DNA of 64,000 nucleotides, taken from assembly GCA_017935565.1 (NCBI GenBank), contig JAGBHK010000002.1:55973-119972 (forward strand), written 5' to 3'. The DNA comes from Lachnospiraceae bacterium (lineage in GTDB: Bacteria > Bacillota > Clostridia > Lachnospirales > Lachnospiraceae). The position numbers were made by a program, and so were the translations under genes. Positions 1-64,000 of the stretch are shown here, one piece after another. Numbering within the stretch: the stretch's first letter is position 1; each line of letters begins with the position of its first letter. A model generated the notes under the pieces. It was not told the DNA's origin, searched no databases, and saw only the letters and a list, made by a program, of their open reading frames with translations.

Positions 1-23
1 TTTTAAATACAAAGGAGTTAATC

Positions 24-902
24 ATGGAACTTACTCAATTATTATATTTTTGTGCTGTTGCTAAAAATTTACATATAACAAACACAGCCAAAGAATTGCA
101 CATTGCCCAACCGGCACTTACACAATCAATCAAGCGCCTTGAAAAAGAACTTGGAGTTCCTCTCCTTGCTTCTAACGGTCGAAATATCAAATTAACTGAA
201 TATGGTAAATTTGTATATAAAAAAATTAATCCTTTCATCGAAACGATTAATAATATAAACGATGAAATTAGCGAACTCTCTAAAACAGAAAATAACACAA
301 TTAGAATTAATTTATCTGCTGCTTCATATTTGATAACACAAGCAATTATAGATTACAAAAAACAAAACGAGCATATTCATTTTAGAATATATCAGGATGA
401 TGATTTAATAGATTACGACGTAATTATTTCCACAAAACCATATTATCATAATGCTCCTAACGAATTAAACAATACATATGTATGTACTGAAAAATTGTAT
501 TTAGCTGTACCTGGTTCTTCAAAATATTCAAACAAAAACAGTATCAATCTTGTTGATGTTAAAGATGAAAATTTCATCACTCTTGGCACAGCTACTAGCT
601 TAGGTTTAATTTGTGATAATTATTGTGGGCTGGCAGGTTTTAAACCAAATATAATATTTCAAAGTGACAATCCAACTTCAGTTAAAAATTGTATTGCAGC
701 AAATATGGGCATAGGATTTTGGCCACAATTTACTTGGGGCCCATTAAATTCCCCAGATGTAACTTTATTGCCAATAAAAACTCCAGTATGCCAGAGAGAT
801 ATAATTATTACTTACAATTCAAACAAAACAGACAATTCACACGTTTTAGATTTTTATAATTTTTTAATTGAATACTTTGAAAACAAAAGGTTTGAACAGT
901 AA
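24..902 (+). CDS. LysR-family transcriptional regulator
   Basis: DNA-binding regulator of 292 residues, the usual LysR length. Residues 1-60 form the winged helix-turn-helix, with the typical AKELHIAQPALTQSIKRLEKEL run. The rest (about 90-290) is the periplasmic-binding-like effector domain. The start follows AAAGGAG at a spacing of about 6. It is convergent with the PQ-loop gene, so its usual divergently transcribed target would lie left of the window. The ligand cannot be inferred. The coding sequence is ordinary and complete. Confidence 0.93.
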   Translation: MELTQLLYFCAVAKNLHITNTAKELHIAQPALTQSIKRLEKELGVPLLASNGRNIKLTEYGKFVYKKINPFIETINNINDEISELSKTENNTIRINLSAASYLITQAIIDYKKQNEHIHFRIYQDDDLIDYDVIISTKPYYHNAPNELNNTYVCTEKLYLAVPGSSKYSNKNSINLVDVKDENFITLGTATSLGLICDNYCGLAGFKPNIIFQSDNPTSVKNCIAANMGIGFWPQFTWGPLNSPDVTLLPIKTPVCQRDIIITYNSNKTDNSHVLDFYNFLIEYFENKRFEQ

Positions 903-916
903 TACCGTTCAAACCT
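880..916 (-). terminator. Terminator of the PQ-loop gene
   Basis: Perfect 10-bp stem AGGTTTGAAC/GTTCAAACCT with a 9-nt loop. On the minus strand it is followed by CCTTTTGTTTTC, so it should terminate the PQ-loop gene. It overlaps the last codons of the LysR gene. On the plus strand there is no U-run. Confidence 0.7.
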
Positions 917-923
917 ATACACA

Positions 924-1205
924 TTATGCAATAGCATTTCTCTTTGCATCAAGATTTTTGTTATAAAAATAAATCACAACGTTTGCACTCACCATCATAA
1001 GATTTATAATATATGCCACCAAAACAAACGAATAATTACCATCGAGCACTTTGGCTGTTATCCCCGCGATATATCCAGTGATTATCATTAGTGTAAACGA
1101 AAGACTCATCCCTTTACATGATTTCGACTTTATGTTTTTCATAAGCGACAACGGCCATGAACACCCAAAGCATATTAACATTATTGTTTCCATTAATTCT
1201 GACAT
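924..1205 (-). CDS. Small PQ-loop (SemiSWEET-like) membrane protein
   Basis: A 93-residue protein with three predicted membrane segments, the size of a SemiSWEET half-transporter that works as a dimer. The stretch CFGCSWPLSLMKNIKSKSCK followed by GMSLSF fits the PQ-loop pattern, with the classical PQ replaced by WP. Substrate is unknown; sugars are the family precedent. ATG at 1205 is preferred over an upstream GTG because AAGGTGG lies 8 bases before it. It is a single-gene unit with its own terminator. Confidence 0.75.
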   Translation of the reverse strand: MSELMETIMLICFGCSWPLSLMKNIKSKSCKGMSLSFTLMIITGYIAGITAKVLDGNYSFVLVAYIINLMMVSANVVIYFYNKNLDAKRNAIA

Positions 1206-1362
1206 ATTACATACCACCTTTATATTTTTTCTTTCGTGGTATATTATATTTCACGTTTTTCATAATGTCTAATATATTAAAATCGCACGAATAATAACTC
1301 CAAAATTATCAATAGTTCTATTTACAATTAATTCTATATTATTAAATTTTATTTTACATAAC

Positions 1363-2496
1363 TTATACATTATCATTATTTTCTCTATCGCTTAACACTT
1401 CATCAGCTAAATTCATTAATTCAAGCTCATCCTCCACATCAACCATGTACGGATAATTCTTTTTAACAAATTCCATATGTTTTCTATATTCAGCAGCCTT
1501 TTTAGTATCTTTATCTATAAGCAATGCATATGTGTACTGATATCTTATTACTGATGGAAAATTCTTCATAGCCATAATAATATTCTTATCCTGTTTTTCT
1601 ATAAGCGCATCTACAAGCACCTTGTTATTATTGCTTATCATTTCAATGTATGCCTTATCGAGTTTAAGGAGAGTTTGGTAAATTCCTACTATAACAGCAT
1701 TACTGTTAAGCAACGCATCTATCGCCTTCTTCGTTTCCTCAAATTTTCTTTCAGCCATAAGTTTATTACACTTAAATGCTGCTATCGAAGATATCAAAAC
1801 ATTCTTCATATCTGCATTTTCAGGCAATTCAAACCACTCATCATCCATATCTCTCAAGCTGATATTTTTTGAAGTACATTCATTTATCTTTAACTGTACC
1901 CATAAAGCCTTCATCGCCAACGGATCCTTAGACAAAGAAATAATATTCATTCCATCGTTATCTACTTCGCCACTTCTCATTGGCACACCATTGGATAACG
2001 CAAGCATTAATCCAATAAGAGCTGTTATAAAAAACAATAATGACAACAATTTTACATCTTTAGTTACAAACATTAATATTATAGATACAACAAATGTAAT
2101 TAAATTAGCCAATGCTCCGCCAATGTTATAAAATACAAATGGTATTTTTCCGTCAACTAAATCTGGTGGGGCCATAAGACATTGCCCACCAGTTCCTGCC
2201 AAAGTAAATCTCTTTAAAACAAGCTTTTCTTCCTCTTTTTTCAGCATAAAACTTCCAACTCTAAAAGACGCAAACTTATACCCTGACATCAAACCTGCAA
2301 CTAAATGTCCCGCTTCATGAACGATAATATTAAACATTAATGCAATGTACAAATATACAAGTGATATACAAATAAATAGTACCTTATCTGACATATTAAG
2401 TTCATGAAACCCAAAAAATTCAATCAATGCAACACCAAATATGCCGCCCGCCAACATAAATATCACATACGAAAAAACAATACTAAACTTCTTCAT
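1363..2496 (-). CDS. Membrane zinc metallopeptidase of the M50 (site-2 protease) type
   Basis: Protein of about 377 residues. The N-terminal half is membrane embedded, with HEAGH at about residues 61-65 inside a transmembrane stretch. A second motif around residues 170-182 (NGVP...DND) matches the position of the third zinc ligand in M50 peptidases. Residues 190-378 are soluble and helical. The family cuts membrane-anchored regulators inside the bilayer. The gene sits directly downstream of an unusual sigma factor, with a terminator between them, so a link to that factor is possible but only inferred. The start is the ATG after GGGAG; a GTG immediately before it is an alternative. Confidence 0.72.
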   Translation of the reverse strand: MKKFSIVFSYVIFMLAGGIFGVALIEFFGFHELNMSDKVLFICISLVYLYIALMFNIIVHEAGHLVAGLMSGYKFASFRVGSFMLKKEEEKLVLKRFTLAGTGGQCLMAPPDLVDGKIPFVFYNIGGALANLITFVVSIILMFVTKDVKLLSLLFFITALIGLMLALSNGVPMRSGEVDNDGMNIISLSKDPLAMKALWVQLKINECTSKNISLRDMDDEWFELPENADMKNVLISSIAAFKCNKLMAERKFEETKKAIDALLNSNAVIVGIYQTLLKLDKAYIEMISNNNKVLVDALIEKQDKNIIMAMKNFPSVIRYQYTYALLIDKDTKKAAEYRKHMEFVKKNYPYMVDVEDELELMNLADEVLSDRENNDNV

Positions 2497-2594
2497 CACT
2501 TATTTTCTCCCATTCATCTTTCTTATCATATTTTACCACATCCATCTTATTATAACATATTTTTTCTATTTTTTCATGTATTATATTTATAAAT

Positions 2595-2635
2595 GAAAAA
2601 AGTAGAAAAGTAATTTTTCACGTTACTTTTCTACT
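2595..2635 (-). terminator. Terminator of the sigma-factor gene
   Basis: Perfect 13-bp stem (AGTAGAAAAGTAA and its complement, 2601-2613 with 2623-2635) followed on the minus strand by a U-run. It lies 10 bases beyond the sigma-factor stop codon and separates that gene from the M50 peptidase. Confidence 0.9.
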
Positions 2636-2644
2636 CATAAATTA

Positions 2645-4270
2645 TTATATGCAAGTATATACGCCTATCATATCAGATAACTCATCTTCTGGCTTTAAGA
2701 ATCCATTTTTCAACATTCCATCCACTACCATCCCTCTCAAAAATGGTATAGAATGCATACAAAAATTAAATTGTGCCATAAGTCTATTAGGAATTTCTCC
2801 TCTCATAACATTTTCACAATATTCCATATATTCTTCGCCTATACTCATAAGTTCATTCCATATATGAAGTAGTTCCTTGTTATAGGTTTCAATCGGAATT
2901 GCATATCGCAATGTTTCACTATTATGCTCAGCTGTATACACACCAAATGTCACCTCATAACCCTCATCACACTTTCTAATCATATTTAGTTCAAGTAGTT
3001 CTTCGATTTCTCTTTCGGATAGGTTGTTTATTTCACCCTTTAACACAAGATTAATTAGTTTTGCATTATCATTAAAGGTGATTTTTTCTTTGTCGTATTC
3101 TGACTGTTTTTCTGTGACAAATGCATTAATGATATTTCCATATTCTGCATTGCTTGCAGAATGACCAACCCACATAAATCGAGGACCATCATATTTTTGC
3201 ATTCCCATAATATCCCAATTTCCCTTGTTAGGTCGAACTGTATCATAGTTAAATTGTAGATTTCTTTTATCATACAATGCCCATTGAATATCATCTGCAA
3301 GTCTTAACGTAAGTGTCCACTTCTGTTCCTCATAATCCTGATACTTTCCTAAAATGTAATTACCAGCCTCTAATTGTAATTCTCTTGACTTTTCAAGATA
3401 TTCGTAAGCCGCCTTTACAAACCTATCCTGAATAGATGCAAGCTTATCCTGCATTTTTCTCCAGCTTTCAGCACTCACTATAACAAAATTCGTCTCATAA
3501 GTAGCCGTCTCCGCCTTATTTCCGTCCTTTATAAGCAATGTACTTTCAGTCATCCCCTCTACAAAAGGTTCAATATATGGCATCGCAATACCCAACTCTA
3601 TAGATAATTCCTGCATAGTCACAGGGTTTCTATAAGCTTCAATCAATATGTTTTTACATATTTTTTCGTGCAACTTATCATAAATATAGATGTTTGGCTC
3701 CCATTTTGTACTTACACCACCGCTTTGACCAAACTCTATTTCCTCTGGTGCATAACTTAATTTTCCAAATGTCCTCGCCATTTGCATTCCCTCCTTCAAT
3801 CTCTGTCTTCCATTAAATAATTTTGTTTTAACAGTTCCTTCAGGAATGGAAAGTTTTTTTGATATATCCGAAATACTATTATTTTCAACATAATACGCTA
3901 CTATTATCTCTCTATAATCCTTATTAATAAGAGCCAACTCTCGCCTAAGCTCGTTTATTTGTTCATCATATAATATCTTTTCTTCAACCAGCTCATCAGC
4001 TACAATATTTAGCTCATCAATTTCTGACTGTTCCTCATTTTGAAGTCTTATATGCTTCTTATTAGCCCATCTGGCATAGCGATTTTTGACTATTGCCCAT
4101 ACCCATCCATTAAAACTTTCAGGGTTAGTTCCATTTGATAACGACTTCAATACCTCTAGTGCAGCCTCTGAGGTCAAATCATTGGCTTCATCAGCATTTC
4201 CAGTCTTTTTTAGATAATAATAGTACATCTTATCTAAATAGTTTTCGCAAAAATAATTTTCTCTTGTCAT
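2645..4270 (-). CDS. Sigma-70 family (ECF-like) sigma factor with long C-terminal extension
   Basis: Residues 5-75 resemble sigma region 2 (DEANDLTSEAALEVL, then FNGWVWAIVKNRYARWANKK). Residues 105-160 resemble region 4, with the helix-turn-helix SISDISKKLSIPEGTVKTKL. A typical ECF factor ends near 180 residues; this one continues to 541. The extension contains a possible winged-helix stretch (about 205-260) and further domains not recognised. No anti-sigma gene is adjacent, so the extension may sense the signal itself, as in other C-terminally extended ECF groups. The start ATG follows GGAAAGG. It is alone between araM upstream and the M50 peptidase downstream. Confidence 0.82.
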   Translation of the reverse strand: MTRENYFCENYLDKMYYYYLKKTGNADEANDLTSEAALEVLKSLSNGTNPESFNGWVWAIVKNRYARWANKKHIRLQNEEQSEIDELNIVADELVEEKILYDEQINELRRELALINKDYREIIVAYYVENNSISDISKKLSIPEGTVKTKLFNGRQRLKEGMQMARTFGKLSYAPEEIEFGQSGGVSTKWEPNIYIYDKLHEKICKNILIEAYRNPVTMQELSIELGIAMPYIEPFVEGMTESTLLIKDGNKAETATYETNFVIVSAESWRKMQDKLASIQDRFVKAAYEYLEKSRELQLEAGNYILGKYQDYEEQKWTLTLRLADDIQWALYDKRNLQFNYDTVRPNKGNWDIMGMQKYDGPRFMWVGHSASNAEYGNIINAFVTEKQSEYDKEKITFNDNAKLINLVLKGEINNLSEREIEELLELNMIRKCDEGYEVTFGVYTAEHNSETLRYAIPIETYNKELLHIWNELMSIGEEYMEYCENVMRGEIPNRLMAQFNFCMHSIPFLRGMVVDGMLKNGFLKPEDELSDMIGVYTCI

Positions 4271-4343
4271 GACAATTCCTTTCCGTCCCTCATTAATATA
4301 GTGTCGGAAATTTCAAATTGGTTTTAAAAATTTTCAAATTAAT

Positions 4344-5582
4344 TTAAATGCACTTTCTTAGCCTCATCAATGTAACCCTATTTCGCACGCAAGGAGAATA
4401 TTCAATCAATTCTTGTTCCTTTTCATCAGCTACATTTATATCAGCAAGTTTCATCTTCACTCCAAGTTTTTCATAGATATCACATAAATTTTCTGCTGTT
4501 GGAATCTTTTTTATTTCTTCACGTATTTTGCTCCAACATTCAGCTAATCTTTCACCTTTTATACCGCTGGCACAATCCTTCTCATTTTCTGCCAATATCT
4601 CATCATATAACTCATCTGTAAATATCTTACCGATATATTCCTTGGAATATTCTTCATAATTCTTAAAACTTATATCTTGAAGACCCGCTATCCTATGATA
4701 CTCTCTTGCTGCAATTATAGTACCTACTCCAACTTTTTCTCCATGAAGAGCATCAGAACTAACACTTAATCCCTTTGGACTCATTTCGATTATATGCGAA
4801 ATATGATGCTCTGCACCTGATGCAGGACGAGAATTTCCAAACATCTGCATTGCAAGACCAGACATTAACAACCCATATGTAAGTTTTTCAAAAGTCTTTT
4901 CGTTGCCACTTTCAATACCAGCCGCCGACTCCATCACTTCCTTTGTAGCATTCATAGTAATTTCAGCTATACTGTCACAATATATTTCACCTGTCAATAT
5001 ATTCGAAATCTTCCAATCTGTAAGGGCAATGTACTTGCCAATCATATCACCAAATCCCGACTTTGCCAGATACTTTGGCGCATTTTTTATAATATCAATA
5101 TCCGCCACCACAATTTTAGGAGCAACAGCAGTAAGTGTTTTCTTGCATCCATGCCATGTCATCGCAGCCACAGACGAACAAAATCCATCTACACTTGCAG
5201 CCGTTGGGCACGATACAAACTCAGCACCAATCTTCCACGCACAATATCTTGTTATATCATGAATTGTACCAGAACCTACCGCTATCAACACTTCTACATT
5301 GTCAGGAAGTTTTTCTAACAACAAATCCACACCATGCTCATTTGCGTGAAGATTATCAGGACTTAATACAACCTCATAGTCAGCACTCGGATGTCTGTCA
5401 GCAGTTGCCTTGTATGTATTTTCATCATATACTGTAACGGTAAAACCTTTTATATCGTACTCATTCAAATACTTGTCAATATTTTTCAATGCTCCGCTTT
5501 CTACCACCGAAAACTTTGTGACCATACTATGTTCTCTGCCACATGAACATTTTCCACTATACTTTGTGCTGTCAATAATCAT
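4344..5582 (-). CDS. araM: sn-glycerol-1-phosphate dehydrogenase (AraM/EgsA type)
   Basis: NAD(P)-dependent, metal-binding dehydrogenase of the iron-containing alcohol dehydrogenase fold, interconverting glycerone phosphate and sn-glycerol 1-phosphate. The dinucleotide motif AVGSGTIHDITRYCA and the metal-ligand region DGFCSSVAAMTWHG are visible, with a later HGEKVGVGT histidine. A Cys-rich N-terminus (GKCSCGREH) precedes the domain. Length about 412 residues, normal for the family. ATG at 5582 is chosen over one at 5594 because GGAG lies six bases upstream. It is directly downstream of abfA, as araM and abfA are linked in the Bacillus subtilis arabinose operon, which supports a shared transcript. 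Confidence 0.88.
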   Translation of the reverse strand: MIIDSTKYSGKCSCGREHSMVTKFSVVESGALKNIDKYLNEYDIKGFTVTVYDENTYKATADRHPSADYEVVLSPDNLHANEHGVDLLLEKLPDNVEVLIAVGSGTIHDITRYCAWKIGAEFVSCPTAASVDGFCSSVAAMTWHGCKKTLTAVAPKIVVADIDIIKNAPKYLAKSGFGDMIGKYIALTDWKISNILTGEIYCDSIAEITMNATKEVMESAAGIESGNEKTFEKLTYGLLMSGLAMQMFGNSRPASGAEHHISHIIEMSPKGLSVSSDALHGEKVGVGTIIAAREYHRIAGLQDISFKNYEEYSKEYIGKIFTDELYDEILAENEKDCASGIKGERLAECWSKIREEIKKIPTAENLCDIYEKLGVKMKLADINVADEKEQELIEYSPCVRNRVTLMRLRKCI

Positions 5583-5603
5583 ATTCCTCTCCATTCTGAA
5601 GCG

Positions 5604-5640
5604 TAAACGCGATGCTAAAACATCTTTAACACCGCGTTTA
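5604..5640 (-). promoter_or_regulatory. Hairpin between abfA and araM
   Basis: An 8-bp stem TAAACGCG/CGCGTTTA with a 21-nt loop lies in the abfA-araM gap. No U-run follows on the minus strand, so it is more likely an mRNA processing or stability element than a terminator. Confidence 0.35.
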
Positions 5641-5651
5641 ATTACTTCACA

Positions 5652-7157
5652 TTATATTGGCAGGATTTGAATTACATTTACTGAATGTGGTTTAAGAGTA
5701 ATCTTCATTCCACTTTCAAATCTACCAATAATTTCTTCATTTATTGTAACTTCATTTCTATCAATGTCGTTATAAGAATCCTTGTCATTACCACTAATAC
5801 TGTACATTACAACCTTTGCATTTTCAAAGTCACCATCAATCGCAATCTCCTGTGACTCATCCATATGCTTATTTACTGCTGCCACTGCAATGCCTTCCTT
5901 GTCCGACCATTTTGTAGCAATCAAATCCAGAGTATCAACTGTTTCAGGTGCACCCCACTTGTAATTTACATTCAACGTAGGCATCTCATCCTCTGACCAC
6001 ATATCAATTACAGTATCACCCAAGTAATTTACATACAAATCAAATACGTGATATGTACTTCTAAGAACAATTCCCTTGTCGTAGCTGTAAATACAGCCTC
6101 TGGTATTAAGAATAGGTGCAAAATTTGCCATACCAACAATGTCACAATTTCTGTTCATTGCATTTAAAAAGCACGCTGTAAATACCGCATCCGCCATTGT
6201 ATATGTACTGTTATCATCATTCTTATCACGAGGCGTTACGTAAGTATCCTTACCCACACCCTGCTTAATGCTATGAACATTTGGATGATGCCAGCTTCTT
6301 AAATTCCATTCATCAAACGCAATCTTAATTTTATCTTCTAAATGCAATGCTGTCAAGATACCACGGACATCATCAACTGCTCGAGACACATTTTTAGTCC
6401 AAGCCATACACTGCTCATATGTGGCAGGATTGTTAACCTCCGGCATCATATCCCAATACTGATGAATTGAAATCCAGTCAAGATAAGGACCGCAATTCTT
6501 AAGAAGATTCATATTCCAGTCAACATCAGGAATGGCTGCTGCCGAAAGCTCTGTCTCAGGATCAACATGCTTCATCATCTTAGCCGCCTCTCGTACAAGT
6601 CTGCCCCATTCATCAGCACATTTAGCACCAATCTCCCAACCACCATAGTTTTCATTACCAATGCTCCAATATTTTACCTTATGTGGCTTCTCATAGCCAT
6701 TAGCAATGCGCCACTTAGCGAATTGCCCTTCATCCTCAAGATTGCAATACTCAACCCAATCACTCATTTCTTCTGGTGTGCCTGTTCCGGCATTTGTACA
6801 AATGTATGGCTCACATCCAAGCTTATTACAAAGCTTTACATATTCATCTGTACCAAATGTATTTGGATCCTCTACTCTCCATGCCTTATCAAACAATGGC
6901 TTTCTTTCAGGACCTACCGCATCCTTCCAATGATATGAAGACACAAAGCATCCGCCTGGCCATCTAAGAATTGGAACCTTAATTTTTCGCATTGCCTCCA
7001 TAATGTCTGTACGGAAACCCTCCTCATCTGATAAAGGATTGCCTGGGTCATAGATTCCATCATAAATCTGTCTATGAAAATGTTCAATAAAATGACCATA
7101 AATCATAGGGTTACGTTTACCGGTTACACGTTTTTCGTTAATTTTGATACTGTACAT
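5652..7157 (-). CDS. abfA: Alpha-N-arabinofuranosidase, GH51
   Basis: Intracellular glycosidase releasing terminal L-arabinofuranose from arabino-oligosaccharides. At 501 residues it has full GH51 length: TIM barrel then a beta-sandwich C-terminal domain. The acid/base glutamate is E169 in WSIGNENYG, the nucleophile is E283 in IAFDEWNL, and RWPGGCF near residue 65 is a family hallmark. No signal peptide is seen, so it acts in the cytoplasm on imported oligosaccharides. GGAGG precedes the ATG. araM lies downstream with 69 bases between them; no transporter or arabinose isomerase gene is in the window. Confidence 0.96.
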   Translation of the reverse strand: MYSIKINEKRVTGKRNPMIYGHFIEHFHRQIYDGIYDPGNPLSDEEGFRTDIMEAMRKIKVPILRWPGGCFVSSYHWKDAVGPERKPLFDKAWRVEDPNTFGTDEYVKLCNKLGCEPYICTNAGTGTPEEMSDWVEYCNLEDEGQFAKWRIANGYEKPHKVKYWSIGNENYGGWEIGAKCADEWGRLVREAAKMMKHVDPETELSAAAIPDVDWNMNLLKNCGPYLDWISIHQYWDMMPEVNNPATYEQCMAWTKNVSRAVDDVRGILTALHLEDKIKIAFDEWNLRSWHHPNVHSIKQGVGKDTYVTPRDKNDDNSTYTMADAVFTACFLNAMNRNCDIVGMANFAPILNTRGCIYSYDKGIVLRSTYHVFDLYVNYLGDTVIDMWSEDEMPTLNVNYKWGAPETVDTLDLIATKWSDKEGIAVAAVNKHMDESQEIAIDGDFENAKVVMYSISGNDKDSYNDIDRNEVTINEEIIGRFESGMKITLKPHSVNVIQILPI

Positions 7158-7220
7158 AAAATACCTCCGTTTTATATCTTATACTGTCCAACATATACAT
7201 ATTTAAAATATTACGTTGAC

Positions 7221-7667
7221 TCATTCTCTACTTATCTCCAACTTCATCTCAAACTGAACTTTATCCTTTTCACCAGTCTCACGAAACCCCATGGAATAAT
7301 ATAAATCCCTAGCTATATCATTTCCAAATGCAACACCTACATAAACTTCTCTAGCATTAAACCTATCAACCAAATAGTTTATCGCACTCTTTAATGTACA
7401 TCTACCATAGCCTTTGTTCTGATATCTCTCATCTATCAGAAGTTTCCACAAGGTATATTGATTCTTGACTTCATAATATCCAAGCATAATAAAACCTACC
7501 AATATCTCACCTGCATATATAGCAAACGGAAATGCTGTTTTCTTGTAAACATATGCCTGTGCCAGCGATTCTGCTGTTGTAGACACAAAAGTCTCTTGAT
7601 GTTTTGCAACACGTAGCTTTAATACTTCATCTATATTTTCTTTCGTTATTGTTCTAAGTTCTACCAT
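7221..7667 (-). CDS. GNAT-family N-acetyltransferase
   Basis: 148-residue acyl-CoA-dependent acetyltransferase. The acetyl-CoA loop is DERYQNKGYGRCTLKSAINY, followed by the family's DLYYSMGFRETGE near the C-terminus. Such proteins acetylate amines, amino acids, antibiotics or protein N-termini; the substrate here is unknown. It is 11 bases downstream of the HAD gene and probably co-transcribed with it. It is one of nine intact GNAT genes in the window. Confidence 0.85.
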   Translation of the reverse strand: MVELRTITKENIDEVLKLRVAKHQETFVSTTAESLAQAYVYKKTAFPFAIYAGEILVGFIMLGYYEVKNQYTLWKLLIDERYQNKGYGRCTLKSAINYLVDRFNAREVYVGVAFGNDIARDLYYSMGFRETGEKDKVQFEMKLEISRE

Positions 7668-7678
7668 TATTTTTCCTT

Positions 7679-8359
7679 CTATTCAATATTATCCTTACCT
7701 AAAATCCCATACAACAACCTTAAATCATTAATCGTATAATCTTGTCCAAAATCGCCAGTTTTCTCGCTTCTATTAACAAGCACAGTTTTTATCCCTAACG
7801 CCTTAGGACCTAATATATCATCACTAACAGAATCTCCGACAAACAAAACCTCTTTAGGTTCCAATCCATTGTCCTCTAATATTTTCTTAAAAAATAACAT
7901 ATTAGGTTTATAGCATTTCAAATTCTCTGAAGTATAAATCTTATCAGCCGAAATTCCATTTCCGCTCATTACTGCCTCCAACACATCATTATCAGTATTC
8001 GAACCTATAAATACATTATACTTTTCACGTATCTTATCTAAGACCTCTTTAGCCTCTTCATATGCCTTTCTTTCAAACGCCTCTGCCAATAAAGCATCTG
8101 TATCCTCTATGGCATTTCTATTCACGCCAAATCTATCATAAAACATTTTTATTCTTGATATAAAAATATCTCTTTCTGTCCTAAATAAAGACTCTGACAC
8201 TGTATATCTTTTATAATATTTTTTCCATTCTTCAACAAATGACTCATAATCAACTTCTTTATCACAAGTAACAATATTATATATTATCTTTTTTGCCGAA
8301 CCACCCTCAGCAACCTTAAAAAGAGTACCAAAATCGTCAAAAATAATAGTTGTAATCAT
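7679..8359 (-). CDS. HAD-superfamily hydrolase
   Basis: 226-residue haloacid-dehalogenase-type phosphatase. Motif I appears as IIFDDFGTLF near the N-terminus (nucleophile Asp in DDFGT), motif II as the IGSNTD region, motif III around the CYKPN lysine, and motif IV as FVGDSVSDDILG. The length and the helical cap between motifs I and II fit the phosphoglycolate phosphatase-like or YjjG-like subfamily. AGAGG precedes the ATG. It heads a short minus-strand unit with the GNAT gene and is divergent from the ToxIN locus. Confidence 0.87.
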   Translation of the reverse strand: MITTIIFDDFGTLFKVAEGGSAKKIIYNIVTCDKEVDYESFVEEWKKYYKRYTVSESLFRTERDIFISRIKMFYDRFGVNRNAIEDTDALLAEAFERKAYEEAKEVLDKIREKYNVFIGSNTDNDVLEAVMSGNGISADKIYTSENLKCYKPNMLFFKKILEDNGLEPKEVLFVGDSVSDDILGPKALGIKTVLVNRSEKTGDFGQDYTINDLRLLYGILGKDNIE

Positions 8360-8468
8360 TAATATTTACCTCTCTTATTTCACCACATATATTAGATTGA
8401 TTATAGCACAACACAACTTAGTTTTCATCACTATTCATAAAATAAACTTAAGAAAACAGAATATTCTA

Positions 8469-8496
8469 TTGACTATATATCAAATTATGATATCAT
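8469..8496 (+). promoter_or_regulatory. Promoter of the ToxI RNA
   Basis: TTGACT at 8469-8474, a 16-base spacer and TATCAT at 8491-8496. Predicted transcription starts about seven bases later, right at the first AAAGGTGA of the antitoxin repeat. Confidence 0.7.
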
Positions 8497-8502
8497 AATA
8501 TT

Positions 8503-8570
8503 AAAGGTGAGTCCTACCGTTAAGTGGAAGTTGTAAAAGCGATGAAATTGCCATCAAGGTGATTTCACAA
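8503..8570 (+). ncRNA. toxI: ToxI-type antitoxin RNA of a type III toxin-antitoxin system
   Basis: The segment starting AAAGGTGAGTCCTACC then GTTAAGTGGAAGTTG resembles the Pectobacterium ToxI repeat as recalled (AGGTGA, then CTACC, then TTAAGTG). A second, shorter copy of AAGGTGA starts at 8556, 52 bases after the first, so there is about one full unit plus a partial one. In this family each unit folds into a pseudoknot that binds and inhibits the toxin and is also cut by it. Position (after a promoter, before a terminator, before toxN) is diagnostic. Exact unit boundaries are uncertain. Confidence 0.8.
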
Positions 8571-8602
8571 TGTGGCTATGATAAATACATAGCCACATTT
8601 AT
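8571..8602 (+). terminator. Terminator between toxI and toxN
   Basis: Perfect 10-bp stem TGTGGCTATG/CATAGCCACA with loop ATAAATA, then TTTATTAT. An intrinsic terminator here is a hallmark of type III systems: it lets most transcripts stop after the antitoxin RNA, with read-through supplying less toxin mRNA. Confidence 0.9.
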
Positions 8603-8617
8603 TATCTAAGGAGTATC

Positions 8618-9151
8618 ATGAAACAAGAACGATTAAATCTTTATCGGATAGATATAAAGTATATACGTAACTTACATAACATTGATAACAGGGTATCGTC
8701 TGTGTCACCTCAAATTGGCAAACATCATCGAATTTATGTCGGCATTGTAGTTATATGTAATGAGAGAAAATATCTAGTTCCACTATCCCATCCAGTTGAA
8801 AAACATAAAAAAATGCAACCCAGAGCAGATTTCGATAAAATAATAGATAAGCATGGAAAATTATTGGGTGTACTAAATTATAATCTTATGATTCCTGTAG
8901 AAGAAGGACAACTAATCAAAATCACCTTAAAATCAAATAATATGGATTCCCCAAAGGATAAATTTTACAAGCAGTTATGTATTGATGAACTTAATTGGTG
9001 CCGTAAAAATTCTGATATCATAATAAACAAAGCAAATTGTCTATATAAACTTTGTACTGAAGAATCTAATTATAAAGGCAAAATTCGTTGTCTAGACTTT
9101 AAACGTTTAGAATGTGAATGCGATAAATATAACCGAAAAAAAGAAGTTTAG
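8618..9151 (+). CDS. toxN: ToxN/AbiQ-family type III toxin endoribonuclease
   Basis: 177-residue RNase toxin that cleaves mRNA and its own antitoxin precursor, held inactive in a ToxN-ToxI assembly. The N-terminal LYRIDIKYIRNLHNIDNRV, the IYVGIVVICNERKYLVPLSHP core with its conserved serine, and the C-terminal KQLCIDELNWCRKN helix match the ToxN/AbiQ/CptN family, also by length. AAGGAG precedes the ATG. Members act in abortive phage defence and plasmid or locus maintenance. Upstream it has the antitoxin RNA and terminator; it is the only such gene on this strand for 10 kb. Confidence 0.93.
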   Translation: MKQERLNLYRIDIKYIRNLHNIDNRVSSVSPQIGKHHRIYVGIVVICNERKYLVPLSHPVEKHKKMQPRADFDKIIDKHGKLLGVLNYNLMIPVEEGQLIKITLKSNNMDSPKDKFYKQLCIDELNWCRKNSDIIINKANCLYKLCTEESNYKGKIRCLDFKRLECECDKYNRKKEV

Positions 9152-9173
9152 TTTTTTCCATTTTCCTATTTTT

Positions 9174-9911
9174 TCACCACAACATCTGCTTATTCTCCAC
9201 TACATACCTATACCCTTCTGACATAAACTTATGTATATCACAAGAATTAAACAAATTTCTAAAATAAGCCATTACATTTACATCATCAATCTGTATATCA
9301 TAAAAATGCTTATATGCAGGTTGTTTCTCACTACAATACTTTTTCAGCTCAGTCTCCTTTATGATAGCATCAATCACAATTTCAGATAACAACCACGTTG
9401 CACTTGGAGCATTATATTCATCCTTGCTTATGTTATCAAATAGCTCCACCCATTTTTCAAACCACACAAAATGAATAATCTCATGAATACAAGTAAGAAC
9501 CATCTCTTCGATACTTTTTCTGTAATTAATATCAAACGACCATTTATCCAAATATCGTGGACATACTGAATTAATTGAAAACTCCGCAATAATATCATTC
9601 TTGTATATTTTTTCACATCCAAATATATCATATAACATTCTAAATATATCAAACTCAATATCGTTCCAATGACAAGCAAGCTTATCTATTTTATCTGCAA
9701 TTTCAATTTCACTATTTTCATAGCGGGCAGACAATGTTTGAGTTATGATGTTATAACCAGCATTTTTATCAAGGCTATACAATAAATTTAAATCAAGTTC
9801 AAAGTTCTTGGCTAAATAATTTTGAACACGACCATATTTTTCATCGTAAATAATATTAACGATGCTATCACAATCCTCTTTGAAGTTTTTTCTTTTAAAT
9901 ATAACCGACAT
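9174..9911 (-). CDS. Putative zinc metallopeptidase-like protein (HExxH)
   Basis: 245-residue soluble protein of unrecognised family. The central LTCIHEIIHFVWFEKW carries an HExxH motif, and a downstream SEIVIDAII could supply the third glutamate ligand, as in gluzincins. No signal peptide or membrane segment. It ends the minus-strand unit beginning at the GNAT gene near 12.1 kb, 4 bases after the ArsC-like gene. Enzymatic activity is inferred from the motif alone. Confidence 0.6.
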   Translation of the reverse strand: MSVIFKRKNFKEDCDSIVNIIYDEKYGRVQNYLAKNFELDLNLLYSLDKNAGYNIITQTLSARYENSEIEIADKIDKLACHWNDIEFDIFRMLYDIFGCEKIYKNDIIAEFSINSVCPRYLDKWSFDINYRKSIEEMVLTCIHEIIHFVWFEKWVELFDNISKDEYNAPSATWLLSEIVIDAIIKETELKKYCSEKQPAYKHFYDIQIDDVNVMAYFRNLFNSCDIHKFMSEGYRYVVENKQMLW

Positions 9912-9915
9912 AACG

Positions 9916-10266
9916 TTATAATAATGACCCTTCCCACTCTGTTTCCTTAAATCCCGTCAACACAAAATCATCCCCTACAACTAGTGGTCTCTTCACAAGC
10001 ATTCCATTGGTTGCCAATAACTTCAACTGCTCCTTTTCACTCATATCAGCAAGCTTGTCCTTCAATCCCATTTCCTTGTACAACAATCCACTTGTATTAA
10101 AAAACTTCTTAAGTGGCAATCCGCTCATCTTATACCACTTTGACAATTCATCAAAGCTTGGGTTATCTTCCACAATCGGGCGTTCCTCAAATTCCACATT
10201 TCTATCCTCTAACCATTTCAATGCCTTTTGACATGTACTACATTTTCTATAAACTAATACTAACAT
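9916..10266 (-). CDS. ArsC/Spx-family thioredoxin-fold protein
   Basis: 116-residue protein with the N-terminal CSTCQKALKWL redox site and the RPLVVGDDFVLTGF segment typical of the ArsC/YffB/Spx family. The family includes glutaredoxin-linked arsenate reductases and the Spx regulator. The CxxC-like CSTC and the absence of arsenic genes nearby point to a YffB/Spx-like redox protein rather than a dedicated arsenate reductase. It is 15 bases from the upstream Nudix gene. Confidence 0.88.
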   Translation of the reverse strand: MLVLVYRKCSTCQKALKWLEDRNVEFEERPIVEDNPSFDELSKWYKMSGLPLKKFFNTSGLLYKEMGLKDKLADMSEKEQLKLLATNGMLVKRPLVVGDDFVLTGFKETEWEGSLL

Positions 10267-10281
10267 AAAATTTTCCTTCCT

Positions 10282-10734
10282 CTACTTCAACTCATACTTC
10301 CATTGTCCATTTTCTATCATATAATGAAATTCATTGATATCATCCTCTATAAAGACTCTAAGCAAATCTTCCATACCATTTGCAAGTTTTCCCTTCTTCA
10401 TCTCCTCCAATGGCATCCATTTTACTTCGCCTTCATCCGAGGATTTTAACTCACCCTTAAATTTATCTGTTTTGTATAACACAACTAGATATCTAGAGCC
10501 ATCCTTCTTCTGCCAATCCTTGGTACCACATATTCTTGGGCACCCTATTGTAAGTCCTGTTTCTTCATACACTTCACGAATTACAGAATCCACAAATGAC
10601 TCTCCCTTTTCAATATGTCCACCAGGAAATGTCAATCCACACCACTTATCATCAACCTTGTCCTGAACAAGAACATTTCCTTTATCATCATACACCATAC
10701 ACATATTGGTAAGTGTCACAATCTCTGTTCGCAT
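10282..10734 (-). CDS. Nudix hydrolase (MutT-like)
   Basis: 150-residue hydrolase of nucleoside diphosphates linked to another moiety. The Nudix box is GGHIEKGESFVDSVIREVYE followed by ETGL, with the catalytic REVYEE glutamates. The size and sequence resemble the 8-oxo-dGTP diphosphatase type. ATG at 10734 is chosen because GAGAGG lies 9 bases upstream; an upstream in-frame start would overlap the preceding GNAT gene. Confidence 0.9.
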   Translation of the reverse strand: MRTEIVTLTNMCMVYDDKGNVLVQDKVDDKWCGLTFPGGHIEKGESFVDSVIREVYEETGLTIGCPRICGTKDWQKKDGSRYLVVLYKTDKFKGELKSSDEGEVKWMPLEEMKKGKLANGMEDLLRVFIEDDINEFHYMIENGQWKYELK

Positions 10735-10754
10735 TATAATATACCTCTCATTCT

Positions 10755-11204
10755 CTATTCCAACCACTGTATAAATGCAGTTTTATCTGAACTATTATAT
10801 CCTGCATTTTCATAAAATTCTAATATTTTCATATCTTTTGAACCAGTTAACAGCATCATTTTATAACAATTATTATTTAATGCAATCTCCTTTGCATAAT
10901 TCAAGCACATTGATGCATATCCATTACTTCTGTAATCCTTGTGTGTAACTACATTTTCAATGAATGCATAAGGTCTTACGTTTCTTGTAAGATTCGGTAT
11001 AATAACACACGCACAACTAGCTACAATTTTACCATCAATTTCGCACACGATTAGATGATGGTCATTATCTGACAATATCTTATCCCAAGCATTTTTTAAT
11101 TGCTCTGATTCTTCTGGTATATTGGTTTCATGTAAATGTAGATATAATTCTAATATTTCATTTAAATCTTCTTTTCTTGCTTCTCTAATCATAATTTTCA
11201 CCAC
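10755..11204 (-). CDS. GNAT-family N-acetyltransferase
   Basis: 149-residue acetyltransferase. The acetyl-CoA-binding stretch THKDYRSNGYASMCLNYAKE and the terminal EFYENAGYN are clear. A start four codons later (MIREARKED) is also plausible. It is embedded in the Nudix/GNAT run and likely translated from the same transcript. Substrate unknown. Confidence 0.85.
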   Translation of the reverse strand: MVKIMIREARKEDLNEILELYLHLHETNIPEESEQLKNAWDKILSDNDHHLIVCEIDGKIVASCACVIIPNLTRNVRPYAFIENVVTHKDYRSNGYASMCLNYAKEIALNNNCYKMMLLTGSKDMKILEFYENAGYNSSDKTAFIQWLE

Positions 11205-11211
11205 ATTTTAA

Positions 11212-11694
11212 TCACTTCATTTCCGTAAACACCACTTTTTCACCATCTGCAACCCCTCCATAAATCTCCTGAGTATACATTCCAATCCCCATATAATGCT
11301 TCATTACATTTTGTCCGGAAAATGACATACCCAACTCCCTTATTTCATCATAATCGAACCATTTTAGAACACCTTCGTTGGATTGTAAATCCATTTCAGT
11401 CCCATTTTCTAGATTTGCAAAATAAAAGTAATTAATTCGAATTTCTCCATTTGTATGTCGCATTGTTATATATCTTAATCTTAAATCGCTTAACATATCC
11501 TCTGTTAAAGATAATTCCTCGTTCAACTCCCTTAGCACACACGCCCTTGCATCATTTAATTCAAACTCTTCGAAATGTCCGCCTGCCGAGCCAATCCAAA
11601 CATTGTTGACAACACTTCCACCTTGTCGGTTTAAAAGTAATATCTTGTCATTACAACATAAAAAAATCGATGTCATATTTCTTTGTTTTTGCAT
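11212..11694 (-). CDS. Nudix hydrolase
   Basis: 160-residue Nudix protein. The Nudix box spans GGHFEEFELNDARACVLREL with NEEL after it, including the REL-NEE catalytic core. The N-terminal MTSIFLCCNDKILLLNRQGG strand pattern is typical. It follows the GNAT gene by only 3 bases, indicating co-transcription. Substrate cannot be told from sequence. Confidence 0.87.
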   Translation of the reverse strand: MQKQRNMTSIFLCCNDKILLLNRQGGSVVNNVWIGSAGGHFEEFELNDARACVLRELNEELSLTEDMLSDLRLRYITMRHTNGEIRINYFYFANLENGTEMDLQSNEGVLKWFDYDEIRELGMSFSGQNVMKHYMGIGMYTQEIYGGVADGEKVVFTEMK

Positions 11695-11697
11695 AGT

Positions 11698-12144
11698 TCA
11701 TTCTCCAATATACTTAATGTAAAATCCAACTTCATTTCCACGCTTATTAATATACTCGTGGTCTAACTCAAATCCCAGTCTTTGATGTAGCATAATACTT
11801 TTCTCATTATCTTTACGGATCTGCGCCACAACAATCTTATACCCTTTTTTCTTCGCAACATCAATTGCCATCCCCACTGCCTGCGTACCATATCCTTTAC
11901 CACGATATTCTTCAAAGATTTCAGGACCGCAGCTAATCACACTTTGGGTATGCTGATATAAAGATATCATACCTACAGGCATATCATTATCAACAATTGC
12001 AAACATTTCATAATATTTACCGTCTACATTTTTACTATTCCAAAGTTTTATTTTTTCTTGAATTTCTCGGTTAGTTTCATCTTCATATTTGCATTTTTTC
12101 AATAGTGAAATATCCGCATTTGTAAAATTTCTTAGTTTTATCAT
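11698..12144 (-). CDS. GNAT-family N-acetyltransferase (RimJ-like)
   Basis: 148-residue acetyltransferase with EEYRGKGYGTQAVGMAIDVA as the acetyl-CoA loop, followed by NEKSIMLHQRLGFE, a RimJ/RimL-like ending. First gene of the five- to six-gene minus-strand run down to 9174, with GGTGGGG before the ATG and a good promoter upstream. Substrate unknown. Confidence 0.87.
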   Translation of the reverse strand: MIKLRNFTNADISLLKKCKYEDETNREIQEKIKLWNSKNVDGKYYEMFAIVDNDMPVGMISLYQHTQSVISCGPEIFEEYRGKGYGTQAVGMAIDVAKKKGYKIVVAQIRKDNEKSIMLHQRLGFELDHEYINKRGNEVGFYIKYIGE

Positions 12145-12189
12145 TTCCCCACCTTCTCCTATTCTACGCTCTTCAAAATTCTACCCCTA

Positions 12190-12218
12190 ATTATACAACA
12201 ACCACTCTTTAATAACAA
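12190..12218 (-). promoter_or_regulatory. Promoter of the GNAT/Nudix run
   Basis: Minus-strand TTGTTA (12218-12213), a 17-base spacer and TATAAT (12195-12190), about 45 bases upstream of the first ATG of the 12144-9174 gene run. Confidence 0.7.
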
Positions 12219-12261
12219 CAAGATGACATACAATTTTACACAAAACTTAGAAATATCCCCT

Positions 12262-12305
12262 AAAAAAATCGGGTCAAAACCGACGCAATGTCAATGTTTT
12301 GACCC
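12262..12305 (-). terminator. Terminator downstream of the GH2 gene
   Basis: Perfect 10-bp stem GGGTCAAAAC/GTTTTGACCC with a 15-nt loop, followed on the minus strand by GATTTTTTTAGG. It ends the transcript containing the GH2 gene. Confidence 0.88.
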
Positions 12306-12334
12306 AATCATAGCATATCAATTAATATATAACC

Positions 12335-14131
12335 CTACTCCTCTATAGCTGCCTTCCTACTATTTATCTTTCTAAAAATATCTACATCAAACTTAGGTCT
12401 TCTATCATAATCATACAAGCCGTTTGTCTCCTGCTCAATGTCATACAGCTGTGTATAGCAAAAGCCCATAATATTAGGATTATCAAGCAATACATTTGTC
12501 AAGCCCTCATATCTTTTTATAAATTCATCCTCTGTCTTAGGAGCATCTCCATAGCCCCATGCATCAGTCTGACTTTCGTCCACATTCCACTTGATTCCAC
12601 CATATTCACTGATAAACACAGGCAATCCCTTAGTATAGTGTTGTCTTGCAGGATGCTCTTCGTGAAATTCTCCTCCATTTCCAAAGGCTTCATAACACTC
12701 AGCAAACTCCTTAACATCCTGTCTATAATTATGTAAATCATAAATATCAGTAATGACATGGAAATTTCCTGAAGTATCAATACAAGGTCTTGTACAATCA
12801 AGAGCCTTTGTCATCTTGTAGATATTTGCAAGTATCTTATCATTCTGCCTCTTTCCACAATAATCCCAAGTCTCATTAAATGGGCACCAGCCTATGATAG
12901 AAGGATGATTAAAGTCTCTCTCTACCGCCTCAAGCCACTCTGGCATAAAATTAAGAAATGCCTCCGGATTAGATAAATCAAGTCCCCAGTTGCCATGCTC
13001 TCCCCATACAAGATAGCCCTCTCTGTCACAATGATACAAGAACCTTGGCTCAAATATCTTTTGATGAAGTCTGGCTCCATTAAAGCCCAATGCCATAGAT
13101 AGCTTGATATCATTTAATAATGCTTCATCACTTGGAGCTGTATAAATGCTCTCTCTATAAAAGCCCTGGTCAAGAACAGTTCTCTGGAAAACAGTTTTAC
13201 CATTTAACATAAACTTATATCCATCTAATCTAACTTCTCGCATACCTGCATAACTGTATACAGTATCATATGTGACATTATTATTATTATCATTATTACA
13301 TTCATCAGTATTCATAGCCTTAGATATATTCGCCACAGCTTCCAGCTCAAGCTTTATATCATACAATCTGCCATTACCACATTCCCATAAATGTAATTCA
13401 CTGACCATCAAGTTAATCTTATTGTCATCCCCACAGACGTTCTTAGTCACACAGCCAACATTTTTTCCCTTATAGTTTGCCGTAACTGTAAGCTTACCGC
13501 TTCCACATACCTTCACATCTATATGAAAACAACCATCCTGAATATCAGGATAATACTTAACACTCTTTATATATGATTTTGGAACAAATTCAAGCCAGAC
13601 AGTCTGCCATATACCCGTAGTTCTTGTATAGTCACAGCCTTGTGAATAGTATGAGCCTGCCTGCTTACCTCTTGGTTGCAAGCCGCTTCGAACATCATCC
13701 TTGGCATAAACAACAATAGTATTTTCTCCAACATCCACATAATCTGTAATGTCAAATTCAAAGGAACTATATCCTCCTATATGACTTCCAACTTCCTTTT
13801 CATTCACAAACACTTTAGTCTCGTAATCAACTGCACCAAAATGTAACAACACTCGACCTGCCAACTGTTTCTCAGTCAGCTCTACCGTGCGACGATACCA
13901 CACAGCCGGAATAAAATCTGTATAACCAATACCACTCAATTTGCTCTCAGGACAAAATGGTACATTGATTTCCTTATCAAACACCTTTCTTGATTCTTCA
14001 TAATCAAGATACCATTTTCTCTCCATACCGCTAACACCAAAATCAAATGCAAAGTCCCATTTTCCATTTAAATTCATCCACTGCTCTCTCTCAAACTGTG
14101 GATTTGGATGCTCCATTCTGTAGTTCATCAT
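12335..14131 (-). CDS. Glycoside hydrolase family 2 protein
   Basis: 598-residue enzyme: sugar-binding jelly-roll (about 20-185), immunoglobulin-like domain (185-300), then TIM barrel. The acid/base is E420 in GWCPFNETWDY and the nucleophile is E509 in VFISEYGGI. At about 600 residues it is shorter than LacZ and lacks the C-terminal domains, like compact GH2 beta-galactosidase or beta-glucuronidase relatives. No signal peptide, so it acts inside the cell. A low-complexity Asn-rich insert (about 279-285) sits in the Ig domain. GGAGG precedes tandem ATGs. Confidence 0.92.
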   Translation of the reverse strand: MMNYRMEHPNPQFEREQWMNLNGKWDFAFDFGVSGMERKWYLDYEESRKVFDKEINVPFCPESKLSGIGYTDFIPAVWYRRTVELTEKQLAGRVLLHFGAVDYETKVFVNEKEVGSHIGGYSSFEFDITDYVDVGENTIVVYAKDDVRSGLQPRGKQAGSYYSQGCDYTRTTGIWQTVWLEFVPKSYIKSVKYYPDIQDGCFHIDVKVCGSGKLTVTANYKGKNVGCVTKNVCGDDNKINLMVSELHLWECGNGRLYDIKLELEAVANISKAMNTDECNNDNNNNVTYDTVYSYAGMREVRLDGYKFMLNGKTVFQRTVLDQGFYRESIYTAPSDEALLNDIKLSMALGFNGARLHQKIFEPRFLYHCDREGYLVWGEHGNWGLDLSNPEAFLNFMPEWLEAVERDFNHPSIIGWCPFNETWDYCGKRQNDKILANIYKMTKALDCTRPCIDTSGNFHVITDIYDLHNYRQDVKEFAECYEAFGNGGEFHEEHPARQHYTKGLPVFISEYGGIKWNVDESQTDAWGYGDAPKTEDEFIKRYEGLTNVLLDNPNIMGFCYTQLYDIEQETNGLYDYDRRPKFDVDIFRKINSRKAAIEE

Positions 14132-14167
14132 ATCTACCTCCTAGAAAAAACTGATTTTACTCCTTCA

Positions 14168-16573
14168 TTAATCACCAAAACCCTGTGATGCCTTCGCATA
14201 TGCTTTCAACTTGGCATATACCTTACCATGCACACTATTTTCAGGATATAAGCCATTAGCATCCTTCTCCCCGGCAGGATACTTCATAAGAAGTTCGATT
14301 CCCTCATCAATGTGTGTTATAGGGTAAATATGGAACATATTAGCCTTCACGGCAGCTATGACTTCGTCACTTAAAACAAGTTCCTTTATATTTGAGGCCG
14401 GTATAATAACACCCTGACTGCCTGTAAGTCCGCGCTTTTTACACAACTCAAAGAAACCTTCTATCTTATAAGTCACACCACCAATTGCCTGTATCTCACC
14501 CTTTTGGTTCACCGAACCAGTAACTGCCAGCTCCTGTCTGATAGGAAGCCCTGCAAGTGATGAAATAATGCAATAAAGCTCTGTGCTTGACGCACTATCA
14601 CCGTCTATTCCATTGTAATTCTGTTCAAAACACACTCTGCATGACAATGACATTGGAAATTCCTGTGCATAGGTCTGTCCTAAAAAGCCTGTTATTATCT
14701 GAACACCCTTATCATGAGTCTGTCCACTCATTCTAGCTTCTTTTTCAATATTTACAATTCCTGACTCACCAACATAAGTAGTTGCAGTAATTCTTGACGG
14801 TGTACCAAAGCTGTAGCTACCCATATCAAGCACAGCCAAACCATTGATTTGACCAATTTCCTCACCCTGTGTGTCAATCATTATTACATCTTCATCAAGC
14901 ATCTCATCAAGCTTTTCCTCATACAACTTCACACGTTGCTCTTTCTCATATATTGTTTTCTTGATATGCTCATTGGTAATAATTGTGGCATTTTCAAGCT
15001 GTGCCCATGTATGTGCCTCACCCAGTATCTCAGCAAGATAATTGAAACGCGTAGAAAGCTTGTCCTGGCGTTCTGCAAATCTAGATGAATACTCAATAAC
15101 AGCGCACACCGCACTAATATCAAATTCCAAGGTTTTTTCTCTATCCACAAATCTCTTAATAAATCTTGCGATTTTAGTCATATTTTCTGAATTTCGTGGC
15201 ATTTCAGAATCAAAATCAGCTCTTATCTTAAAAAATTTATCAAATTCTTCATCACTGGCGCTTAAAAGCTCATAGAAATAATCACTACCTATCATAATAA
15301 CTTTTATCTTAGCCGGAATAGGCTCCGGTTTAAGAGTTGGAGCAGCATTATTCCCCTGCAACTCCCTAATGGAATCCATATCTATTTCATTAGTTTTTAT
15401 TAATCTTCGAAGAGCCTCCCATGAATGAGGCGATGAAAGAACATCCTGAGCCTGTACAATAATATAGCCTCCATTTGCCTGATGAAACAGTCCGCTCTTT
15501 ATCTTCATAAAATCAGTTGTCAGACTACCAAACTCACTGTCATACTCAATCTCTCCCATTAAATTGGTATATGTAGGGTTAAATGTAACTACAACCGGTG
15601 CACCTACAGCTTCTGAATTATCCACTATAAGATTGACACCATATCTTAGCAGTATATCCTCATCCTGCTTCTTACCAAGAAATGGTAACAGCGCTGAAAC
15701 ATTCTCATCCTGCGATGCTTCACTCTCTACAAACCCATCCAGATTATCAAGCACATTATCTTTGACAGCCTCAATGTACTTCACTACGCATTCATAAGTT
15801 TTATACTTACTTGTCAATTCTTCCACATAATGTCCAATGGCATATAATCCTACCTTGCGGTCTAATTCCTCCACCTGCTTAACACATTCCTTCTCAAGCT
15901 CATGAACCTCTTTCATAAAAGACGCCACTTTTTCCTGAATTTTTTCAGTTTTATCATCTATTAAATCCTTCTCATCATCAGAAAGAGCATTATATGTTTC
16001 TTCATCAATAGGCTGACCGTTGATAATTGGCAGAAAACAAATTCCCGTCTGAGTATTCTTAACCTGCAAATCATTTTCTGCCGCAAGCTCACTCATTTTA
16101 TCAATAAGTATGTCCTGTTTTTCTTCGTAGCTATGTATAATGGCAAATTTTTCTCTATCATATTCCTCAGCAAGAAACGCCTTTTGAATTTCTCTCTGAA
16201 ATACTTGCACCAATTCTTCCATATCTGCCTTGAATTTTCTGCCAACTCCCGGCTCAAAGCTAAGAGCCATAGGTTTTTTTGGATTTTCAAAATTATATAC
16301 ATAACACCAGTCCATCGGCACAGTTTCCGTTTCGGCAATCCTCTTTGCACTTCCCTTTGCATATGTGGTTTTACCTGTTCCAGACGGCCCGGACATATAA
16401 ATATTATATCCCTTAAGCTTAACCGCCAAACCAAAATCAAAAGCCTTAACAGCTCTCTCCTGCCCTATGATTCCTTCAAGTGGCTCCAATTCCCCCGTTG
16501 TTTCAAACAAAAACTCATTTGGCATACAACAATTTTTCAACTGAGTATACTCTAATTCCTGTATCTTTCTCAT
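14168..16573 (-). CDS. Lon-like ATP-dependent protease (AAA+ / S16)
   Basis: 801-residue ATP-dependent serine protease. Walker A is GPSGTGKTT at about 62-70. The C-terminal S16 domain has Ser660 in GDSAS and Lys703 in YKIEG, the same 43-residue spacing as the E. coli Lon dyad. It lacks the N-terminal LonA substrate domain and has a long insert between the Walker A region and the later ATPase motifs, as in the Lon-like proteins of Firmicutes and proteobacteria. It is not the housekeeping LonA. GGAGG precedes the ATG; GH2 lies 37 bases downstream. Confidence 0.92.
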   Translation of the reverse strand: MRKIQELEYTQLKNCCMPNEFLFETTGELEPLEGIIGQERAVKAFDFGLAVKLKGYNIYMSGPSGTGKTTYAKGSAKRIAETETVPMDWCYVYNFENPKKPMALSFEPGVGRKFKADMEELVQVFQREIQKAFLAEEYDREKFAIIHSYEEKQDILIDKMSELAAENDLQVKNTQTGICFLPIINGQPIDEETYNALSDDEKDLIDDKTEKIQEKVASFMKEVHELEKECVKQVEELDRKVGLYAIGHYVEELTSKYKTYECVVKYIEAVKDNVLDNLDGFVESEASQDENVSALLPFLGKKQDEDILLRYGVNLIVDNSEAVGAPVVVTFNPTYTNLMGEIEYDSEFGSLTTDFMKIKSGLFHQANGGYIIVQAQDVLSSPHSWEALRRLIKTNEIDMDSIRELQGNNAAPTLKPEPIPAKIKVIMIGSDYFYELLSASDEEFDKFFKIRADFDSEMPRNSENMTKIARFIKRFVDREKTLEFDISAVCAVIEYSSRFAERQDKLSTRFNYLAEILGEAHTWAQLENATIITNEHIKKTIYEKEQRVKLYEEKLDEMLDEDVIMIDTQGEEIGQINGLAVLDMGSYSFGTPSRITATTYVGESGIVNIEKEARMSGQTHDKGVQIITGFLGQTYAQEFPMSLSCRVCFEQNYNGIDGDSASSTELYCIISSLAGLPIRQELAVTGSVNQKGEIQAIGGVTYKIEGFFELCKKRGLTGSQGVIIPASNIKELVLSDEVIAAVKANMFHIYPITHIDEGIELLMKYPAGEKDANGLYPENSVHGKVYAKLKAYAKASQGFGD

Positions 16574-16644
16574 ACTTCCTCCAATCCAAACAGTTTTTCA
16601 CACTATTCTACATAAATCTTTTATTTATAACACTAAATGCTTTC

Positions 16645-17811
16645 TTAAATCAACTGACAATTATCCTTAAGCAATCTAGCCAGCTCATACGCCAATTTTC
16701 TAATCTCAACCATGTCAGGATTTTCCTGATTTCTGAAGCGATTAATCTTTAATGTAGGTGGCTCGTACATTGGCACTAACTGACAGCCTTCCAAAAGATT
16801 TGCACAAAATTCACAAGCTTCAAGTATTTCCTCTACAGACTTTCTTTCAGCCTTAAAAACTTCTGTCTTTTCCTCCAATGCTGCGCGAAGCATCTTTATA
16901 CCTCTTTCTGCGTAACCTTCCTTATTTGCATTGGTCTTAATTGCAGTTTCCTTACGATTCATATGGAAACCCATAAGTGCAGCAACAATATAACCATCTC
17001 TTATTGTTCCATCCGGATAGAATATTCCATGAATATCACCCCAATATCCACCAATCATAAGTTCAAATACATACCAGCCTGCATTGTATTTTTCACACAT
17101 TTCAATAGCAAGATCATACGGATTCGCACGACCAAGACATCCCATTTCACTGTTTATAAACGGCTTATTATACTTGTCTGCCACAGCCTTTACAGACTCA
17201 TATGTCCCAGCAACTTCCTTGTGTGTACAGAAATAATCATGGACTGAAATAACATCTACCTCTTCCACTGTAGGCTCTATATCCCACGCAAATGTATGCC
17301 CTATTGTAATTGGATTATCTTTATCAATACTCTTAACAAATCTACTGTAATGTCTTAGGAAAGCCCACATTTTTTCAAGGCGCATTTCCTTTTCTTCTTC
17401 AGGAGACTTCATAATATAATCATTGCAGGATGGCTCATTCATAACATCCCACATAATAAGTCCCGGCTCATCCTTTAATGCATTTACCACATCAGTTACA
17501 TATTTTTCTCCATCTTCATAAAATTCCGGTTCAAGAATATCCGGATTTAAACCATTTCCGTTAAATAATATTGGCATCGTTGTAAAACCAACTTCATAAG
17601 CTGTACGCACATAAGTTACAAGTCCATCGATAAACTTCTGTGGGTTCTCCTTGTAATGCTCGTAAGCAAGCCATATTCTTGTACTGTTTAGATTTAAACG
17701 CTTACCGTAGCCTAACTCTCTTTTTACCTGCTCAACTGGTGTAAAATATGGTAAACCATAGCACACACCCCTTATAAAACTGTAATCATCCTTTGTTTTT
17801 GTTGCTTTCAT
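16645..17811 (-). CDS. Clan GH-A glycoside hydrolase (GH5-like)
   Basis: 388-residue TIM-barrel hydrolase. The acid/base is E126 in WDVMNEP and the nucleophile is E222 in INSEMG, the standard clan GH-A positions on strands 4 and 7. RIWLAYEHY and VISVHDYF add further barrel motifs. No signal peptide, so cytoplasmic. The exact GH family and substrate (beta-mannan, beta-glucan or other) are not resolved by eye. Its ATG overlaps the stop of the phosphoesterase gene (ATGA), indicating translational coupling. Confidence 0.8.
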   Translation of the reverse strand: MKATKTKDDYSFIRGVCYGLPYFTPVEQVKRELGYGKRLNLNSTRIWLAYEHYKENPQKFIDGLVTYVRTAYEVGFTTMPILFNGNGLNPDILEPEFYEDGEKYVTDVVNALKDEPGLIMWDVMNEPSCNDYIMKSPEEEKEMRLEKMWAFLRHYSRFVKSIDKDNPITIGHTFAWDIEPTVEEVDVISVHDYFCTHKEVAGTYESVKAVADKYNKPFINSEMGCLGRANPYDLAIEMCEKYNAGWYVFELMIGGYWGDIHGIFYPDGTIRDGYIVAALMGFHMNRKETAIKTNANKEGYAERGIKMLRAALEEKTEVFKAERKSVEEILEACEFCANLLEGCQLVPMYEPPTLKINRFRNQENPDMVEIRKLAYELARLLKDNCQLI

Positions 17812-18683
17812 TTCTTTTCCTCCTCGTATAACATTTCTTTAATAGCCATTTCCCAATATTTTTCAGGAACTTCCGGCCAATTACATTCACCTAATTCTTC
17901 TTCGCACAAATCCATCGCTCTAAATAAAACTTTAGAATGAAATGTATGTCCACCTTTAATAATATCCTTTGTAACTTTTGTCCAAGAAGGTGCACTAGCT
18001 TCTATCCCTGATTCTTCTATGTCCTTTAACACCTGCGACACATCATAATCTAGGCTTACTAATTCTTCAATCCAACCATTTTCATCGCCCTGTAATATTA
18101 TAAATTCAATTTTACCACCAAGAGCAATTCCACAAGCACCTGTATTTAAACATTTTTTACCGTTATACTCGTACTTACTTTGAATATGTGTATGACCACA
18201 AACAATCAAATCCGTATCTAATTCATTCATAATTTCATGTATTCTATCAGTAGATGGAATCATCTTTTCATTGGCTTTATAGGGCGTACCATGACACACC
18301 GTAAATGATGGATAACCAGCAAATTGAATCTTCCTTACTATTGGCATTGCATCATAAAATTTTAAATCTTTTTCAGTCAAATTATTGTATGTATACAAAA
18401 GCATTCCAGTTGTTGAATCATTGTCTTTCAACACAACCTTGCTATTTCCATTTCTTTGATGTTCAAGCCAGTAATCTTCTTTATTTCCTCTGATAAAAAT
18501 GCATTCATACTTTTCTTTCAATGCATATAAACGCTCCATTGTCTTCTGTGGATACGGCAATTCTGCAACAAAATCACCTAATAGCAAAAAAGTATCAACA
18601 CCTCTTTGCAATGCATATTCAACACATTTATCAAAGGCAATGTAATTGCCGTGGATATCTGCTATCGCTGCAATCTTTTTCAT
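17808..18683 (-). CDS. Calcineurin-like metallophosphoesterase
   Basis: 291-residue phosphoesterase of the YfcE/MJ0936 type. Motifs in order: ADIHGN, LLGDFV, IRGNKED, CGHTH. These supply the dinuclear metal ligands. A C-terminal region (about 200-291) is extra compared with minimal YfcE proteins. The start at 18683 follows GGAGGAG and overlaps the stop of the mini-kinase gene (TAATG). Substrate unknown; the coupled kinase-like, phosphoesterase and glycosidase order is unusual. Confidence 0.88.
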   Translation of the reverse strand: MKKIAAIADIHGNYIAFDKCVEYALQRGVDTFLLLGDFVAELPYPQKTMERLYALKEKYECIFIRGNKEDYWLEHQRNGNSKVVLKDNDSTTGMLLYTYNNLTEKDLKFYDAMPIVRKIQFAGYPSFTVCHGTPYKANEKMIPSTDRIHEIMNELDTDLIVCGHTHIQSKYEYNGKKCLNTGACGIALGGKIEFIILQGDENGWIEELVSLDYDVSQVLKDIEESGIEASAPSWTKVTKDIIKGGHTFHSKVLFRAMDLCEEELGECNWPEVPEKYWEMAIKEMLYEEEKK

Positions 18684-19219
18684 TATTTTTTCTCCTCCAC
18701 ATATTTCAAAAACTCTTCTGTTTTTGACCAATACTTAATGCCCCAGTTTTCAAAATTCCACTGTTCCATATATTCATTGCATTCATAATCAATGTAATAT
18801 AGCTCATCATCCTGTACTACAAAATTGGTTGGAAAATAGTCTATATTTATATTCTTTGCATACAACAATTCACACATTCTCTTAATTTGGTCAAAATACT
18901 GTGGGCTCATATCATCATTTAGAACTTTATCAAATATTGTATCACCATCAATATATTCCTTTAAAATTCTCTCATTTTGGATGTCTACATCATACATTTC
19001 CGGCAACTTTATACCAATGTCTTTTAGACGTTTATAATCATTCATCTCCGATTCAATCTTATTACCAAACTGATAATAGTCACATGGCTCATGATGAATC
19101 TGTTTTAGAACATACTCCTTATTGCCATCTGTTGCTAAATATGAATATCCACCCTTGCCTTTGCCCAATAATTTAATGATTTTGTATTTATTGTTATTAA
19201 CTTTCAAATACTCATCCAT
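18683..19219 (-). CDS. Minimal protein-kinase-like fold protein
   Basis: 178-residue protein with a glycine-rich loop KLLGKGKGGYSYLA, a lysine in YVLKQI, a glutamate helix following, and catalytic-loop-like NIDYFPTNFVV before YYIDYECNEY. The HRD/HGD histidine-aspartate is replaced by NID with Asn retained (TNF), and DFG appears as IDYE. This is smaller than normal kinases and could be a sugar or small-molecule kinase or a pseudokinase. Translationally coupled to the phosphoesterase downstream, which may reverse its action; that pairing is inference. Confidence 0.6.
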   Translation of the reverse strand: MDEYLKVNNNKYKIIKLLGKGKGGYSYLATDGNKEYVLKQIHHEPCDYYQFGNKIESEMNDYKRLKDIGIKLPEMYDVDIQNERILKEYIDGDTIFDKVLNDDMSPQYFDQIKRMCELLYAKNINIDYFPTNFVVQDDELYYIDYECNEYMEQWNFENWGIKYWSKTEEFLKYVEEKK

Positions 19220-19334
19220 ACACTATACCTACTTCGTCAAATCACGCTTTTTTTCACACATATTCATTACTTATGAATATATCATAAAATGGTAAAAAAT
19301 CATAGTATTTATTTTGGAAAATGTGCGTTCGAAC

Positions 19335-19363
19335 TTGTGTTCTGTCAGGATTTGTGATATAAT
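19335..19363 (+). promoter_or_regulatory. Promoter of the holin-like toxin mRNA
   Basis: TTGTGT at 19335-19340, a 17-base spacer and a perfect TATAAT at 19358-19363 on the plus strand, about 70 bases upstream of the toxin ORF. Confidence 0.75.
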
Positions 19364-19439
19364 AGATATTGTAGAAATTCAGTTAGAAAGCGGATGTGAT
19401 TTCTCTATTGCCCTCTAGTACATAAAGGGGGTGATGCCC

Positions 19440-19523
19440 ATGAACACAATGGAAGTTTTAACTTTATTGTTAGTAGTCTTTACGGCTCTATCGTTTATTA
19501 ACGAAGTCAATAAAAAGAAATAG
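19440..19523 (+). CDS. Holin-like type I toxin, 27 residues
   Basis: Tiny hydrophobic peptide MNTMEVLTLLLVVFTALSFI followed by NEVNKKK: short N-terminus, one membrane segment, Lys-rich tail, the pattern of the putative holin-like toxin family (TxpA/BsrG-like) of Firmicutes. Such peptides insert in the membrane and are kept silent by an antisense RNA. AAGGGGGTG lies about 6 bases upstream; an in-frame ATG six bases earlier has no room for a ribosome-binding site. In the 5' leader, ATTGCCCTC can pair over 9 bp with GGGGGTGAT, hiding the ribosome-binding site. The stop codon lies inside the terminator stem. Confidence 0.82.
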   Translation: MNTMEVLTLLLVVFTALSFINEVNKKK

Positions 19524-19556
19524 CATCCGTCCGTCCAAAGTCAGATGCTATTTCTT
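19515..19556. terminator. Bidirectional terminator shared by toxin mRNA and antisense RNA
   Basis: Perfect 13-bp stem AAGAAATAGCATC/GATGCTATTTCTT with a 16-nt loop. U-rich tracts exist on both strands (TTTCTT on plus, TTTCTTTTTATT on minus). It ends both convergent RNAs, so their 3' ends are fully complementary. Confidence 0.8.
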
Positions 19557-19605
19557 ATAGTTCATTAACTGAGGGCAATCGGATGTCGCATCCGATAACC
19601 TTTCT
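19515..19605 (-). ncRNA. Antisense antitoxin RNA of the type I locus
   Basis: Predicted from the minus-strand promoter at 19612-19640 to the shared terminator, about 90 nt. It is complementary to the toxin mRNA 3' end, as RatA is to txpA. It also carries a hairpin CGGATGCGACATCCG near its 5' end and its own copy of ATTGCCCTC, which could pair in trans with the toxin ribosome-binding site. Existence as RNA is inferred from promoter and terminator. Confidence 0.68.
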
Positions 19606-19611
19606 AATTGA

Positions 19612-19640
19612 ATTATACACTAGACCGCTTGATAATTCAA
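19612..19640 (-). promoter_or_regulatory. Promoter of the antisense antitoxin RNA
   Basis: Minus-strand TTGAAT (19640-19635), a 17-base spacer and TATAAT (19617-19612). The -35 box lies within the hairpin at 19622-19647. Confidence 0.75.
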
Positions 19641-19653
19641 GCGGTCTTTTATA
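19622..19653 (+). terminator. Second plus-strand terminator after the toxin locus
   Basis: Perfect 11-bp stem AGACCGCTTGA/TCAAGCGGTCT with a 4-nt loop followed by TTTTATATTTCTTATTTTT. It stops read-through from the toxin gene into the convergent XRE gene. Confidence 0.8.
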
Positions 19654-19657
19654 TTTC

Positions 19658-20785
19658 TTATTTTTCTCCAAACACCTTATCTACTTTTTCCCCATGCCAT
19701 CCCTTTAACTGATTTACAATATCAGCCTGCTTCTTTTCAATGAATTCTTTAGTATACGCTTGCATATATCTTAATGAATCTTCTGTATACTTTTCCATCT
19801 CATCTTCATTTCCTAAAACAGTTTGATAGAATTCATAATGCTTATCCATATCGAGCTTCAATCTATCAAATTGCGCTTTACATTCATCATATTTTCCAGC
19901 CTTTAAATGTGCGCTCATAAGATACATATGACAATCTCTTGTAAATCCTCGACACGCTGTAATAAGCTCTGGCATCTCACTAAATACTTCCATTACCTTA
20001 AGCATCCAGTTTCCAAATCTCACTGCTTCTTCATACGGTGCAAACCAAGGATAATCTTCCATAGCATAAATCATTTCTTTGTTAAATGCTCTGACAAAAT
20101 TCTGTAAATTTCTAAAAAGAACCTTTTTTTCTCCATCAAAGCCGTGTTCAAACATTGCTAACTGGGCTAATATACTTTCCTGTAATCGATTTGAAGAAAC
20201 ACTTGGCAATGTAGCAATATGTTCTCTTGCCCCATTATAATCCTCTTTATGAATGTATATCCATGCCAAAGCAAAATGAGTTTTTTCTATTATTTCCTTA
20301 TCATTACAATAGCGGATAATCTGGGCGCCCTTTCTTATAGCTATATCACAAATTCTATTCCATTCATCAGGATTTTCCTTGATAAACTGTTCATAGAAAC
20401 GGCTCAAATTGGCAGTTCTCTCAATAAGAAGACTTTGAATACCGTAATTAAAAGGTTCTTTTTCTATCTCCTCTATAAGAAAATGACAAATATCCATAGC
20501 ATTTTTCGGATTAAAAATACCATCCTTCATACTTTCCATCTTATGCTTAACTTCCAGATATTTCTCGTTATCAATAGACTGTTCTGCAATCCCAAACAAT
20601 GTATCTGTAGATATGGAAAGCGCCTGACATATAGGAACTACCATTGATATATCAGGCATTCCATTTCCTGATTCCCATCTACTTACTGCCTGCGCTGTAA
20701 CACCTAGCTGTAATGCTAGTTCATCCTGTGTTAAACCAATCTTTTTTCTTGCTGCTTTTATATTATTACCAATTGAAATGCTCAT
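19658..20785 (-). CDS. XRE-family regulator with TPR-like C-terminal region
   Basis: 375 residues. The helix-turn-helix (about 6-60) reads KIGLTQDELALQLGVTAQAV then SRWESGNGMPDISMV. Residues 85-360 are helical, with paired-helix repeats rich in aromatic residues, as in TPR-type sensory regions of Rgg/PlcR-like or clostridial XRE regulators. It may bind a peptide or another protein. A CGGTACCG palindrome at the predicted start region (near 20810) is a candidate self-operator. The plus-strand gene at 57965 has the same layout. Confidence 0.85.
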   Translation of the reverse strand: MSISIGNNIKAARKKIGLTQDELALQLGVTAQAVSRWESGNGMPDISMVVPICQALSISTDTLFGIAEQSIDNEKYLEVKHKMESMKDGIFNPKNAMDICHFLIEEIEKEPFNYGIQSLLIERTANLSRFYEQFIKENPDEWNRICDIAIRKGAQIIRYCNDKEIIEKTHFALAWIYIHKEDYNGAREHIATLPSVSSNRLQESILAQLAMFEHGFDGEKKVLFRNLQNFVRAFNKEMIYAMEDYPWFAPYEEAVRFGNWMLKVMEVFSEMPELITACRGFTRDCHMYLMSAHLKAGKYDECKAQFDRLKLDMDKHYEFYQTVLGNEDEMEKYTEDSLRYMQAYTKEFIEKKQADIVNQLKGWHGEKVDKVFGEK

Positions 20786-20890
20786 ATTTTACCTCCAAAA
20801 TGTATTTCGGTACCGTAATTACATTATAACATTTAAATTGGATTTTACCATCAATTTGGATTTGAGAAGAAATCAAGCCTACGTTGTATA

Positions 20891-21406
20891 TTATTCAATC
20901 CTTCCAATAACCTTCTCAAGTACCTCAAGATTTCTCTTTAAATCTCCAGCCACTTCCATACGATGACCAACACCATGCTCAATATAATAATTAAGACCTT
21001 CATTTTCGCATACTTCAACCAAAGTATTTGTATCAAGCCAGGTATCTTCATCACCTGCTGCCACCAAAATAATGTCATTATCCTTCTTCATAAATGGCAA
21101 TGTTTCTTTTAATGGTGTGAATAAAATCAAATCTGCCTTAATATCATACTCTTCTTTCAGAGTACAAGCCACTACTGTTCCCATACTCTTTGCCACAAAT
21201 ACAATATGTTCATACTGCGAAAAATCTATGTTTTTAATGATTTTTTCTGCATTTTCATACATTTCATCAAACCATACTTTTTCGCATATAGGATTACTGA
21301 TAAAAATACTTTCGTATCCCATATCTTCGTAATGCTTTGCACCAAAATAAAGCAACGGAATCTCATTACCTCTTATCCCTGGGAATGCTATAACTAACTT
21401 CTTCAT
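20891..21406 (-). CDS. Small alpha/beta hydrolase-fold protein
   Basis: 171-residue protein with the nucleophile elbow VFVAKSMGTVVA (Ser in AKSMG), acid region LVAAGDEDTWL and C-terminal histidine in EHGVGHRME, so a Ser-Asp-His triad is present. It lacks a lid domain and is at the lower size limit of the fold. N-terminal VIAFPGIRGNEIPLLYFGAK forms the oxyanion-side strand. It is 3 bases downstream of the flavodiiron gene and probably co-transcribed. Substrate unknown. Confidence 0.8.
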   Translation of the reverse strand: MKKLVIAFPGIRGNEIPLLYFGAKHYEDMGYESIFISNPICEKVWFDEMYENAEKIIKNIDFSQYEHIVFVAKSMGTVVACTLKEEYDIKADLILFTPLKETLPFMKKDNDIILVAAGDEDTWLDTNTLVEVCENEGLNYYIEHGVGHRMEVAGDLKRNLEVLEKVIGRIE

Positions 21407-21408
21407 AT

Positions 21409-22572
21409 CTACACCATACTATCCACAAGTTTTTCGATTGCTGCCATATCGCTATCCTTCATTGTTGAACGAATAGTTACAATATCTTCCACCAAATCAA
21501 TATTTTTCATAGCTTCAATCATCGGCTTCATAACCTTAGCTGCACTTGGTGCCCATGAACCATTTTCCACAATGGCAACCTTTCTATTCTGATAAGCCTT
21601 GCTCTGAAGATGTGATAAGAAATCCTGCATCCAAGGGAACACACCACCATCATAGCTTGCTGCTGCAACTATCATTCTGTCATACTTAAATGCATCCTCA
21701 ATAACCTCTGCCATATCATCTCTTGCCAAATCACTTACAACAACCTTTTCCACGCCCTTTTCACGAAGCATTTCTCCAATCTTTTCTGCTACGGCAGCAG
21801 TATTACCATGAATTGATGCATACGCTACAAGTACACCTTTTGCTTCAGCCTTATAGCTACTCCATGTATCATAAAGATCAATATAATACGACAAATTCTC
21901 TGATAAAACAGGTCCGTGTAATGGACAAATAATATTGATATCTAAATTAGCAGCCTTCTTAAGAAGAGTCTGCACTGGAGCGCCATATTTTCCAACGATA
22001 TTGAAGTAATATCTTCTCGCCTCACATGCCCATCCGGCATCCTTTGTAAGCTCCAATGCACCAAATTTACCAAATCCATCTGCTGAGAATAAAATCTTAT
22101 CAGTCTTATCATATGTCACCATAACCTCTGGCCAATGAACCATAGGTGCCATAACAAATGTAAGTTCATGCTCACCTAATGATAAAACATCTCCTTCTTT
22201 TACAACCAATGTTTTACCATCAAGATTCATATCAAAAAACTGAGGTAACATCGCAAATGTCTTCGCATTTCCAACCAAAGTAACATTTGGGAAAAGTTCA
22301 ACTAATCTTTCTATGCTTCCTGCATGGTCTGGCTCTAAGTGATGAACAACAAGATAATCAACAGCCCTGCCGTTAAGCTCAGCCATAAGGTTTTTCTCCC
22401 ATTCCTCCATGCCACGCTTATCGACAGTATCCATAACTGCAACCTTTTCATCCAAAATTACATATGAATTGTACGATACTCCTTCTGGAACCACATACTG
22501 ACTTTCGAATAAATCAATTGTTGTGTCATCTACTCCTATGTATTTTACCTTTTCTGTAATGTTTACTTTCAT
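21409..22572 (-). CDS. Flavodiiron protein (A-type flavoprotein, FprA-like)
   Basis: 387-residue oxygen or nitric-oxide reductase of anaerobes. The N-terminal metallo-beta-lactamase-like domain holds the diiron ligands in HHLEPDHAGS and later MVHWPEVMV and CPLHGPV. The C-terminal flavodoxin domain (about 250-387) starts LVAYASIHGNTAAVAEKIGE. No rubredoxin domain is fused, so a separate donor is needed. It supports an anaerobic host. ATG at 22572 follows GGAGG by 7 bases; a start four codons upstream is less likely. Confidence 0.94.
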   Translation of the reverse strand: MKVNITEKVKYIGVDDTTIDLFESQYVVPEGVSYNSYVILDEKVAVMDTVDKRGMEEWEKNLMAELNGRAVDYLVVHHLEPDHAGSIERLVELFPNVTLVGNAKTFAMLPQFFDMNLDGKTLVVKEGDVLSLGEHELTFVMAPMVHWPEVMVTYDKTDKILFSADGFGKFGALELTKDAGWACEARRYYFNIVGKYGAPVQTLLKKAANLDINIICPLHGPVLSENLSYYIDLYDTWSSYKAEAKGVLVAYASIHGNTAAVAEKIGEMLREKGVEKVVVSDLARDDMAEVIEDAFKYDRMIVAAASYDGGVFPWMQDFLSHLQSKAYQNRKVAIVENGSWAPSAAKVMKPMIEAMKNIDLVEDIVTIRSTMKDSDMAAIEKLVDSMV

Positions 22573-22584
22573 AATTTCCTCCAT

Positions 22585-24939
22585 TTATAATAATTTATTT
22601 TCTGCATCATAGACTGACTTATAGCCATAGAACCTAGCTGTATTTTCCATAATCTCATAAGCCAGATTTTTATTTTCATTAAGCAAATTCACAATAAACC
22701 TGCCATACAAAACAAATGTCTTCTCTGAATATGTACTTATTTCTCCTCTTAAATAGGTTTCATAAGATGTATTCCATTCATTATCTTCATTTGTTCTTAT
22801 ACTTCTTGCATTACCTGCCATCTTAGGATATGAGTTTGCAAACTCCTCCATCCAAGCTACCTGTATGCTAATAATCTCTTCCTGTATTGCGATTCTTTCA
22901 TCACTTAATACTGGCAAATCTCTTTCAAAGGCTTTATACTTTTCCGGATTAGTACTTTTCATCATTCTTGCATACTTTTCCATAATCAAATTCCAGCCTT
23001 TTTCCTCTGCAATAACAAGATCATTATAAAAGCTTTCAAGTAATTCATATGGCCATGTTAGATATTGACTCCTTCTCATTATAGAAAATGTATCAAAATC
23101 GTCCTGGCAATCAGCTCGTCCACCTTCATTTTTCACCTTATCAAACTGCTTCCACTCAAGATTTACAATTCTGTCTACTTCATCAGCATTTTTTCCATAT
23201 AGAACCTGCCTAATATATGTTTCAAGAAATGTATCCTCTCCCTTTACAAGATTTTGCCTTTTTAATTCCTCAAGTAAAATCTTAGCAATTGTTTCAAACA
23301 AGCATATACATTCATCAGCTTTATTTATAGACGCTGAACTATATGTCACATCTTGCCACGCTTCCATCTGACTTGGCAATACCGTAATTTTATCCAGTAA
23401 TGGAATAATTTTCTTTCCAAGTTCTAGATTTTTTGCCCCCATTACCTTCCACTTATAATACGGAGCATAGGTATGCTCAAGTAAATACACTAAATTCATA
23501 GCCTCTTCAACAGCCTTATGAATACATACTCCTGCGGTTATCATATCATTTCTAGCCATCATCCTTGGATAATTACTCTGTGCATACTGTGAAAAATCAT
23601 GTAAAGCCTTCGCAAGTCTTTTTCTCCATACCTCATCAGGATAATATTCTAACAACTTTTCTCTTATGTTTGAAAATACTCCTAAAAAATCACTATAAAC
23701 CAGCCCATTTGTAGCACTTGACAATTGACTTTCACTAATTTCCTCGTAATTAAGCTTAAATTTATCTTCAAAATTACAAACCGTGCCGAGAAGATTATTA
23801 TAAAATCCATTAATAGAAAAGACACCTCGTCGTTTTCTTAAAAGCTCATTATAATCAGAATTATCTCCTACAAGTCTATCATACTTTTCCTGTAACTTTG
23901 CTCCAATTTTATTGTAATCCTCAGCTGTTAGCCACATACAAAAGCCTACACCATAATCATGGTCTGTTGATATCTCATCATCAAATCCATAACAATCAGA
24001 GCCCTCACCACATATTCCTACTGCAATTCGTTTCTCATATTCAGGAAAATTCTCTTTAATCATGGTCTTGCCATATTCTTCATAAAATTCTTTACTACGT
24101 TCAAGATTCGACTTCCAGACATTGGCTTCATCCATTTCACTTACAAGACTTTTTACATAATTGCATTTCTCCAACACCCTTTCGTAATTAGCCGTTTTTC
24201 CTACGTGTTTTTCTATTTCCTTTAAACCTGAAGTATAATATTTTTCAGCTATTTTATAATCCTTTTTATAGCAATATGCATCTCCCATAGCAACAAGAGC
24301 TGCTCCATAATGAAAATCTCTGCCACCATCCTCTTCAAATATAGCTAAAGCTTCTTTTAAGTAATCAATTGCTTCCTCGTAAGTACTATCAGTACCAAGC
24401 TGCAATAATGACGCTGCCAGATTAGTTCGTGTTGTTGCCTGCGGAATTTTTGCCTCTTCATACAAATCCACAATCTTAAGAGCAGATAAAAGTTTATCCC
24501 TTGCATTTACATAATCTTCCATCTCTTGATACAAGAGAGCCATATTATTATATAAACTAGCACAGCGAAAATCATTTGAATCTATGCTTTTTTCATAAAT
24601 ATTTATAATCTCTTCAAATAATTTCAACGCCTCATTATGCAAGCCAAATTCGCGATATGCATTTGCTATATTTTGAAGTGAAGTAGCATATTCAACACTT
24701 CCTTCTAATTGCATTTTGGCTAATAATTCTTTCAACTCATCACAATAATTTAAGCCTTTTTCCTTTTGCGTTGTATCCCTACAAAAGCCTATAATCTCAT
24801 TAAGAAGAGTAAAAACAATTCCTATTTCACCTTTCTCTTTAGCCTGTGCTATATTTTCGACTAAATATTCTTCAATCTCTGCCAAGCTGTTTTTTCCAAA
24901 CATAGCATCATATCGCATTAATATTTCTTCAATGTTCAA
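22585..24939 (-). CDS. TPR-repeat protein with DUF4037 nucleotidyltransferase-like domain
   Basis: 784 residues. Residues 1-260 are tetratricopeptide repeats (for example YATSLQNIANAYREFGLHNE and SLYNNMALLYQEMEDYVNAR). Residues 275-620 form a DUF4037 domain with GICGEGSDCYGFDDEISTDH, a serine/aspartate signature resembling nucleotidyltransferases (GS...D.D). The last 150 residues carry another helical domain (DUF4125-like, by recall). Cellular role unknown. It lies 12 bases upstream of the flavodiiron gene. Confidence 0.78.
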   Translation of the reverse strand: MNIEEILMRYDAMFGKNSLAEIEEYLVENIAQAKEKGEIGIVFTLLNEIIGFCRDTTQKEKGLNYCDELKELLAKMQLEGSVEYATSLQNIANAYREFGLHNEALKLFEEIINIYEKSIDSNDFRCASLYNNMALLYQEMEDYVNARDKLLSALKIVDLYEEAKIPQATTRTNLAASLLQLGTDSTYEEAIDYLKEALAIFEEDGGRDFHYGAALVAMGDAYCYKKDYKIAEKYYTSGLKEIEKHVGKTANYERVLEKCNYVKSLVSEMDEANVWKSNLERSKEFYEEYGKTMIKENFPEYEKRIAVGICGEGSDCYGFDDEISTDHDYGVGFCMWLTAEDYNKIGAKLQEKYDRLVGDNSDYNELLRKRRGVFSINGFYNNLLGTVCNFEDKFKLNYEEISESQLSSATNGLVYSDFLGVFSNIREKLLEYYPDEVWRKRLAKALHDFSQYAQSNYPRMMARNDMITAGVCIHKAVEEAMNLVYLLEHTYAPYYKWKVMGAKNLELGKKIIPLLDKITVLPSQMEAWQDVTYSSASINKADECICLFETIAKILLEELKRQNLVKGEDTFLETYIRQVLYGKNADEVDRIVNLEWKQFDKVKNEGGRADCQDDFDTFSIMRRSQYLTWPYELLESFYNDLVIAEEKGWNLIMEKYARMMKSTNPEKYKAFERDLPVLSDERIAIQEEIISIQVAWMEEFANSYPKMAGNARSIRTNEDNEWNTSYETYLRGEISTYSEKTFVLYGRFIVNLLNENKNLAYEIMENTARFYGYKSVYDAENKLL

Positions 24940-24971
24940 TTACTTCATCTCCCTATCGAATATACTTATGT

Positions 24972-25664
24972 TCACTTCCTATATATTGTCCAAACGGCAT
25001 TATTTCCTAATCTTATCACTTCATCTATCTTATATTCATCCAATGAACTATCAAAAAATAATGTTTTTCCTTCAGTAGCTACAATTGGCGCCTGCACGAG
25101 ACTAATCTCATCGATTAAGCCCGCTCTTTGAAAAGCTCCATTTATAATACTACCACCTTCTAGCAATAATTTCTTTATTTTGAACAACTTACATAATTTT
25201 TCCATTGCTAATTTGATATCCATATCATCCTTACCGGCAAAAATATATGACACTCCAATACTTTGCAAATAAGCAAGATACTCATCACTTGCTTTTTCAC
25301 ATAGCACTTCTATGATATGGGCATTATCATATCCTGGATCCTCATCATAAATTCTGCTTTCTGTCCAGCCTACTCTTCCAGTTCTATCAAAACATACTGC
25401 ATAATAATTTGCATTATCATCGCCAATATAGTCTTCTCTTGACATCTTACTACCTGAAAATTTAGTTAAATTCGGCATAAATCCGCCTGTAAAACTTCCT
25501 TCCATAGTGACACTTCCACAAGCAAATGCATCTGCTGCATATTCACGATTTATACGATAATATTCTTCTGTGGCAGGTAAAAATTCTGGCTTATACAAAA
25601 AATCACCCGTCACCTTACCATCAATAGACGCCACCATATGGCATATAATATATGGTCTAGACAT
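24972..25664 (-). CDS. Dihydrofolate reductase / RibD C-terminal family protein
   Basis: 230-residue Rossmann-like reductase domain: MVASIDGKVTGDF at the N-terminus, VTMEGSF and FDRTGRVGWT in the middle, KLLLEGGSIINGAFQRAGL near residue 190 (the LLxEGG nucleotide-binding motif) and an ISLVQAPIV strand. Single domain, without the RibD deaminase part, and no riboflavin genes nearby. Probably an NADPH-dependent reductase of unknown substrate. Confidence 0.87.
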   Translation of the reverse strand: MSRPYIICHMVASIDGKVTGDFLYKPEFLPATEEYYRINREYAADAFACGSVTMEGSFTGGFMPNLTKFSGSKMSREDYIGDDNANYYAVCFDRTGRVGWTESRIYDEDPGYDNAHIIEVLCEKASDEYLAYLQSIGVSYIFAGKDDMDIKLAMEKLCKLFKIKKLLLEGGSIINGAFQRAGLIDEISLVQAPIVATEGKTLFFDSSLDEYKIDEVIRLGNNAVWTIYRK

Positions 25665-25674
25665 AATACCACCT

Positions 25675-25714
25675 CAAAAAAATAAGACTACGACCTAAGT
25701 CATAGTCCTATTTT
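25675..25714 (-). terminator. Terminator downstream of the HTH-kinase gene
   Basis: Near-perfect stem AATAAGACTACGAC/GTCATAGTCCTATT with a 5-nt loop; on the minus strand it is followed by TTTTTTT. It lies 22 bases after the stop of the gene at 25736. Confidence 0.85.
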
Positions 25715-25735
25715 ATCATATATATTGATTTTTTT

Positions 25736-26914
25736 CTATAAATTAATATCATTTACATTCTTTCTCACTAGTTCATATATCCTCATCGCATCCTCTGCAC
25801 ACTTGACATCTTCTTGACCTATAAACCAAGCTACAAATAATAGTTCTATACACATCATAACATAAGGTACTGCCTCCTTTTCCTCATAAGAAAGTGTAAT
25901 TTTCTCCTCATAGCCTTCAAACACATTTCTTACAATATCACGCCACTCATCCATACTTATATCAAGTTTTTCCTCTTCTGATAACAAACCTAACACAAAA
26001 TAACACAAATCAAATATCCTTATATTTCTTTGACTCAAGTCAAAGTCAATATATCCCGAAAACTTACCATTATCAAACAAAAAGTTTCCAAAATGCACAT
26101 CTCTATGTATCAATTGAATCGGTAGTTTATCATACAATTTCTTTAACTTGCTCACAATTACGTCAAAATCTTCTTCATTCACATACGTCCATCCATTATC
26201 ACTTATTGCAGTTCTCACCCATCCATTCATTTCATCAAGTAAGCTATTATTCCATAAATCATCATGCTTTTCACATTCTTTAAAAGCAATATGTAATTTA
26301 GATAATATTCTGCCCATTTCTTTTGTAAGAGACATATTATCTTTCAAACTTACTATATTACTTCCCTTAAGTCGTTTTGTAAGAACATAATAATATTGAT
26401 TATCATAAACATAGGTCTCGTTTGTTTTAGTTTTAATTATACTTCCTACTGGAATATCCATATCATCTAATATACTAATAATTTTAATATTACGCTCTAG
26501 CATATTTACATCTTCATACACCTTTAAAATGAATTTCTCATTAATCTGCCATGCACTGTCATATATCTGTTTTACGCTTGCTCCATCTATAACCCATTCT
26601 TTTGCGATTTCTTGTATTTTTCTCTTCATGTCCTCATACTTCTTTCTCTGATTTCCAATTATTCTCCTTATACTTGATTCAGACAGATTGTACATTTCGG
26701 CAAGTCTTATATTTGTTACTCCTTCCAAATATCTTGTATATATATGTTCGTCTCTTTTACATATTTCAAGTTTATATTCTGTCATATCACTGTTTATATT
26801 TCTTTCCCTTATAGGAATATAAATATATTCCCCTTGCACATACTCTTGTATCATTTCTATCAACTCTTGAGGCAATGTTTCTTTTGCATTTTTGTATTTC
26901 ATTTTTTTCTCCAT
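25736..26914 (-). CDS. HTH (CD3324/Mor-like)-aminoglycoside phosphotransferase fusion
   Basis: 392 residues. Residues 1-100 form a CD3324-type helix-turn-helix region (EMIQEYVQGEYIYIPIRER, then NIRLAEMYNLSESSIRRII). Residues 108-385 are an aminoglycoside phosphotransferase-like kinase with HRDVHFGN (catalytic D272, N277) and IDFDLS (metal D290). The GASVKQIYDSAW entry strand is typical of the kinase part. The fusion suggests either a regulated antibiotic or choline-type kinase or a kinase-fold sensor controlling a promoter. Its own leader holds two minus-strand terminators upstream. Confidence 0.8.
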   Translation of the reverse strand: MEKKMKYKNAKETLPQELIEMIQEYVQGEYIYIPIRERNINSDMTEYKLEICKRDEHIYTRYLEGVTNIRLAEMYNLSESSIRRIIGNQRKKYEDMKRKIQEIAKEWVIDGASVKQIYDSAWQINEKFILKVYEDVNMLERNIKIISILDDMDIPVGSIIKTKTNETYVYDNQYYYVLTKRLKGSNIVSLKDNMSLTKEMGRILSKLHIAFKECEKHDDLWNNSLLDEMNGWVRTAISDNGWTYVNEEDFDVIVSKLKKLYDKLPIQLIHRDVHFGNFLFDNGKFSGYIDFDLSQRNIRIFDLCYFVLGLLSEEEKLDISMDEWRDIVRNVFEGYEEKITLSYEEKEAVPYVMMCIELLFVAWFIGQEDVKCAEDAMRIYELVRKNVNDINL

Positions 26915-26960
26915 TTCAACTCAAATTATAAGTATTATATAGATTATAACATAGAAACTA

Positions 26961-27005
26961 AAAAAGAACTGTCTGTCCTTTACTCATAATAAAAGACAGA
27001 CAGTT
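26961..27005 (-). terminator. Terminator after the DUF3800 remnant
   Basis: Perfect 11-bp stem AACTGTCTGTC/GACAGACAGTT (26967-26977 with 26995-27005), followed on the minus strand by CTTTTTTAG. It overlaps the stop codon of the 14-codon remnant. Confidence 0.85.
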
Positions 27006-27049
27006 TATAATTTTTTAGATTCATCTATAAAAATGCTTAATTCCTTCAT
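27005..27049 (-). pseudogene. 14-codon remnant of a DUF3800 gene start
   Basis: Minus-strand ORF reading MKELSIFIDESKKL then stop, with AAGGGGTG before its ATG. Full-length DUF3800 proteins characteristically begin M-K-E-L-S-I-F-I-D-E-S-G-D, so the first 11 residues look like an intact family start that then runs straight into a terminator. The remaining gene (usually over 200 codons) is absent. It follows a structured RNA with its own terminator. Confidence 0.65.
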
Positions 27050-27070
27050 TTTTCACCCCTTAATGTGATT

Positions 27071-27161
27071 ATAAAAATTGGCGGGTGTCTTACCCGCCAA
27101 TTGGTGGACCCGGGTCATACGACCAGCCCCTAAATTTTACTTTTTAACAGAAACTCTGTTC
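27071..27161 (-). ncRNA. Candidate structured RNA upstream of a DUF3800 start
   Basis: About 90 nt on the minus strand between a promoter and the terminator hairpin TTGGCGGGT/ACCCGCCAA (27077-27101, U-run after). The middle contains GGGGCTGGTCGTATGACCC then GGGTCCACCAATT. Families of conserved RNAs called DUF3800 motifs are known upstream of DUF3800 genes, and the position fits. Assignment to a particular motif was not possible by eye. Confidence 0.6.
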
Positions 27162-27167
27162 ACTATT

Positions 27168-27197
27168 ATTATATGCTTAAATGCATATTATAGTCAA
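27168..27197 (-). promoter_or_regulatory. Promoter of the DUF3800-associated RNA
   Basis: Minus-strand TTGACT (27197-27192), an 18-base spacer and a perfect TATAAT (27173-27168). It lies 17 bases beyond the chemoreceptor stop codon. Confidence 0.65.
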
Positions 27198-27213
27198 GTA
27201 ATTTTTACATTTT

Positions 27214-28734
27214 TTACCCCTGCACAACCTTATTTAATTCTTCCGAAAGTCCTGTAATCTTATTTACAATTTCTGCCAAGCTTTCAGTACCTGCGCTATT
27301 TTCCTGTGTAGCAGCAGATACCTGCTCTACAGCCTCGCAGTTTTGAGCTGTATTGTGACTTATTTTCTTCATACTATCAGCCACTTCGCCACTATTCTTA
27401 CGAATAATTTCGGCAACCTTATCAATTTCGTGAATCTGTTCTGCAAGCTCTGCATTGGAGTTTGTTATAATCACTGCTGATTCATTGGCCTTTTCAATGC
27501 TGCTCATACCATTTTTAGCATTTACAACACTTTGCTCCATTGCAACAACTGCATCTTCAGTGTTCTTTACAACCTCTTTTACAATATTTCCAATATTCTC
27601 AACTGCAAATTTTGTCTGCTCCGCAAGTTTTTGAATTTGATCAGCAACAACAGCAAAACCTTTACCATTTTCACCAGCTCTTGCAGCCTCAATTGAAGCA
27701 TTAAGGGCAAGAATATTTGTCTGGTTTGAAATCTTAGTAATAGTCTCAACAATTCCAATGATTTCCTGTGATTCTTCACCAAGTGTAGTAATTATCTCCT
27801 TGCACTGTGCAGCGCTTTCATTAATCTGCTGCATATTTTCTGTAGCTTCATCCATCAACTGTTGATTTTCCTGTGTTTTCTCACCAATTTGGTCTGTAAG
27901 AGTTGCTGTTTTGTGATTCATGTTGCTAAGTCCAACAAGCTGTTCATTAATATCTTGAATCTTTGCATCTGCATTTTCCACTGCTCCAGAGTTTTCCATA
28001 GAACCTGTAAGCAAATTCTCAGATTCATTTGCAATACGCTTATTAGCCTGAACCGATGTTTCTGTAATTATTGACAACTCATTTACCATATCATATAAAC
28101 TTGCTGATGTCTGCGATGCATTGTCTTTCATTGCCTGCATTTTATCAAGCATTTCCTTTTGTTCTTCAGCACCAAGAAGATTTGACAAAAGCTTTGCAGT
28201 TCTTGAACAAAGCATTGTAAATATGGCTGCAACAGCAATCAATATCAACGCTCTTGGTATTATTCCGTATATTACAACTCCATTCCAATCAGTAAAATTA
28301 TCGTCCTGTAAGGTCTGCAACTTAAATGCCAATATCTGTCCAACAGAAACTCCTATTACTGTGAGTATTGTTGCTACAATATTAAGCTTTTTAGAAAAAT
28401 ACAAGCTGGCAATTGCAATTGGATAAACATATATTGCAACAACATGAAATGTTAATGTTGTACTAAGCACTGTAACAAATATGGCTGCTGCAATTACATT
28501 TATAAATTTTATGTAAGCTTCATTCTTTTTTAAAATATTTACAAGTAATGTTGGTAGTAGTAAACACACACTACCTCCGATATAGGCAATTGTCATTATT
28601 CCTATATCTACAACAAATACGCCGATAATATCAAGTATATAAATCAGCGTAAATATTACAAAAGTAACCCTCATAACCTTGGCAACAATTTTATTTGCCT
28701 GAATTTCATTTTCTCTTAAAAGTCCATTATCCAT
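27214..28734 (-). CDS. Methyl-accepting chemotaxis-type protein
   Basis: 506 residues. The N-terminal 200 contain about six membrane segments and almost no extracellular sensor domain, so sensing may be within the membrane. The cytoplasmic part is a long coiled coil with the signalling hairpin NQTNILALNASIEAARAGEN then GKGFAVVADQIQKLAEQ, the site for CheA/CheW. No HAMP domain was recognised and no che genes are nearby. It sits 2 bases from the HD-GYP gene upstream, so the two are probably co-transcribed. Confidence 0.92.
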   Translation of the reverse strand: MDNGLLRENEIQANKIVAKVMRVTFVIFTLIYILDIIGVFVVDIGIMTIAYIGGSVCLLLPTLLVNILKKNEAYIKFINVIAAAIFVTVLSTTLTFHVVAIYVYPIAIASLYFSKKLNIVATILTVIGVSVGQILAFKLQTLQDDNFTDWNGVVIYGIIPRALILIAVAAIFTMLCSRTAKLLSNLLGAEEQKEMLDKMQAMKDNASQTSASLYDMVNELSIITETSVQANKRIANESENLLTGSMENSGAVENADAKIQDINEQLVGLSNMNHKTATLTDQIGEKTQENQQLMDEATENMQQINESAAQCKEIITTLGEESQEIIGIVETITKISNQTNILALNASIEAARAGENGKGFAVVADQIQKLAEQTKFAVENIGNIVKEVVKNTEDAVVAMEQSVVNAKNGMSSIEKANESAVIITNSNAELAEQIHEIDKVAEIIRKNSGEVADSMKKISHNTAQNCEAVEQVSAATQENSAGTESLAEIVNKITGLSEELNKVVQG

Positions 28735-28735
28735 T

Positions 28736-30049
28736 TTAATTACCTCCGCTTAATGTATTATTAATTTCACGATGTGCATTTTCAACCTTTTCCCTAATGT
28801 CTAGAAATACTTCTACCAGCATCGGATCAAAATGCTGTCCACTGCCTTCTTCAATTATTTCAAAGCATTTCTCAAGTGGCATTGCCTCTCGATAACATCG
28901 CTTCTCTGATAATGCATCAAAGACATCTGCTATCGCCATAATTCTAGCGCACAACGGTATTTCATTGCATTTAAGCCCTTCTGGATAGCCGGTTCCATTC
29001 CATTTCTCATGATGGAAACGTGCCACATCATATGCCATCTGTGCATATGATTCGTTGCATAAATGTCCAAATGTATCCTGAATAATTTTTCCACCACAAT
29101 CTGCATGCTGTTTGATAATACCAAACTCCGCTTCTGTTAATTTTCCGGGCTTTTGCAAAATCATATCTGGAACTGCTATTTTCCCAATGTCATGCATAGG
29201 TGCGGCCATGCAAAGATTTCTCATATAATCCTTATTTAATATGTCCTTATAATATCCCCTGCGTCTTAATTCTTCTGCCAACAATTGTACATACTTTGTG
29301 GTTCTTTTAATATGACCACCAGTACTACCATCCTTATTTTCTACAAGTGTAGCAAAGCCCATAATCATCTCATCCTGGTAATGACTCAATTCTGTTACTG
29401 ATGGATTTTCTTGATTTATATACGCTCCCAATACGATAATTGTTACGCATATACTGCTTAGCAATACCTGTGGTTGTAGCATTTGATATACCGTAATACA
29501 AGCTAACACAACCAAATATGTAAAAATGCTAAATCTTTTATGCTTTTCAATATATCTCCATCTTCTAAAGAATATGATTAAACTTAATACAATGTAAATA
29601 CCTGCCATTGCAAAACAGGTGTATGCCGAAGTTCCCATAGAATAGTTGCTTAGCTCACCTTCATAATATTTCAATGATGGTATATTAATAACAACCAAAA
29701 CCATATTTACCAAAAAAGGACTATACAGAAGCAATCTTCTACTTTTTCTTTTAGGTAACCCCGTCGTAATTGATATCATATAAAGGAATAATAGGAATAT
29801 AAACAAATCAAGGCTCAGTAAGAAAATTAAATGTAGTACACGATTAATCGTATCACTTACTGAATCCAAATGATTCACTGTATATGCCGTCAGTCCATCA
29901 AATAACACTTCTATTAATCCTACACCAAGCAGGATATCAAATAATGTAAGCTTATTCTTATGCTTGAATCTTTTGCATTCCTTGTAATATATGAATAATA
30001 TGTATAAGATAACAAGCATACAACCTATTTGTAACTTACAATAACCCAA
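28736..30049 (-). CDS. Membrane HD-GYP domain protein
   Basis: 437 residues. Residues 1-215 hold about seven membrane helices. The C-terminal HD-GYP domain (about 225-430) has the HD pair in MHDIGKIAVPD, KQHADCGGKI, and HHEKWNGTGYPEGL with the GYP motif intact. Such domains hydrolyse cyclic di-GMP. It starts at TTG, seven bases after GGAGG. Cotranscription with the chemoreceptor suggests a motility or surface-behaviour link, although neither cheA nor a cyclase is in view. Confidence 0.92.
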   Translation of the reverse strand: MGYCKLQIGCMLVILYILFIYYKECKRFKHKNKLTLFDILLGVGLIEVLFDGLTAYTVNHLDSVSDTINRVLHLIFLLSLDLFIFLLFLYMISITTGLPKRKSRRLLLYSPFLVNMVLVVINIPSLKYYEGELSNYSMGTSAYTCFAMAGIYIVLSLIIFFRRWRYIEKHKRFSIFTYLVVLACITVYQMLQPQVLLSSICVTIIVLGAYINQENPSVTELSHYQDEMIMGFATLVENKDGSTGGHIKRTTKYVQLLAEELRRRGYYKDILNKDYMRNLCMAAPMHDIGKIAVPDMILQKPGKLTEAEFGIIKQHADCGGKIIQDTFGHLCNESYAQMAYDVARFHHEKWNGTGYPEGLKCNEIPLCARIMAIADVFDALSEKRCYREAMPLEKCFEIIEEGSGQHFDPMLVEVFLDIREKVENAHREINNTLSGGN

Positions 30050-30110
30050 GGTATCGCCTCCTTCCCGTTAATCAGTGAATGTATAAAAGCACAGAACTAA
30101 AAAAAAGAAG

Positions 30111-30284
30111 TCAATATTCATTTACATTCAAAATCATTCCATTTTCAATTTCTTTAAAACCAAATCTTTTATATAATGATTTTCCCATATCCGACCAATT
30201 AAGCATAATAATATTATACCCCTTTTCCTTTGTCTTTTCTACCATTTTTGCTAAAATTATTCTTCCTTTCAAATCTATATTTTG
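30111..30284 (-). pseudogene. C-terminal remnant of a GNAT acetyltransferase
   Basis: A 57-codon open frame on the minus strand with no start codon, preceded in frame by TGA. It reads DLKGRIILAKMVEKTKEKGY then NIIMLNWSDMGKSLYKRFGF, the last third of a GNAT domain (acetyl-CoA loop GR.IL, then S..G..LY.R.GF). The N-terminal half is missing and the junction falls 4 bases from the stop of the phosphotransferase gene, so a deletion probably fused the ends. Confidence 0.8.
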
Positions 30285-30287
30285 TCA

Positions 30288-31238
30288 TTATGCACCGCAA
30301 TTCATAAGAACTCTTGTAGCAAATCTAGCCTGTGATAAATATTCTTCCTTCTTACCTTCTTCTGCACTCAAATACTGTGCATAATAGTCGCACACACCAA
30401 GTTGATAGTAATACAGGCTCAACAAATTATCCTTATCATACTGCGTAAGGGCTACTTCACTGCAATATCTATCAACATACTTCTTAAACTTAGTTTCATT
30501 TAATTCACCATTCACACATGTCGGCTCTGACAAATAAAACGACCTTGTTATCTCCCAAATAGCAGGATGTACACATGCACTAGTCCAATCAATCACCGCA
30601 TTTATCTGATTATCTCCACAAATAATCTGATTGACCGTATAATCACCATGAGAATTAAGGCAAGTTAATTTGTCCACGTCAAAGTTCCAATCTGCTATCT
30701 TTTCTGTGAAGTTTATTCTAAATTCCAAATCTTCAAGAATTCTGTCTTCACCACGTTCCTTTGCAGCTTCGTAGGAATTAATATAAGACTGTTTCGCATT
30801 CTGCGGTGTCATATATTTAAAGAAATCTTTTCCTATTCCAACTGGTAGTTGTTTGAAATCCTGTAACGCATTATGTATTCTTCCCAAAAGAAGCGGTGAC
30901 TGTTCCATAAACCAGTCTGGTACTGCATTTGCTGAAAACACATTACCTTCTACAAATCTTTGAATGTGACATATTCTTTTCTCATCATATAAAGTCACAT
31001 AACTTCCCGTCTTATTCTTTAAAAACTTAGATACTGCAAGCCCCTTTTTTAACAAATGCTCGCATACTTCTGGTTCTGTTTCAGGATGATTCATTTCATT
31101 TGCATCAGCTATTTTTATAATGAATTTGCCATCAGGTGCCTGAACCTTAAATGTATCTCCACCAACTCCAGTTGTCATTTGTTCTATGCTTTGCACGTCA
31201 ATTTCATATTCTTGTTTTAATATTTCACCAATACTCAT
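30288..31238 (-). CDS. Aminoglycoside phosphotransferase-family kinase
   Basis: 316-residue kinase of the APH/choline-kinase fold. N-terminal VGGDTFKVQAPDGKFIIKIA supplies the nucleotide loop and lysine. The catalytic loop NSHGDYTVNQIICG contains the Asp and Asn of the family (HGDxxxxN), and NAVIDWTSA supplies the metal Asp. Substrates in the family include aminoglycosides, macrolides, homoserine and choline; this one is not resolved. It lacks an HTH extension, unlike the kinase at 25736. Confidence 0.87.
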   Translation of the reverse strand: MSIGEILKQEYEIDVQSIEQMTTGVGGDTFKVQAPDGKFIIKIADANEMNHPETEPEVCEHLLKKGLAVSKFLKNKTGSYVTLYDEKRICHIQRFVEGNVFSANAVPDWFMEQSPLLLGRIHNALQDFKQLPVGIGKDFFKYMTPQNAKQSYINSYEAAKERGEDRILEDLEFRINFTEKIADWNFDVDKLTCLNSHGDYTVNQIICGDNQINAVIDWTSACVHPAIWEITRSFYLSEPTCVNGELNETKFKKYVDRYCSEVALTQYDKDNLLSLYYYQLGVCDYYAQYLSAEEGKKEEYLSQARFATRVLMNCGA

Positions 31239-31264
31239 TATTTCTCACCTCTAGAAATCAGTAT

Positions 31265-31927
31265 TTATTTAATAGATAACTGTTTATCTCTTATTTTAAG
31301 GCACGCCTCTATATGCATAATCCAATGTCTTGAAAAAGGCATCTGTATGAGTCCTTTTACATCTTTTTTGCACCAATAATCAATTAACCAATACGCATTA
31401 TCGTCTCGGCTAACAACATTCAGTTTTTCTAATTTCTGTCTTTTATCATCTATCATTTTTGTTTTGCTATCACTATATGTAAGCTTCTTCAAAATCTTTG
31501 TTGTAGACTTATCAACATCATCTATATAATTATACAATTCCTCGATACATAACTCCTTTGAAAAGTCTCTAATTTGCTCTGCTACAAGTTCATTTGCAGT
31601 TGTAATAATCGGTGAGTTTATCCTTTTTTGATAATCACCTTTAAAAAAAATCTGCTCATCGTCTGCGATAAGCGAATGTGCAACAATATCTTCAATACGA
31701 AAGATATGCCAAAGCGAATATGCAATCGTTTTATTATGATATCCTTTAGCATTTACATATGGCATAGCGCTAAAATCATCCAAAGATAATTCTGTATTAA
31801 ACTTCATAATATTTTCCATAAGTAGCTTGCGAAGTTTAATCAAAGTATCTATACCCAATGAAAAGGTATCTTTTTTCTTTATCTGTAATTGTATCGTTTT
31901 ATTCATTTCTGCCCATTCTCTATTCAT
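31265..31927 (-). CDS. DinB-like four-helix-bundle protein
   Basis: 220-residue protein. AYSLWHIFRIEDIVAHSLI holds the first conserved His, and FSRHWIMHIEACLKI near the C-terminus supplies two more, the metal-binding triad of DinB/YfiT proteins. Family members include thiol S-transferases; the substrate here is unknown. The start after GAGG is kept; a second ATG seven codons later is possible. It is 11 bases from the hydrolase gene upstream. Confidence 0.75.
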   Translation of the reverse strand: MNREWAEMNKTIQLQIKKKDTFSLGIDTLIKLRKLLMENIMKFNTELSLDDFSAMPYVNAKGYHNKTIAYSLWHIFRIEDIVAHSLIADDEQIFFKGDYQKRINSPIITTANELVAEQIRDFSKELCIEELYNYIDDVDKSTTKILKKLTYSDSKTKMIDDKRQKLEKLNVVSRDDNAYWLIDYWCKKDVKGLIQMPFSRHWIMHIEACLKIRDKQLSIK

Positions 31928-31938
31928 AAACTAAAACC

Positions 31939-32787
31939 TCATATGTTATATCTTGTCTCACAAAATTTCTTTATTATATCCAGCACTTCGCTATCATAAT
32001 AAGTTGCACCACCATGCGCATCATTACCTTCTAGCTCATAATAACTTGCTTTATGTCCAGTAGCCACAAGATTATCATACAACACTCTGCTATTTTCTAC
32101 CGATACCACTGGATCTAATTCACTATGCAAAAGCAACACTGCAGGCAATTTTATGTCCTTTGTTATATACATACCACAAGAAGCCTTCTTAGCCAGTTCC
32201 TCATTGCCCTCAATTTTATCTACGCCAAGCAATACCGCCGAAGGACGCACTTTCATCCATGGTGGCAACGGTTCTTTTGTACAAATCATTATATCTGTTG
32301 ATGCACTTTCCAAAATCACCCCAGAAATCTCAGTTATTTTTTCACATAAACTATGCTCGCTGAATAATACAGTCATCATAGCAATGTGACCACCAGAAGA
32401 ATTTCCCATAAGAAAAATCTTTTCTGTATCAATATGAAAATTTTCTGCAATAGATGGAATAAATTTAAGCGCATTGCAAACATCTTCTACTTGCGCAGGA
32501 AATGGAGCTATATCAGATTCACGATACTGCATCACCGCTACTACATATCCACTCTTTGCCAGTGCTGCATACTGTGGAATATCATTGTACATCTCTTGCT
32601 TATGCCACGCTGAACCAGGAATAAATAATATAAGAGGATATTTTTCTTCCTTCTTCATCTCACGCTTATGTGGAAAAATAATTTGTAAATACCTTTTACA
32701 ATTACCATAATCATAATATTCCCAATCTGGGGAATATAGCCACTGCACTTCGTTACTTTCAGTAGCAACCTTAATTCGTTCTTTCAT
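31939..32787 (-). CDS. Alpha/beta hydrolase (acetyl-esterase-like)
   Basis: 282-residue esterase. The oxyanion region LFIPGSAWHKQEM replaces the common HGGG. The nucleophile serine is in LMGNSSGGHIAMM, the acid in LLLHSELDPVV and the histidine in GNDAHGG. It resembles BD-FAE or hormone-sensitive-lipase-like xylan esterases, consistent with a plant-polymer diet, though the substrate is inferred. ATG at 32787 is preferred because GGAGG lies 5 bases before it; an upstream GTG overlapping the previous stop is an alternative. Confidence 0.83.
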   Translation of the reverse strand: MKERIKVATESNEVQWLYSPDWEYYDYGNCKRYLQIIFPHKREMKKEEKYPLILFIPGSAWHKQEMYNDIPQYAALAKSGYVVAVMQYRESDIAPFPAQVEDVCNALKFIPSIAENFHIDTEKIFLMGNSSGGHIAMMTVLFSEHSLCEKITEISGVILESASTDIMICTKEPLPPWMKVRPSAVLLGVDKIEGNEELAKKASCGMYITKDIKLPAVLLLHSELDPVVSVENSRVLYDNLVATGHKASYYELEGNDAHGGATYYDSEVLDIIKKFCETRYNI

Positions 32788-32822
32788 TAGTGCCTCCAAG
32801 CTAAAATTTTTATCAGAATTTA

Positions 32823-33152
32823 TCACTCTAACGATTCTGCAAATATCTGTTTCAAAACCTCATCTGGTATATCCTGTTTTAGATAGATTTGCAGCATTCC
32901 CTTAGGAGTAATTTTATAACCTGCTAATTCTTCCTTGTGCTGAATTATCGCCTGGGCCTCAATGTTAATATGGTCTTTAAACGGAATAAGTCTGACAAAT
33001 GACTCACCTACATAATAACTTGGCAATTTCGCCCACATGTTTTCCTCTGGTTTACTTGAAACACTATCAAAAATCAACTTTCTTAAATTATGATACATAT
33101 CAACAATTTCACTTGGATACTTATCTATATATTCATTTACCTGCTCATTCAT
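32823..33152 (-). CDS. DUF1801 (YdhG-like) protein
   Basis: About 109 residues with the MWAKLPSYYVGESFVRLIPF then KDHINIEA strand pattern of DUF1801 proteins, small iron-chaperone-like folds of unknown function. ATG at 33152 follows GGAGG by 8 bases, so the first ten codons of the longer frame are left out. It is followed by the hydrolase gene at a distance consistent with one transcript. Confidence 0.75.
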   Translation of the reverse strand: MNEQVNEYIDKYPSEIVDMYHNLRKLIFDSVSSKPEENMWAKLPSYYVGESFVRLIPFKDHINIEAQAIIQHKEELAGYKITPKGMLQIYLKQDIPDEVLKQIFAESLE

Positions 33153-33191
33153 TTGAAACAACCTCCACACATTCCTCAACATTTTTCACCT

Positions 33192-33731
33192 TCACAAAGA
33201 AAACTCTAATTGAATATCCCTTGGGTCTTCTTCATACAAAACATCATTTCGTTCCGCAGCAGGTACACAACCAAGTTTCTTGTAAAACGCTATAGTATTT
33301 TCTGCCGAACCAGCACATAAGAATAACTTCTTGGCACCATATTGCTTTGCCTGCTTCGCACACATCAAAAACAATGTCTTCCCAATCCCTTTACCTCGGT
33401 ATTTTTGCGATACAAATAACTGGTCTAGTAAAACATATCTTTCTTGCTGTCCAATAATTTCTTTATTCACTGTAGCATATCCAATAAGCACATCATCCTC
33501 GAAACATCCAAACACAGTACCCCCGCTTATGAGCGTTCCCTTCAAGCGATTTAAGTGCCACTCGAAGCCATTTGGAAGTTCTGTATCTGTCCAATTGATT
33601 TCTACAAGAACATAATCACCAGCGTCTTCCGTCTTACGCCATGCATTTTTGATATAATGAGTGGCGTCAATCTCAGCAATGCGTTCTGCTTCTTCCAATT
33701 TTAACATTCTATATTCCAACAGCACATCCAC
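33192..33731 (-). CDS. GNAT-family N-acetyltransferase
   Basis: 179 residues. The acetyl-CoA loop is SQKYRGKGIGKTLFLMCAKQ, and the end has ENTIAFYKKLGCVPA. The start is uncertain: the frame opens at GTG 33731, but AAGGAG sits only five bases before GTG 33725, and an ATG follows at codon 9. Substrate unknown. It is 3 bases downstream of the VOC gene. Confidence 0.86.
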   Translation of the reverse strand: MDVLLEYRMLKLEEAERIAEIDATHYIKNAWRKTEDAGDYVLVEINWTDTELPNGFEWHLNRLKGTLISGGTVFGCFEDDVLIGYATVNKEIIGQQERYVLLDQLFVSQKYRGKGIGKTLFLMCAKQAKQYGAKKLFLCAGSAENTIAFYKKLGCVPAAERNDVLYEEDPRDIQLEFSL

Positions 33732-33734
33732 TCC

Positions 33735-34136
33735 TTAACGTCCAAATGGTCTGTTAAATGACCCAATCTCTATCAAATTTCCCTCAGGGTCAGCTATATA
33801 ACAAGTTCTTTGTCCCCATTCTTCTGTCTCAGGCTCTAGAACCGAAACTGCACCTTTGCTGATAGCCTTAGCATACTCTTCGTCAACTTCCTCAAAAGTA
33901 TCAACATATAACGCTATCTCTGTATGACCATTCAGCCCCTTCACATATTCATATTTACGGCTAGTCATCTTCTCAAAATCATTTCTTCCATAAAGAAGGA
34001 ACAATGTACCATCCTTTACCAAATACACATTGGAAGTATCTTCTCCCTCTTTAATCTCAAAGCCTAATACGTCTCTGTAAAAACGTATCATTTTAGGCAT
34101 ATCTTCTACAAATAATCCAAATCCATCAAGTCTCAT
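33735..34136 (-). CDS. VOC-superfamily (glyoxalase/bleomycin-resistance-like) protein
   Basis: 133-residue protein with the paired beta-alpha-beta-beta-beta fold. FVEDMPKMIRFYRDVLGFEI is the typical first module, EIALYVDTFEEVDEEYAKA the second, and CYIADPEGNLIEIGSF the metal-ligand end with conserved Glu. It could be a dioxygenase, lyase or drug-binding protein. GAGG precedes the ATG. Confidence 0.9.
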   Translation of the reverse strand: MRLDGFGLFVEDMPKMIRFYRDVLGFEIKEGEDTSNVYLVKDGTLFLLYGRNDFEKMTSRKYEYVKGLNGHTEIALYVDTFEEVDEEYAKAISKGAVSVLEPETEEWGQRTCYIADPEGNLIEIGSFNRPFGR

Positions 34137-34149
34137 TTTTCTTACCTCA

Positions 34150-34590
34150 CTATCTCTTTTTATACATCACAAGCTCCGGATTCGCCCCATTCTCTTCATA
34201 TGTACATACAAGAAGAAAATCCATTCCCGCAACGATACCAAAGCACCTGCCTTCACCAAACTCACATTCAAGCTGATTTCCCAGATATATACTGCTATCA
34301 TCCAAATACTTAACCGACTTACCATTTGGTAATATGTACTCTAAATTCACAAAGCTACCATTCAGGGCATACAAATCTTTAACCTCTGGCATTCCTGGAA
34401 TTTTCAAATCATTAAACTCTGAAATAATCTGCGATTTAAACTTCAAATATTCTTCCATACCGCCAATACTTATATACTTTGCAATAAAACATTGCTTCCC
34501 AAATGGGCAGCCGTTTGTACTCGCGCACCCATTACATTTTTCTTTCATATAACATTCATCACATTTTGCACCACAAATTGAATTACTCAT
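34150..34590 (-). CDS. DUF3795-type cysteine-rich protein
   Basis: 146 residues. The N-terminal CGAKCDECYMKEKCNGC then CPFGKQC gives a cluster of eight cysteines in about 30 residues, as in DUF3795 proteins, probably binding zinc or an iron-sulfur cluster. The C-terminal half is a beta-rich domain without recognised motif. GGAGGTG precedes the ATG. Function unknown. Confidence 0.72.
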   Translation of the reverse strand: MSNSICGAKCDECYMKEKCNGCASTNGCPFGKQCFIAKYISIGGMEEYLKFKSQIISEFNDLKIPGMPEVKDLYALNGSFVNLEYILPNGKSVKYLDDSSIYLGNQLECEFGEGRCFGIVAGMDFLLVCTYEENGANPELVMYKKR

Positions 34591-34612
34591 AATAACACCT
34601 CCATATTATATA

Positions 34613-35548
34613 TTACAATCCACATTCATCAATTCGCCTTGTTAGACTATTGGTATAGATTTCAAAATGCTTTGACCAGAAGCCATAAGCTGTAGGATTG
34701 AAGGTTTCAAAATCAACGCCAAGCCTACGTATACCTTCATCATATAAGGTTTGCTCAATATAACTTAATAACCCTCTGGCAACTCCACCACGGTAATTTT
34801 CTAAACAGTAGGCTCCGCATATATGTCTTGCATCCTCGCCTCCGCTTAAAAAGGTTTCTCCATAATTACACACCTCAATAAATGCGACTATCTCATTTTT
34901 ATCTTTTGCTACAAATAAACGAGAATCTCTCTTCTCTGCCTTCTGAATCCAAAAATTAATATATTCATCTGTAGCACGCATAAAGCTTGGACTTTGATGC
35001 AAATGATATGTCAATTTCTTTCTAAGCTCACGTATTTCGCTGGCTCTCTCTCCTGGAAGTTCATCATACGTAATACCTTCAATCGTAACAATTTCGCCAC
35101 CATTCAAAGTTTTCATAGCATCAGCGCAACGCATACCAAATCCATATTGCCACATCGCTTCTTTTGCCACATAGTCATGTGCATAAAATGCGATTGCATG
35201 GTACATAACCTTATTCGCTACCAAATCATTTGCCAAAACCTCATACATCTTCTTATAAATTCGCCCACGATTGGTCACAACCGCTCCATGTGCGTGAACC
35301 GGTACAAATGTTCCCTTTACATTTGAATCAAACGCATTATCCCATGGCTCAAAACAAGCTATGAAGCCTACTACCTGTCCATTCTCTATAGCCACAACAC
35401 CCAAACCATTGCTTGCAAAATACGATAAATCTGCAACACATTCCATATCCGGAAGGCTCTTTGTCACTTCACATTCTTCTAAGTAATTCTCATATGCAAG
35501 CTTCATTATTGCTTCCAAATGATGAATTTCAAGTTTCTTTATTTCCAT
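34613..35548 (-). CDS. Tandem GNAT acetyltransferase
   Basis: 311 residues, twice the size of one GNAT domain. The first half resembles a degenerate GNAT fold (EIHHLEAIMKLAYENYLEE, GVVAIENGQVVGFIA). The second has a functional-looking acetyl-CoA loop, CLENYRGGVARGLLSYIEQT, and ends in a GFWSKHFEIYT helix. Double GNAT proteins are common in Lachnospiraceae. Substrate unknown. Confidence 0.8.
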   Translation of the reverse strand: MEIKKLEIHHLEAIMKLAYENYLEECEVTKSLPDMECVADLSYFASNGLGVVAIENGQVVGFIACFEPWDNAFDSNVKGTFVPVHAHGAVVTNRGRIYKKMYEVLANDLVANKVMYHAIAFYAHDYVAKEAMWQYGFGMRCADAMKTLNGGEIVTIEGITYDELPGERASEIRELRKKLTYHLHQSPSFMRATDEYINFWIQKAEKRDSRLFVAKDKNEIVAFIEVCNYGETFLSGGEDARHICGAYCLENYRGGVARGLLSYIEQTLYDEGIRRLGVDFETFNPTAYGFWSKHFEIYTNSLTRRIDECGL

Positions 35549-35554
35549 ATTGTT

Positions 35555-36043
35555 CTAATTTCTCCTTTTCACTGGCATCCAAAACTCCACTGTATCCCTT
35601 TCTCCTGCAAGATACACTTCTAATTCCGGTGCCATTGCATGTTCATATCCACTTTTAGGTAACCACTCCATAAATGCATACATTTCAGCATTTACCAATG
35701 ACATAGGTAGACTTCCCTTATTTCTAAAAATTGCCCACATTGATGCCGGTACAACGTATTGGTCGTAACCTTGCAAATCTTCACATTCAGAAGCAATATA
35801 AAAATCAAAAGCTCTATTATTAGGATCCTGTTCTACACACGAAACACCTAATATATCACTTTTTGTCACGTTAACACTTGGATTTGTTGCATTTTTTAAC
35901 TCTTGCACCATTCCTGATTCATGTGCATCTTTCCAAAAGTTTTCAAATTGGCTATTGTCCTGACCACTTATCCATGTCTTTTTGCCACATACTTTAAATG
36001 CTTTATGCTCTTCAATTCTAATATCAATATTTTCGTTTCCCAC
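35555..36043 (-). CDS. GyrI-like small-molecule-binding protein
   Basis: 162 residues with the effector-binding fold of AraC-type regulators and GyrI (SHS2 pair): RIEEHKAFKVCGKKTWISG at the start and a LEVYLAGERDTVEFWMPVKR ending, where the penultimate E is the usual ligand site. There is no DNA-binding domain. It starts at GTG, seven bases after GGAG, and lies 2 bases after the GNAT gene upstream. Confidence 0.78.
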   Translation of the reverse strand: MGNENIDIRIEEHKAFKVCGKKTWISGQDNSQFENFWKDAHESGMVQELKNATNPSVNVTKSDILGVSCVEQDPNNRAFDFYIASECEDLQGYDQYVVPASMWAIFRNKGSLPMSLVNAEMYAFMEWLPKSGYEHAMAPELEVYLAGERDTVEFWMPVKRRN

Positions 36044-36044
36044 A

Positions 36045-36482
36045 TTACATCTCCTTACTCATAAACAACACATGCTCACAATCTGCAAACCCATTTTTTC
36101 TATAAAAATTTGGCGCTGGAGCATATTTGTTTGTTGCTAATGTTATTCCAGCAAAACCTTTTTCTTTGACGTATTCTCCAACACGATTTATTAGCATTGA
36201 ACCGTATCCTCGTCTCTGCATTTCTGGTTTCACAAACATTTCCTCAACGTATACTTCACTATTGTTCCACCATACCTTTTCATGAGCAAAAATTGCTCCA
36301 AGAATTTCTTCATTTTCTTCAAGCACATAACCCACAAATTTATTCATATAAAAAAAATCTGCAAGATAAATAGCTGCAACATCTTCACTCCATCTACACT
36401 GCCAAAGTTCATTATTGTAGACGCTACATAAAATCTCTGCACACGCAGGTATATCATTCAATCTAATCGCTCTTATTTCCAT
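36045..36482 (-). CDS. GNAT-family N-acetyltransferase
   Basis: 145 residues. The acetyl-CoA loop reads KPEMQRRGYGSMLINRVGEY and the end reads PNFYRKNGFADCEHVLFMSK. AAGGAG lies before the ATG. It is probably in the same transcript as the GyrI-like gene downstream and the P-loop gene upstream. Substrate unknown. Confidence 0.87.
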   Translation of the reverse strand: MEIRAIRLNDIPACAEILCSVYNNELWQCRWSEDVAAIYLADFFYMNKFVGYVLEENEEILGAIFAHEKVWWNNSEVYVEEMFVKPEMQRRGYGSMLINRVGEYVKEKGFAGITLATNKYAPAPNFYRKNGFADCEHVLFMSKEM

Positions 36483-36494
36483 ATGTATCGCTCC

Positions 36495-37298
36495 TTAATT
36501 TCTCGATTCATTAATCAATTTTTCTCTTAGTAATTTTTTAGCACTATCCCAATCTTTTTGCGGATTATCTAGCACAATACTATTAAGCGACAATTTTTCT
36601 AAAATCCTCAATTCTCTTTTCTGTCTTTCCTGTAATGCTTTAATATATCCGTCAAAGCCTTCCAGCTTATGCTCTTGTCCATATTTACCATTTACATGAT
36701 AATCTATGACTGCATTCAGCCATTCCTCTCCCCTCTCAGGCACTGCTTTTTCTACACTTTCTCTAATGTAATCATTTTTAAGATATATAACAATAATTTC
36801 ATAATCCTTTAATATATTAACTATTTCACTAATATACTCAAACGACACACTCTCATCAAATCCAAATCTCATCATAGTTTCACACATAGGATTCTGCAAA
36901 ATAACACAGTTAAAAACATATATATCTTTATCAGAATTATCTGCAAACTCTTGCCATTTATCTAGCATAACTTTTTTCTCAACATTCCAAGGTAAGAAAT
37001 CATATATCTTATGTTGTAAGAGATAGTCAAACAGTTCTTTTTCTTCAGTCAAATGGCTTAATTCAACCACATAACCATTGTATTTCTCTTTTAAATGACT
37101 TTTCATTTTTTCTTTATTTTCTAAAGATATTTCATTATACTCGTCATATGAAATGAAGCTATGAAACTCATAGTCGGCGGGATGATTACCTGTCCCCTCG
37201 TCTACATATTTACCCTGTACCAATTCAGCAACATATCTTCCAATATTACTTTTTCCTGAACAAGGCAAACCCTCTACAATATATAGTTTATTTTTCAT
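36495..37298 (-). CDS. P-loop nucleotide kinase-like protein
   Basis: 267 residues. Walker A is VEGLPCSGKSNIGRY at the N-terminus. Other motifs are less conserved: QNPMCETMMRFG and VIYLKNDYIRE fit a deoxynucleoside- or chloramphenicol-kinase-like fold. ATG at 37298 follows GGAG; the longer frame starting at 37385 runs backward through a terminator and was rejected. Substrate unknown. Confidence 0.7.
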   Translation of the reverse strand: MKNKLYIVEGLPCSGKSNIGRYVAELVQGKYVDEGTGNHPADYEFHSFISYDEYNEISLENKEKMKSHLKEKYNGYVVELSHLTEEKELFDYLLQHKIYDFLPWNVEKKVMLDKWQEFADNSDKDIYVFNCVILQNPMCETMMRFGFDESVSFEYISEIVNILKDYEIIVIYLKNDYIRESVEKAVPERGEEWLNAVIDYHVNGKYGQEHKLEGFDGYIKALQERQKRELRILEKLSLNSIVLDNPQKDWDSAKKLLREKLINESRN

Positions 37299-37315
37299 TT
37301 TTTCTCCTCTCCAAA

Positions 37316-37365
37316 TAAAAACGCAGAGGCAATCATCTTCTAAACTACGACAATTGGCTCTGCGT
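37316..37365 (-). terminator. Terminator after the Cys_rich_KTR gene
   Basis: 8-bp stem ACGCAGAG/CTCTGCGT with a 29-nt loop, followed on the minus strand by TTTTTATTTGG. It starts one base after the KTR stop codon, a layout commonly seen with this gene family. Confidence 0.72.
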
Positions 37366-37530
37366 CTATGCGTCTGGCTCTTCAACTACTTTTATTAAAA
37401 AATTATCTGAATCAATAATTGATTCATTTTTACACTTTGGACAAAACAACGGAAAATTCTTTAATATCGTGTCCTGTCTGATCATGTTGCGAGTTTTATT
37501 CCCACATATAGGGCACTTAATCCATTCCAT
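37366..37530 (-). CDS. Cys_rich_KTR domain protein
   Basis: 54-residue protein reading MEWIKCPICGNKTRNMIRQD followed by TILKNFPLFCPKCKNES, with the two CxxC knuckles, the KTR motif and the EEPDA ending of the Cys_rich_KTR family. The family is common in Firmicutes, often carried on conjugative elements and next to TetR regulators. Its ATG lies inside the 3' end of the TetR gene (14-base overlap), so the two are translationally coupled. Probably a zinc-ribbon protein; function unknown. Confidence 0.9.
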   Translation of the reverse strand: MEWIKCPICGNKTRNMIRQDTILKNFPLFCPKCKNESIIDSDNFLIKVVEEPDA

Positions 37531-38146
37531 TTTTATTTCCATCTTTTCTCACTCCTTTAACTGGAACAGTTGCAAACTTTCCAGATTTAATTAACATTAA
37601 TGTCCCCTGAAATTCCACACTAAGCATCTCAGACACCTCGTCCGGTGTCAGCTGACACACATTTCCTGCTGACAATGCACAAATGGCAAATGTATGAAGC
37701 CATGTCTGTCTAAAAAGTAAATCAGCTTCATCTCTACTTAAACTATAGTCTTTTTGCATAATCTGGATGCATACCTCAACTGTATCCCCTAATTCTTCCA
37801 TAAGCATTGCAAATGTCTGACTTTCACTATGCTCACGCATCCATATCAACTGAAAAAGCTTAGGCTCTCTTTTAGAAAATTCAATCATTTTCATTCCCAC
37901 ATATTTAAACGCAGGAGTATAGTTTAATGCATCACGAATAAATTCCTCAAATCTCTTCATAGCAAGATTTCTAACTTCCATCTGCACTTCTTCCATGTTT
38001 TTAAAAGCTGTAAATATAGGTGATGATGAAGTTCCTAATTCCTTTGCCAAATCTCTGGCAACAACCGCATCAATTCCTCTTACTCGCGCTATTTCAAATG
38101 CTTTTTCAATTATTTCTTCTCTTGAATACTTTGCTTTTGGTGGCAT
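37517..38146 (-). CDS. TetR/AcrR-family regulator
   Basis: 209 residues. N-terminal helix-turn-helix: SREEIIEKAFEIARVRGIDA, then RDLAKELGTSSSPIFTAFKN. The C-terminal ligand domain is of the TetR_C type seen with Cys_rich_KTR genes. It is divergent from nothing; the ABC transporter operon ends 157 bases upstream. A palindrome AACATATGTT near 38200 in its upstream region is a candidate operator. Confidence 0.9.
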   Translation of the reverse strand: MPPKAKYSREEIIEKAFEIARVRGIDAVVARDLAKELGTSSSPIFTAFKNMEEVQMEVRNLAMKRFEEFIRDALNYTPAFKYVGMKMIEFSKREPKLFQLIWMREHSESQTFAMLMEELGDTVEVCIQIMQKDYSLSRDEADLLFRQTWLHTFAICALSAGNVCQLTPDEVSEMLSVEFQGTLMLIKSGKFATVPVKGVRKDGNKNGMD

Positions 38147-38249
38147 AATTTCTCACATCCTAATTCCATTGATAATATTGATAAAACCCACGTTACATAA
38201 CATATGTTTTATTATATAACTGCATACACATTTTGTCAATTATATCTCT

Positions 38250-38282
38250 AAAAAAAAGCGAATCGACTAATCGACTCGCTTT
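38250..38282 (-). terminator. Terminator of the ABC transporter operon
   Basis: 12-bp stem AAAGCGAATCGA/TCGACTCGCTTT with a 4-nt loop and one mismatch; TTTTTTTT follows on the minus strand. It ends the ATPase-permease transcript. Confidence 0.88.
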
Positions 38283-38302
38283 AACTAATACATCCATATT
38301 AT

Positions 38303-39103
38303 CTACGATGCTAAATCCTTTTTATTATATTTAACATAAGCAGATATTATAGTTATTATAAATATGCTCGAACCAATTATTATAGCCACCACGTCTAGTT
38401 TTTCACCACTAAATATATCCGCTGCGTTTGAATATGAGAAAGGACCAACAACCTTGTAATCTTTTAAATCTGGTATAACCCTTGTAATCAAATCAAAAGC
38501 ATATAGCATAAGAACTATTCCCAGTCCTATTCCCAGCTTATTTTTCTGCATAAATGAAGATATACAAAAGCATATGCCTGCAATTTCAATATGCATAAAA
38601 AACTGCATCAAATGATAAATAAAAAATTCTTTAAAGCTGATATCTTCTCCCAGTACTATAATTCCTATGCAATATAACATCACACATGCTACATTCAATA
38701 CAGCAATATGTGTCATTGCAGCAAAAAGTTTTGCCGTAACTACTTCAGTTCTTGAAATTGGCATCGAATACAAATATTCACTAGTATGTCCATCTTCTTC
38801 CTTTGATAATATGCTAGTACAAATGATAGCCGCAAACATAGCACCACCCAAAGCATGTATCGTACCAACTTCAGTTGAATAAAAACCTTCTAATGTAGCA
38901 ATGCTTAACTGACTCATTCCAAAAGCGTCGGCGAATGCTCCCATAGATGCAAAACTTTCAGCCATACCACCCATACTCTCCTTTAGATTTGAAAATAGCA
39001 ATATACAAGCAAAGCCCATACCACCAACGCATACAAACCATATTAATAAAGTTTTTATGTATGCTTTAATCTCATGTTTAAAAATAGTAGCCATTCCCAT
39101 CAC
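38303..39103 (-). CDS. ABC-2-type transporter permease
   Basis: 266 residues with six membrane helices and a cytoplasmic loop ILSKEEDGHTSEYLYSMPIS then RTEVVTAKL, the E-loop region that contacts the ATPase in ABC-2 permeases. It resembles the bacitracin/antibiotic export or Nos-type permeases. Several starts (GTG 39103, ATG 39100, ATG 39094) share one ribosome-binding site. Immediately downstream of the ATPase gene, forming one exporter. Confidence 0.87.
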   Translation of the reverse strand: MMGMATIFKHEIKAYIKTLLIWFVCVGGMGFACILLFSNLKESMGGMAESFASMGAFADAFGMSQLSIATLEGFYSTEVGTIHALGGAMFAAIICTSILSKEEDGHTSEYLYSMPISRTEVVTAKLFAAMTHIAVLNVACVMLYCIGIIVLGEDISFKEFFIYHLMQFFMHIEIAGICFCISSFMQKNKLGIGLGIVLMLYAFDLITRVIPDLKDYKVVGPFSYSNAADIFSGEKLDVVAIIIGSSIFIITIISAYVKYNKKDLAS

Positions 39104-39931
39104 CTAACCTTCCTTATAAAAATGCATAAAAATCTCATCTAACGACGGTTCTTCAATGGTAATGTCCGTAATATCATAACCAGCCAATTCATTTACGAGT
39201 TCATTTAAATCTTTATCAAACAGAAAATCTTCTGCTATTCCATTCCTAATCATTTTTACTCGCTTTGCATTTGTTTTTGTAATATTTGCAACATCATCAA
39301 CATGTTGCAAAATACCCTCTTTCATAATGGCAACTCTATCGCAATAATTTTTCACCTCTGATAATATGTGTGTAGACAACATACATGTAGCCCCTTCTGC
39401 AACATACTCTTTGACAAGTTTAAAAAACTCTGCCTGCATAAGCGGATCCAAGCCACTAGTAGGCTCATCAAAAATTAAAAGTTTCGGTTTATGTTGCATA
39501 GCACACACAATACTTACCTTTTTCCTATTTCCAAGAGACAACTCACTTATCTTTTTGTCTCTGTCAATTTTTAATCTTTCATAAAGTTTCTCTGCTTCAA
39601 CACTACAATCCATTTTTCTAACATCAGCAGCCATTTTAATAATATCCTTAACCTTCATTTCAGGATAAAACATAGCTTCTGATGGCATATATCCAACATC
39701 TTTCAATATAACTTTAATATTTTTACTTACATCTTTATCAAAAATTTTTATTTTTCCACTTTGATAATGAATAAAACCTAGCATTGAACGAATAGTTGTA
39801 GATTTACCTGCACCATTTGGACCTAAAAAACCAAAGATTTCTCCTTTATGCACATTAAAGCTCACATTAGATACTCCGCGATTTTTTCCATATGTTTTTG
39901 TTAAATTCTTGATTTCTATAATATTTTCCAC
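39104..39931 (-). CDS. ABC transporter ATP-binding protein
   Basis: 275 residues. Walker A GFLGPNGAGKSTT, signature LSLGNRKKVSIVCAMQHKPK, Walker B LLIFDEPTSGLD and an H-loop in MLSTHILSEV. DRI-type antibiotic exporter, CcmA-like. It starts at GTG after GGGGG. The upstream TipA-like MerR regulator is 47 bases away and co-directional, so the three genes could form one inducible efflux unit. Confidence 0.95.
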   Translation of the reverse strand: MENIIEIKNLTKTYGKNRGVSNVSFNVHKGEIFGFLGPNGAGKSTTIRSMLGFIHYQSGKIKIFDKDVSKNIKVILKDVGYMPSEAMFYPEMKVKDIIKMAADVRKMDCSVEAEKLYERLKIDRDKKISELSLGNRKKVSIVCAMQHKPKLLIFDEPTSGLDPLMQAEFFKLVKEYVAEGATCMLSTHILSEVKNYCDRVAIMKEGILQHVDDVANITKTNAKRVKMIRNGIAEDFLFDKDLNELVNELAGYDITDITIEEPSLDEIFMHFYKEG

Positions 39932-39978
39932 GGGTCGTCCCCCTTCACAACTTATTGATGTAAATATTTTACCAAGAA

Positions 39979-40707
39979 TTAAGGCTTTTTACAATAGTAA
40001 TCAATGGCCCTTGCCACAAACTGAGCAGTTCCATCGCCTCCTGTAGCGTCAATATTTTCCGTCATACTTCCGCCACCTGAATACATTTTACCAAGACTAT
40101 GTAAAATCTCATCTGTGCATGTGTAAAAGTGCTCTGTAATATACATTTTCAACTCTTCAACCATTTTTTGAGCTTCCTTTGATTCAGGCTCCATATCCTT
40201 TATTTTCCCAAATTCTTTAAAAATGCCCATAAATTCATTCACTAATTTTTCATTATCCTCTTTAGAATAATCCTTTTGCTTCTCTTCAAATTCTTTATAG
40301 GCATCAGTCTCTCCCCAAGTCCTTTTAGCTTCTTTTGCATATTCATCAAGTTTTTTTGTATCAAATGCTGAAAAATCCATATTTTTAACTCCTATTCCAT
40401 ATATTCCACGAGCAAATAAAATCAAATTTTCAAAGTGTTCCTTTTTCAATGTAAGTAATGCAATCTGTTGTTCTAAAGCCCTATTTCTGTCAAAATCAGT
40501 ACTATTAATAATCCTTTTTATTTCCTTAAGCGGAAACTCCAATTCTTTAAACAATAAAATCTGTTGAAGTCTTTCCAATGACTCATCATCATAAATTCTA
40601 TAACCAGCCTCTGTATATCCAGCTGGTGGTAATAATCCAATTTTATCGTAATATTGCAAAGTACGTACGCTCACTCCAGTTAATTTGCTTACTTCATTTA
40701 CAGTCAC
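39979..40707 (-). CDS. MerR-family regulator with TipAS ligand domain
   Basis: 242 residues. The N-terminal MerR winged helix (EVSKLTGVSVRTLQYYDKIG, then GYRIYDDESLERL) is followed by a linker coil and a TipAS domain (about 140-240) that binds thiopeptides or other drugs in Streptomyces TipA. It starts at GTG after GGAGGTG. The promoter upstream has the 19-base spacer that MerR activators need. Likely activates itself and the downstream ABC exporter genes. Confidence 0.92.
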   Translation of the reverse strand: MTVNEVSKLTGVSVRTLQYYDKIGLLPPAGYTEAGYRIYDDESLERLQQILLFKELEFPLKEIKRIINSTDFDRNRALEQQIALLTLKKEHFENLILFARGIYGIGVKNMDFSAFDTKKLDEYAKEAKRTWGETDAYKEFEEKQKDYSKEDNEKLVNEFMGIFKEFGKIKDMEPESKEAQKMVEELKMYITEHFYTCTDEILHSLGKMYSGGGSMTENIDATGGDGTAQFVARAIDYYCKKP

Positions 40708-40737
40708 TGTTACACCTCCGTTTGCTTATGTAACATA

Positions 40738-40768
40738 AGTATAAACTATAACCTTACGTAATAGTCAA
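40738..40768 (-). promoter_or_regulatory. MerR-type promoter with 19-base spacer
   Basis: Minus-strand TTGACT (40768-40763), 19-base spacer and TATACT (40743-40738). The spacer contains the dyad CTATTACG/AAGGTTATAG, as expected for a MerR operator that must be twisted for activation. Confidence 0.8.
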
Positions 40769-40825
40769 GAGTTTCTTCTCTGAAATTTATTTCTCACTTA
40801 TTAGTCTAATCTTTTCCAACATCAT

Positions 40826-41206
40826 CTACACCATCTCACCATTTTCAACTCGAACAGCAACCTGCCATTCATCCTCATATACAACCGTCCCTACAAAATT
40901 AGTATATACCACATCATAAGGATGTTCATATTTATCCAATATCTGCACAGCCGGCATAATCTTTTCTTGCATCTCTTCTGTTGTCTCAACTTTAAAGAAA
41001 GTAATCACTTTTTCTCCATTTTTACAAGGTTCAGGTTCTGGAAGATTATCCTTGAACCACTGGTCAATACCACGAAAGATTTCTTCATCATCTGCACTCA
41101 TAACACCATCCATAATCATACGCCAACACATACCAAATATGCCTTTTGGATACTTAGTTATCCATGATACTTCCCTGCCTTGTATTCTCATGTATTTGTA
41201 TTTCAT
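40826..41206 (-). CDS. Hypothetical protein, 126 residues
   Basis: Not recognised. The sequence is soluble and acidic, with MKYKYMRIQGREVSWITKYP at the N-terminus and a VVYTNFVGTVVYEDEWQVAV beta pair near the end. AAAGGAGG seven bases before the ATG shows it is translated. No conserved catalytic motif visible. It stands alone between the GNAT gene and the MerR promoter, in the same direction. Confidence 0.7.
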   Translation of the reverse strand: MKYKYMRIQGREVSWITKYPKGIFGMCWRMIMDGVMSADDEEIFRGIDQWFKDNLPEPEPCKNGEKVITFFKVETTEEMQEKIMPAVQILDKYEHPYDVVYTNFVGTVVYEDEWQVAVRVENGEMV

Positions 41207-41227
41207 ATAAACCTCCTTTTATTAACC

Positions 41228-41668
41228 CTATAATAAAAATTTATATATGCACTTATTTGTTTCTCCTCTTTCTCTCATATCATTATCTTCTGGTAATTCA
41301 ACAATTTCCAAAAGTTGACCACCAGCATATTCACAAGTCTTTCTTGATGCATAATTATCAGGATTACAAGTTATAATTAAATATTCCATTTCATGTTTTT
41401 TTGCTAATTCAAACAATATTAGACAAGCCTTTCCAGCATAATGATTTCCCCTAAATTGTTCATCAATACCATAGCCAATATTTCCACCATAATAAAGTCT
41501 GTCATTATGACCAATACGCAAATCACAAACACCAACTTTTCTTCCTTCATTATTACAAATGGCGAAATGATATGCTGGAACCCAATCCTTTTCAACATTT
41601 CCTTCAACTGTCTTTTCTAAAACTAATTGTATTTCATCACTCTTTAAAAACTCAGTATTCATAAACAT
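41228..41668 (-). CDS. GNAT-family N-acetyltransferase (RimL-like)
   Basis: 146 residues. The stretch EQFRGNHYAGKACLILFELA is the acetyl-CoA loop (G-N-H-Y-A variant), and the tail reads NYASRKTCEYAGGQLLEIVE. ATG at 41668 follows GGAGG by 10 bases; the earlier ATG at 41704 has no ribosome-binding site. Substrate unknown. Confidence 0.83.
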   Translation of the reverse strand: MFMNTEFLKSDEIQLVLEKTVEGNVEKDWVPAYHFAICNNEGRKVGVCDLRIGHNDRLYYGGNIGYGIDEQFRGNHYAGKACLILFELAKKHEMEYLIITCNPDNYASRKTCEYAGGQLLEIVELPEDNDMRERGETNKCIYKFLL

Positions 41669-41745
41669 ACTTATCCTACCTCCATATATTTGATTTGCCT
41701 CCAATCATAAAGTATTACCCTAGGGCTAAGTCAAGTTTTTATTTT

Positions 41746-42087
41746 TCAACTCTTTCTCCATATACCCGCAAGTAAACGGAAAGAACTCATATTTCTGTGT
41801 GCCAGTATGTACTGTTTTAATACAGCATTTGCCCAGCGACGAAATTCAACTCCTCGTTTTGATTTTACACGGTAACCGACAGAGATAATCATGTCAAGAT
41901 TATAATACTCAATGCTTCTCTCTACCTCACGTTCACCTTCTTTTTGAACTGTCGCAAATTTTGCGACAGTTGAATCATCCAGTTCTTCCTTTAATGCAGC
42001 CTTCACATGTTTTCCTATTGTTTTGACATCTCTATCAAATAGTTCATCCTTCTGATTCCTATTCAACCAAACCGTTTTCTGATCCAC
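41746..42087 (-). pseudogene. Fragment of a RhuM-family gene
   Basis: 113 codons matching the N-terminal half of RhuM/virulence-type proteins: KTVWLNRNQKDELFDRDVKT, IEYYNLDMIISVGYRVKSKR, GVEFRRWANAVLKQYILAHR. The usual start is missing and the frame stays open upstream into the end of rsgA (reading EEILPVNVD), while the C-terminal 150-200 residues are absent. A start codon GTG exists but has no clear ribosome-binding site. Most likely a remnant left by recombination beside rsgA. Confidence 0.78.
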
Positions 42088-42089
42088 AT

Positions 42090-43163
42090 TTACAGGTAAT
42101 ATTTCTTCTTATCCGCCTTCATTCGCTTATTTGTTTTAGCAATCTCCTTGTGCCATTTGACCTTATCACGCATATAAGCATTTTTATCTTCGGAATATCT
42201 CGCCTCATTTTTAAGTTTAATATAACTTTCCCAACGCTCCAACGACAAAAGTCCTTCATCAATAGCTTGATTTATTGCACAGCCCGGTTCATTCATATGC
42301 TTACAATCAGAAAACCTACATTTTCCCATGTGTTTCTCCACATCTTCAAATGCGGCATCAAGTCCTATAGAAACATCCCACATACCAAGTCCGCGCATAC
42401 CAGGGGTATCAATAATCATAGCACCACTCTTCAACATAATAAGTTGTCTATGCGTTGTTGTATGACGCCCCTTGCTGTCATCTTCTCGAATATCATTAAC
42501 ACTCATCAGTTCTTCACCAGCCAATACATTGACAAGGCTTGACTTTCCTACCCCCGATGAACCCAAGAAAACAACTGTGTTTTCTGGTTGAAGGTATTTC
42601 TCCAACTGTTCCATTCCATAACCTGATTGTGAACTTACCACGTGAACCTCCACTCCAGGTGCAACCTGTGATGTAGCATTAACACATTCTTCATAATTTT
42701 CCACCAAATCTGCTTTCGTCAAAACTATGATAGGCGTTGCACCCGACTGCCATGCCAATGTCATATAACGCTCCAATCGCTTTTCGTTGAAATCATGATT
42801 TAATGACTGCATAATAAATACATAATCAAAATTTGCCGCTACCGCCTGTTCTCCTCTTCCTGGTGTTGGATCAAGACGAGAGAAAAATGTTTTTCTTTTC
42901 AACGTCTTTACTATTTGACTATCACCATTAGCAATATAATTTATCAGTACAAAATCCCCCGTAGTCGGAAACTCCTCAAAATCCACATAATACTCCTTTG
43001 TTTTTAATCTTGCGTATGTTTCTCCATATTCGCATACCACCTCATAGCGTTCCCTATGAACAGCAGTTACTCTGGCTGGTATCAATGTCAAATTATATGA
43101 TACTGCTATTTCTTCTATTTCTTTCATCATTTGTGGTCTAAAACCATATTTTTCTAAATTCAT
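42090..43163 (-). CDS. rsgA: RsgA-type circularly permuted GTPase
   Basis: 357 residues. Order: OB fold, then circularly permuted GTPase (G4 VLTKADL, G1 GSSGVGKSSL, G3 DTPGM), then the zinc finger CRFSDCKHMNEPGC. RsgA helps mature the 30S subunit and binds stalled or immature ribosomes. This version is 50-60 residues longer than typical housekeeping RsgA and has a Lys-rich C-terminal tail, so it may be a paralogue. A 300-base leader with a promoter, a tiny ORF and a strong terminator precedes it, an unusual regulation for this gene. Confidence 0.93.
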   Translation of the reverse strand: MNLEKYGFRPQMMKEIEEIAVSYNLTLIPARVTAVHRERYEVVCEYGETYARLKTKEYYVDFEEFPTTGDFVLINYIANGDSQIVKTLKRKTFFSRLDPTPGRGEQAVAANFDYVFIMQSLNHDFNEKRLERYMTLAWQSGATPIIVLTKADLVENYEECVNATSQVAPGVEVHVVSSQSGYGMEQLEKYLQPENTVVFLGSSGVGKSSLVNVLAGEELMSVNDIREDDSKGRHTTTHRQLIMLKSGAMIIDTPGMRGLGMWDVSIGLDAAFEDVEKHMGKCRFSDCKHMNEPGCAINQAIDEGLLSLERWESYIKLKNEARYSEDKNAYMRDKVKWHKEIAKTNKRMKADKKKYYL

Positions 43164-43218
43164 TTTAATAATCCTCCATTATTGTTACCTTTACATCCTT
43201 TTTAATTTGAAAAAGGGT

Positions 43219-43264
43219 ACAAAAATACCGTAGAAAGCAACCCTACAAATGCCACTTCCTACGG
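43219..43264 (-). terminator. Intrinsic terminator inside the rsgA leader
   Basis: CCGTAG/CTACGG stem (43228-43233 with 43259-43264) extends inward through GAAGTGGC and GGTTGCTTTC to 14 pairs including G-U, followed on the minus strand by TATTTTTG. It lies about 55 bases before the rsgA ATG. Confidence 0.75.
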
Positions 43265-43399
43265 TTCATTTTAAGTATAAAAATAACACACCCTAAAAGT
43301 GTGCTAATACCGCAAGTACTAGTATTCACGAAAGGTTTCTTAAAAACGGCACAACAATAAAGAGGTGTTCACCTCAAAATCAACTGCACCCTTATTCAG

Positions 43400-43432
43400 T
43401 TATGCAACAATTACCTCACTCAATAAAATCAT
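43400..43432 (-). CDS. Leader peptide upstream of rsgA, 10 residues
   Basis: ORF reading MILLSEVIVA then TAA, with AAAGGAG nine bases before its ATG. It is followed by hairpins and the strong terminator before rsgA. No counterpart is recognised. Translation is inferred from the ribosome-binding site and position. Confidence 0.5.
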   Translation of the reverse strand: MILLSEVIVA

Positions 43433-43478
43433 AATTCATTTCTCCTTTCGTATCTGCAATAACAGATTTATTTTTTAC

Positions 43479-43507
43479 AGTATAACATCCTATGGCTTGG
43501 TGGTCAA
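43479..43507 (-). promoter_or_regulatory. Promoter of the rsgA leader
   Basis: Minus-strand TTGACC (43507-43502), a 17-base spacer and TATACT (43484-43479), a near-consensus vegetative promoter about 310 bases before the rsgA start. Confidence 0.8.
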
Positions 43508-43520
43508 TCTAATTTATAAT

Positions 43521-44387
43521 TCACACCTCAAAACTCAACTGTTCATACTTATCCGGTAACTCATTTAAATACTCGAAGCATTTATCCCTATCACAAACAA
43601 TTCCATTTTCTTTACATTTCCGGTAAAACAAACTCATTAATTCATTATTTCTGTCGCTTGGCAACTCATAGGCCAAACCGTAACGTTTTTGATAGATTTC
43701 TTTCATTCCCGGAAAATGCTTGTCCAAGGCAGCGTAAAAATACTCCCTATCTCCCTCGCGCAAAGTTACTCCCATTCCAAAATTGATTATTCCATATACC
43801 TTTGCCTCTATGCAATATTCTAAAATCCCTTCAATATTTTCCTTTGTATCATTGATAAATGGCAGTATCGGTGATAACCATACAACAGTTGGTATTCCAT
43901 TATCTCTTAATATCTGTAAAGTCTTTACTCTTTCCTTTGTTGTACACACATTAGGTTCTATTATTTTACAAAGTTTCTCATCATATGTAGTCAAAGTCAT
44001 CTGAACAACACATTTTGCCTTTTCATTAATACTTTTCAATATATCCAAGTCTCTTAGTATACGGTTCGACTTGGTCTGAATTGCCAATCCAAATTCATAA
44101 TGGTCTATGATTTCTAAACACTTTCTTGTAAGCTGTAACTGTTCTTCGCAATGCATATATGGATCACACATAGCCCCAGTTCCTATCATACACTTTTTTC
44201 TCTTGGAACGAAGTGCTTTTTCTAATAATTCCGGTGCATTCTGCTTTACTTCAACATCCTCAAAATCATGAGTAAACTGGTAACATTTACTTCTTCCATC
44301 ACAATAAATGCACCCGTGGGTACAGCCTCTGTAAATATTCATTCCGTTATGAGCTGATAAAATGCCTTTGGCATCAACGTAATGCAT
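43521..44387 (-). CDS. Radical SAM protein (SPL-like)
   Basis: 288 residues. NIYRGCTHGCIYCDGRSKCY contains the iron-sulfur cysteines (CTHGCIYC, CxxxCxxC type) of a radical S-adenosylmethionine enzyme. The pattern MIGTGAMCDPYMHCEEQLQL and the later TLTTYDEKLCKIIEP resemble the SPL-family proteins annotated as Rv2578c/spore photoproduct lyase-like. True spore photoproduct lyase is larger, so the exact reaction is unknown. It stands alone. Confidence 0.88.
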   Translation of the reverse strand: MHYVDAKGILSAHNGMNIYRGCTHGCIYCDGRSKCYQFTHDFEDVEVKQNAPELLEKALRSKRKKCMIGTGAMCDPYMHCEEQLQLTRKCLEIIDHYEFGLAIQTKSNRILRDLDILKSINEKAKCVVQMTLTTYDEKLCKIIEPNVCTTKERVKTLQILRDNGIPTVVWLSPILPFINDTKENIEGILEYCIEAKVYGIINFGMGVTLREGDREYFYAALDKHFPGMKEIYQKRYGLAYELPSDRNNELMSLFYRKCKENGIVCDRDKCFEYLNELPDKYEQLSFEV

Positions 44388-44415
44388 TATCGTTCCTCCG
44401 TTCTGTTAATAATAT

Positions 44416-45264
44416 TTAATCATTTAAACTCAATGATTTCAAGTTATTTGAAACAATACTATTTAAAGTTTTTAACTGTCCAACTGCCAATTCTCGCAAT
44501 AAATGCATTCGTTCAGCCTGCGTTTTCCCCTGTCCTATTAAAATCGCATTATAGCTTTCAAGATTGGCAAGCACCAATAGTTCATTAATACTCGCTTCAT
44601 CCCTAATATTTCCCTTTTTATTTTTACTTTGCTCTCGCCATTCTTTAGACGTTTTTCCAAACAAAACAACATTTAACATATCAGCTTCACTAGCATATGT
44701 ATTTGATATCTGCAAAGATGTAAGTTCAGGTAATATTAGATTATCTTTTATGGCATCCGTATGTATACGATAATTCAATTTTGATATTTCTCTGTTTAAA
44801 TTCCAATTTAATGATAAGCGGCTGTTTTCATCAGTTTTCAGACGCTTATAATCTTTTATTATGTATACTTTAAATTCTGGCGATATCCACGAAGCAAATT
44901 CAAAGGCTATATCCGAGTGTGCAAAAGTCCCTCCATATCTACCTGATTTTGATACAATACCGACTGCATTTGTGTTTTCAATCCACTTTAAAGGTGTCAT
45001 AACAAATCTATTTAACCCTGCCTCATTTTTAAACGCCTCGAATTGCACACGGTTAAAATTTGGATTAGACAATGTTTCCCAAATTCCTAGAAACTCTAAA
45101 GTATTCCTATTTCTCATCCAATTTTGAATTACAAATCTTGGATCTTCAACATTTCGATATCTTGCAATATCTGTCAAAGAAATATACTCATTTTCAAAAT
45201 CAGATGTATATATCCCAATATCAATTCCTTTTGCTTTAATTGTATCTTTTACCATCTTCCCCAT
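44416..45264 (-). CDS. KilA-N domain protein
   Basis: 282 residues. The KilA-N domain (about 15-135) is recognisable by EYISLTDIARYRNVEDPRFV, FVMTPLKWIENTNAVGIVSK and GRYGGTFAHSDIAFEFASWI. The C-terminal half (about 150-282) is helical with NRLHT-type coiled stretches and ends in ERMHLLRELAVGQLKTLNSI. KilA-N proteins bind DNA and are common in phages as antirepressors; no other phage genes surround this one. AAGGAGG precedes the ATG. Confidence 0.87.
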   Translation of the reverse strand: MGKMVKDTIKAKGIDIGIYTSDFENEYISLTDIARYRNVEDPRFVIQNWMRNRNTLEFLGIWETLSNPNFNRVQFEAFKNEAGLNRFVMTPLKWIENTNAVGIVSKSGRYGGTFAHSDIAFEFASWISPEFKVYIIKDYKRLKTDENSRLSLNWNLNREISKLNYRIHTDAIKDNLILPELTSLQISNTYASEADMLNVVLFGKTSKEWREQSKNKKGNIRDEASINELLVLANLESYNAILIGQGKTQAERMHLLRELAVGQLKTLNSIVSNNLKSLSLND

Positions 45265-45288
45265 ACAAATACCTCCTTAATTTTATTT

Positions 45289-45849
45289 TTAGATTTCTCC
45301 AATCTTCTTCAACGTATCTTTTCGTATTTCCTCTCTCAATTCCATAAGATACTCTGAAAATGCAACTTTATCATCTGCATATGTCTTGTTCAATTCATAT
45401 TCCTTTGGTATCCATGTGGATATATCTGAAATATTGTGTTGAACTAAAGCCTCTAATCCATCAATTGCCTTATATACCTTTGCTTCAACTGTCTCTCTTT
45501 TTGACATTTCATCATATAAGGCTGTCATTTCTAATTTATAATTCTCAGGTAAGGTATCTATCCATTCAAATAATAGTTTTTCTTCAAACTTCTCATTCTC
45601 CTTAGTTTTTTCAAATGTTGGAACGTCACCGGTAAAGGCTTCACCTAAATCATGAATAATACACATTTTAATAACTTTATCCATATCAACTTCAGGAAAT
45701 TCATCTTTTATAAAAAAAGCCATCAAAGTCATCATCCAGCTATGCTCCGCGACACTCTCATGTCTGCCATTTTTTGTATAACAATGTCTCGTTGCATCCT
45801 TCAATCTTTCAGCAACACTTAATGCTTCTATTAATTTTCTCGCTTCCAT
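45289..45849 (-). CDS. HD-domain hydrolase (YfbR-like 5'-nucleotidase)
   Basis: 186 residues. The metal-binding HD motif lies in SVAEHSWMMTLMAFF (His) with MCIIHDLGEAFTGDVPTFEK and the final D in KAIDGLEALVQHN, matching the YfbR/HDDC2 nucleotidase family that acts on deoxynucleoside monophosphates. Overlaps the 3' end of the upstream gene by 19 bases, so the two are coupled. Ribosome-binding site weak. Confidence 0.88.
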   Translation of the reverse strand: MEARKLIEALSVAERLKDATRHCYTKNGRHESVAEHSWMMTLMAFFIKDEFPEVDMDKVIKMCIIHDLGEAFTGDVPTFEKTKENEKFEEKLLFEWIDTLPENYKLEMTALYDEMSKRETVEAKVYKAIDGLEALVQHNISDISTWIPKEYELNKTYADDKVAFSEYLMELREEIRKDTLKKIGEI

Positions 45850-46316
45850 ATTTCCTCCAACCTTATCTCTATCATTCTTTTCATAAATTTTAAATCTTCT
45901 TTATCAGGGTTATCAATTCTAAATGTACAACCACAAACTCGTGAAAACTCTTTTCCAAAAATATTTTTTGACTTACCTCCACTACAAGAACCACAATCAC
46001 CGCAAGTATCAACATGTTTAAATGCAATTTTCTTCAATTCTTCATCTAATTGTTTTGCTTCAAGCCATTTCGAATCAATATCCGCTGACCACACCGTCCA
46101 TCGATTATTCTTTTCTTCTGGATCACTAATCGCGATAAAGCAAACACATTCATCATTATATTTAACAAGATAATAAATTTTATCGCTCCAAAATTCATTA
46201 TCCTTGTATAACTCCAAGTTATTTTCTCTTAAAAATCCCACAAACTCCATAGCTATATTACTATCAACTGAATCCAATTCATTATGTATATAATCTTCTA
46301 ATCTTAACTCTATCAT
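45831..46316 (-). CDS. Hypothetical cysteine-rich-cluster protein, 161 residues
   Basis: Not recognised by name. N-terminal 105 residues are an acidic mixed alpha/beta region. A cluster KHVDTCGDCGSCSGGKSKNI followed by FSRVCGCTF provides six closely spaced cysteines, probably a metal site. The stretch VCFIAISDPEEKNNRWTVWS resembles small GNAT-adjacent proteins but lacks the acetyl-CoA motif. Coupled by overlap to the HD-domain gene. Confidence 0.65.
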   Translation of the reverse strand: MIELRLEDYIHNELDSVDSNIAMEFVGFLRENNLELYKDNEFWSDKIYYLVKYNDECVCFIAISDPEEKNNRWTVWSADIDSKWLEAKQLDEELKKIAFKHVDTCGDCGSCSGGKSKNIFGKEFSRVCGCTFRIDNPDKEDLKFMKRMIEIRLEEIWKREN

Positions 46317-46354
46317 TTCTTTACTTAATTTCGCTCCTTTTTAATTCAAATCAA

Positions 46355-46383
46355 TTGACATAAAATCAAAGTAATGATAATAT
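46355..46383 (+). promoter_or_regulatory. Promoter of the second type I antisense RNA
   Basis: Perfect TTGACA (46355-46360), 17-base spacer and TAATAT (46378-46383) on the plus strand. No ORF follows; the transcript would end at the hairpin 46436-46475. Confidence 0.85.
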
Positions 46384-46390
46384 AAAAATA

Positions 46391-46475
46391 TAAAGGTGCT
46401 ACCGATAAACGGTTAGTCCGTTTTCAAATTGTAAGATAGCCGCTAGTATGTAACGGGACTAAGCGGCTATTTTTG
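46391..46475 (+). ncRNA. Antisense RNA of the second type I toxin locus
   Basis: About 85 nt from a consensus promoter to an intrinsic terminator. It starts AAAGGTGCTACCGATAAACG and has an internal stem AAACGG/CCGTTTT. The terminator stem (46436-46444 with 46462-46470) is shared with the toxin mRNA, and the RNA is complementary to the toxin stop region and 3' end. Function as antitoxin is inferred from layout. Confidence 0.7.
46436..46475. terminator. Shared bidirectional terminator of the second type I locus
   Basis: 9-bp stem ATAGCCGCT/AGCGGCTAT with an inner AGT/ACT pair, followed by TTTTTG on the plus strand. On the minus strand the stem lies right after the toxin stop codon, with a weaker U-rich tail. 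Confidence 0.78.
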
Positions 46476-46565
46476 TGTCTTGCTATTACGACCAAACGAA
46501 TAGCCAAGACTGAAACAAGTTAAACATAAGCTTATTACAGCAATTAAGCCTTCGATTGATAACAT
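46467..46565 (-). CDS. Holin-like type I toxin, 32 residues
   Basis: Peptide MLSIEGLIAVISLCLTCFSL followed by GYSFGRNSKTQK: one membrane segment and a short basic tail, matching the holin-like toxin family pattern (M...EGLIAV...). AGGAGG lies 7 bases before the ATG. Its leader has a hairpin CAGGAGG/CCTCCTG whose CCTCCT arm can also pair with the toxin AGGAGG, so translation is probably gated. Promoter, antisense RNA and shared terminator complete the locus. Confidence 0.82.
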   Translation of the reverse strand: MLSIEGLIAVISLCLTCFSLGYSFGRNSKTQK

Positions 46566-46616
46566 ATGCAAATCCTCCTATGCGATGATTTCTGTATGTA
46601 CAGCTTTCTATATAAA

Positions 46617-46637
46617 CAGGAGGTCACAGTCCTCCTG
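46617..46637 (-). promoter_or_regulatory. Leader hairpin with anti-ribosome-binding-site arm
   Basis: Stem CAGGAGG/CCTCCTG with a 7-nt loop in the toxin mRNA leader. The left arm mimics a ribosome-binding site and the right arm is complementary to the toxin ribosome-binding site at about 46573-46578, so two mutually exclusive structures are possible. Confidence 0.6.
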
Positions 46638-46680
46638 TAGAAGGACCAACCGCTTACCGTATATGATAGCACCTACTAAT

Positions 46681-46709
46681 ATTTTATCAAACATTTGTTC
46701 GATTTTCAA
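46681..46709 (-). promoter_or_regulatory. Promoter of the second type I toxin mRNA
   Basis: Minus-strand TTGAAA (46709-46704), a 17-base spacer and TAAAAT (46686-46681). Transcription would start near 46674 with AGTAGGTGCTATC, about 110 bases before the toxin ATG. Confidence 0.78.
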
Positions 46710-46741
46710 GTGATATATTTATTATTCTTGTATTATTTAAC

Positions 46742-46776
46742 TAAAAAAATATAAGCCAGCATCAAGCTGGCTTATA
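46742..46776 (-). terminator. Terminator of the HAD gene
   Basis: Perfect 9-bp stem ATAAGCCAG/CTGGCTTAT followed on the minus strand by ATTTTTTTAG, nine bases after the HAD stop codon. Confidence 0.87.
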
Positions 46777-46784
46777 TAAATTTA

Positions 46785-47561
46785 TCATTTTATTAAACTC
46801 TCTTCCAAATATTCAGCTATTCCATCCTCATCATTTCCCCCAATAACCACATCTGCCACTGATTTCACTTCATCTATAGCATTACCCATTGCGACTCCCA
46901 CACTGCACAATTTGAGCATCCCTATATCCACATAATCATCACCAAATGCGATTATATCCTCTACAGTAATACTCAATGCCTGACACATTCTAAGTATTGC
47001 ATTTTCCTTGGTCGCCTCTTTCTTTGTGAACTTATACCATTCACCATCAGAAAACTTTACACAATCGCAATCCCTTAAACATTTAGCTAACTCATTTGCT
47101 TTTTCCTTATCAAATATTTCCACACACATTTTTAGCGCCTTTTTATCAAACTCGCTATAATCTGTGTATATACTATCTCCCCAATTTGCATCGATGTTAT
47201 TAGGGTCAATCTTATAATTCCAAAAATGCTCTTTCAATGTATCTATGGTTATCTCACAATTTGCTCCACATATTTTCCTTGCCGTAGCAATCATATTTCT
47301 TGTCTCATCATTTGTAAACTCTGCTGTATAAATATATTCATCATTATTCTTCACAACTGCTCCACCACTTGCTATGATTATGTTGGGGCTTAATTTACTT
47401 ATGTAAAACATCGAATTTTGCACACTTCTAGATGTAGACACACCTATCATAACACCTAATTCTCTGCATTTTTGTAACGCATTCATAGTTTTGTCAGAAA
47501 TAGTTTTATCTGTTTGTAATAATGTTCCATCCAGATCAAATAATAATAACTTACACTTCAT
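46785..47561 (-). CDS. Cof-type HAD hydrolase (sugar-phosphatase-like)
   Basis: 258 residues. Motif I LFDLDGTLLQTDK, motif II GVSTSRS, motif III lysine in the KEATKENAI region and motif IV AFGDDYVDIGMLKLC. The C2-type cap lies between motifs II and III (about 85-190), typical of Cof/YidA phosphatases acting on sugar phosphates or pyridoxal phosphate. AAGGAG before the ATG. Single-gene unit with its own terminator. Confidence 0.92.
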   Translation of the reverse strand: MKCKLLLFDLDGTLLQTDKTISDKTMNALQKCRELGVMIGVSTSRSVQNSMFYISKLSPNIIIASGGAVVKNNDEYIYTAEFTNDETRNMIATARKICGANCEITIDTLKEHFWNYKIDPNNIDANWGDSIYTDYSEFDKKALKMCVEIFDKEKANELAKCLRDCDCVKFSDGEWYKFTKKEATKENAILRMCQALSITVEDIIAFGDDYVDIGMLKLCSVGVAMGNAIDEVKSVADVVIGGNDEDGIAEYLEESLIK

Positions 47562-47628
47562 AGCGAATCTCCTTCAAATTAAATTGTAGGAAATCATACA
47601 CCTATGAGCATCTTTTTGCAAGTACTTT

Positions 47629-48099
47629 TTAATTCATCAACCATATTCCAAAATTCAAATACGCTGCAAATGTTAACCATATAAGATATGGAACATTTAT
47701 AAGTGCAGCAATTTTACTTATCCCAGCATATTTGACAATCATACAAAGTACAAGTACCCAAAGCAATATAAGCCACAATAAAGAAAAGAAATACCACTGA
47801 AAATTAAAGAAAAATGTTGGCCATAAGAAATTTACAAGCAATTGATACGCATATACTCTCAATGCCTCTTCCTTTTTACTTTCTTTAGCATCAGACTGAA
47901 TAATCAAATATGATGATATTCCCATCAGTATGTAAAGAATCGTCCATACAACAGGAAAAAGCCATGCCGGTGGAGATAATGGTGGCTTGTCAATTTCAGC
48001 AAAGGTTCTCATACCGCCTCCACTAATGACAGCTGCCAAAATCCCTACAAACACCGGAATGGCTATACATGTGATTAAAAGTTTTTTATTAATTTTCAT
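47629..48099 (-). CDS. TspO/MBR-family membrane protein
   Basis: About 156 residues, five membrane helices. The motifs PPLSPPAWLFPVVWTILYIL and ANYLLF-equivalent NFLWPTFFFNFQWYFFSL are TspO signatures; the tryptophans lining the porphyrin site are present. TspO proteins bind tetrapyrroles and respond to stress. The start at 48099 is used because the frame opens 12 codons earlier without a ribosome-binding site. It lies 49 bases from the GH43 gene. Confidence 0.9.
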   Translation of the reverse strand: MKINKKLLITCIAIPVFVGILAAVISGGGMRTFAEIDKPPLSPPAWLFPVVWTILYILMGISSYLIIQSDAKESKKEEALRVYAYQLLVNFLWPTFFFNFQWYFFSLLWLILLWVLVLCMIVKYAGISKIAALINVPYLIWLTFAAYLNFGIWLMN

Positions 48100-48147
48100 A
48101 AAATTTGCCTTTTTTAATAATCTATGAAAATACAATAATTTTAATTC

Positions 48148-50025
48148 CTATTTCACAATCAATCTCATCACAACTTTTCTATTTTCTTCACTAACATCCC
48201 TATCTTCTGTCATTTCAAGATAAGGTAATCCTGTAGCCGCCCAATGCACACGGCGAACCCCTGCTTTTCTGCCAAGCGCCTTTCCATTTTCATCGTGAGG
48301 CACAGCATGATATACCATTAGGTCATCTCCTGTATCCGGATCCTTCACAAAATTATTATGCCCCGGACCATACTGATTCTGTACACTTTCCTTGGTCAAA
48401 AACGGATATGGTATAAAATCCCACCCTTCCTTGCATAATAGGTTATTGCCAACTTTGCTATGAAGAAAACTTAAATTATATAGGTCAGCCACACCTGTGC
48501 TTGAACCCGAAATCGTTATAAAAAGGTCATCTCCTCGTCTTAAAAGATACGGTCCCTCATCCACGTTTGTTCCATATCTGTCAAAACCATATGTAGGCCT
48601 TAAAATGCACTGTGGCTCTGTTGTACACTTCCAAGGCATATCAGGATCAATAGTTGCAATATAAATATTAGCTGGGTCTGCATTGGAAAAATCCAAATTT
48701 CCAGAAGGAACGATTCTGTCAGACCACATTACATAATGCACTCCATTAATCTCAAAATACGTCATATCAAGAGATATTCCACCCTCTGTCAGAACATTTC
48801 CGTTTGGTTTTACACAAAGCATTGGTTTTCCCCAATTTTCTGCCTTATCAGGTTCTCCGTTACACGGTATGACATAAGCACGCACAAACTGATATTTTTG
48901 CGAACAAAAAGCTGTAAAAATGTATGGAACATCTTTAATAATATGTAACTCTGCAGCCCAGGTTCCAAGACTGTCATCTTCTTCCCACTCCACATCAATT
49001 TCTATAGGCACTGCACTAAAGGCCTCCTCAATGGTATTACCCACACGCATATGAATAGGCCTGCCACCTGAGCTGGTAAGATAATACTTGCCATTATAAA
49101 ATGTTACACAAGGGTCTGACATTCCATTATCCTTAAACTTAGCATCCCCTTTATAGCCCAGTCTCATTGGAAAATCCCATTTCTTCTGTATCACTTCACC
49201 ACTTATCTCATATTCACCAGCTTTCGTAATATCAATTGCGGTCAATACGCTTTCATCCCACTTGACACATTTTTCATGAGTTGAGCCGTCACTATATATA
49301 AATGTAGCCTTCGGCAATCTCCTCATATCTATAGATTGTCCTTTGTCCACTTCAAGCATAATTGGACTAACACCCACATTATAAATCACATCAAAATGCT
49401 GCCTAATAACCTTAAGTTCATCATCTGTAACCTCGATAATATTTGATGAAATAGCACCTTCAATATCATATTCACAGCTTTTTACTTCATCAAACTTTGA
49501 TTTCACACAAGGCTTAACATTGCCTATTTCTTTAAAATATCTTGTATACCCACAAAACTTTCCATCAGCAGTATCCCACTCCACATAATAAGCATCCAGT
49601 TCACTTTCATATCTACAGCGAGGATTCATTATATCCTCATCATTCAATCGTAAAAAGCCATCTTCTTCATAACGCACCAAATCCTTTGATGTAAATAACA
49701 TCGCAGAACCTTTTGACACAGGATCAGGCGCATTCTGATTGCGACGAACTGCCATAACTCCAAAGCTTCCATCCGCCATTCTAAATATAAACGGATACTG
49801 TAAAGTTTTCGTAACACCCATAGAATTTCCTTCATCATAGGCACATTTTGCAAACAATATTCCCGTATTATTTCGAAGCGGCGTAAATATTTCCCCATCC
49901 ACACTGTAAGCCATATGCATAGAATGCTCCCAATCACAGTTTAGTGGTGTTTCTGGCATTGGATAATCCGAAATGTAATTGTATATACCTATTCCTGGCT
50001 TTGTATATGATAATATGTATGGCAT
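48148..50025 (-). CDS. Glycoside hydrolase family 43-like protein
   Basis: About 625 residues. The C-terminal five-bladed propeller (from about 285) has the base Asp in MSDPCVTFYNGKYYLT, an acidic WAAELHII segment and the catalytic acid in TNVDEGPYLL. Residues 1-280 form a second beta-rich region, possibly another propeller-like module (EHSMHMAYSVDGEIFTPL). Likely an arabinanase, arabinofuranosidase or xylosidase. No signal peptide. AGGAGG seven bases before ATG 50025 fixes the start; its first bases overlap the stop of the small XRE gene. Confidence 0.87.
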   Translation of the reverse strand: MPYILSYTKPGIGIYNYISDYPMPETPLNCDWEHSMHMAYSVDGEIFTPLRNNTGILFAKCAYDEGNSMGVTKTLQYPFIFRMADGSFGVMAVRRNQNAPDPVSKGSAMLFTSKDLVRYEEDGFLRLNDEDIMNPRCRYESELDAYYVEWDTADGKFCGYTRYFKEIGNVKPCVKSKFDEVKSCEYDIEGAISSNIIEVTDDELKVIRQHFDVIYNVGVSPIMLEVDKGQSIDMRRLPKATFIYSDGSTHEKCVKWDESVLTAIDITKAGEYEISGEVIQKKWDFPMRLGYKGDAKFKDNGMSDPCVTFYNGKYYLTSSGGRPIHMRVGNTIEEAFSAVPIEIDVEWEEDDSLGTWAAELHIIKDVPYIFTAFCSQKYQFVRAYVIPCNGEPDKAENWGKPMLCVKPNGNVLTEGGISLDMTYFEINGVHYVMWSDRIVPSGNLDFSNADPANIYIATIDPDMPWKCTTEPQCILRPTYGFDRYGTNVDEGPYLLRRGDDLFITISGSSTGVADLYNLSFLHSKVGNNLLCKEGWDFIPYPFLTKESVQNQYGPGHNNFVKDPDTGDDLMVYHAVPHDENGKALGRKAGVRRVHWAATGLPYLEMTEDRDVSEENRKVVMRLIVK

Positions 50026-50027
50026 AA

Positions 50028-50231
50028 TCATTCCTCCTCCTGCTTATTTTTGTCCAACTTTTCCATTCGTATATAATACTCTAAAAGCCTTAAAACATAC
50101 TCTGGCGCATGTCTGTTATCACGTTCCCACTCTGTTACTGTACGATAAGGAATATTAAAATAATCGCAAAATTCCCTTCTATTCATACCTGTAATTTCTC
50201 TTAATTCTTTAATTTTTTCACACGCATTCAT
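50028..50231 (-). CDS. Small XRE-type DNA-binding protein, 67 residues
   Basis: Compact helix-turn-helix protein: KIKELREITGMNRREFCDYF then NIPYRTVTEWERDNR, with an acidic Lys/Glu-rich tail. Such small regulators often accompany an antitoxin or phage gene. Overlaps the GH43 start and is 18 bases from the ORF6N gene upstream, so the ORF6N, XRE and GH43 genes may share a transcript. Confidence 0.8.
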   Translation of the reverse strand: MNACEKIKELREITGMNRREFCDYFNIPYRTVTEWERDNRHAPEYVLRLLEYYIRMEKLDKNKQEEE

Positions 50232-50249
50232 TTTGTCTCTCCTTTTTGA

Positions 50250-51284
50250 CTAACTTAAAATTAATGACTTATTATTTAATAATCCATCTATCATCGGATG
50301 ATAATTAATCGTATCTAAAACCTCCAATATGGATGTAACTCTTGACCCAGCATCCTTAGAAGATGCTCCACAATGAAATATTTTCTCATTATCAGTATCA
50401 TAATCAATTATAATATATCTATCATGAAAAATTCCACCCGTTTGTTTAATATTTATATTTAATTTCGGATATTCTTTGCAAAAATCATTGTAAACATTTT
50501 TTCTTAATCCTTTGGCCAAATTATCACTAAATATTGTTATATCAATTCCCCTCTTGCAACTAATAAGCAATTCTAATGTCTTCAATCCAATATAATTATC
50601 AATAATGAATATTGTAGCTTTAGCCTGTGAATAAATCTCATAATATGCCAAATCCGCCATAAATGGTTGTCCATTTAAAACAAGATACCCTCTCTTTATA
50701 TGTGGTTCTCCAAACTCATTCATAACTTCTGATAATTCAGAGTGCGTAACCACATTACTCAGATTATCCATAACCTCTGCCATTTGCTCTTCAACCTCAT
50801 TCAAATCAGACCTTAACTCCATTGTAGTTCGTATATTATCCGATACCTGCATCGATAATTGCAAATATTCCCTTTCTCCAATCAAATTCTGATTCTCAAT
50901 AATATAATCCTTCATCTGTTTAAAAGTTCGAATAAGTGCCTTACTTTGCTGTACAGCCAAATCGCCTTTAAGCACTGTCATAAGCATATAAATCCCTTGT
51001 TCTGTAAATGCATATGGCAATTTTCTTCTTCCACCCCAACTTGATGTCGATTTTTTCGACATCAAGTTTTCCACTTCACTCCTCGTTAACTTAAACATAA
51101 AATCTTCGTCAAACTTTTCAATATTATTTTTCACTTGCTCGTTAAATCTCCTTGTTTCATACCCATATATCTCTGCAAGTTCAAAATCTAACATGACTTT
51201 TTGTCCTCTTATATTATATATTTTGTTTTCTACTGTTTCCCTGTTAACTAAAACAATTTCCTGTTTTTCTTTAGTTTCCTGCAT
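50250..51284 (-). CDS. ORF6N domain protein with PLD-like C-terminal region
   Basis: 344 residues. ORF6N DNA-binding domain (about 15-110): YNIRGQKVMLDFELAEIYGY, FKLTRSEVENLMSKKSTSS, WGGRRKLPYAFTEQGIYMLM. A coiled coil follows (130-190). The end (about 205-340) has a phospholipase-D-like fold: TIFIIDNYIG, then FHDRYIIIDYD and FHCGASSKDAG, the HxK pattern with Arg in place of Lys. Phage ORF6N proteins are antirepressors. A palindrome in its coding region repeats one in its upstream region (51038-51068, 51324-51356). Confidence 0.82.
   Translation of the reverse strand: MQETKEKQEIVLVNRETVENKIYNIRGQKVMLDFELAEIYGYETRRFNEQVKNNIEKFDEDFMFKLTRSEVENLMSKKSTSSWGGRRKLPYAFTEQGIYMLMTVLKGDLAVQQSKALIRTFKQMKDYIIENQNLIGEREYLQLSMQVSDNIRTTMELRSDLNEVEEQMAEVMDNLSNVVTHSELSEVMNEFGEPHIKRGYLVLNGQPFMADLAYYEIYSQAKATIFIIDNYIGLKTLELLISCKRGIDITIFSDNLAKGLRKNVYNDFCKEYPKLNINIKQTGGIFHDRYIIIDYDTDNEKIFHCGASSKDAGSRVTSILEVLDTINYHPMIDGLLNNKSLILS
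51038..51068. promoter_or_regulatory. Intragenic palindrome in the ORF6N gene
   Basis: Two perfect 13-bp arms AACTTGATGTCGA/TCGACATCAAGTT with a 5-base centre, within codons for NLMSKKSTSS. The same core stands in the upstream region, suggesting two copies of one operator. Confidence 0.6.
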
Positions 51285-51323
51285 ACCTACTCCTCCTGTT
51301 CATTATACATTTTTTATTCTTTC

Positions 51324-51356
51324 AAACTTGATGTCGAAATTTTCGACCTCAAGTTT
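51324..51356. promoter_or_regulatory. Palindromic operator upstream of the ORF6N gene
   Basis: 33-bp near-perfect palindrome, 15 of 16 bases matched in arms AAACTTGATGTCGAAA/TTTCGACCTCAAGTTT. It lies about 40 bases before the ORF6N ATG, overlapping the expected promoter, and its half-site matches the intragenic palindrome. Confidence 0.65.
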
Positions 51357-51426
51357 TACACATTGTGTTATAATTATAACACCAAAGTCATTTTGACACA
51401 ATGTGTATTTTTAAAAATCTTCTAAA

Positions 51427-51457
51427 ATAAAATGTCTGTTGACATATGCCAACAGAC
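51427..51457 (-). terminator. Terminator after the GNAT gene at 51482
   Basis: Perfect 8-bp stem GTCTGTTG/CAACAGAC with an 8-nt loop, followed on the minus strand by ATTTTATTTTA. It separates the GNAT gene from the ORF6N locus. Confidence 0.75.
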
Positions 51458-51481
51458 TTAATACTCACTCCTTGTTCAATT

Positions 51482-51925
51482 CTACTTCTTCATTTCCATA
51501 TAAGGCAACACCTCAAATCCACACTTCTTATATGTATTTACAGCTCTCTCATTTTCTTCTTCAACCTCTAGCCTAAGAAGCGCATTGGGATATTTTTCCT
51601 CAATATACTTCAATGCCATGCTTCCAAGCCCCATACCCCTATATTCATCCTTTATATACAAATCCTCAATCCATATACAATGTTTGCCAAACTCCGTTGA
51701 AAAACTTTTCGCCACCATAGCATATCCTTGAACATCATTTGCATTTTCAATGATATAACCTTCTAAATACGGATTGTCATTTACACAATTCTCAACATCA
51801 TTCAGAAATATTTCTTCTGAGCCATTGCTTAGCACCGCAGGTGATGTGTAGAATACTCGCATCATATCTATTACCGCTTCTTTGTCATTAATTGTCATTA
51901 GTCTTATACTACTCATATTCATCAT
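51482..51925 (-). CDS. GNAT-family N-acetyltransferase
   Basis: 147 residues. The acetyl-CoA loop is KDEYRGMGLGSMALKYIEEK and the tail reads ERAVNTYKKCGFEVLPYMEM. IWIEDLYIKDEYRG is the preceding beta-4 strand. A short 5' part and the overlap-free spacing (1 base) to the HAD gene upstream indicate co-transcription. Substrate unknown. Confidence 0.87.
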   Translation of the reverse strand: MMNMSSIRLMTINDKEAVIDMMRVFYTSPAVLSNGSEEIFLNDVENCVNDNPYLEGYIIENANDVQGYAMVAKSFSTEFGKHCIWIEDLYIKDEYRGMGLGSMALKYIEEKYPNALLRLEVEEENERAVNTYKKCGFEVLPYMEMKK

Positions 51926-51926
51926 T

Positions 51927-52424
51927 TCAACCTCTATTCAATAATTTCATTGCTGCTTCCACATCTTCCATTGTCAAGCCAACCCTAGAATCAGTTTTAA
52001 TCAGGTGACTTCCTATCAGTTCGTTATGTAAATCTAAATCATCAATAACTATCCACTCCGTTACTTCCTCGTGTAATTTTAGCCAAAGGATTATCTCATC
52101 AGCCTTAACAAGACTAAACTTTTTTGACCTACGTATTTCTTCTGTAGTTAAATCTGGTGTGACATCATAAATTGATAATCCAACATCATCTAACATATTC
52201 ATTAATCTTTCTGACTCGTTTCGTAATGGCTTCAAATTTGCATCAAACCACATTCTCCATCCTGAATGAAGAACTATTTTAGCACCAGTTTTATTAACCA
52301 GTTCTGCAAATAATACTATTTTTTCCTGTTCAATAAGTGTTCCATCACTAATTTCCATTTGGTGACTTTCATTCCAAAAGTTTGAATTTAGTACACCATC
52401 TATATCTAAAAATATAACTTTCAT
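51927..52424 (-). CDS. HAD-like protein of the Swiss-Army-Knife RNA-repair-associated type
   Basis: 165 residues. Motif I FLDIDGVLNSNFWN, motif II VLHSGWRMWFDA, motif IV VIDDLDLHNELIG. The order and the compact cap match the HAD domain annotated in RNA-repair-associated proteins (SAK HAD), also found alone in Firmicutes. No RNA ligase partner is visible. GAGG precedes the ATG. Confidence 0.8.
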   Translation of the reverse strand: MKVIFLDIDGVLNSNFWNESHQMEISDGTLIEQEKIVLFAELVNKTGAKIVLHSGWRMWFDANLKPLRNESERLMNMLDDVGLSIYDVTPDLTTEEIRRSKKFSLVKADEIILWLKLHEEVTEWIVIDDLDLHNELIGSHLIKTDSRVGLTMEDVEAAMKLLNRG

Positions 52425-52483
52425 TTATTCCCATCCTCTCCATTTATTGTCACCACAAAAACAAGCGAATCATTAGTATAAAA

Positions 52484-54019
52484 TTAATTATTTATCTCCC
52501 ACAATCCATCCTCCTTCAATTCCAACACCCTATCCACAACTTCTTCAATATATCTTCTATCATGTGATACTGATATAATGGCACCACCAAAGTTCTTTAA
52601 CATATTTCTAATAACCGGATTGGATAATGGTGAAAAATTTCTCGTAGGCTCGTCCAAAATCAACACATTGCACCCTGACATACTCATTTTTAACAACAGA
52701 AGCTTAGCCTTTTGTCCACCTGACAAATCACTTATTTTATGTAGCATTTCATCTGGTGTATACTTCATACTTCCAAGATATGTGCGAATTTTGGATATTT
52801 CATCCTTGTCTCCGGTTTCTGATAAGAAATCAACAGGTGTAGCGTTCATATCCAGTAATTCTTCATAATTTTGCGGCATATAAGCAACCTTAATATCACT
52901 TCTTTTATATAATTCCGTTGCAATTTTCTTTAGTAGTGTTGTTTTTCCACATCCATTTTTTCCGATTATGCAGATTTTCTCTGCTCCCTGTATCCGAAGT
53001 TTAATATCCTTTGCTAAAATTTTATCATTAATTACAAGTCTATCCAATGAATAATCCAACACCGCCTTACCATTTGGCACATATGCCTTCTCACCAAACT
53101 TTACAAATATAGCATCTTCTGTTTCAGGTATCTCCGTCATATTTTCAAACTCTTTTTCAAATCTAGCCTCATAAGCCTTTATTCTATGCATACTCTTTTT
53201 TAAAAGCCTTCCTTCATGCGGAGCCTGTCTTGATATTGTATTCTGTCTGTGCTCTACTTTTTGCTGAATCTGTCTAAACTTCTCCTGTTGCTTTGCATAC
53301 TCACTTCGTTCTTTTCTTGCCATCTGCTCATGATGCGCAAAGCTCCTTACTCTATCATCTACATACTCCCTATATGAACTTTTCATAACTGTAGCTCTAG
53401 TCTGCATTTTCCTTTTTATCTGCTCAATATGAATAATGGCATTAGCAGTATTTTCAAGCAACACCTCATCATGTGAAATATAAAGAATAGGAACTTCTGT
53501 ATCTATAATAAACTTCTCAAGCCAATAAAGAGTCTCCATATCAAGGTCATTGGACGGTTCATCAAGCAGTAGAATGTCAGCGCTGTTAAGCATAAGTCTT
53601 GCAAGCTGCAACTTGATTTTTTCCCCACCTGACAGATTTCCCATACACTGTTCTGAATAAAATATGTCCACCGGCACTTTCAGTGTATTTGCAAGCGACG
53701 CAAGCTCCTTAGGTGTAGTATCATAAAACACTGACAGCTGACACATAAATTCATATACACCCATATGTTTTTCTTCATCTGGCAACTCCTGCGCTAAATA
53801 TCCTATAACCATATTATTTTTTATGATTTCACCTGAATATTCAATGTAATCTTCTACTAATGTCTCATCATATATAAGTTTCAAAAGAGTTGACTTTCCA
53901 TTTCCTTCTTCACCTATAACAGCCATCTTATCCCCCGCATTCAATGTAAAGCTAAGCTTTTCAAGCAATATTCTGTTATCCTTAATATGTGTAATTGTTA
54001 AATTCTTAATCTGTAGCAT
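52484..54019 (-). CDS. ABC-F family ATPase (putative ribosome protection)
   Basis: 511 residues with two ATPase domains joined by a charged linker (about 185-275, TRATVMKSSYREYVDDRVRS). Walker A motifs are IGEEGNGKSTLLKL and IGKNGCGKTTLLKK; signatures are GNLSGGEKIKLQLARLMLNS and SDLSGGQKAKLLLLKM. No membrane domain. Antibiotic-resistance ABC-F proteins bind the E-site and free drug from the ribosome. A leader attenuator upstream fits that role. ATG at 54019 follows GGAGG by 5 bases; a longer frame was rejected. Confidence 0.92.
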   Translation of the reverse strand: MLQIKNLTITHIKDNRILLEKLSFTLNAGDKMAVIGEEGNGKSTLLKLIYDETLVEDYIEYSGEIIKNNMVIGYLAQELPDEEKHMGVYEFMCQLSVFYDTTPKELASLANTLKVPVDIFYSEQCMGNLSGGEKIKLQLARLMLNSADILLLDEPSNDLDMETLYWLEKFIIDTEVPILYISHDEVLLENTANAIIHIEQIKRKMQTRATVMKSSYREYVDDRVRSFAHHEQMARKERSEYAKQQEKFRQIQQKVEHRQNTISRQAPHEGRLLKKSMHRIKAYEARFEKEFENMTEIPETEDAIFVKFGEKAYVPNGKAVLDYSLDRLVINDKILAKDIKLRIQGAEKICIIGKNGCGKTTLLKKIATELYKRSDIKVAYMPQNYEELLDMNATPVDFLSETGDKDEISKIRTYLGSMKYTPDEMLHKISDLSGGQKAKLLLLKMSMSGCNVLILDEPTRNFSPLSNPVIRNMLKNFGGAIISVSHDRRYIEEVVDRVLELKEDGLWEINN

Positions 54020-54036
54020 ATATACCTCCATTCTGA

Positions 54037-54236
54037 TTACCAAAAGGTATACATATCCTAATATCCTACATTAAACATAATATGCCATATTTTTACGCAC
54101 AAAAAAGAAAGGATATGTACAACAATCCACTTTTGGTAACACTACAAAAACAGCCTTCCTTTTCTTACATTTCAAAAGAAAACTCTAAGCTCTATTATTT
54201 CATGTTATCAAAAATAGATTAATTGTACATCCTTTC
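54037..54236 (-). promoter_or_regulatory. Transcription attenuator in the ABC-F leader
   Basis: Two exclusive structures share GGATATGTAC (54111-54120). Terminator: minus-strand GAAAGGATGTACAA (54236-54223) pairs with TTGTACATATCCTTTC (54122-54107), followed by TTTTTTG. Antiterminator: TTACCAAAAG (54139-54130) with TACATATCC pairs with GGATATGTAT and CCTTTTGGTAA (54058-54037) just before the ABC-F start. The terminator's 5' arm contains the start of a 3-codon leader ORF, so ribosome occupancy there would block the terminator. Confidence 0.75.
54219..54230 (-). CDS. Leader peptide MYN of the ABC-F attenuator
   Basis: ATG-TAC-AAT-TAA with AGAGGTG about 5 bases before the ATG. Only three codons. 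A ribosome at this ORF would cover GAAAGGATGTACAA, the 5' arm of the terminator. Three-codon leader ORFs are reported for other ABC-F attenuators; that parallel is from recall. Confidence 0.6.
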   Translation of the reverse strand: MYN

Positions 54237-54262
54237 ACCTCTTCCTTCTCAATATGAGATTT

Positions 54263-54291
54263 ATTATAGCTTATACTCACATATAAATCAA
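54263..54291 (-). promoter_or_regulatory. Promoter of the ABC-F leader
   Basis: Minus-strand TTGATT (54291-54286), 17-base spacer and perfect TATAAT (54268-54263), just after the DUF2798 gene, about 240 bases before the ABC-F ATG. Confidence 0.82.
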
Positions 54292-54309
54292 TTCTTTTTT
54301 AATCATTTA

Positions 54310-55020
54310 TTAATTATTACACTTCTTTATTTCCTCATTAAGTTCTCTTCTCAACTCTTCCTTTATTTCATCTACACGCTTATAAATGTTTGCAATTGCC
54401 TCAGTCTCGTCCTGTGGCTTCACCTTTTTACCGTGCTCCTCACTTGCCTTGACTTCCTCGTTTCTCTTAGAAATATCTTTTCTAAACACGAACTTAAACA
54501 CTGTTCTCACCAAAGGCTGAATGAAGAACAACTGTGAAAAGAATGCAAATGGGAAATTGAAACATACAAGCTTTAACCATTCTGCGAGAAAATGGAACAT
54601 ATTAAATTCTATGTAATTGTATGGGTAATATAAAATCGCTGCAATAAAGCTCATTACTGGACACATTACAAATACTGTTGCAGAAATAATCATTGTTTCA
54701 AAAATAAATGGATGATTCTTTATTGGATCAAAATAATGACATGCTATCTTGAACGACAATGGACTTCCCAGCATTAATTCAAGTGCGTATGCAAGCACAA
54801 ACTCAATTATGACAACTGCCCAGATTGGAATATTCTTTCCAAGCACCGGAACTCCTCCCATCATATTGATAGCCTCCAATACGCCTGTTGCTCCTGTACT
54901 AGCTATAAAGGTTCCACCATGGATTACATATAAACTGTAAAACACGTATGCATGTACTGTCACAAACACAGTAACAAAGGCAAAAAACATTTTTTGAAAT
55001 TGATTTCTTGGCATTTTCAT
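54310..55020 (-). CDS. DUF2798 membrane protein
   Basis: 236 residues with about six membrane helices: two DUF2798-type halves (PRNQFQKMFFAFVTVFVTVH, and later FETMIISATVFVMCPVMSFI). The last 60 residues are a cytoplasmic charged tail (RKDISKRNEEVKASEEHGKK) not usual in the short family members. Function unknown. It has its own promoter and a structured 5' leader of about 150 nt containing a terminator-like hairpin. Confidence 0.8.
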   Translation of the reverse strand: MKMPRNQFQKMFFAFVTVFVTVHAYVFYSLYVIHGGTFIASTGATGVLEAINMMGGVPVLGKNIPIWAVVIIEFVLAYALELMLGSPLSFKIACHYFDPIKNHPFIFETMIISATVFVMCPVMSFIAAILYYPYNYIEFNMFHFLAEWLKLVCFNFPFAFFSQLFFIQPLVRTVFKFVFRKDISKRNEEVKASEEHGKKVKPQDETEAIANIYKRVDEIKEELRRELNEEIKKCNN

Positions 55021-55057
55021 TAAACTCCTATTCTTTATTTTCTTTTAAGACAAAAAA

Positions 55058-55137
55058 GACACACATAGTTATAGCACTTTTACAATACAAAAACTTCGTA
55101 CCGTAATCAGATTTATGTGCTATGCACTACATGTGTC
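55058..55137 (-). promoter_or_regulatory. Structured leader with terminator-like hairpin before DUF2798
   Basis: Arms GACACATGTAGTGCATAGCAC and GTGCTATAACTATGTGTGTC pair extensively, followed on the minus strand by TTTTTTGTC; an outer AAGACAA/TTGTCTT pairing may extend the stem. It lies between promoter (55173-55201) and ATG 55020, so transcription of DUF2798 must pass it. No leader ORF with a ribosome-binding site was found. Type of regulation unknown. Confidence 0.5.
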
Positions 55138-55172
55138 GTTAGTTATTCTTGTCTTAAATTTTCAACTTTGGA

Positions 55173-55201
55173 AGTTTATCAAAAATAATTTTTTTTGTCA
55201 A
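55173..55201 (-). promoter_or_regulatory. Promoter of the DUF2798 leader
   Basis: Minus-strand TTGACA (55201-55196), 17-base spacer including a run of seven A, and TAAACT (55178-55173). Confidence 0.75.
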
Positions 55202-55282
55202 GACTTAATTTCTTAGTTTTACTTATCTCTCCTGTTGTTAAATCTGGTGTCAATCCTAAGAATTTTTTTATTAATCATCCTT

Positions 55283-55885
55283 CTACTCCATCAGTTCTTT
55301 AAGCACCTTCACACATCCTTCAATTCCAATCTTTCCACTATCAAGTACAATATCATAATTTTTCATATCATGCCACTTCTTGCCTGTGTTTGAATGAAAA
55401 TAGTTCGAGCGCTTCTTATCATATCTCTTTCTAACGGAATCTATCTGCTTTTCTGGTACATTATAGTCCTCAATAATTCTATTTTTCTTAGTTTCTTCAT
55501 CTGTACACTGAATAAATACGTTTACAACATTATCAAATTCTTTCAATGCTTCCAACGCGCAATGTCCCAAAAACACTGCCGGACCCTCTTTAGCAAACTC
55601 TTTAATCACATCTAATTCTGCAACATACACGTATCCATCCTTGGTAAGCAAATCTTTGCTACCTGACGAAACTTGACTCATCATATATACCGAATATAAA
55701 AAACTGCTTGTAACAGACTCCTCATAACTTTCAATTGCGTCATATGAAACACCCTGATTTTTCGATACTTTTTCAAGAATCTCTTTACCATAACATGGAA
55801 TATTCAATTCTTTTGCTAGTAACTTCGCTATTTTTGTACCGCCACTTCCGTATTCTCTTTCAATTGTAATATACTTGTTTTTCAT
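55283..55885 (-). CDS. Cytidylate kinase-like P-loop protein
   Basis: 200 residues. The N-terminal EREYGSGGTKIAKLLAKELN is a variant P-loop of the cytidylate-kinase-like (AAK6/DUF-Cmk) family; the lid region IIEDYNVPEKQIDSVRKRYD and the NYFHSNTGKKWHDMKNYDIV end are typical. ATG at 55885 follows GGAGG by 6 bases and lies 3 bases after the MATE stop codon. Housekeeping Cmk is usually a different gene, so the substrate is uncertain. Confidence 0.85.
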   Translation of the reverse strand: MKNKYITIEREYGSGGTKIAKLLAKELNIPCYGKEILEKVSKNQGVSYDAIESYEESVTSSFLYSVYMMSQVSSGSKDLLTKDGYVYVAELDVIKEFAKEGPAVFLGHCALEALKEFDNVVNVFIQCTDEETKKNRIIEDYNVPEKQIDSVRKRYDKKRSNYFHSNTGKKWHDMKNYDIVLDSGKIGIEGCVKVLKELME

Positions 55886-55887
55886 TT

Positions 55888-57261
55888 TTATCCTCCAATC
55901 TCTTCTGCTGTCCTTACCTTCTTTATCCACTTTCCGCTTCTAAGTCTTATTACACACCAAAATGCCTTGAGCACCTGATCAATTTTCAAACAGAAATATA
56001 TCCAAAATGCTGGTAAATGTAACACTAATCCTGCAATTATACCAAGTGGAATTGATGCCACCCATAAGAAAATATTATCAGCTAACATAAGCATTTTTGT
56101 ATCTCCACCACCACGTAAAACCCCCTTTGTCATAATGCTGTTTGTCGCCTGAAACAATACAATAATACTTATTGACCACATCAGCTGCTTGGCAATTTTT
56201 TGCGTATTTTCGGATATATTGTAAGCCGAAATCATTGGTCCACTAATTATCATAATAATTGTAGCTGCAACTATACCAAATACAATTCCAAGACCTAAGA
56301 ATGCATATCCCTGTTTTTCAGCCTTTTCTTTATCACCTGTGCCAAGTGTATGTCCTGTTACAATGGCACCTGCCTGCGAAGTTCCCTGAATAACTGTTGA
56401 GCTAAGTTGCTGTGTAACCGCCGTGATAGCATTTGCCGCAACAAAATTTTCACCAAGACGACCAATAACCATTGCAACAGAATTATTACCTAAAGCAAGT
56501 ATTCCATCACTTATAAGTACAGGAATACTGATACGAATATACTCCCGCCACAAATTTCCAACTGGTTCAAACAGATTCTTAATCTTATAACCAATCTCTT
56601 TATCCTTGAAAACCAAATATCCACAAATCACTGCAAACTCAAATATTCTGGCAATTAGTGTACCAATGGCCGCACCTGCAACCTCCATTCTCGGTGCACC
56701 GAATTTACCAAAAATAAATATATAGTTTGCCCCTACATTAATAAAGAATGCAGCAATAGATGTAAACAAAGGTATGTGAACCTGCCCTACATTTCTAAGA
56801 ACGATGGTACAGGTCAATGATAACCCCAGCAAAAAGTATGTAACAATAGAATATCTTAGATACTCTATACCTAAAGTAATAATGTCACTTTCCACTGTGT
56901 AAATCTTCATAATTTGCTTAGGAATCAATAACGTCACTACACAAAATAACACTGACATTGCAAGCACAAGACGCAACATAATAGTAACCGTACTTTTCAA
57001 CGATTTCTTATCCTGCATACCATAATAACGGGCAACTAATACAGATGCACCCATTCCTATACCCATACAGAAAATGTGGAAAATTGTTATGAATTGGTTA
57101 GCCAATGATACTGCTGAAAGTTCAGTTTCACCAACCTTGCCAATCATAGTAGTATCCATCATATTTACGCCAGTGGTAATTAATCCCTGAAGGGCAATGG
57201 GAATGCCTATTTTTGCTACATTTTTATAAAATTGCTTGTCATTTATGAATAAACTTGACAT
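55888..57261 (-). CDS. MATE-family multidrug efflux protein
   Basis: 457 residues, twelve membrane helices in two six-helix bundles. The first bundle opens with QGLITTGVNMMDTTMIGKVG and the second repeats it around GDKEKAEKQGYAFLGLGIVF. DinF/NorM-like exporters use sodium or proton gradients to remove cationic drugs. The start overlaps the end of the GNAT gene upstream by 19 bases, so acetyltransferase, pump and kinase form one coupled unit. Confidence 0.95.
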   Translation of the reverse strand: MSSLFINDKQFYKNVAKIGIPIALQGLITTGVNMMDTTMIGKVGETELSAVSLANQFITIFHIFCMGIGMGASVLVARYYGMQDKKSLKSTVTIMLRLVLAMSVLFCVVTLLIPKQIMKIYTVESDIITLGIEYLRYSIVTYFLLGLSLTCTIVLRNVGQVHIPLFTSIAAFFINVGANYIFIFGKFGAPRMEVAGAAIGTLIARIFEFAVICGYLVFKDKEIGYKIKNLFEPVGNLWREYIRISIPVLISDGILALGNNSVAMVIGRLGENFVAANAITAVTQQLSSTVIQGTSQAGAIVTGHTLGTGDKEKAEKQGYAFLGLGIVFGIVAATIIMIISGPMISAYNISENTQKIAKQLMWSISIIVLFQATNSIMTKGVLRGGGDTKMLMLADNIFLWVASIPLGIIAGLVLHLPAFWIYFCLKIDQVLKAFWCVIRLRSGKWIKKVRTAEEIGG

Positions 57262-57758
57262 ACATTCATCTCCATTTCAAGACATTTCCAATCTTCATCG
57301 CCAATACGATAAACTTCTGCCTTTTCAGGCATTTCCACAAATCCCAATGACTTGTAACAATTATATGCAGGCATATTATTATCAAACACACCTATTGTTA
57401 TCTTTTCAACTTTTAAAATCTCTGTCGCATACTTTATAGCAAGCTGTAACATACCTTTACCATATCCCTTACCGCGCTTAGAATCATCCACTATGATAAA
57501 TCCAAATCTAAGTACCTTTTTATCTTCATCAAGAAATCTCATAAGCATTTGTCCAACAACACCTGTCTCATCAAATGCAGACATCACAAAAAATGAATCA
57601 TTTTCATCTTGCTCGGCGTAATGAGCATTGAGGTCATCTGCTGTAATAGGATATTTGTTAATTTTATTTGCACTCCACTTTTTAAAGGTTAATTCATCCT
57701 TTATCCAACTAACTATGTATTTTGCATCACATTTTTTATATGGTCTTAATCGTAACAT
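57243..57758 (-). CDS. GNAT-family N-acetyltransferase (RimJ-like)
   Basis: About 171 residues. The acetyl-CoA loop DSKRGKGYGKGMLQLAIKYA and the ending NCYKSLGFVEMPE are clear. N-terminal LRPYKKCDAKYIVSWIKDEL resembles RimJ-type ribosomal protein acetyltransferases. ATG 57758 follows GGAG by nine bases; the upstream ATG lacks a ribosome-binding site. It overlaps the MATE gene by 19 bases. Confidence 0.87.
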   Translation of the reverse strand: MLRLRPYKKCDAKYIVSWIKDELTFKKWSANKINKYPITADDLNAHYAEQDENDSFFVMSAFDETGVVGQMLMRFLDEDKKVLRFGFIIVDDSKRGKGYGKGMLQLAIKYATEILKVEKITIGVFDNNMPAYNCYKSLGFVEMPEKAEVYRIGDEDWKCLEMEMNVCQVYS

Positions 57759-57884
57759 AATAATTTTCTCCATTCAAAATTCACATATATTTATTATATC
57801 AAGATTTCTAAACATATCAATATAGATAATTAAAAAGCTTCTATTTTTTCTCTTAAAAGTCAACGATTACTTGATTGCTAAACA

Positions 57885-57905
57885 ACGAATTGATAATTGA
57901 TTCGT
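57885..57905. promoter_or_regulatory. Inverted repeat overlapping the XRE promoter
   Basis: Half-sites ACGAAT (57885-57890) and ATTCGT (57900-57905) flank and overlap the -35 box at 57897-57902, a likely autoregulatory operator for the XRE gene at 57965. Confidence 0.6.
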
Positions 57906-57925
57906 CATAATTCATTTGCTATACT
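57897..57925 (+). promoter_or_regulatory. Promoter of the plus-strand XRE gene
   Basis: TTGATT (57897-57902), 17-base spacer, TATACT (57920-57925), about 33 bases before AGGAGG and the ATG at 57965. Confidence 0.82.
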
Positions 57926-57964
57926 TTACTTACACCGGTGAAAACAAATTAGGAGGCATAAAAA

Positions 57965-59032
57965 ATGCAGATTAAACTCGGAGAAAAAATAAAAGAATTA
58001 CGAAAAAGAGACGGCAGAAAACAAGAGGATTTGGCAAATGCTTTAGGCGTCACAGCACAGGCTGTTTCTCGTTGGGAATCAAACGGTGGTTATCCTGATA
58101 TGAGTATGATTCCTGCCATCGCAAATTATTTCCATACCACAATAGATGCCTTGTTTGGCTACAACAACGACCGAGACAAAAAAATAAAAGATTATATCCA
58201 AAAAGGAAATAGGCTCCTTACAGGCAATGATAGTGACATAGCAGAATGTATTTGTTTTATGAAAGAGGCCCTTGTAGAATTTCCCGCAGAACCAGAATTA
58301 CAAATGTGCTTAGCTTATGCATTAAAATTAAAAGGGCTCAAAGAAACTGACAAACCCAATATATATTTGAAAGAAGCTGCTTATCTTTATGAAGAATTGT
58401 CAAAACAAAATAACGACGTTATTATTCCTCTTTTAGATACATACTCTATGATGGGTGAATATGATAAAGCCGAAAAAAAGGCTTTGGAACAACCTAAAGT
58501 CAGAATGAGTAGAGAAGTTTTATTAGCACCACTTTTCAATGAAAAGAATGGCAAACAATATCAAGGCGAAGCTATATTATCACTGCTTCATGAGTTAAGA
58601 TATGCAATCGAATTCGCAGTAACCAAAAACGAAAAATTAGCGAATTCTAAAGAGGGTATTGATATTCTCTTATCAATTCATCACCTATATGAAAGAATCT
58701 TTGGCGAAAAATGTTATGGCAAATTTCATAGCGATTTTTGCATGAATTATTTATCCTGCGCACGAATTGCTTGTAATATCAAAGATTATGATAATGCCCT
58801 TAAATATTTTGATTCCGCTTTTATACACTATACAAATTATTTAGAACTGCAACACGATGAATGTTTTAAAAATGATCATTTCGATGCGCCGCTACTCACT
58901 TCAGTTAATAATACAGCAATTCCTGTTGTCATGCTTAAATCTGAGTATTTTAAAGATATTCTTTCATGTATGCCAGAAGATATAAGTTCACAAATTAGGA
59001 CTAATTCTAGATATATAACATTATTTAATTAA
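57965..59032 (+). CDS. XRE-family regulator with helical sensor region
   Basis: 355 residues. Helix-turn-helix (about 5-60): DGRKQEDLANALGVTAQAVS then RWESNGGYPDMSMI. Residues 85-340 are TPR-like pairs (FPAEPELQMCLAYALKLKGL, NIKDYDNALKYFDSAFIHYT). It belongs to the same type as the minus-strand gene at 19658 but the two share mainly the HTH. AGGAGG precedes the ATG; the upstream region has a consensus promoter and a dyad. No target gene is evident. Confidence 0.88.
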   Translation: MQIKLGEKIKELRKRDGRKQEDLANALGVTAQAVSRWESNGGYPDMSMIPAIANYFHTTIDALFGYNNDRDKKIKDYIQKGNRLLTGNDSDIAECICFMKEALVEFPAEPELQMCLAYALKLKGLKETDKPNIYLKEAAYLYEELSKQNNDVIIPLLDTYSMMGEYDKAEKKALEQPKVRMSREVLLAPLFNEKNGKQYQGEAILSLLHELRYAIEFAVTKNEKLANSKEGIDILLSIHHLYERIFGEKCYGKFHSDFCMNYLSCARIACNIKDYDNALKYFDSAFIHYTNYLELQHDECFKNDHFDAPLLTSVNNTAIPVVMLKSEYFKDILSCMPEDISSQIRTNSRYITLFN

Positions 59033-59038
59033 CTATTT

Positions 59039-59073
59039 AAGCCCCATCTATTCCAAGAATAGACGGGGCTTTT
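59039..59073. terminator. Terminator of the XRE gene, probably bidirectional
   Basis: Near-perfect 13-bp stem AGCCCCATCTATTC/GAATAGACGGGGCT followed by TTTTG on the plus strand. It also lies just beyond the minus-strand HTH-receiver gene, whose stop is at 59083. Confidence 0.85.
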
Positions 59074-59082
59074 GCCAAAATC

Positions 59083-59709
59083 TTAACACATTCTCTCTAT
59101 AATACTTCCTGCCGCAAAAGGCTTTGCCACAAATCCATCAGTTCCAAGTTCTAGAGTTCTTCTTACATTATCTTCTGTACATTTTGCTGATAACATAATT
59201 ATTTTCAACTTTGGATATTTCTCTCTAATTACCTCCAAAGTTTCTATACCATCCATCACTGGCATTGCAATATCTAAAATACATATATCAACCTCTTCAT
59301 TTTCAAGAAAATCTAAACATTCTTTTCCATCCTTGGTTTCATATATCTCATGTCCTTCTTTAGAAAGTATGTCTTTTAACATCCTGCGCATAAAATCAGA
59401 ATCGTCAACAACTAATACTTTCTTTGTTTTCCCAACCTTACCTGGAATATAATCAAAAATGCTGTCTATTTGACTTTGATTTAATGGTTCCTCAGGAGTA
59501 CTTTTTACAATATTCTCACACCCAAGTAACTTATCAGCAGATACATCCAAATATTTTGATATATGAGGAATCATTGCAACATCCGGATAAGATATTCCTG
59601 TTTCCCACCTAGAAACCGCCTGTGGTGTTATATTTAATGCGTTGGCCATTTCCTCTTGTGTTATGTTTTTAGCCAAACGATGTTTCTTTATTACTTCTCC
59701 AATTACCAT
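59083..59709 (-). CDS. XRE helix-turn-helix fused to a receiver domain
   Basis: 208 residues. N-terminal XRE HTH (about 5-65): KNITQEEMANALNITPQAVS then RWETGISYPDVAMIPHISKY. C-terminal REC domain (about 92-208): LVVDDSDFMRRMLKDILSKE, phosphoacceptor Asp in CILDIAMPVMDGIETL, then LSAKCTEDNVRRT and the Lys in FVAKPF. All receiver residues are present, so it could be controlled by phosphorylation. The order is reversed from normal response regulators. No histidine kinase is nearby. An extended -10 promoter is at 59747-59775. Confidence 0.9.
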   Translation of the reverse strand: MVIGEVIKKHRLAKNITQEEMANALNITPQAVSRWETGISYPDVAMIPHISKYLDVSADKLLGCENIVKSTPEEPLNQSQIDSIFDYIPGKVGKTKKVLVVDDSDFMRRMLKDILSKEGHEIYETKDGKECLDFLENEEVDICILDIAMPVMDGIETLEVIREKYPKLKIIMLSAKCTEDNVRRTLELGTDGFVAKPFAAGSIIERMC

Positions 59710-59746
59710 TTTGCCACCTCCATATTGTGTTAAATTTCATATGCAA

Positions 59747-59775
59747 ATTGTAGCAAATGAATGTGTGAATGTCAC
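59747..59775 (-). promoter_or_regulatory. Extended -10 promoter of the HTH-receiver gene
   Basis: Minus-strand GTGACA (59775-59770), 17-base spacer, TACAAT (59752-59747) with TGC directly before it (extended -10). Confidence 0.65.
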
Positions 59776-59825
59776 TCAATTGGTAATTGATTTGTTATTA
59801 TATGTACCTCAATCCTTGTATTTCA

Positions 59826-60638
59826 TTACAAATTAATCGTCTCCAAAAAATCTTGAATCATCTTAAACGCAACTCCAACATCCATCTGCAACCAATTTCT
59901 GTCTCCAGAATTCTCTACATTTTTTTTAAACTGACTATTAGAAAAAATAAGTGCTATTCTTCTTCGCACGCTATCCATATCCATTTCTTTCATAGATGGT
60001 TCGTCAATAATATATATCTTTATACAATCTGAAAGTTTTGACATATCCACATGGTTTATCAAATAACAAAAATCGAAGATATCCTTATATCTTGTCGAAA
60101 AAGGACCAAATCTTAATAACGATCTTAGTTTTTCCGCAAAAATCTGCTCACAGGAATTAATCAGCAAACTAGCACCCTCATCATCCATACACACATCAAA
60201 ACAATATTCGTCCTGCTCTATCTTCACATTCGCATGAACCCCAATATCAATCTTACTCTCAATAGAATTCCCAACGCTATCCCTAATTACAATAAATACA
60301 CGCTTACCACTATACTCTTGCTGAGATAGTTGCTCAATCTTATTACCTTTAATTTCAATTGTGATTCCATCTAAGGAATTTAATTTGGAAATAAAATGTC
60401 GTATCGAATCATCTTCCAATGAATATCGTATAAAATCTAAGTCCAAATCTTCTGTAGCCCTTCTCAGATTTCCTGTAATACTACGCATTACAACACCACC
60501 CTTTATTGTTACATTCCGTCCCAAATCGCTTTTTTCAACAGCCTTAAGTACAATATCCTGACAAACTCTCGCATCGGCATTTCGGTCTGAATAACCGGCA
60601 TCTATATATTTTTCCGACATTTTTTCCAAATTTATCAT
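59826..60638 (-). CDS. abiEii: AbiEii toxin (nucleotidyltransferase) of a type IV toxin-antitoxin system
   Basis: 270 residues of the DUF1814/AbiEii family. The nucleotidyltransferase core reads VTIKGGVVMRSITGNLRRAT then EDLDLDFI, the GG...R.T.DLD pattern, with a basic region and SLLRFGPFSTRYKDIFDFC later. AbiEii toxins modify a cellular target using nucleotides (tRNA CCA-end modification is known for related toxins). Its ATG overlaps the AbiEi stop (TAATG) and has GGAGG upstream, so the pair is coupled. Confidence 0.93.
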   Translation of the reverse strand: MINLEKMSEKYIDAGYSDRNADARVCQDIVLKAVEKSDLGRNVTIKGGVVMRSITGNLRRATEDLDLDFIRYSLEDDSIRHFISKLNSLDGITIEIKGNKIEQLSQQEYSGKRVFIVIRDSVGNSIESKIDIGVHANVKIEQDEYCFDVCMDDEGASLLINSCEQIFAEKLRSLLRFGPFSTRYKDIFDFCYLINHVDMSKLSDCIKIYIIDEPSMKEMDMDSVRRRIALIFSNSQFKKNVENSGDRNWLQMDVGVAFKMIQDFLETINL

Positions 60639-61177
60639 TACAGTACCTCCATCTGTATAATAGCAAGCACTTTATTACTCTTCGGAGCCATCAATGCATA
60701 ATCCTGAATTTTCTGCATATCCAATTTAGGAAGCATTTTTCTATAATTCAAAATTATTTCCTTGTAATAATCAAAAGGTAACTTACTTTTATACCTCACA
60801 AGTTCAATAAGCATACGTTCCTTATTATAAATTCTAATATCATAACCTTTATAATCAGCCGTTTCAATTCCTTCTTCAAAAAAATCATCCTGAACGAAAT
60901 ATTGTTTTACTTTTCCATCTCTGATTTTCGCTGCATCACGCGTTGTTGCGAGTTCACATTCATCTGGTATCACATCGGTTAACCCGTGAAAGTAAAAAGC
61001 ACTTTTCATAGTTAAAACCGCGTTAGGATATTTATACGTAAACACCGCAATCTCAGGAACATACTTTTTTTCCGAATATACACCTTTACAAATTTTATAC
61101 AATTCTCCATTTTCAATTTTTTTCTCAATATAATAATCCGACCCGTATTTTTCAAGACATTCCGCACGTGTTTTCAT
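60638..61177 (-). CDS. abiEi: AbiEi antitoxin and autorepressor
   Basis: 179 residues. N-terminal winged helix (about 1-65): TRAECLEKYGSDYYIEKKIE then NGELYKICKGVYSEKKY. The C-terminal AbiEi domain continues with VLTMKSAFYFHGLTDVIP and RIYNKERMLIELVRYKSKLP. The AbiEi protein represses its own promoter by binding inverted repeats. ATG 61177 follows AAGGAG by 9 bases; the 12-codon upstream extension is rejected. Two inverted repeats flank the promoter (61206-61232, 61289-61319). Confidence 0.93.
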   Translation of the reverse strand: MKTRAECLEKYGSDYYIEKKIENGELYKICKGVYSEKKYVPEIAVFTYKYPNAVLTMKSAFYFHGLTDVIPDECELATTRDAAKIRDGKVKQYFVQDDFFEEGIETADYKGYDIRIYNKERMLIELVRYKSKLPFDYYKEIILNYRKMLPKLDMQKIQDYALMAPKSNKVLAIIQMEVL

Positions 61178-61205
61178 AACTTTCAACTCCTTATTTTGAA
61201 TTTTT

Positions 61206-61232
61206 ATCCGCACTCCGAAATGTTTTGCGGAT
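61206..61232. promoter_or_regulatory. AbiEi operator, promoter-proximal copy
   Basis: ATCCGCA (61206-61212) and TGCGGAT (61226-61232), an inverted repeat with a 13-base centre, between the -10 box and the abiEi start. Core identical to the distal copy. Confidence 0.75.
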
Positions 61233-61242
61233 GCTTTTCTAA

Positions 61243-61272
61243 ATTGTACTACATACAGAATTCATATGTCAA
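61243..61272 (-). promoter_or_regulatory. Promoter of the abiE operon
   Basis: Minus-strand TTGACA (61272-61267), 18-base spacer and TACAAT (61248-61243), between the two inverted repeats. Confidence 0.8.
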
Positions 61273-61288
61273 TATTTAATTCAAAAAA

Positions 61289-61319
61289 ACATCCGCATTT
61301 TATATTATTCTGCGGATGT
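61289..61319. promoter_or_regulatory. AbiEi operator, promoter-distal copy
   Basis: ACATCCGCA (61289-61297) and TGCGGATGT (61311-61319) with a 13-base centre, flanked by runs of A and T. The A/T flanks also make it look like a bidirectional terminator, so it may have both roles. Confidence 0.7.
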
Positions 61320-61360
61320 TTTTTTAATTAAATATTGCCATATGGCTTAATTGTTACAAA

Positions 61361-61477
61361 CTAGAACTGATTGAAATCTCTTATTTCATCTAACCTATCA
61401 AGCATAGGCTCAGGATTTTTAGTACAAAAAGCAAGACAGTCAACAAAAGCAGGCGACAATTTGTATCTTGTCACCTG
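61361..61477 (-). pseudogene. Orphan C-terminal coding fragment
   Basis: A 38-codon open frame with a GTG but no ribosome-binding site, preceded in frame by TAG. It reads VTRYKLSPAFVDCLAFCTKN then PEPMLDRLDEIRDFNQF, a protein-like composition in a gap that otherwise holds none. Family not recognised. The frame contains the terminator stem at 61449-61479. Probably the tail of a gene lost upstream. Confidence 0.45.
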
Positions 61478-61479
61478 CT
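61449..61479 (-). terminator. Terminator after the anion permease gene
   Basis: 12-bp stem AGCAGGTGACAA/TTGTCGCCTGCT with one mismatch and an 8-nt loop, followed on the minus strand by TTTTGTTG. About 55 bases after the permease stop codon. Confidence 0.7.
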
Positions 61480-61531
61480 AAGGATAATATCCGTTCTATT
61501 TCCTGAATTTATAATCATTTTTATTTTTTTA

Positions 61532-62650
61532 CTATCTCATCAACACATTCCACTCTGTCATAAACAGTAACAAAATGAATAAAAACGCAAAATTGAATGC
61601 TGAAAACTGTAACACATATCTTTTAGTTTTCCCCGCATTATGCTTACTATACTCTCTCAATGTTATAAGACTGGCAAGGGATGCCACAAGGCTACCAACA
61701 CCACCAATATTAACTCCAAGAAGCAACTCTACATAATTATCTGTAAACTGTGACAACAAAATCGCTGAAGGAACATTGCTAATAAACTGACATGACAATG
61801 CACTAACAACAAGTGTATTCTTTTCAAGAAGCCAACCAAAGAATTCCTGAACAACCTCAATTCTCGCCATATTTCCAGAGAAAATGAAGAAGAATACAAA
61901 TGTAAATAACAATGGATAATCAACCATCTTAAGTGCCTTTCTATCAGCAAACATAAGCACTGCCGGAATAATTACCAATCCTAAGACATATGGAACTCCA
62001 CGAAATACGATGGCAATAGCCAATGCAAACAATACAAGGTACAACGCCAATCTCTTTTTATTGATTGAAAACTTCTCATCATCAAGCACTAAAGGTTCTG
62101 GCTTAGTAAACACTATACAACAAATCGTAATCAATATTATTGATACAATAAATGCCGGCGCCATTATCATAACAAATTCATTATTTGGAATATCAAATTT
62201 CGAATACAAATATAAGTTCTGTGGATTGCCAAATGGTGTCAACATACCGCCTAAATTAGCAGCAATATTCTGCATTATAAATACAAATGCCATATATTTT
62301 TCGTTATTTGTTGATTTCAAAACTATGTATCCAAGTGGCAAAAATGTAAGTAAAGCCATATCATTTGCAATAAGCATTGAGCCAATAAATGTTATGTACA
62401 CAAGCGCTATAACGCTCATTCTTACATTATGAGTCAATTCTACTATGTTACGGGCAAGCATATAAAAGAAATTAATATTCTTTAATGCGCACACAACTGC
62501 CAACACGCAAAACAAACATGTCAATGTCTTGAAATCAAAATATCCAAGATACGCTCTATCAGGTGGCACGATTATACTTGTGATAACTGCTGCCACAAAG
62601 GCAATAACCATTACTACGTTTTTCTTAACAAATGACTTTACTTTCTCCAT
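61532..62650 (-). CDS. ArsB/NhaD-type (SLC13-like) anion permease
   Basis: 372 residues, about ten membrane helices. The motif NLGGMLTPFGNPQNLYLYSK is the signature loop of the ion transporter superfamily, with a second related loop around FISNVPSAILLSQFTDNYVE near residue 300. Related to citrate, arsenite and Na+/H+ transporters; no arsenic genes nearby. Somewhat shorter than SLC13 relatives. GGAG before the ATG. Upstream is the carB end. Confidence 0.86.
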   Translation of the reverse strand: MEKVKSFVKKNVVMVIAFVAAVITSIIVPPDRAYLGYFDFKTLTCLFCVLAVVCALKNINFFYMLARNIVELTHNVRMSVIALVYITFIGSMLIANDMALLTFLPLGYIVLKSTNNEKYMAFVFIMQNIAANLGGMLTPFGNPQNLYLYSKFDIPNNEFVMIMAPAFIVSIILITICCIVFTKPEPLVLDDEKFSINKKRLALYLVLFALAIAIVFRGVPYVLGLVIIPAVLMFADRKALKMVDYPLLFTFVFFFIFSGNMARIEVVQEFFGWLLEKNTLVVSALSCQFISNVPSAILLSQFTDNYVELLLGVNIGGVGSLVASLASLITLREYSKHNAGKTKRYVLQFSAFNFAFLFILLLFMTEWNVLMR

Positions 62651-62722
62651 TTCAAACTCCTAAAATATTAGTTTTTCACACAGTAATCAATATTATTACT
62701 TTTTAAAAGTAAGGTCAAGTAG

Positions 62723-62785
62723 TTAGAAATTATTTTTATATAAATTTTGATAAGATTTATAGACTCTTTCATCATACCACTTCAT
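62723..62785 (-). CDS. Possible 20-residue peptide downstream of carB
   Basis: ORF MKWYDERVYKSYQNLYKNNF starting two bases after the carB stop. GGAG in the carB end serves as a ribosome-binding site. No family recognised. It could be a chance ORF, a start remnant, or a real small peptide coupled to carB. Confidence 0.25.
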   Translation of the reverse strand: MKWYDERVYKSYQNLYKNNF

Positions 62786-62787
62786 AA

Positions 62788-64000
62788 TTACTCCAATTCC
62801 GTTATTGATGATACACCTATAGTTATCTCTTCTAGAACATCAAGCAATACTCTGACAGTATCTAAAGAAGTGAACATAGTAACATTATTCTCTATGGCAG
62901 TTCTTCTGATTGCCAAACCATCTTCATAATGGATACCGGATAAAATTGCTCGAGTGTTAATTACATAACTTACATATCCAGCACGTATTGCCTCTAGAAT
63001 TTCTGTACTTTTTTCGCTCAGTTTTCTGCGAATACGTGTACGAATGCCATGTGACTTTAAAAACTCACCAGTTCCCACTGTTGCTTCAATGTTAAATCCC
63101 ATATCATAAAACCTCTTTACAAGAGGCAACGCTTCCTCTTTATCCTCGTCTGCCAACGTAACTACTACTGTTCCGTAGTTCTGCATCTTAACACCAGAAG
63201 CTATCAAAGCCTTATACATAGCACGCGGAAGTTTTTCATCATAGCCAATTGCTTCACCTGTAGATTTCATTTCCGGTGACAGATATGCATCCATACCATT
63301 TAGCTTTGCAAAAGAGAATGCAGGTGCTTTTACATACCATCTCTTTTTTTCTTTCGGATAGATAATATTAATTCCCTGTTCCTTCAAACTTTTACCAAGA
63401 ATTACTTTTGTCGCAATATCAGCAAGGGGATATCCGGTTGCTTTTGACAAAAACGGAACAGTTCTCGAAGAGCGTGGATTTACCTCAATAATATATACGT
63501 TCTCATCCTTATCCACAATGAACTGGATGTTAAACAATCCGATAATTCCAATTCCGATGCCCAGTTTTTTTGCATACTCCAATATGGTATTTTTCACTTT
63601 ATCTGAAATACTAAAGGTTGGATATACACTGATGGAATCTCCCGAATGTACTCCAGTTCTTTCCACAAGTTCCATAATTCCCGGAACAAACACATCCTTT
63701 CCATCACAAATAGCATCAATTTCCACTTCTTTTCCGCAAATATATTTATCTACTAACACTGGCTTATCTTCATCAATCTCCACAGCAGTTTTTAAATAGT
63801 GACGCAAATGTTCTTCTTTAGCTACAATCTGCATAGCTCGTCCACCCAGTACAAAGCTAGGACGTACAAGCACCGGATATCCAATTTCCTCTGCTGCCTT
63901 TACACCGTCTTCAATATTGATAACAGCCTGTCCTTTAGGTTGCGGAATAGCAAGCTCCGACAGAAGTTTCTCAAATGCATCTCTGTTTTCTGCCTTTTCA
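62788..64000 (-). CDS. carB: Carbamoyl-phosphate synthase large subunit, C-terminal part
   Basis: Partial gene: the frame is open to the right edge, and only the last 404 residues are inside the window. PVLVRPSFVLGGRAMQIVA belongs to the second ATP-grasp domain; IEVNPRSSRTVPFLSKATGY is its metal-binding end. The final domain (about the last 140 residues) is the MGS-like allosteric region with RRKLSEKSTEILEAIRAGYV. CarB makes carbamoyl phosphate for arginine and pyrimidine synthesis with CarA. No neighbouring pyr or arg gene is visible. Confidence 0.97.
   Translation of the reverse strand, partial: EKAENRDAFEKLLSELAIPQPKGQAVINIEDGVKAAEEIGYPVLVRPSFVLGGRAMQIVAKEEHLRHYLKTAVEIDEDKPVLVDKYICGKEVEIDAICDGKDVFVPGIMELVERTGVHSGDSISVYPTFSISDKVKNTILEYAKKLGIGIGIIGLFNIQFIVDKDENVYIIEVNPRSSRTVPFLSKATGYPLADIATKVILGKSLKEQGINIIYPKEKKRWYVKAPAFSFAKLNGMDAYLSPEMKSTGEAIGYDEKLPRAMYKALIASGVKMQNYGTVVVTLADEDKEEALPLVKRFYDMGFNIEATVGTGEFLKSHGIRTRIRRKLSEKSTEILEAIRAGYVSYVINTRAILSGIHYEDGLAIRRTAIENNVTMFTSLDTVRVLLDVLEEITIGVSSITELE

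Follow-up and report, generated by a model that had tools for sequence, protein, structure and literature searches.

The rsgA gene on the minus strand of the 64,000-nucleotide stretch of Lachnospiraceae DNA analyzed here (the window) encodes an apparently stress-specific RsgA paralogue that is probably controlled by a ribosome-mediated transcription attenuator, with a translation inhibitor or a similar cause of stalling as the likeliest trigger; we put the probability of this reading at roughly two in three. The sequence comparisons show that the gene is a paralogue, that a leader ORF is conserved, that the leader helices covary, that two terminators are present and that different genes share the leader. 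A preliminary description of the locus had proposed an attenuator ahead of an induced ribosome rescue or protection factor; its structural reading of the leader appears right and its functional reading likely. On the minus strand the order is promoter, Shine-Dalgarno sequence (SD), ten-codon ORF, a folded region (43279-43390) with a U-run at its end, the terminator T2 and rsgA (Table 1).

Table 1. Features of the rsgA locus, in positions of the window.
Feature	Position	Strand	Basis or remark
Sigma-70 type promoter TTGACC-17-TATACT, extended -10 (TG)	43479..43507	-	10/12 consensus matches
Shine-Dalgarno GAAAGGAG of leader ORF	43442..43449	-	GAAAGG (43444-43449) is the 5' half of helix P1
Leader ORF, 10 codons, MILLSEVIVA-stop	43400..43432	-	SD-led; near-invariant Val in relatives
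Helix P2 (GGTGCA 43385-43390 with TGTGCC 43348-43353) around hairpin P3 (GAGG/CCTC, 43362-43375)	43348..43390	-	Covariation
Anti-Shine-Dalgarno strand AACCTTTCGT	43328..43337	-	CCTTTC (43330-43335) pairs with leader SD, forming P1
Hairpin P4	43304..43322	-	Top covariation score of helix scan
Terminator-like hairpin T1, 8 pairs, -8.0 kcal/mol, then U-run	43279..43305	-	Terminator scan and helix scan
Second, stronger terminator T2, 15 pairs, -19.0 kcal/mol, then U-run	43221..43265	-	Folding and helix scan
rsgA paralogue, 357 aa, TKAD at G4, CCHC zinc motif, basic C-terminal tail	42090..43163	-	PF03193, TIGR00157
RhuM N-terminal fragment directly after rsgA	41746..42087	-	Profile positions 1-64 of 252
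GNAT acetyltransferase	41228..41704	-	PF13302

The near-consensus promoter that the preliminary description placed 310 bases upstream of rsgA is located correctly to within a few bases, with 316 nt between the end of the -10 element and the start codon and consensus matches at 10 of 12 positions. Promoter-like sites in the region do not exceed chance in number (12, against a mean of 9.8 with sd 3.1), but a promoter scoring at least 9/12 lies ahead of 56 of 69 leaders (that of the window among them), compared with 47 of 455 control windows. A weak promoter-like site (43178-43205, 9/12) is found between T2 and rsgA. Across the 69 loci, the top-scoring promoter-like site within 110 nt ahead of rsgA reaches 6 to 9 of 12, and because these scores near the gene resemble those of controls, a second promoter as the real driver of rsgA is not favored. 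A second short ORF occurs between T2 and rsgA in 35 of the 69 loci, overrunning the start codon in 29; none was found for the window gene, and such an ORF is therefore omitted from the main model.

The ten-codon ORF with a good ribosome-binding site described earlier is present, encoding MILLSEVIVA and led by GAAAGGAG. Among long rsgA genes with no less than 150 nt of free sequence ahead of them, 58 of 63 are preceded by an SD-led ORF of 7-30 codons; for other genes of these loci the count is 13 of 222. Codon analysis covered 93 of 99 leaders (six omitted, eight leader ORFs corrected by eye); these code for 9-13 residues, 9 or 10 in 72 cases, and place a Val four codons ahead of the stop in 83, with all four Val codons in use. 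Counting against the attenuator reading, the dN/dS-like ratio of the leader ORF is only 0.70 in the 93 leaders, and its GGU is kept at the nucleotide level; this conservation beyond the amino acids indicates that RNA constraints act too. The RLR stalling motif of macrolide-type leader peptides is absent from the leader peptides examined. In distant homologues the leader sequence differs, and an SD-led short ORF lies ahead of the gene in 7 of 10 records (Listeria, Acetoanaerobium, Brevibacillus, Peptoclostridium, Streptomyces L183, Nonomuraea and Cetobacterium); none was found ahead of the gene in L140, L185 and L186.

The composition of the peptide bears on the nature of the signal. Ile, Leu and Val make up six of the ten residues of MILLSEVIVA, and together with the one near-invariant Val (83/93) this would suit an attenuator that responds not to an antibiotic but to a shortage of amino acids or tRNA, or to initiation stress in general. 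Such a sensor seems distinctly unlikely: other leaders encode peptides poorer in branched-chain residues, such as MTVFCEVIEM and MIVREVVTS, the downstream families listed (25 of the 48 in the next-gene survey) include no branched-chain biosynthesis gene, and comparison of the window's leader with Rfam yields no T-box.

The 309-nt leader folds with a z of -4.87, and none of 100 shuffles is as stable. The hairpins and U-run terminator claimed in the preliminary description are indeed present, as T1 and T2, with the count for T2 corrected from 14 pairs to 15. A terminator scan gives four terminator-like sites against a mean of 0.6 in shuffles, T2 being missing from its list because the T2 loop exceeds the limit of the scan. 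Helix P1 joins the leader SD to the downstream CCUUUC across more than 100 nt; it is 97% paired, and its first pair undergoes a compensatory change from GC to AU in seven leaders. In the alignment, which is fitted to the structure, 176 cells have both sides changed against 44.5 in shuffles, and the covariation score of this fitted alignment is 0.321, against 0.169 in shuffles and 0.04-0.11 in slid versions. An unfitted MAFFT alignment of 24 rows, selected for their SD and terminator patterns from previously identified loci, contains 27 both-side changes against 8.5, with further pair types numbering just 27 against 24.1. A helix scan with no preset structure, run on the rows of the fitted alignment, recovers P4, T1, P3, T2, P2 and P1.

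Chance hairpins are ruled out by this conservation and covariation. It is scarcely credible, too, that the hairpins are merely ordinary terminators of the upstream unit next to a chance ORF: although such hairpins are often intergenic and the number of promoter-like sites is at chance level, the order, spacing, ORF and covarying helices are conserved across many genera, unlike other genes in the same loci. No Rfam family exceeds its gathering score in the window leader (best 16.8 bits against 76), and no T-box or riboswitch matches there, ruling out a known Rfam leader of either kind or any other; at seven other loci the only match is a T-box at L061 (6883-7120), away from the leader of that locus. 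By blastn, neither the window leader nor that of L066 matches plasmids, and the L066 leader does not match phages, which makes recent spread of the leader on plasmids unlikely. A relationship to the tet(O)/tet(W) leader finds no support in these plasmid and phage searches.

A covariance model of the leader, R1, matches at E ≤ 0.01 in 72 of 80 long rsgA loci, all 72 matches lying on the upstream side of rsgA; the 80, which come from named genomes, are the best of 196. Of the 80, 23 were part of R1, and the match is found in 49 of the other 57. Two of the eight misses (L065 and L100) have too little upstream sequence at contig ends, leaving six that can be assessed: L123 still has an ORF of the same type (MKTNNEVAFP), L103 has an unrelated SD-led ORF, and L091, L095, L107 and L137 have no SD-led ORF. 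At E ≤ 0.05, R1 scores none of 28 loci carrying mainly standard rsgA (L001 and L009-L035), 23 of which are placed in the standard clade by the tree and five unplaced; a marginal match at the standard rsgA of L023 (1233-1362, 19.6 bits, E 0.029) lies downstream of the gene. Twelve further loci (L045-L056) yield an R1 match at five long ones and none at seven, which include three of 513-533 residues and two repeats (L055 and L056, the same places as L035 and L034). Non-conservation of the leader had been named at the outset as grounds for rejecting the attenuator; what is found upstream of long rsgA is a leader ORF, SD, hairpins and terminators conserved across Clostridia.

The protein behind the leader scores 175.1 bits against PF03193 (cut-off 30) and 177.4 bits against TIGR00157 (cut-off 100), and stays below the longer models PRK12288 (186.3 of 360) and PRK12289 (122.7 of 483). 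It resembles canonical RsgA/YjeQ/CpgA in its domain, in its permuted G4-G1-G2-G3 motifs, which are intact (TKADL, GSSGVGKS, GRHTT, DTPG), and in its CxxxxCxH zinc motif (CRFSDCKHMNEPGC), and differs from it in its separate clade, TKAD, longer basic C-terminal tail, accessory distribution and own leader. Among nine sequences compared, G4 reads TKAD in six long RsgA and NKxD in three standard ones, and the stretch after the zinc motif is ∼25-35 residues longer and basic in long RsgA, one of which is fused to a further domain. By PF03193 the genome holds two clear RsgA genes, the standard C22 and that of the window, the remaining matches over the cut-off being marginal at about 30 bits. Both earlier claims about the protein hold: at 357 aa it is longer than usual when set against the 296-residue open frame of the standard rsgA in the same genome, and the presence of that second, standard gene, along with the separate clade, identifies the window gene as a paralogue.

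In trees of 69 and 32 proteins, long RsgA (40 proteins in the larger tree, a smaller set in the second) split from standard and Escherichia coli RsgA at 100% support; in the smaller tree the split has support of 100/100. A caveat from the larger tree is that E. coli RsgA is a long branch. Judged from these comparisons, the window gene is not the housekeeping orthologue. Among seven relatives of the same genus, the long copy is found in G001, G002 and G004 and a 513-residue frame in G006; G003 (97% complete) and G005 (99%) have the standard gene alone among strong matches, and in G007 (88% complete) no RsgA match is clear. The clade also occurs in records from Listeria, Lysinibacillus, Brevibacillus, Acetoanaerobium and Peptoclostridium, and in others from Cetobacterium, Streptomyces, Nonomuraea and Rhizobium. 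By this distribution the long RsgA clade is accessory and patchy.

Downstream of the window gene, the GNAT acetyltransferase is probably part of one transcription unit with rsgA. Across long rsgA loci, 78 with downstream room gave 58 candidate next genes, of which 47 passed an opposite-strand filter and 45 remained after two had been discarded on visual inspection as frames internal to rsgA, several of the 45 being from close relatives. The next same-strand gene matches PF00583 (GNAT) in 20 of the 45, methyltransferase families in six and APH in two. The PF00583 background is 9 of 90 ORFs, sampled from 339 other ORFs of the same loci (Fisher p 1e-5, with rows that are not independent). At 9/90, GNATs are common in these neighborhoods anyway. 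On a Streptomyces plasmid, rsgA overlaps a gene annotated as methyltransferase/N-acetyltransferase.

Genomic neighborhood also touches on the possibility that the long RsgA unit serves in phage defense or dormancy by turning ribosomes off during an attack. RhuM and KilA-N genes lie in the neighborhood, the RhuM fragment matches the candidate defense families PDC-S05 and PDC-S23 (144 bits at best), and an excerpt of PMC10475562 describes inhibition of T4 and raised persistence when E. coli RsgA is overproduced. Such a role is nevertheless highly improbable: PADLOC models give the window RsgA weak matches over its GTPase part, at best 21.1 bits, and the window GNAT no match, the RhuM gene is a fragment, and the genes that share the leader look like translation-stress genes.

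Genome scans with R1 at E ≤ 0.001 reveal which genes these are. Genomes with a match number 14 of 146 in the order, 17 of 391 in the class, 8 of 398 in the phylum, 12 of 38 in the family of G079 and 5 of 30 in the order of G469; some genomes recur between scans, and the larger scans carry stricter filters. Besides the window, the scans give 50 distinct leader loci, three of which end too soon; in the 47 readable ones the next gene is rsgA in 31 and another gene in 16. These counts include as rsgA, after a recount, L172 (by Pfam) and L146 and L152 (by rsgA coordinates). Eight of the 50 leaders are identical to one of the 80 named, the additional ones being 23 rsgA and all 16 others. A GNAT follows the leader at seven loci (L150, L168, L174, L175, L177, L179 and L199), a protein that weakly resembles CotS kinases and has a GNAT end at L167, a methyltransferase at L178, and an APH-like kinase at L176, where visual inspection suggests an rsgA remnant ahead of the kinase; compared with NCBIfam, eight GNAT or kinase-like proteins all stay below the curated cut-offs. 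The ABC-F protein at L147 lies near the Lsa and ribosomal-protection models and, with its sequence cut at the locus end, falls below the curated NCBIfam cut-offs (351.6 of 380 and 381.4 of 750 bits). A RidA-type protein follows the leader at L156, the weakest scan match (8.8e-4), where the leader reads MTFLHEVIMS.

MutS2-type genes follow the leader at L148, L151, L154 and L155. They share their core with Bacillus subtilis MutS2; unlike it, the leader-controlled copies are 636-649 aa long, align with the mutS2 model only as far as roughly position 519 of 790 and contain no Smr domain by Pfam. In three of the four genomes checked (G079, G143 and G110) a full-length MutS2 accompanies the short one, and in G156 (73% complete) the short MutS2 alone is seen. 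Three ribosome-linked families, RsgA, MutS2 and ABC-F, thus occur behind the leader, two of them as extra copies. A leader common to ABC-F, short MutS2, GNAT and kinase-like genes fits control by translation stress.

The range of genes is also what separates control by translation stress from an alternative in which the leader reports ribosome-assembly defects or feedback and the paralogue is a spare assembly GTPase for disturbed 30S maturation. In its favor, the RsgA domain, G motifs and zinc motif of the paralogue are intact, and drugs that block translation disturb assembly too. Pure assembly feedback leaves unexplained the ABC-F, MutS2-like, acetyltransferase and methyltransferase genes behind the leader, and a spare assembly GTPase sits poorly with an accessory clade (G003 and G005 list the standard gene alone); we regard this alternative as rather unlikely.

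For the preferred reading, an attenuator responding to translation block, we infer where transcription starts, that the leader ORF is translated, that transcription terminates or reads through, that a drug is the trigger and what the RsgA paralogue does. The RNA would begin some 20 nt ahead of the leader SD. Under normal translation of the leader, or in the absence of translation, the SD would pair with CCUUUC, and with P1 thus formed the P2-P3 domain and P4 would fold and T1 and T2 would stop transcription. P1 would be possible only with no ribosome on the leader SD; a ribosome held at the leader start would prevent it, and polymerase would read into rsgA and the modifying-enzyme gene. The RsgA product may then help ribosomes to tolerate or recover from the block, most plausibly via the 30S subunit like canonical RsgA, working alongside the other leader-controlled factors, namely ABC-F, short MutS2 and acetyltransferases.

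Equilibrium folding of 53 leaders agrees with part of this scheme. A ribosome footprint at the start codon reduces P1 from 5.3 to 0.2 expected pairs on average, and with a ribosome at the conserved Val P1 stays, at 5.7 expected pairs; a block at or near initiation would therefore be the effective signal, if P1 matters. With the ribosome at the start codon T1 is mostly kept (5.6 versus 6.0 expected pairs) and the candidate antiterminator ACCUU:AGGU gains little (0.69 versus 0.23, and almost nothing in the window itself), so that a simple switch is not reproduced by equilibrium folding. The anti-SD strand ACCUU is able to pair with AGGU in T1, a pairing not favored in most of the folded leaders, and a GG at the end of the T1 loop is present in 12 of 12 terminators of GATACGA or GGTACGA type, which are partly related sequences. 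An AGGGUU-like sequence is visible by eye in T2 loops. Prevention of T1 may depend on kinetics, on a pausing polymerase, or on a translating ribosome that covers more RNA.

The closest parallels, drawn here from excerpts of the cited papers, come from inducible ribosome-protection genes. Short-peptide leader layouts switch on antibiotic-defense genes in studied cases. In Listeria monocytogenes, lincomycin and erythromycin resistance and regulation have been measured for hflXr (lmo0762; PMC6310831), which, like the window gene, is a housekeeping ribosome-GTPase paralogue preceded by a short leader ORF and a terminator. The hflXr terminator has alternative structures and the gene is regulated by transcription attenuation, as is proposed for the window leader. 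It belongs to the HflX family and has a 14-aa peptide with RLR (PMC6310831), whereas the window encodes an RsgA with no RLR; the window leader, unlike that of hflXr, is common to several gene families and is described here from its sequence. The leader of cplR in Clostridioides difficile, also clostridial, similarly combines a short uORF in a 5' hairpin, a terminator and an anti-SD element, and acts by transcriptional and translational attenuation (PMC10201436). It controls an ABC-F gene and has a three-codon uORF, MR[I/M] (PMC10201436), whereas the window leader has about ten codons, a near-invariant Val, the long-range SD:CCUUUC helix and the P2-P3-P4 domain. A different uORF motif, with an RLR peptide, is described in PMC8632094. 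The word rsgA is absent from the main text of that structured-RNA survey and of another (PMC11109978), and among the titles and abstract openings listed in searches of the open-licence literature there is no description of a leader-controlled RsgA paralogue. The kind of attenuator is known; that the element and its RsgA target are new is plausible.

Other evidence ties these protein families to drug response. SCO6149 and SCO5211 of Streptomyces coelicolor are named as an RsgA/EngC paralogue pair in the WblC/tetracycline response (PMC7157823), and the parallel with the window is that an RsgA paralogue is expressed in that response; control there is by the transcription factor WblC/WhiB7 (PMC7157823), unlike the window's leader. 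For the Streptomyces-type homologues of the window gene, WblC-type control finds no support, since no GAAAWY motif occurs within 350 nt in L183, L184 or L185. B. subtilis delta-mutS2 is hypersensitive to chloramphenicol, tetracycline and erythromycin (PMC10897456). In the excerpted text of PMC10295648, E. coli rsgA deletion is among four mutants with gentamicin sensitivity raised 2- or 4-fold, and it also slows growth without drug and lowers the cefotaxime MIC 32-fold; the cefotaxime effect and slow growth mean that the drug effect of the deletion is not specific to ribosome inhibitors. An rsgA mutation has also been linked to tetracycline tolerance, as cited in PMC10475562, and with the cefotaxime and growth effects this makes the E. 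coli rsgA parallel a loose one. The E. coli phenotypes in these excerpts concern canonical RsgA, not the long clade.

Overall, the sequence comparisons most likely describe a leader that has spread through Clostridia and switches on a set of ribosome-protection or rescue genes, the RsgA paralogue included, and it is plausible that the window RsgA represents a new class of ribosome-protecting or rescuing GTPase. The broader proposal, that the leader marks a so far undescribed regulon for translation stress in Clostridia, in which ribosomes stalled on the ten-codon peptide turn on protection or rescue paralogues and modifying enzymes, and that the RsgA clade is a dedicated small-subunit GTPase of the drug or stall response, and hence an undescribed protection class, is more tentative, at somewhat short of even odds. 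If this is true, RsgA paralogues would be added to the few ribosome GTPases that serve as inducible protection factors, and the function of a widespread second RsgA would become directly testable. The leader RNA would then be a handle for finding translation-stress genes in gut Clostridia, bringing candidates such as short MutS2, uncharacterized GNATs and kinases within reach.

Divergent long RsgA genes are found in several settings outside the window, and the clade extends to a protein fusion: the RsgA of Christensenella hongkongensis (L114:4001-5386) is joined to an RNHCP domain (PF12647, 129 bits). Putative RNHCP-like genes, read by eye, also lie downstream of long rsgA at three further loci (L191, L194 and L195). 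In the window itself, the gene fragment that follows rsgA (see table) matches the PADLOC candidate families PDC-S05/S23. Just outside the rsgA unit, a MerR-like regulator, possibly of the TipA type, adjoins an ABC transporter pair. Across the whole window, the sole Rfam match above its gathering score is a DUF3800-XI RNA.

Features of the window around the rsgA unit and the Rfam match
Feature	Position	Remarks
RhuM gene fragment	41746-42087	2 bases past rsgA; cut down to its first quarter, covering positions 1-64 of the 252 in the profile
MerR-like regulator and ABC transporter pair	39979-40707 and 38303-39931	adjoining each other
DUF3800-XI RNA	27083-27130	

Between terminator T2 of the leader and rsgA, a mechanical pick returned an additional SD-led ORF in 35 of the 69 leader-bearing loci (among them L058, L061, L062, L064, L072, L074 and L076), and by the same pick this ORF overruns the rsgA start codon in 29 of the 35. 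Such an ORF is possibly a second leader or a means of translational coupling. In a Listeria monocytogenes record (L138), long rsgA is flanked by an mltG-like gene and pnp. It is accompanied by an ORF of 18 codons and by the sequences GCTCC and GGAGC, whose pairing could hide the rsgA SD; the arrangement looks like translational attenuation. On a Lysinibacillus fusiformis plasmid (L140), the gene after long rsgA carries the annotation FosM (fosfomycin resistance).

The leader also precedes other genes. At L176 an apparent rsgA remnant comes after it, then an APH-like kinase gene, and this downstream gene may be its present target. At four loci (L148, L151, L154 and L155), the leader of long rsgA stands before a short MutS2-like gene. 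No Smr domain is detectable in the corresponding full proteins (L200-L203), and a full-length MutS2 accompanies the short gene in three of the four genomes. The short MutS2-like gene is a candidate inducible ribosome-splitting paralogue.
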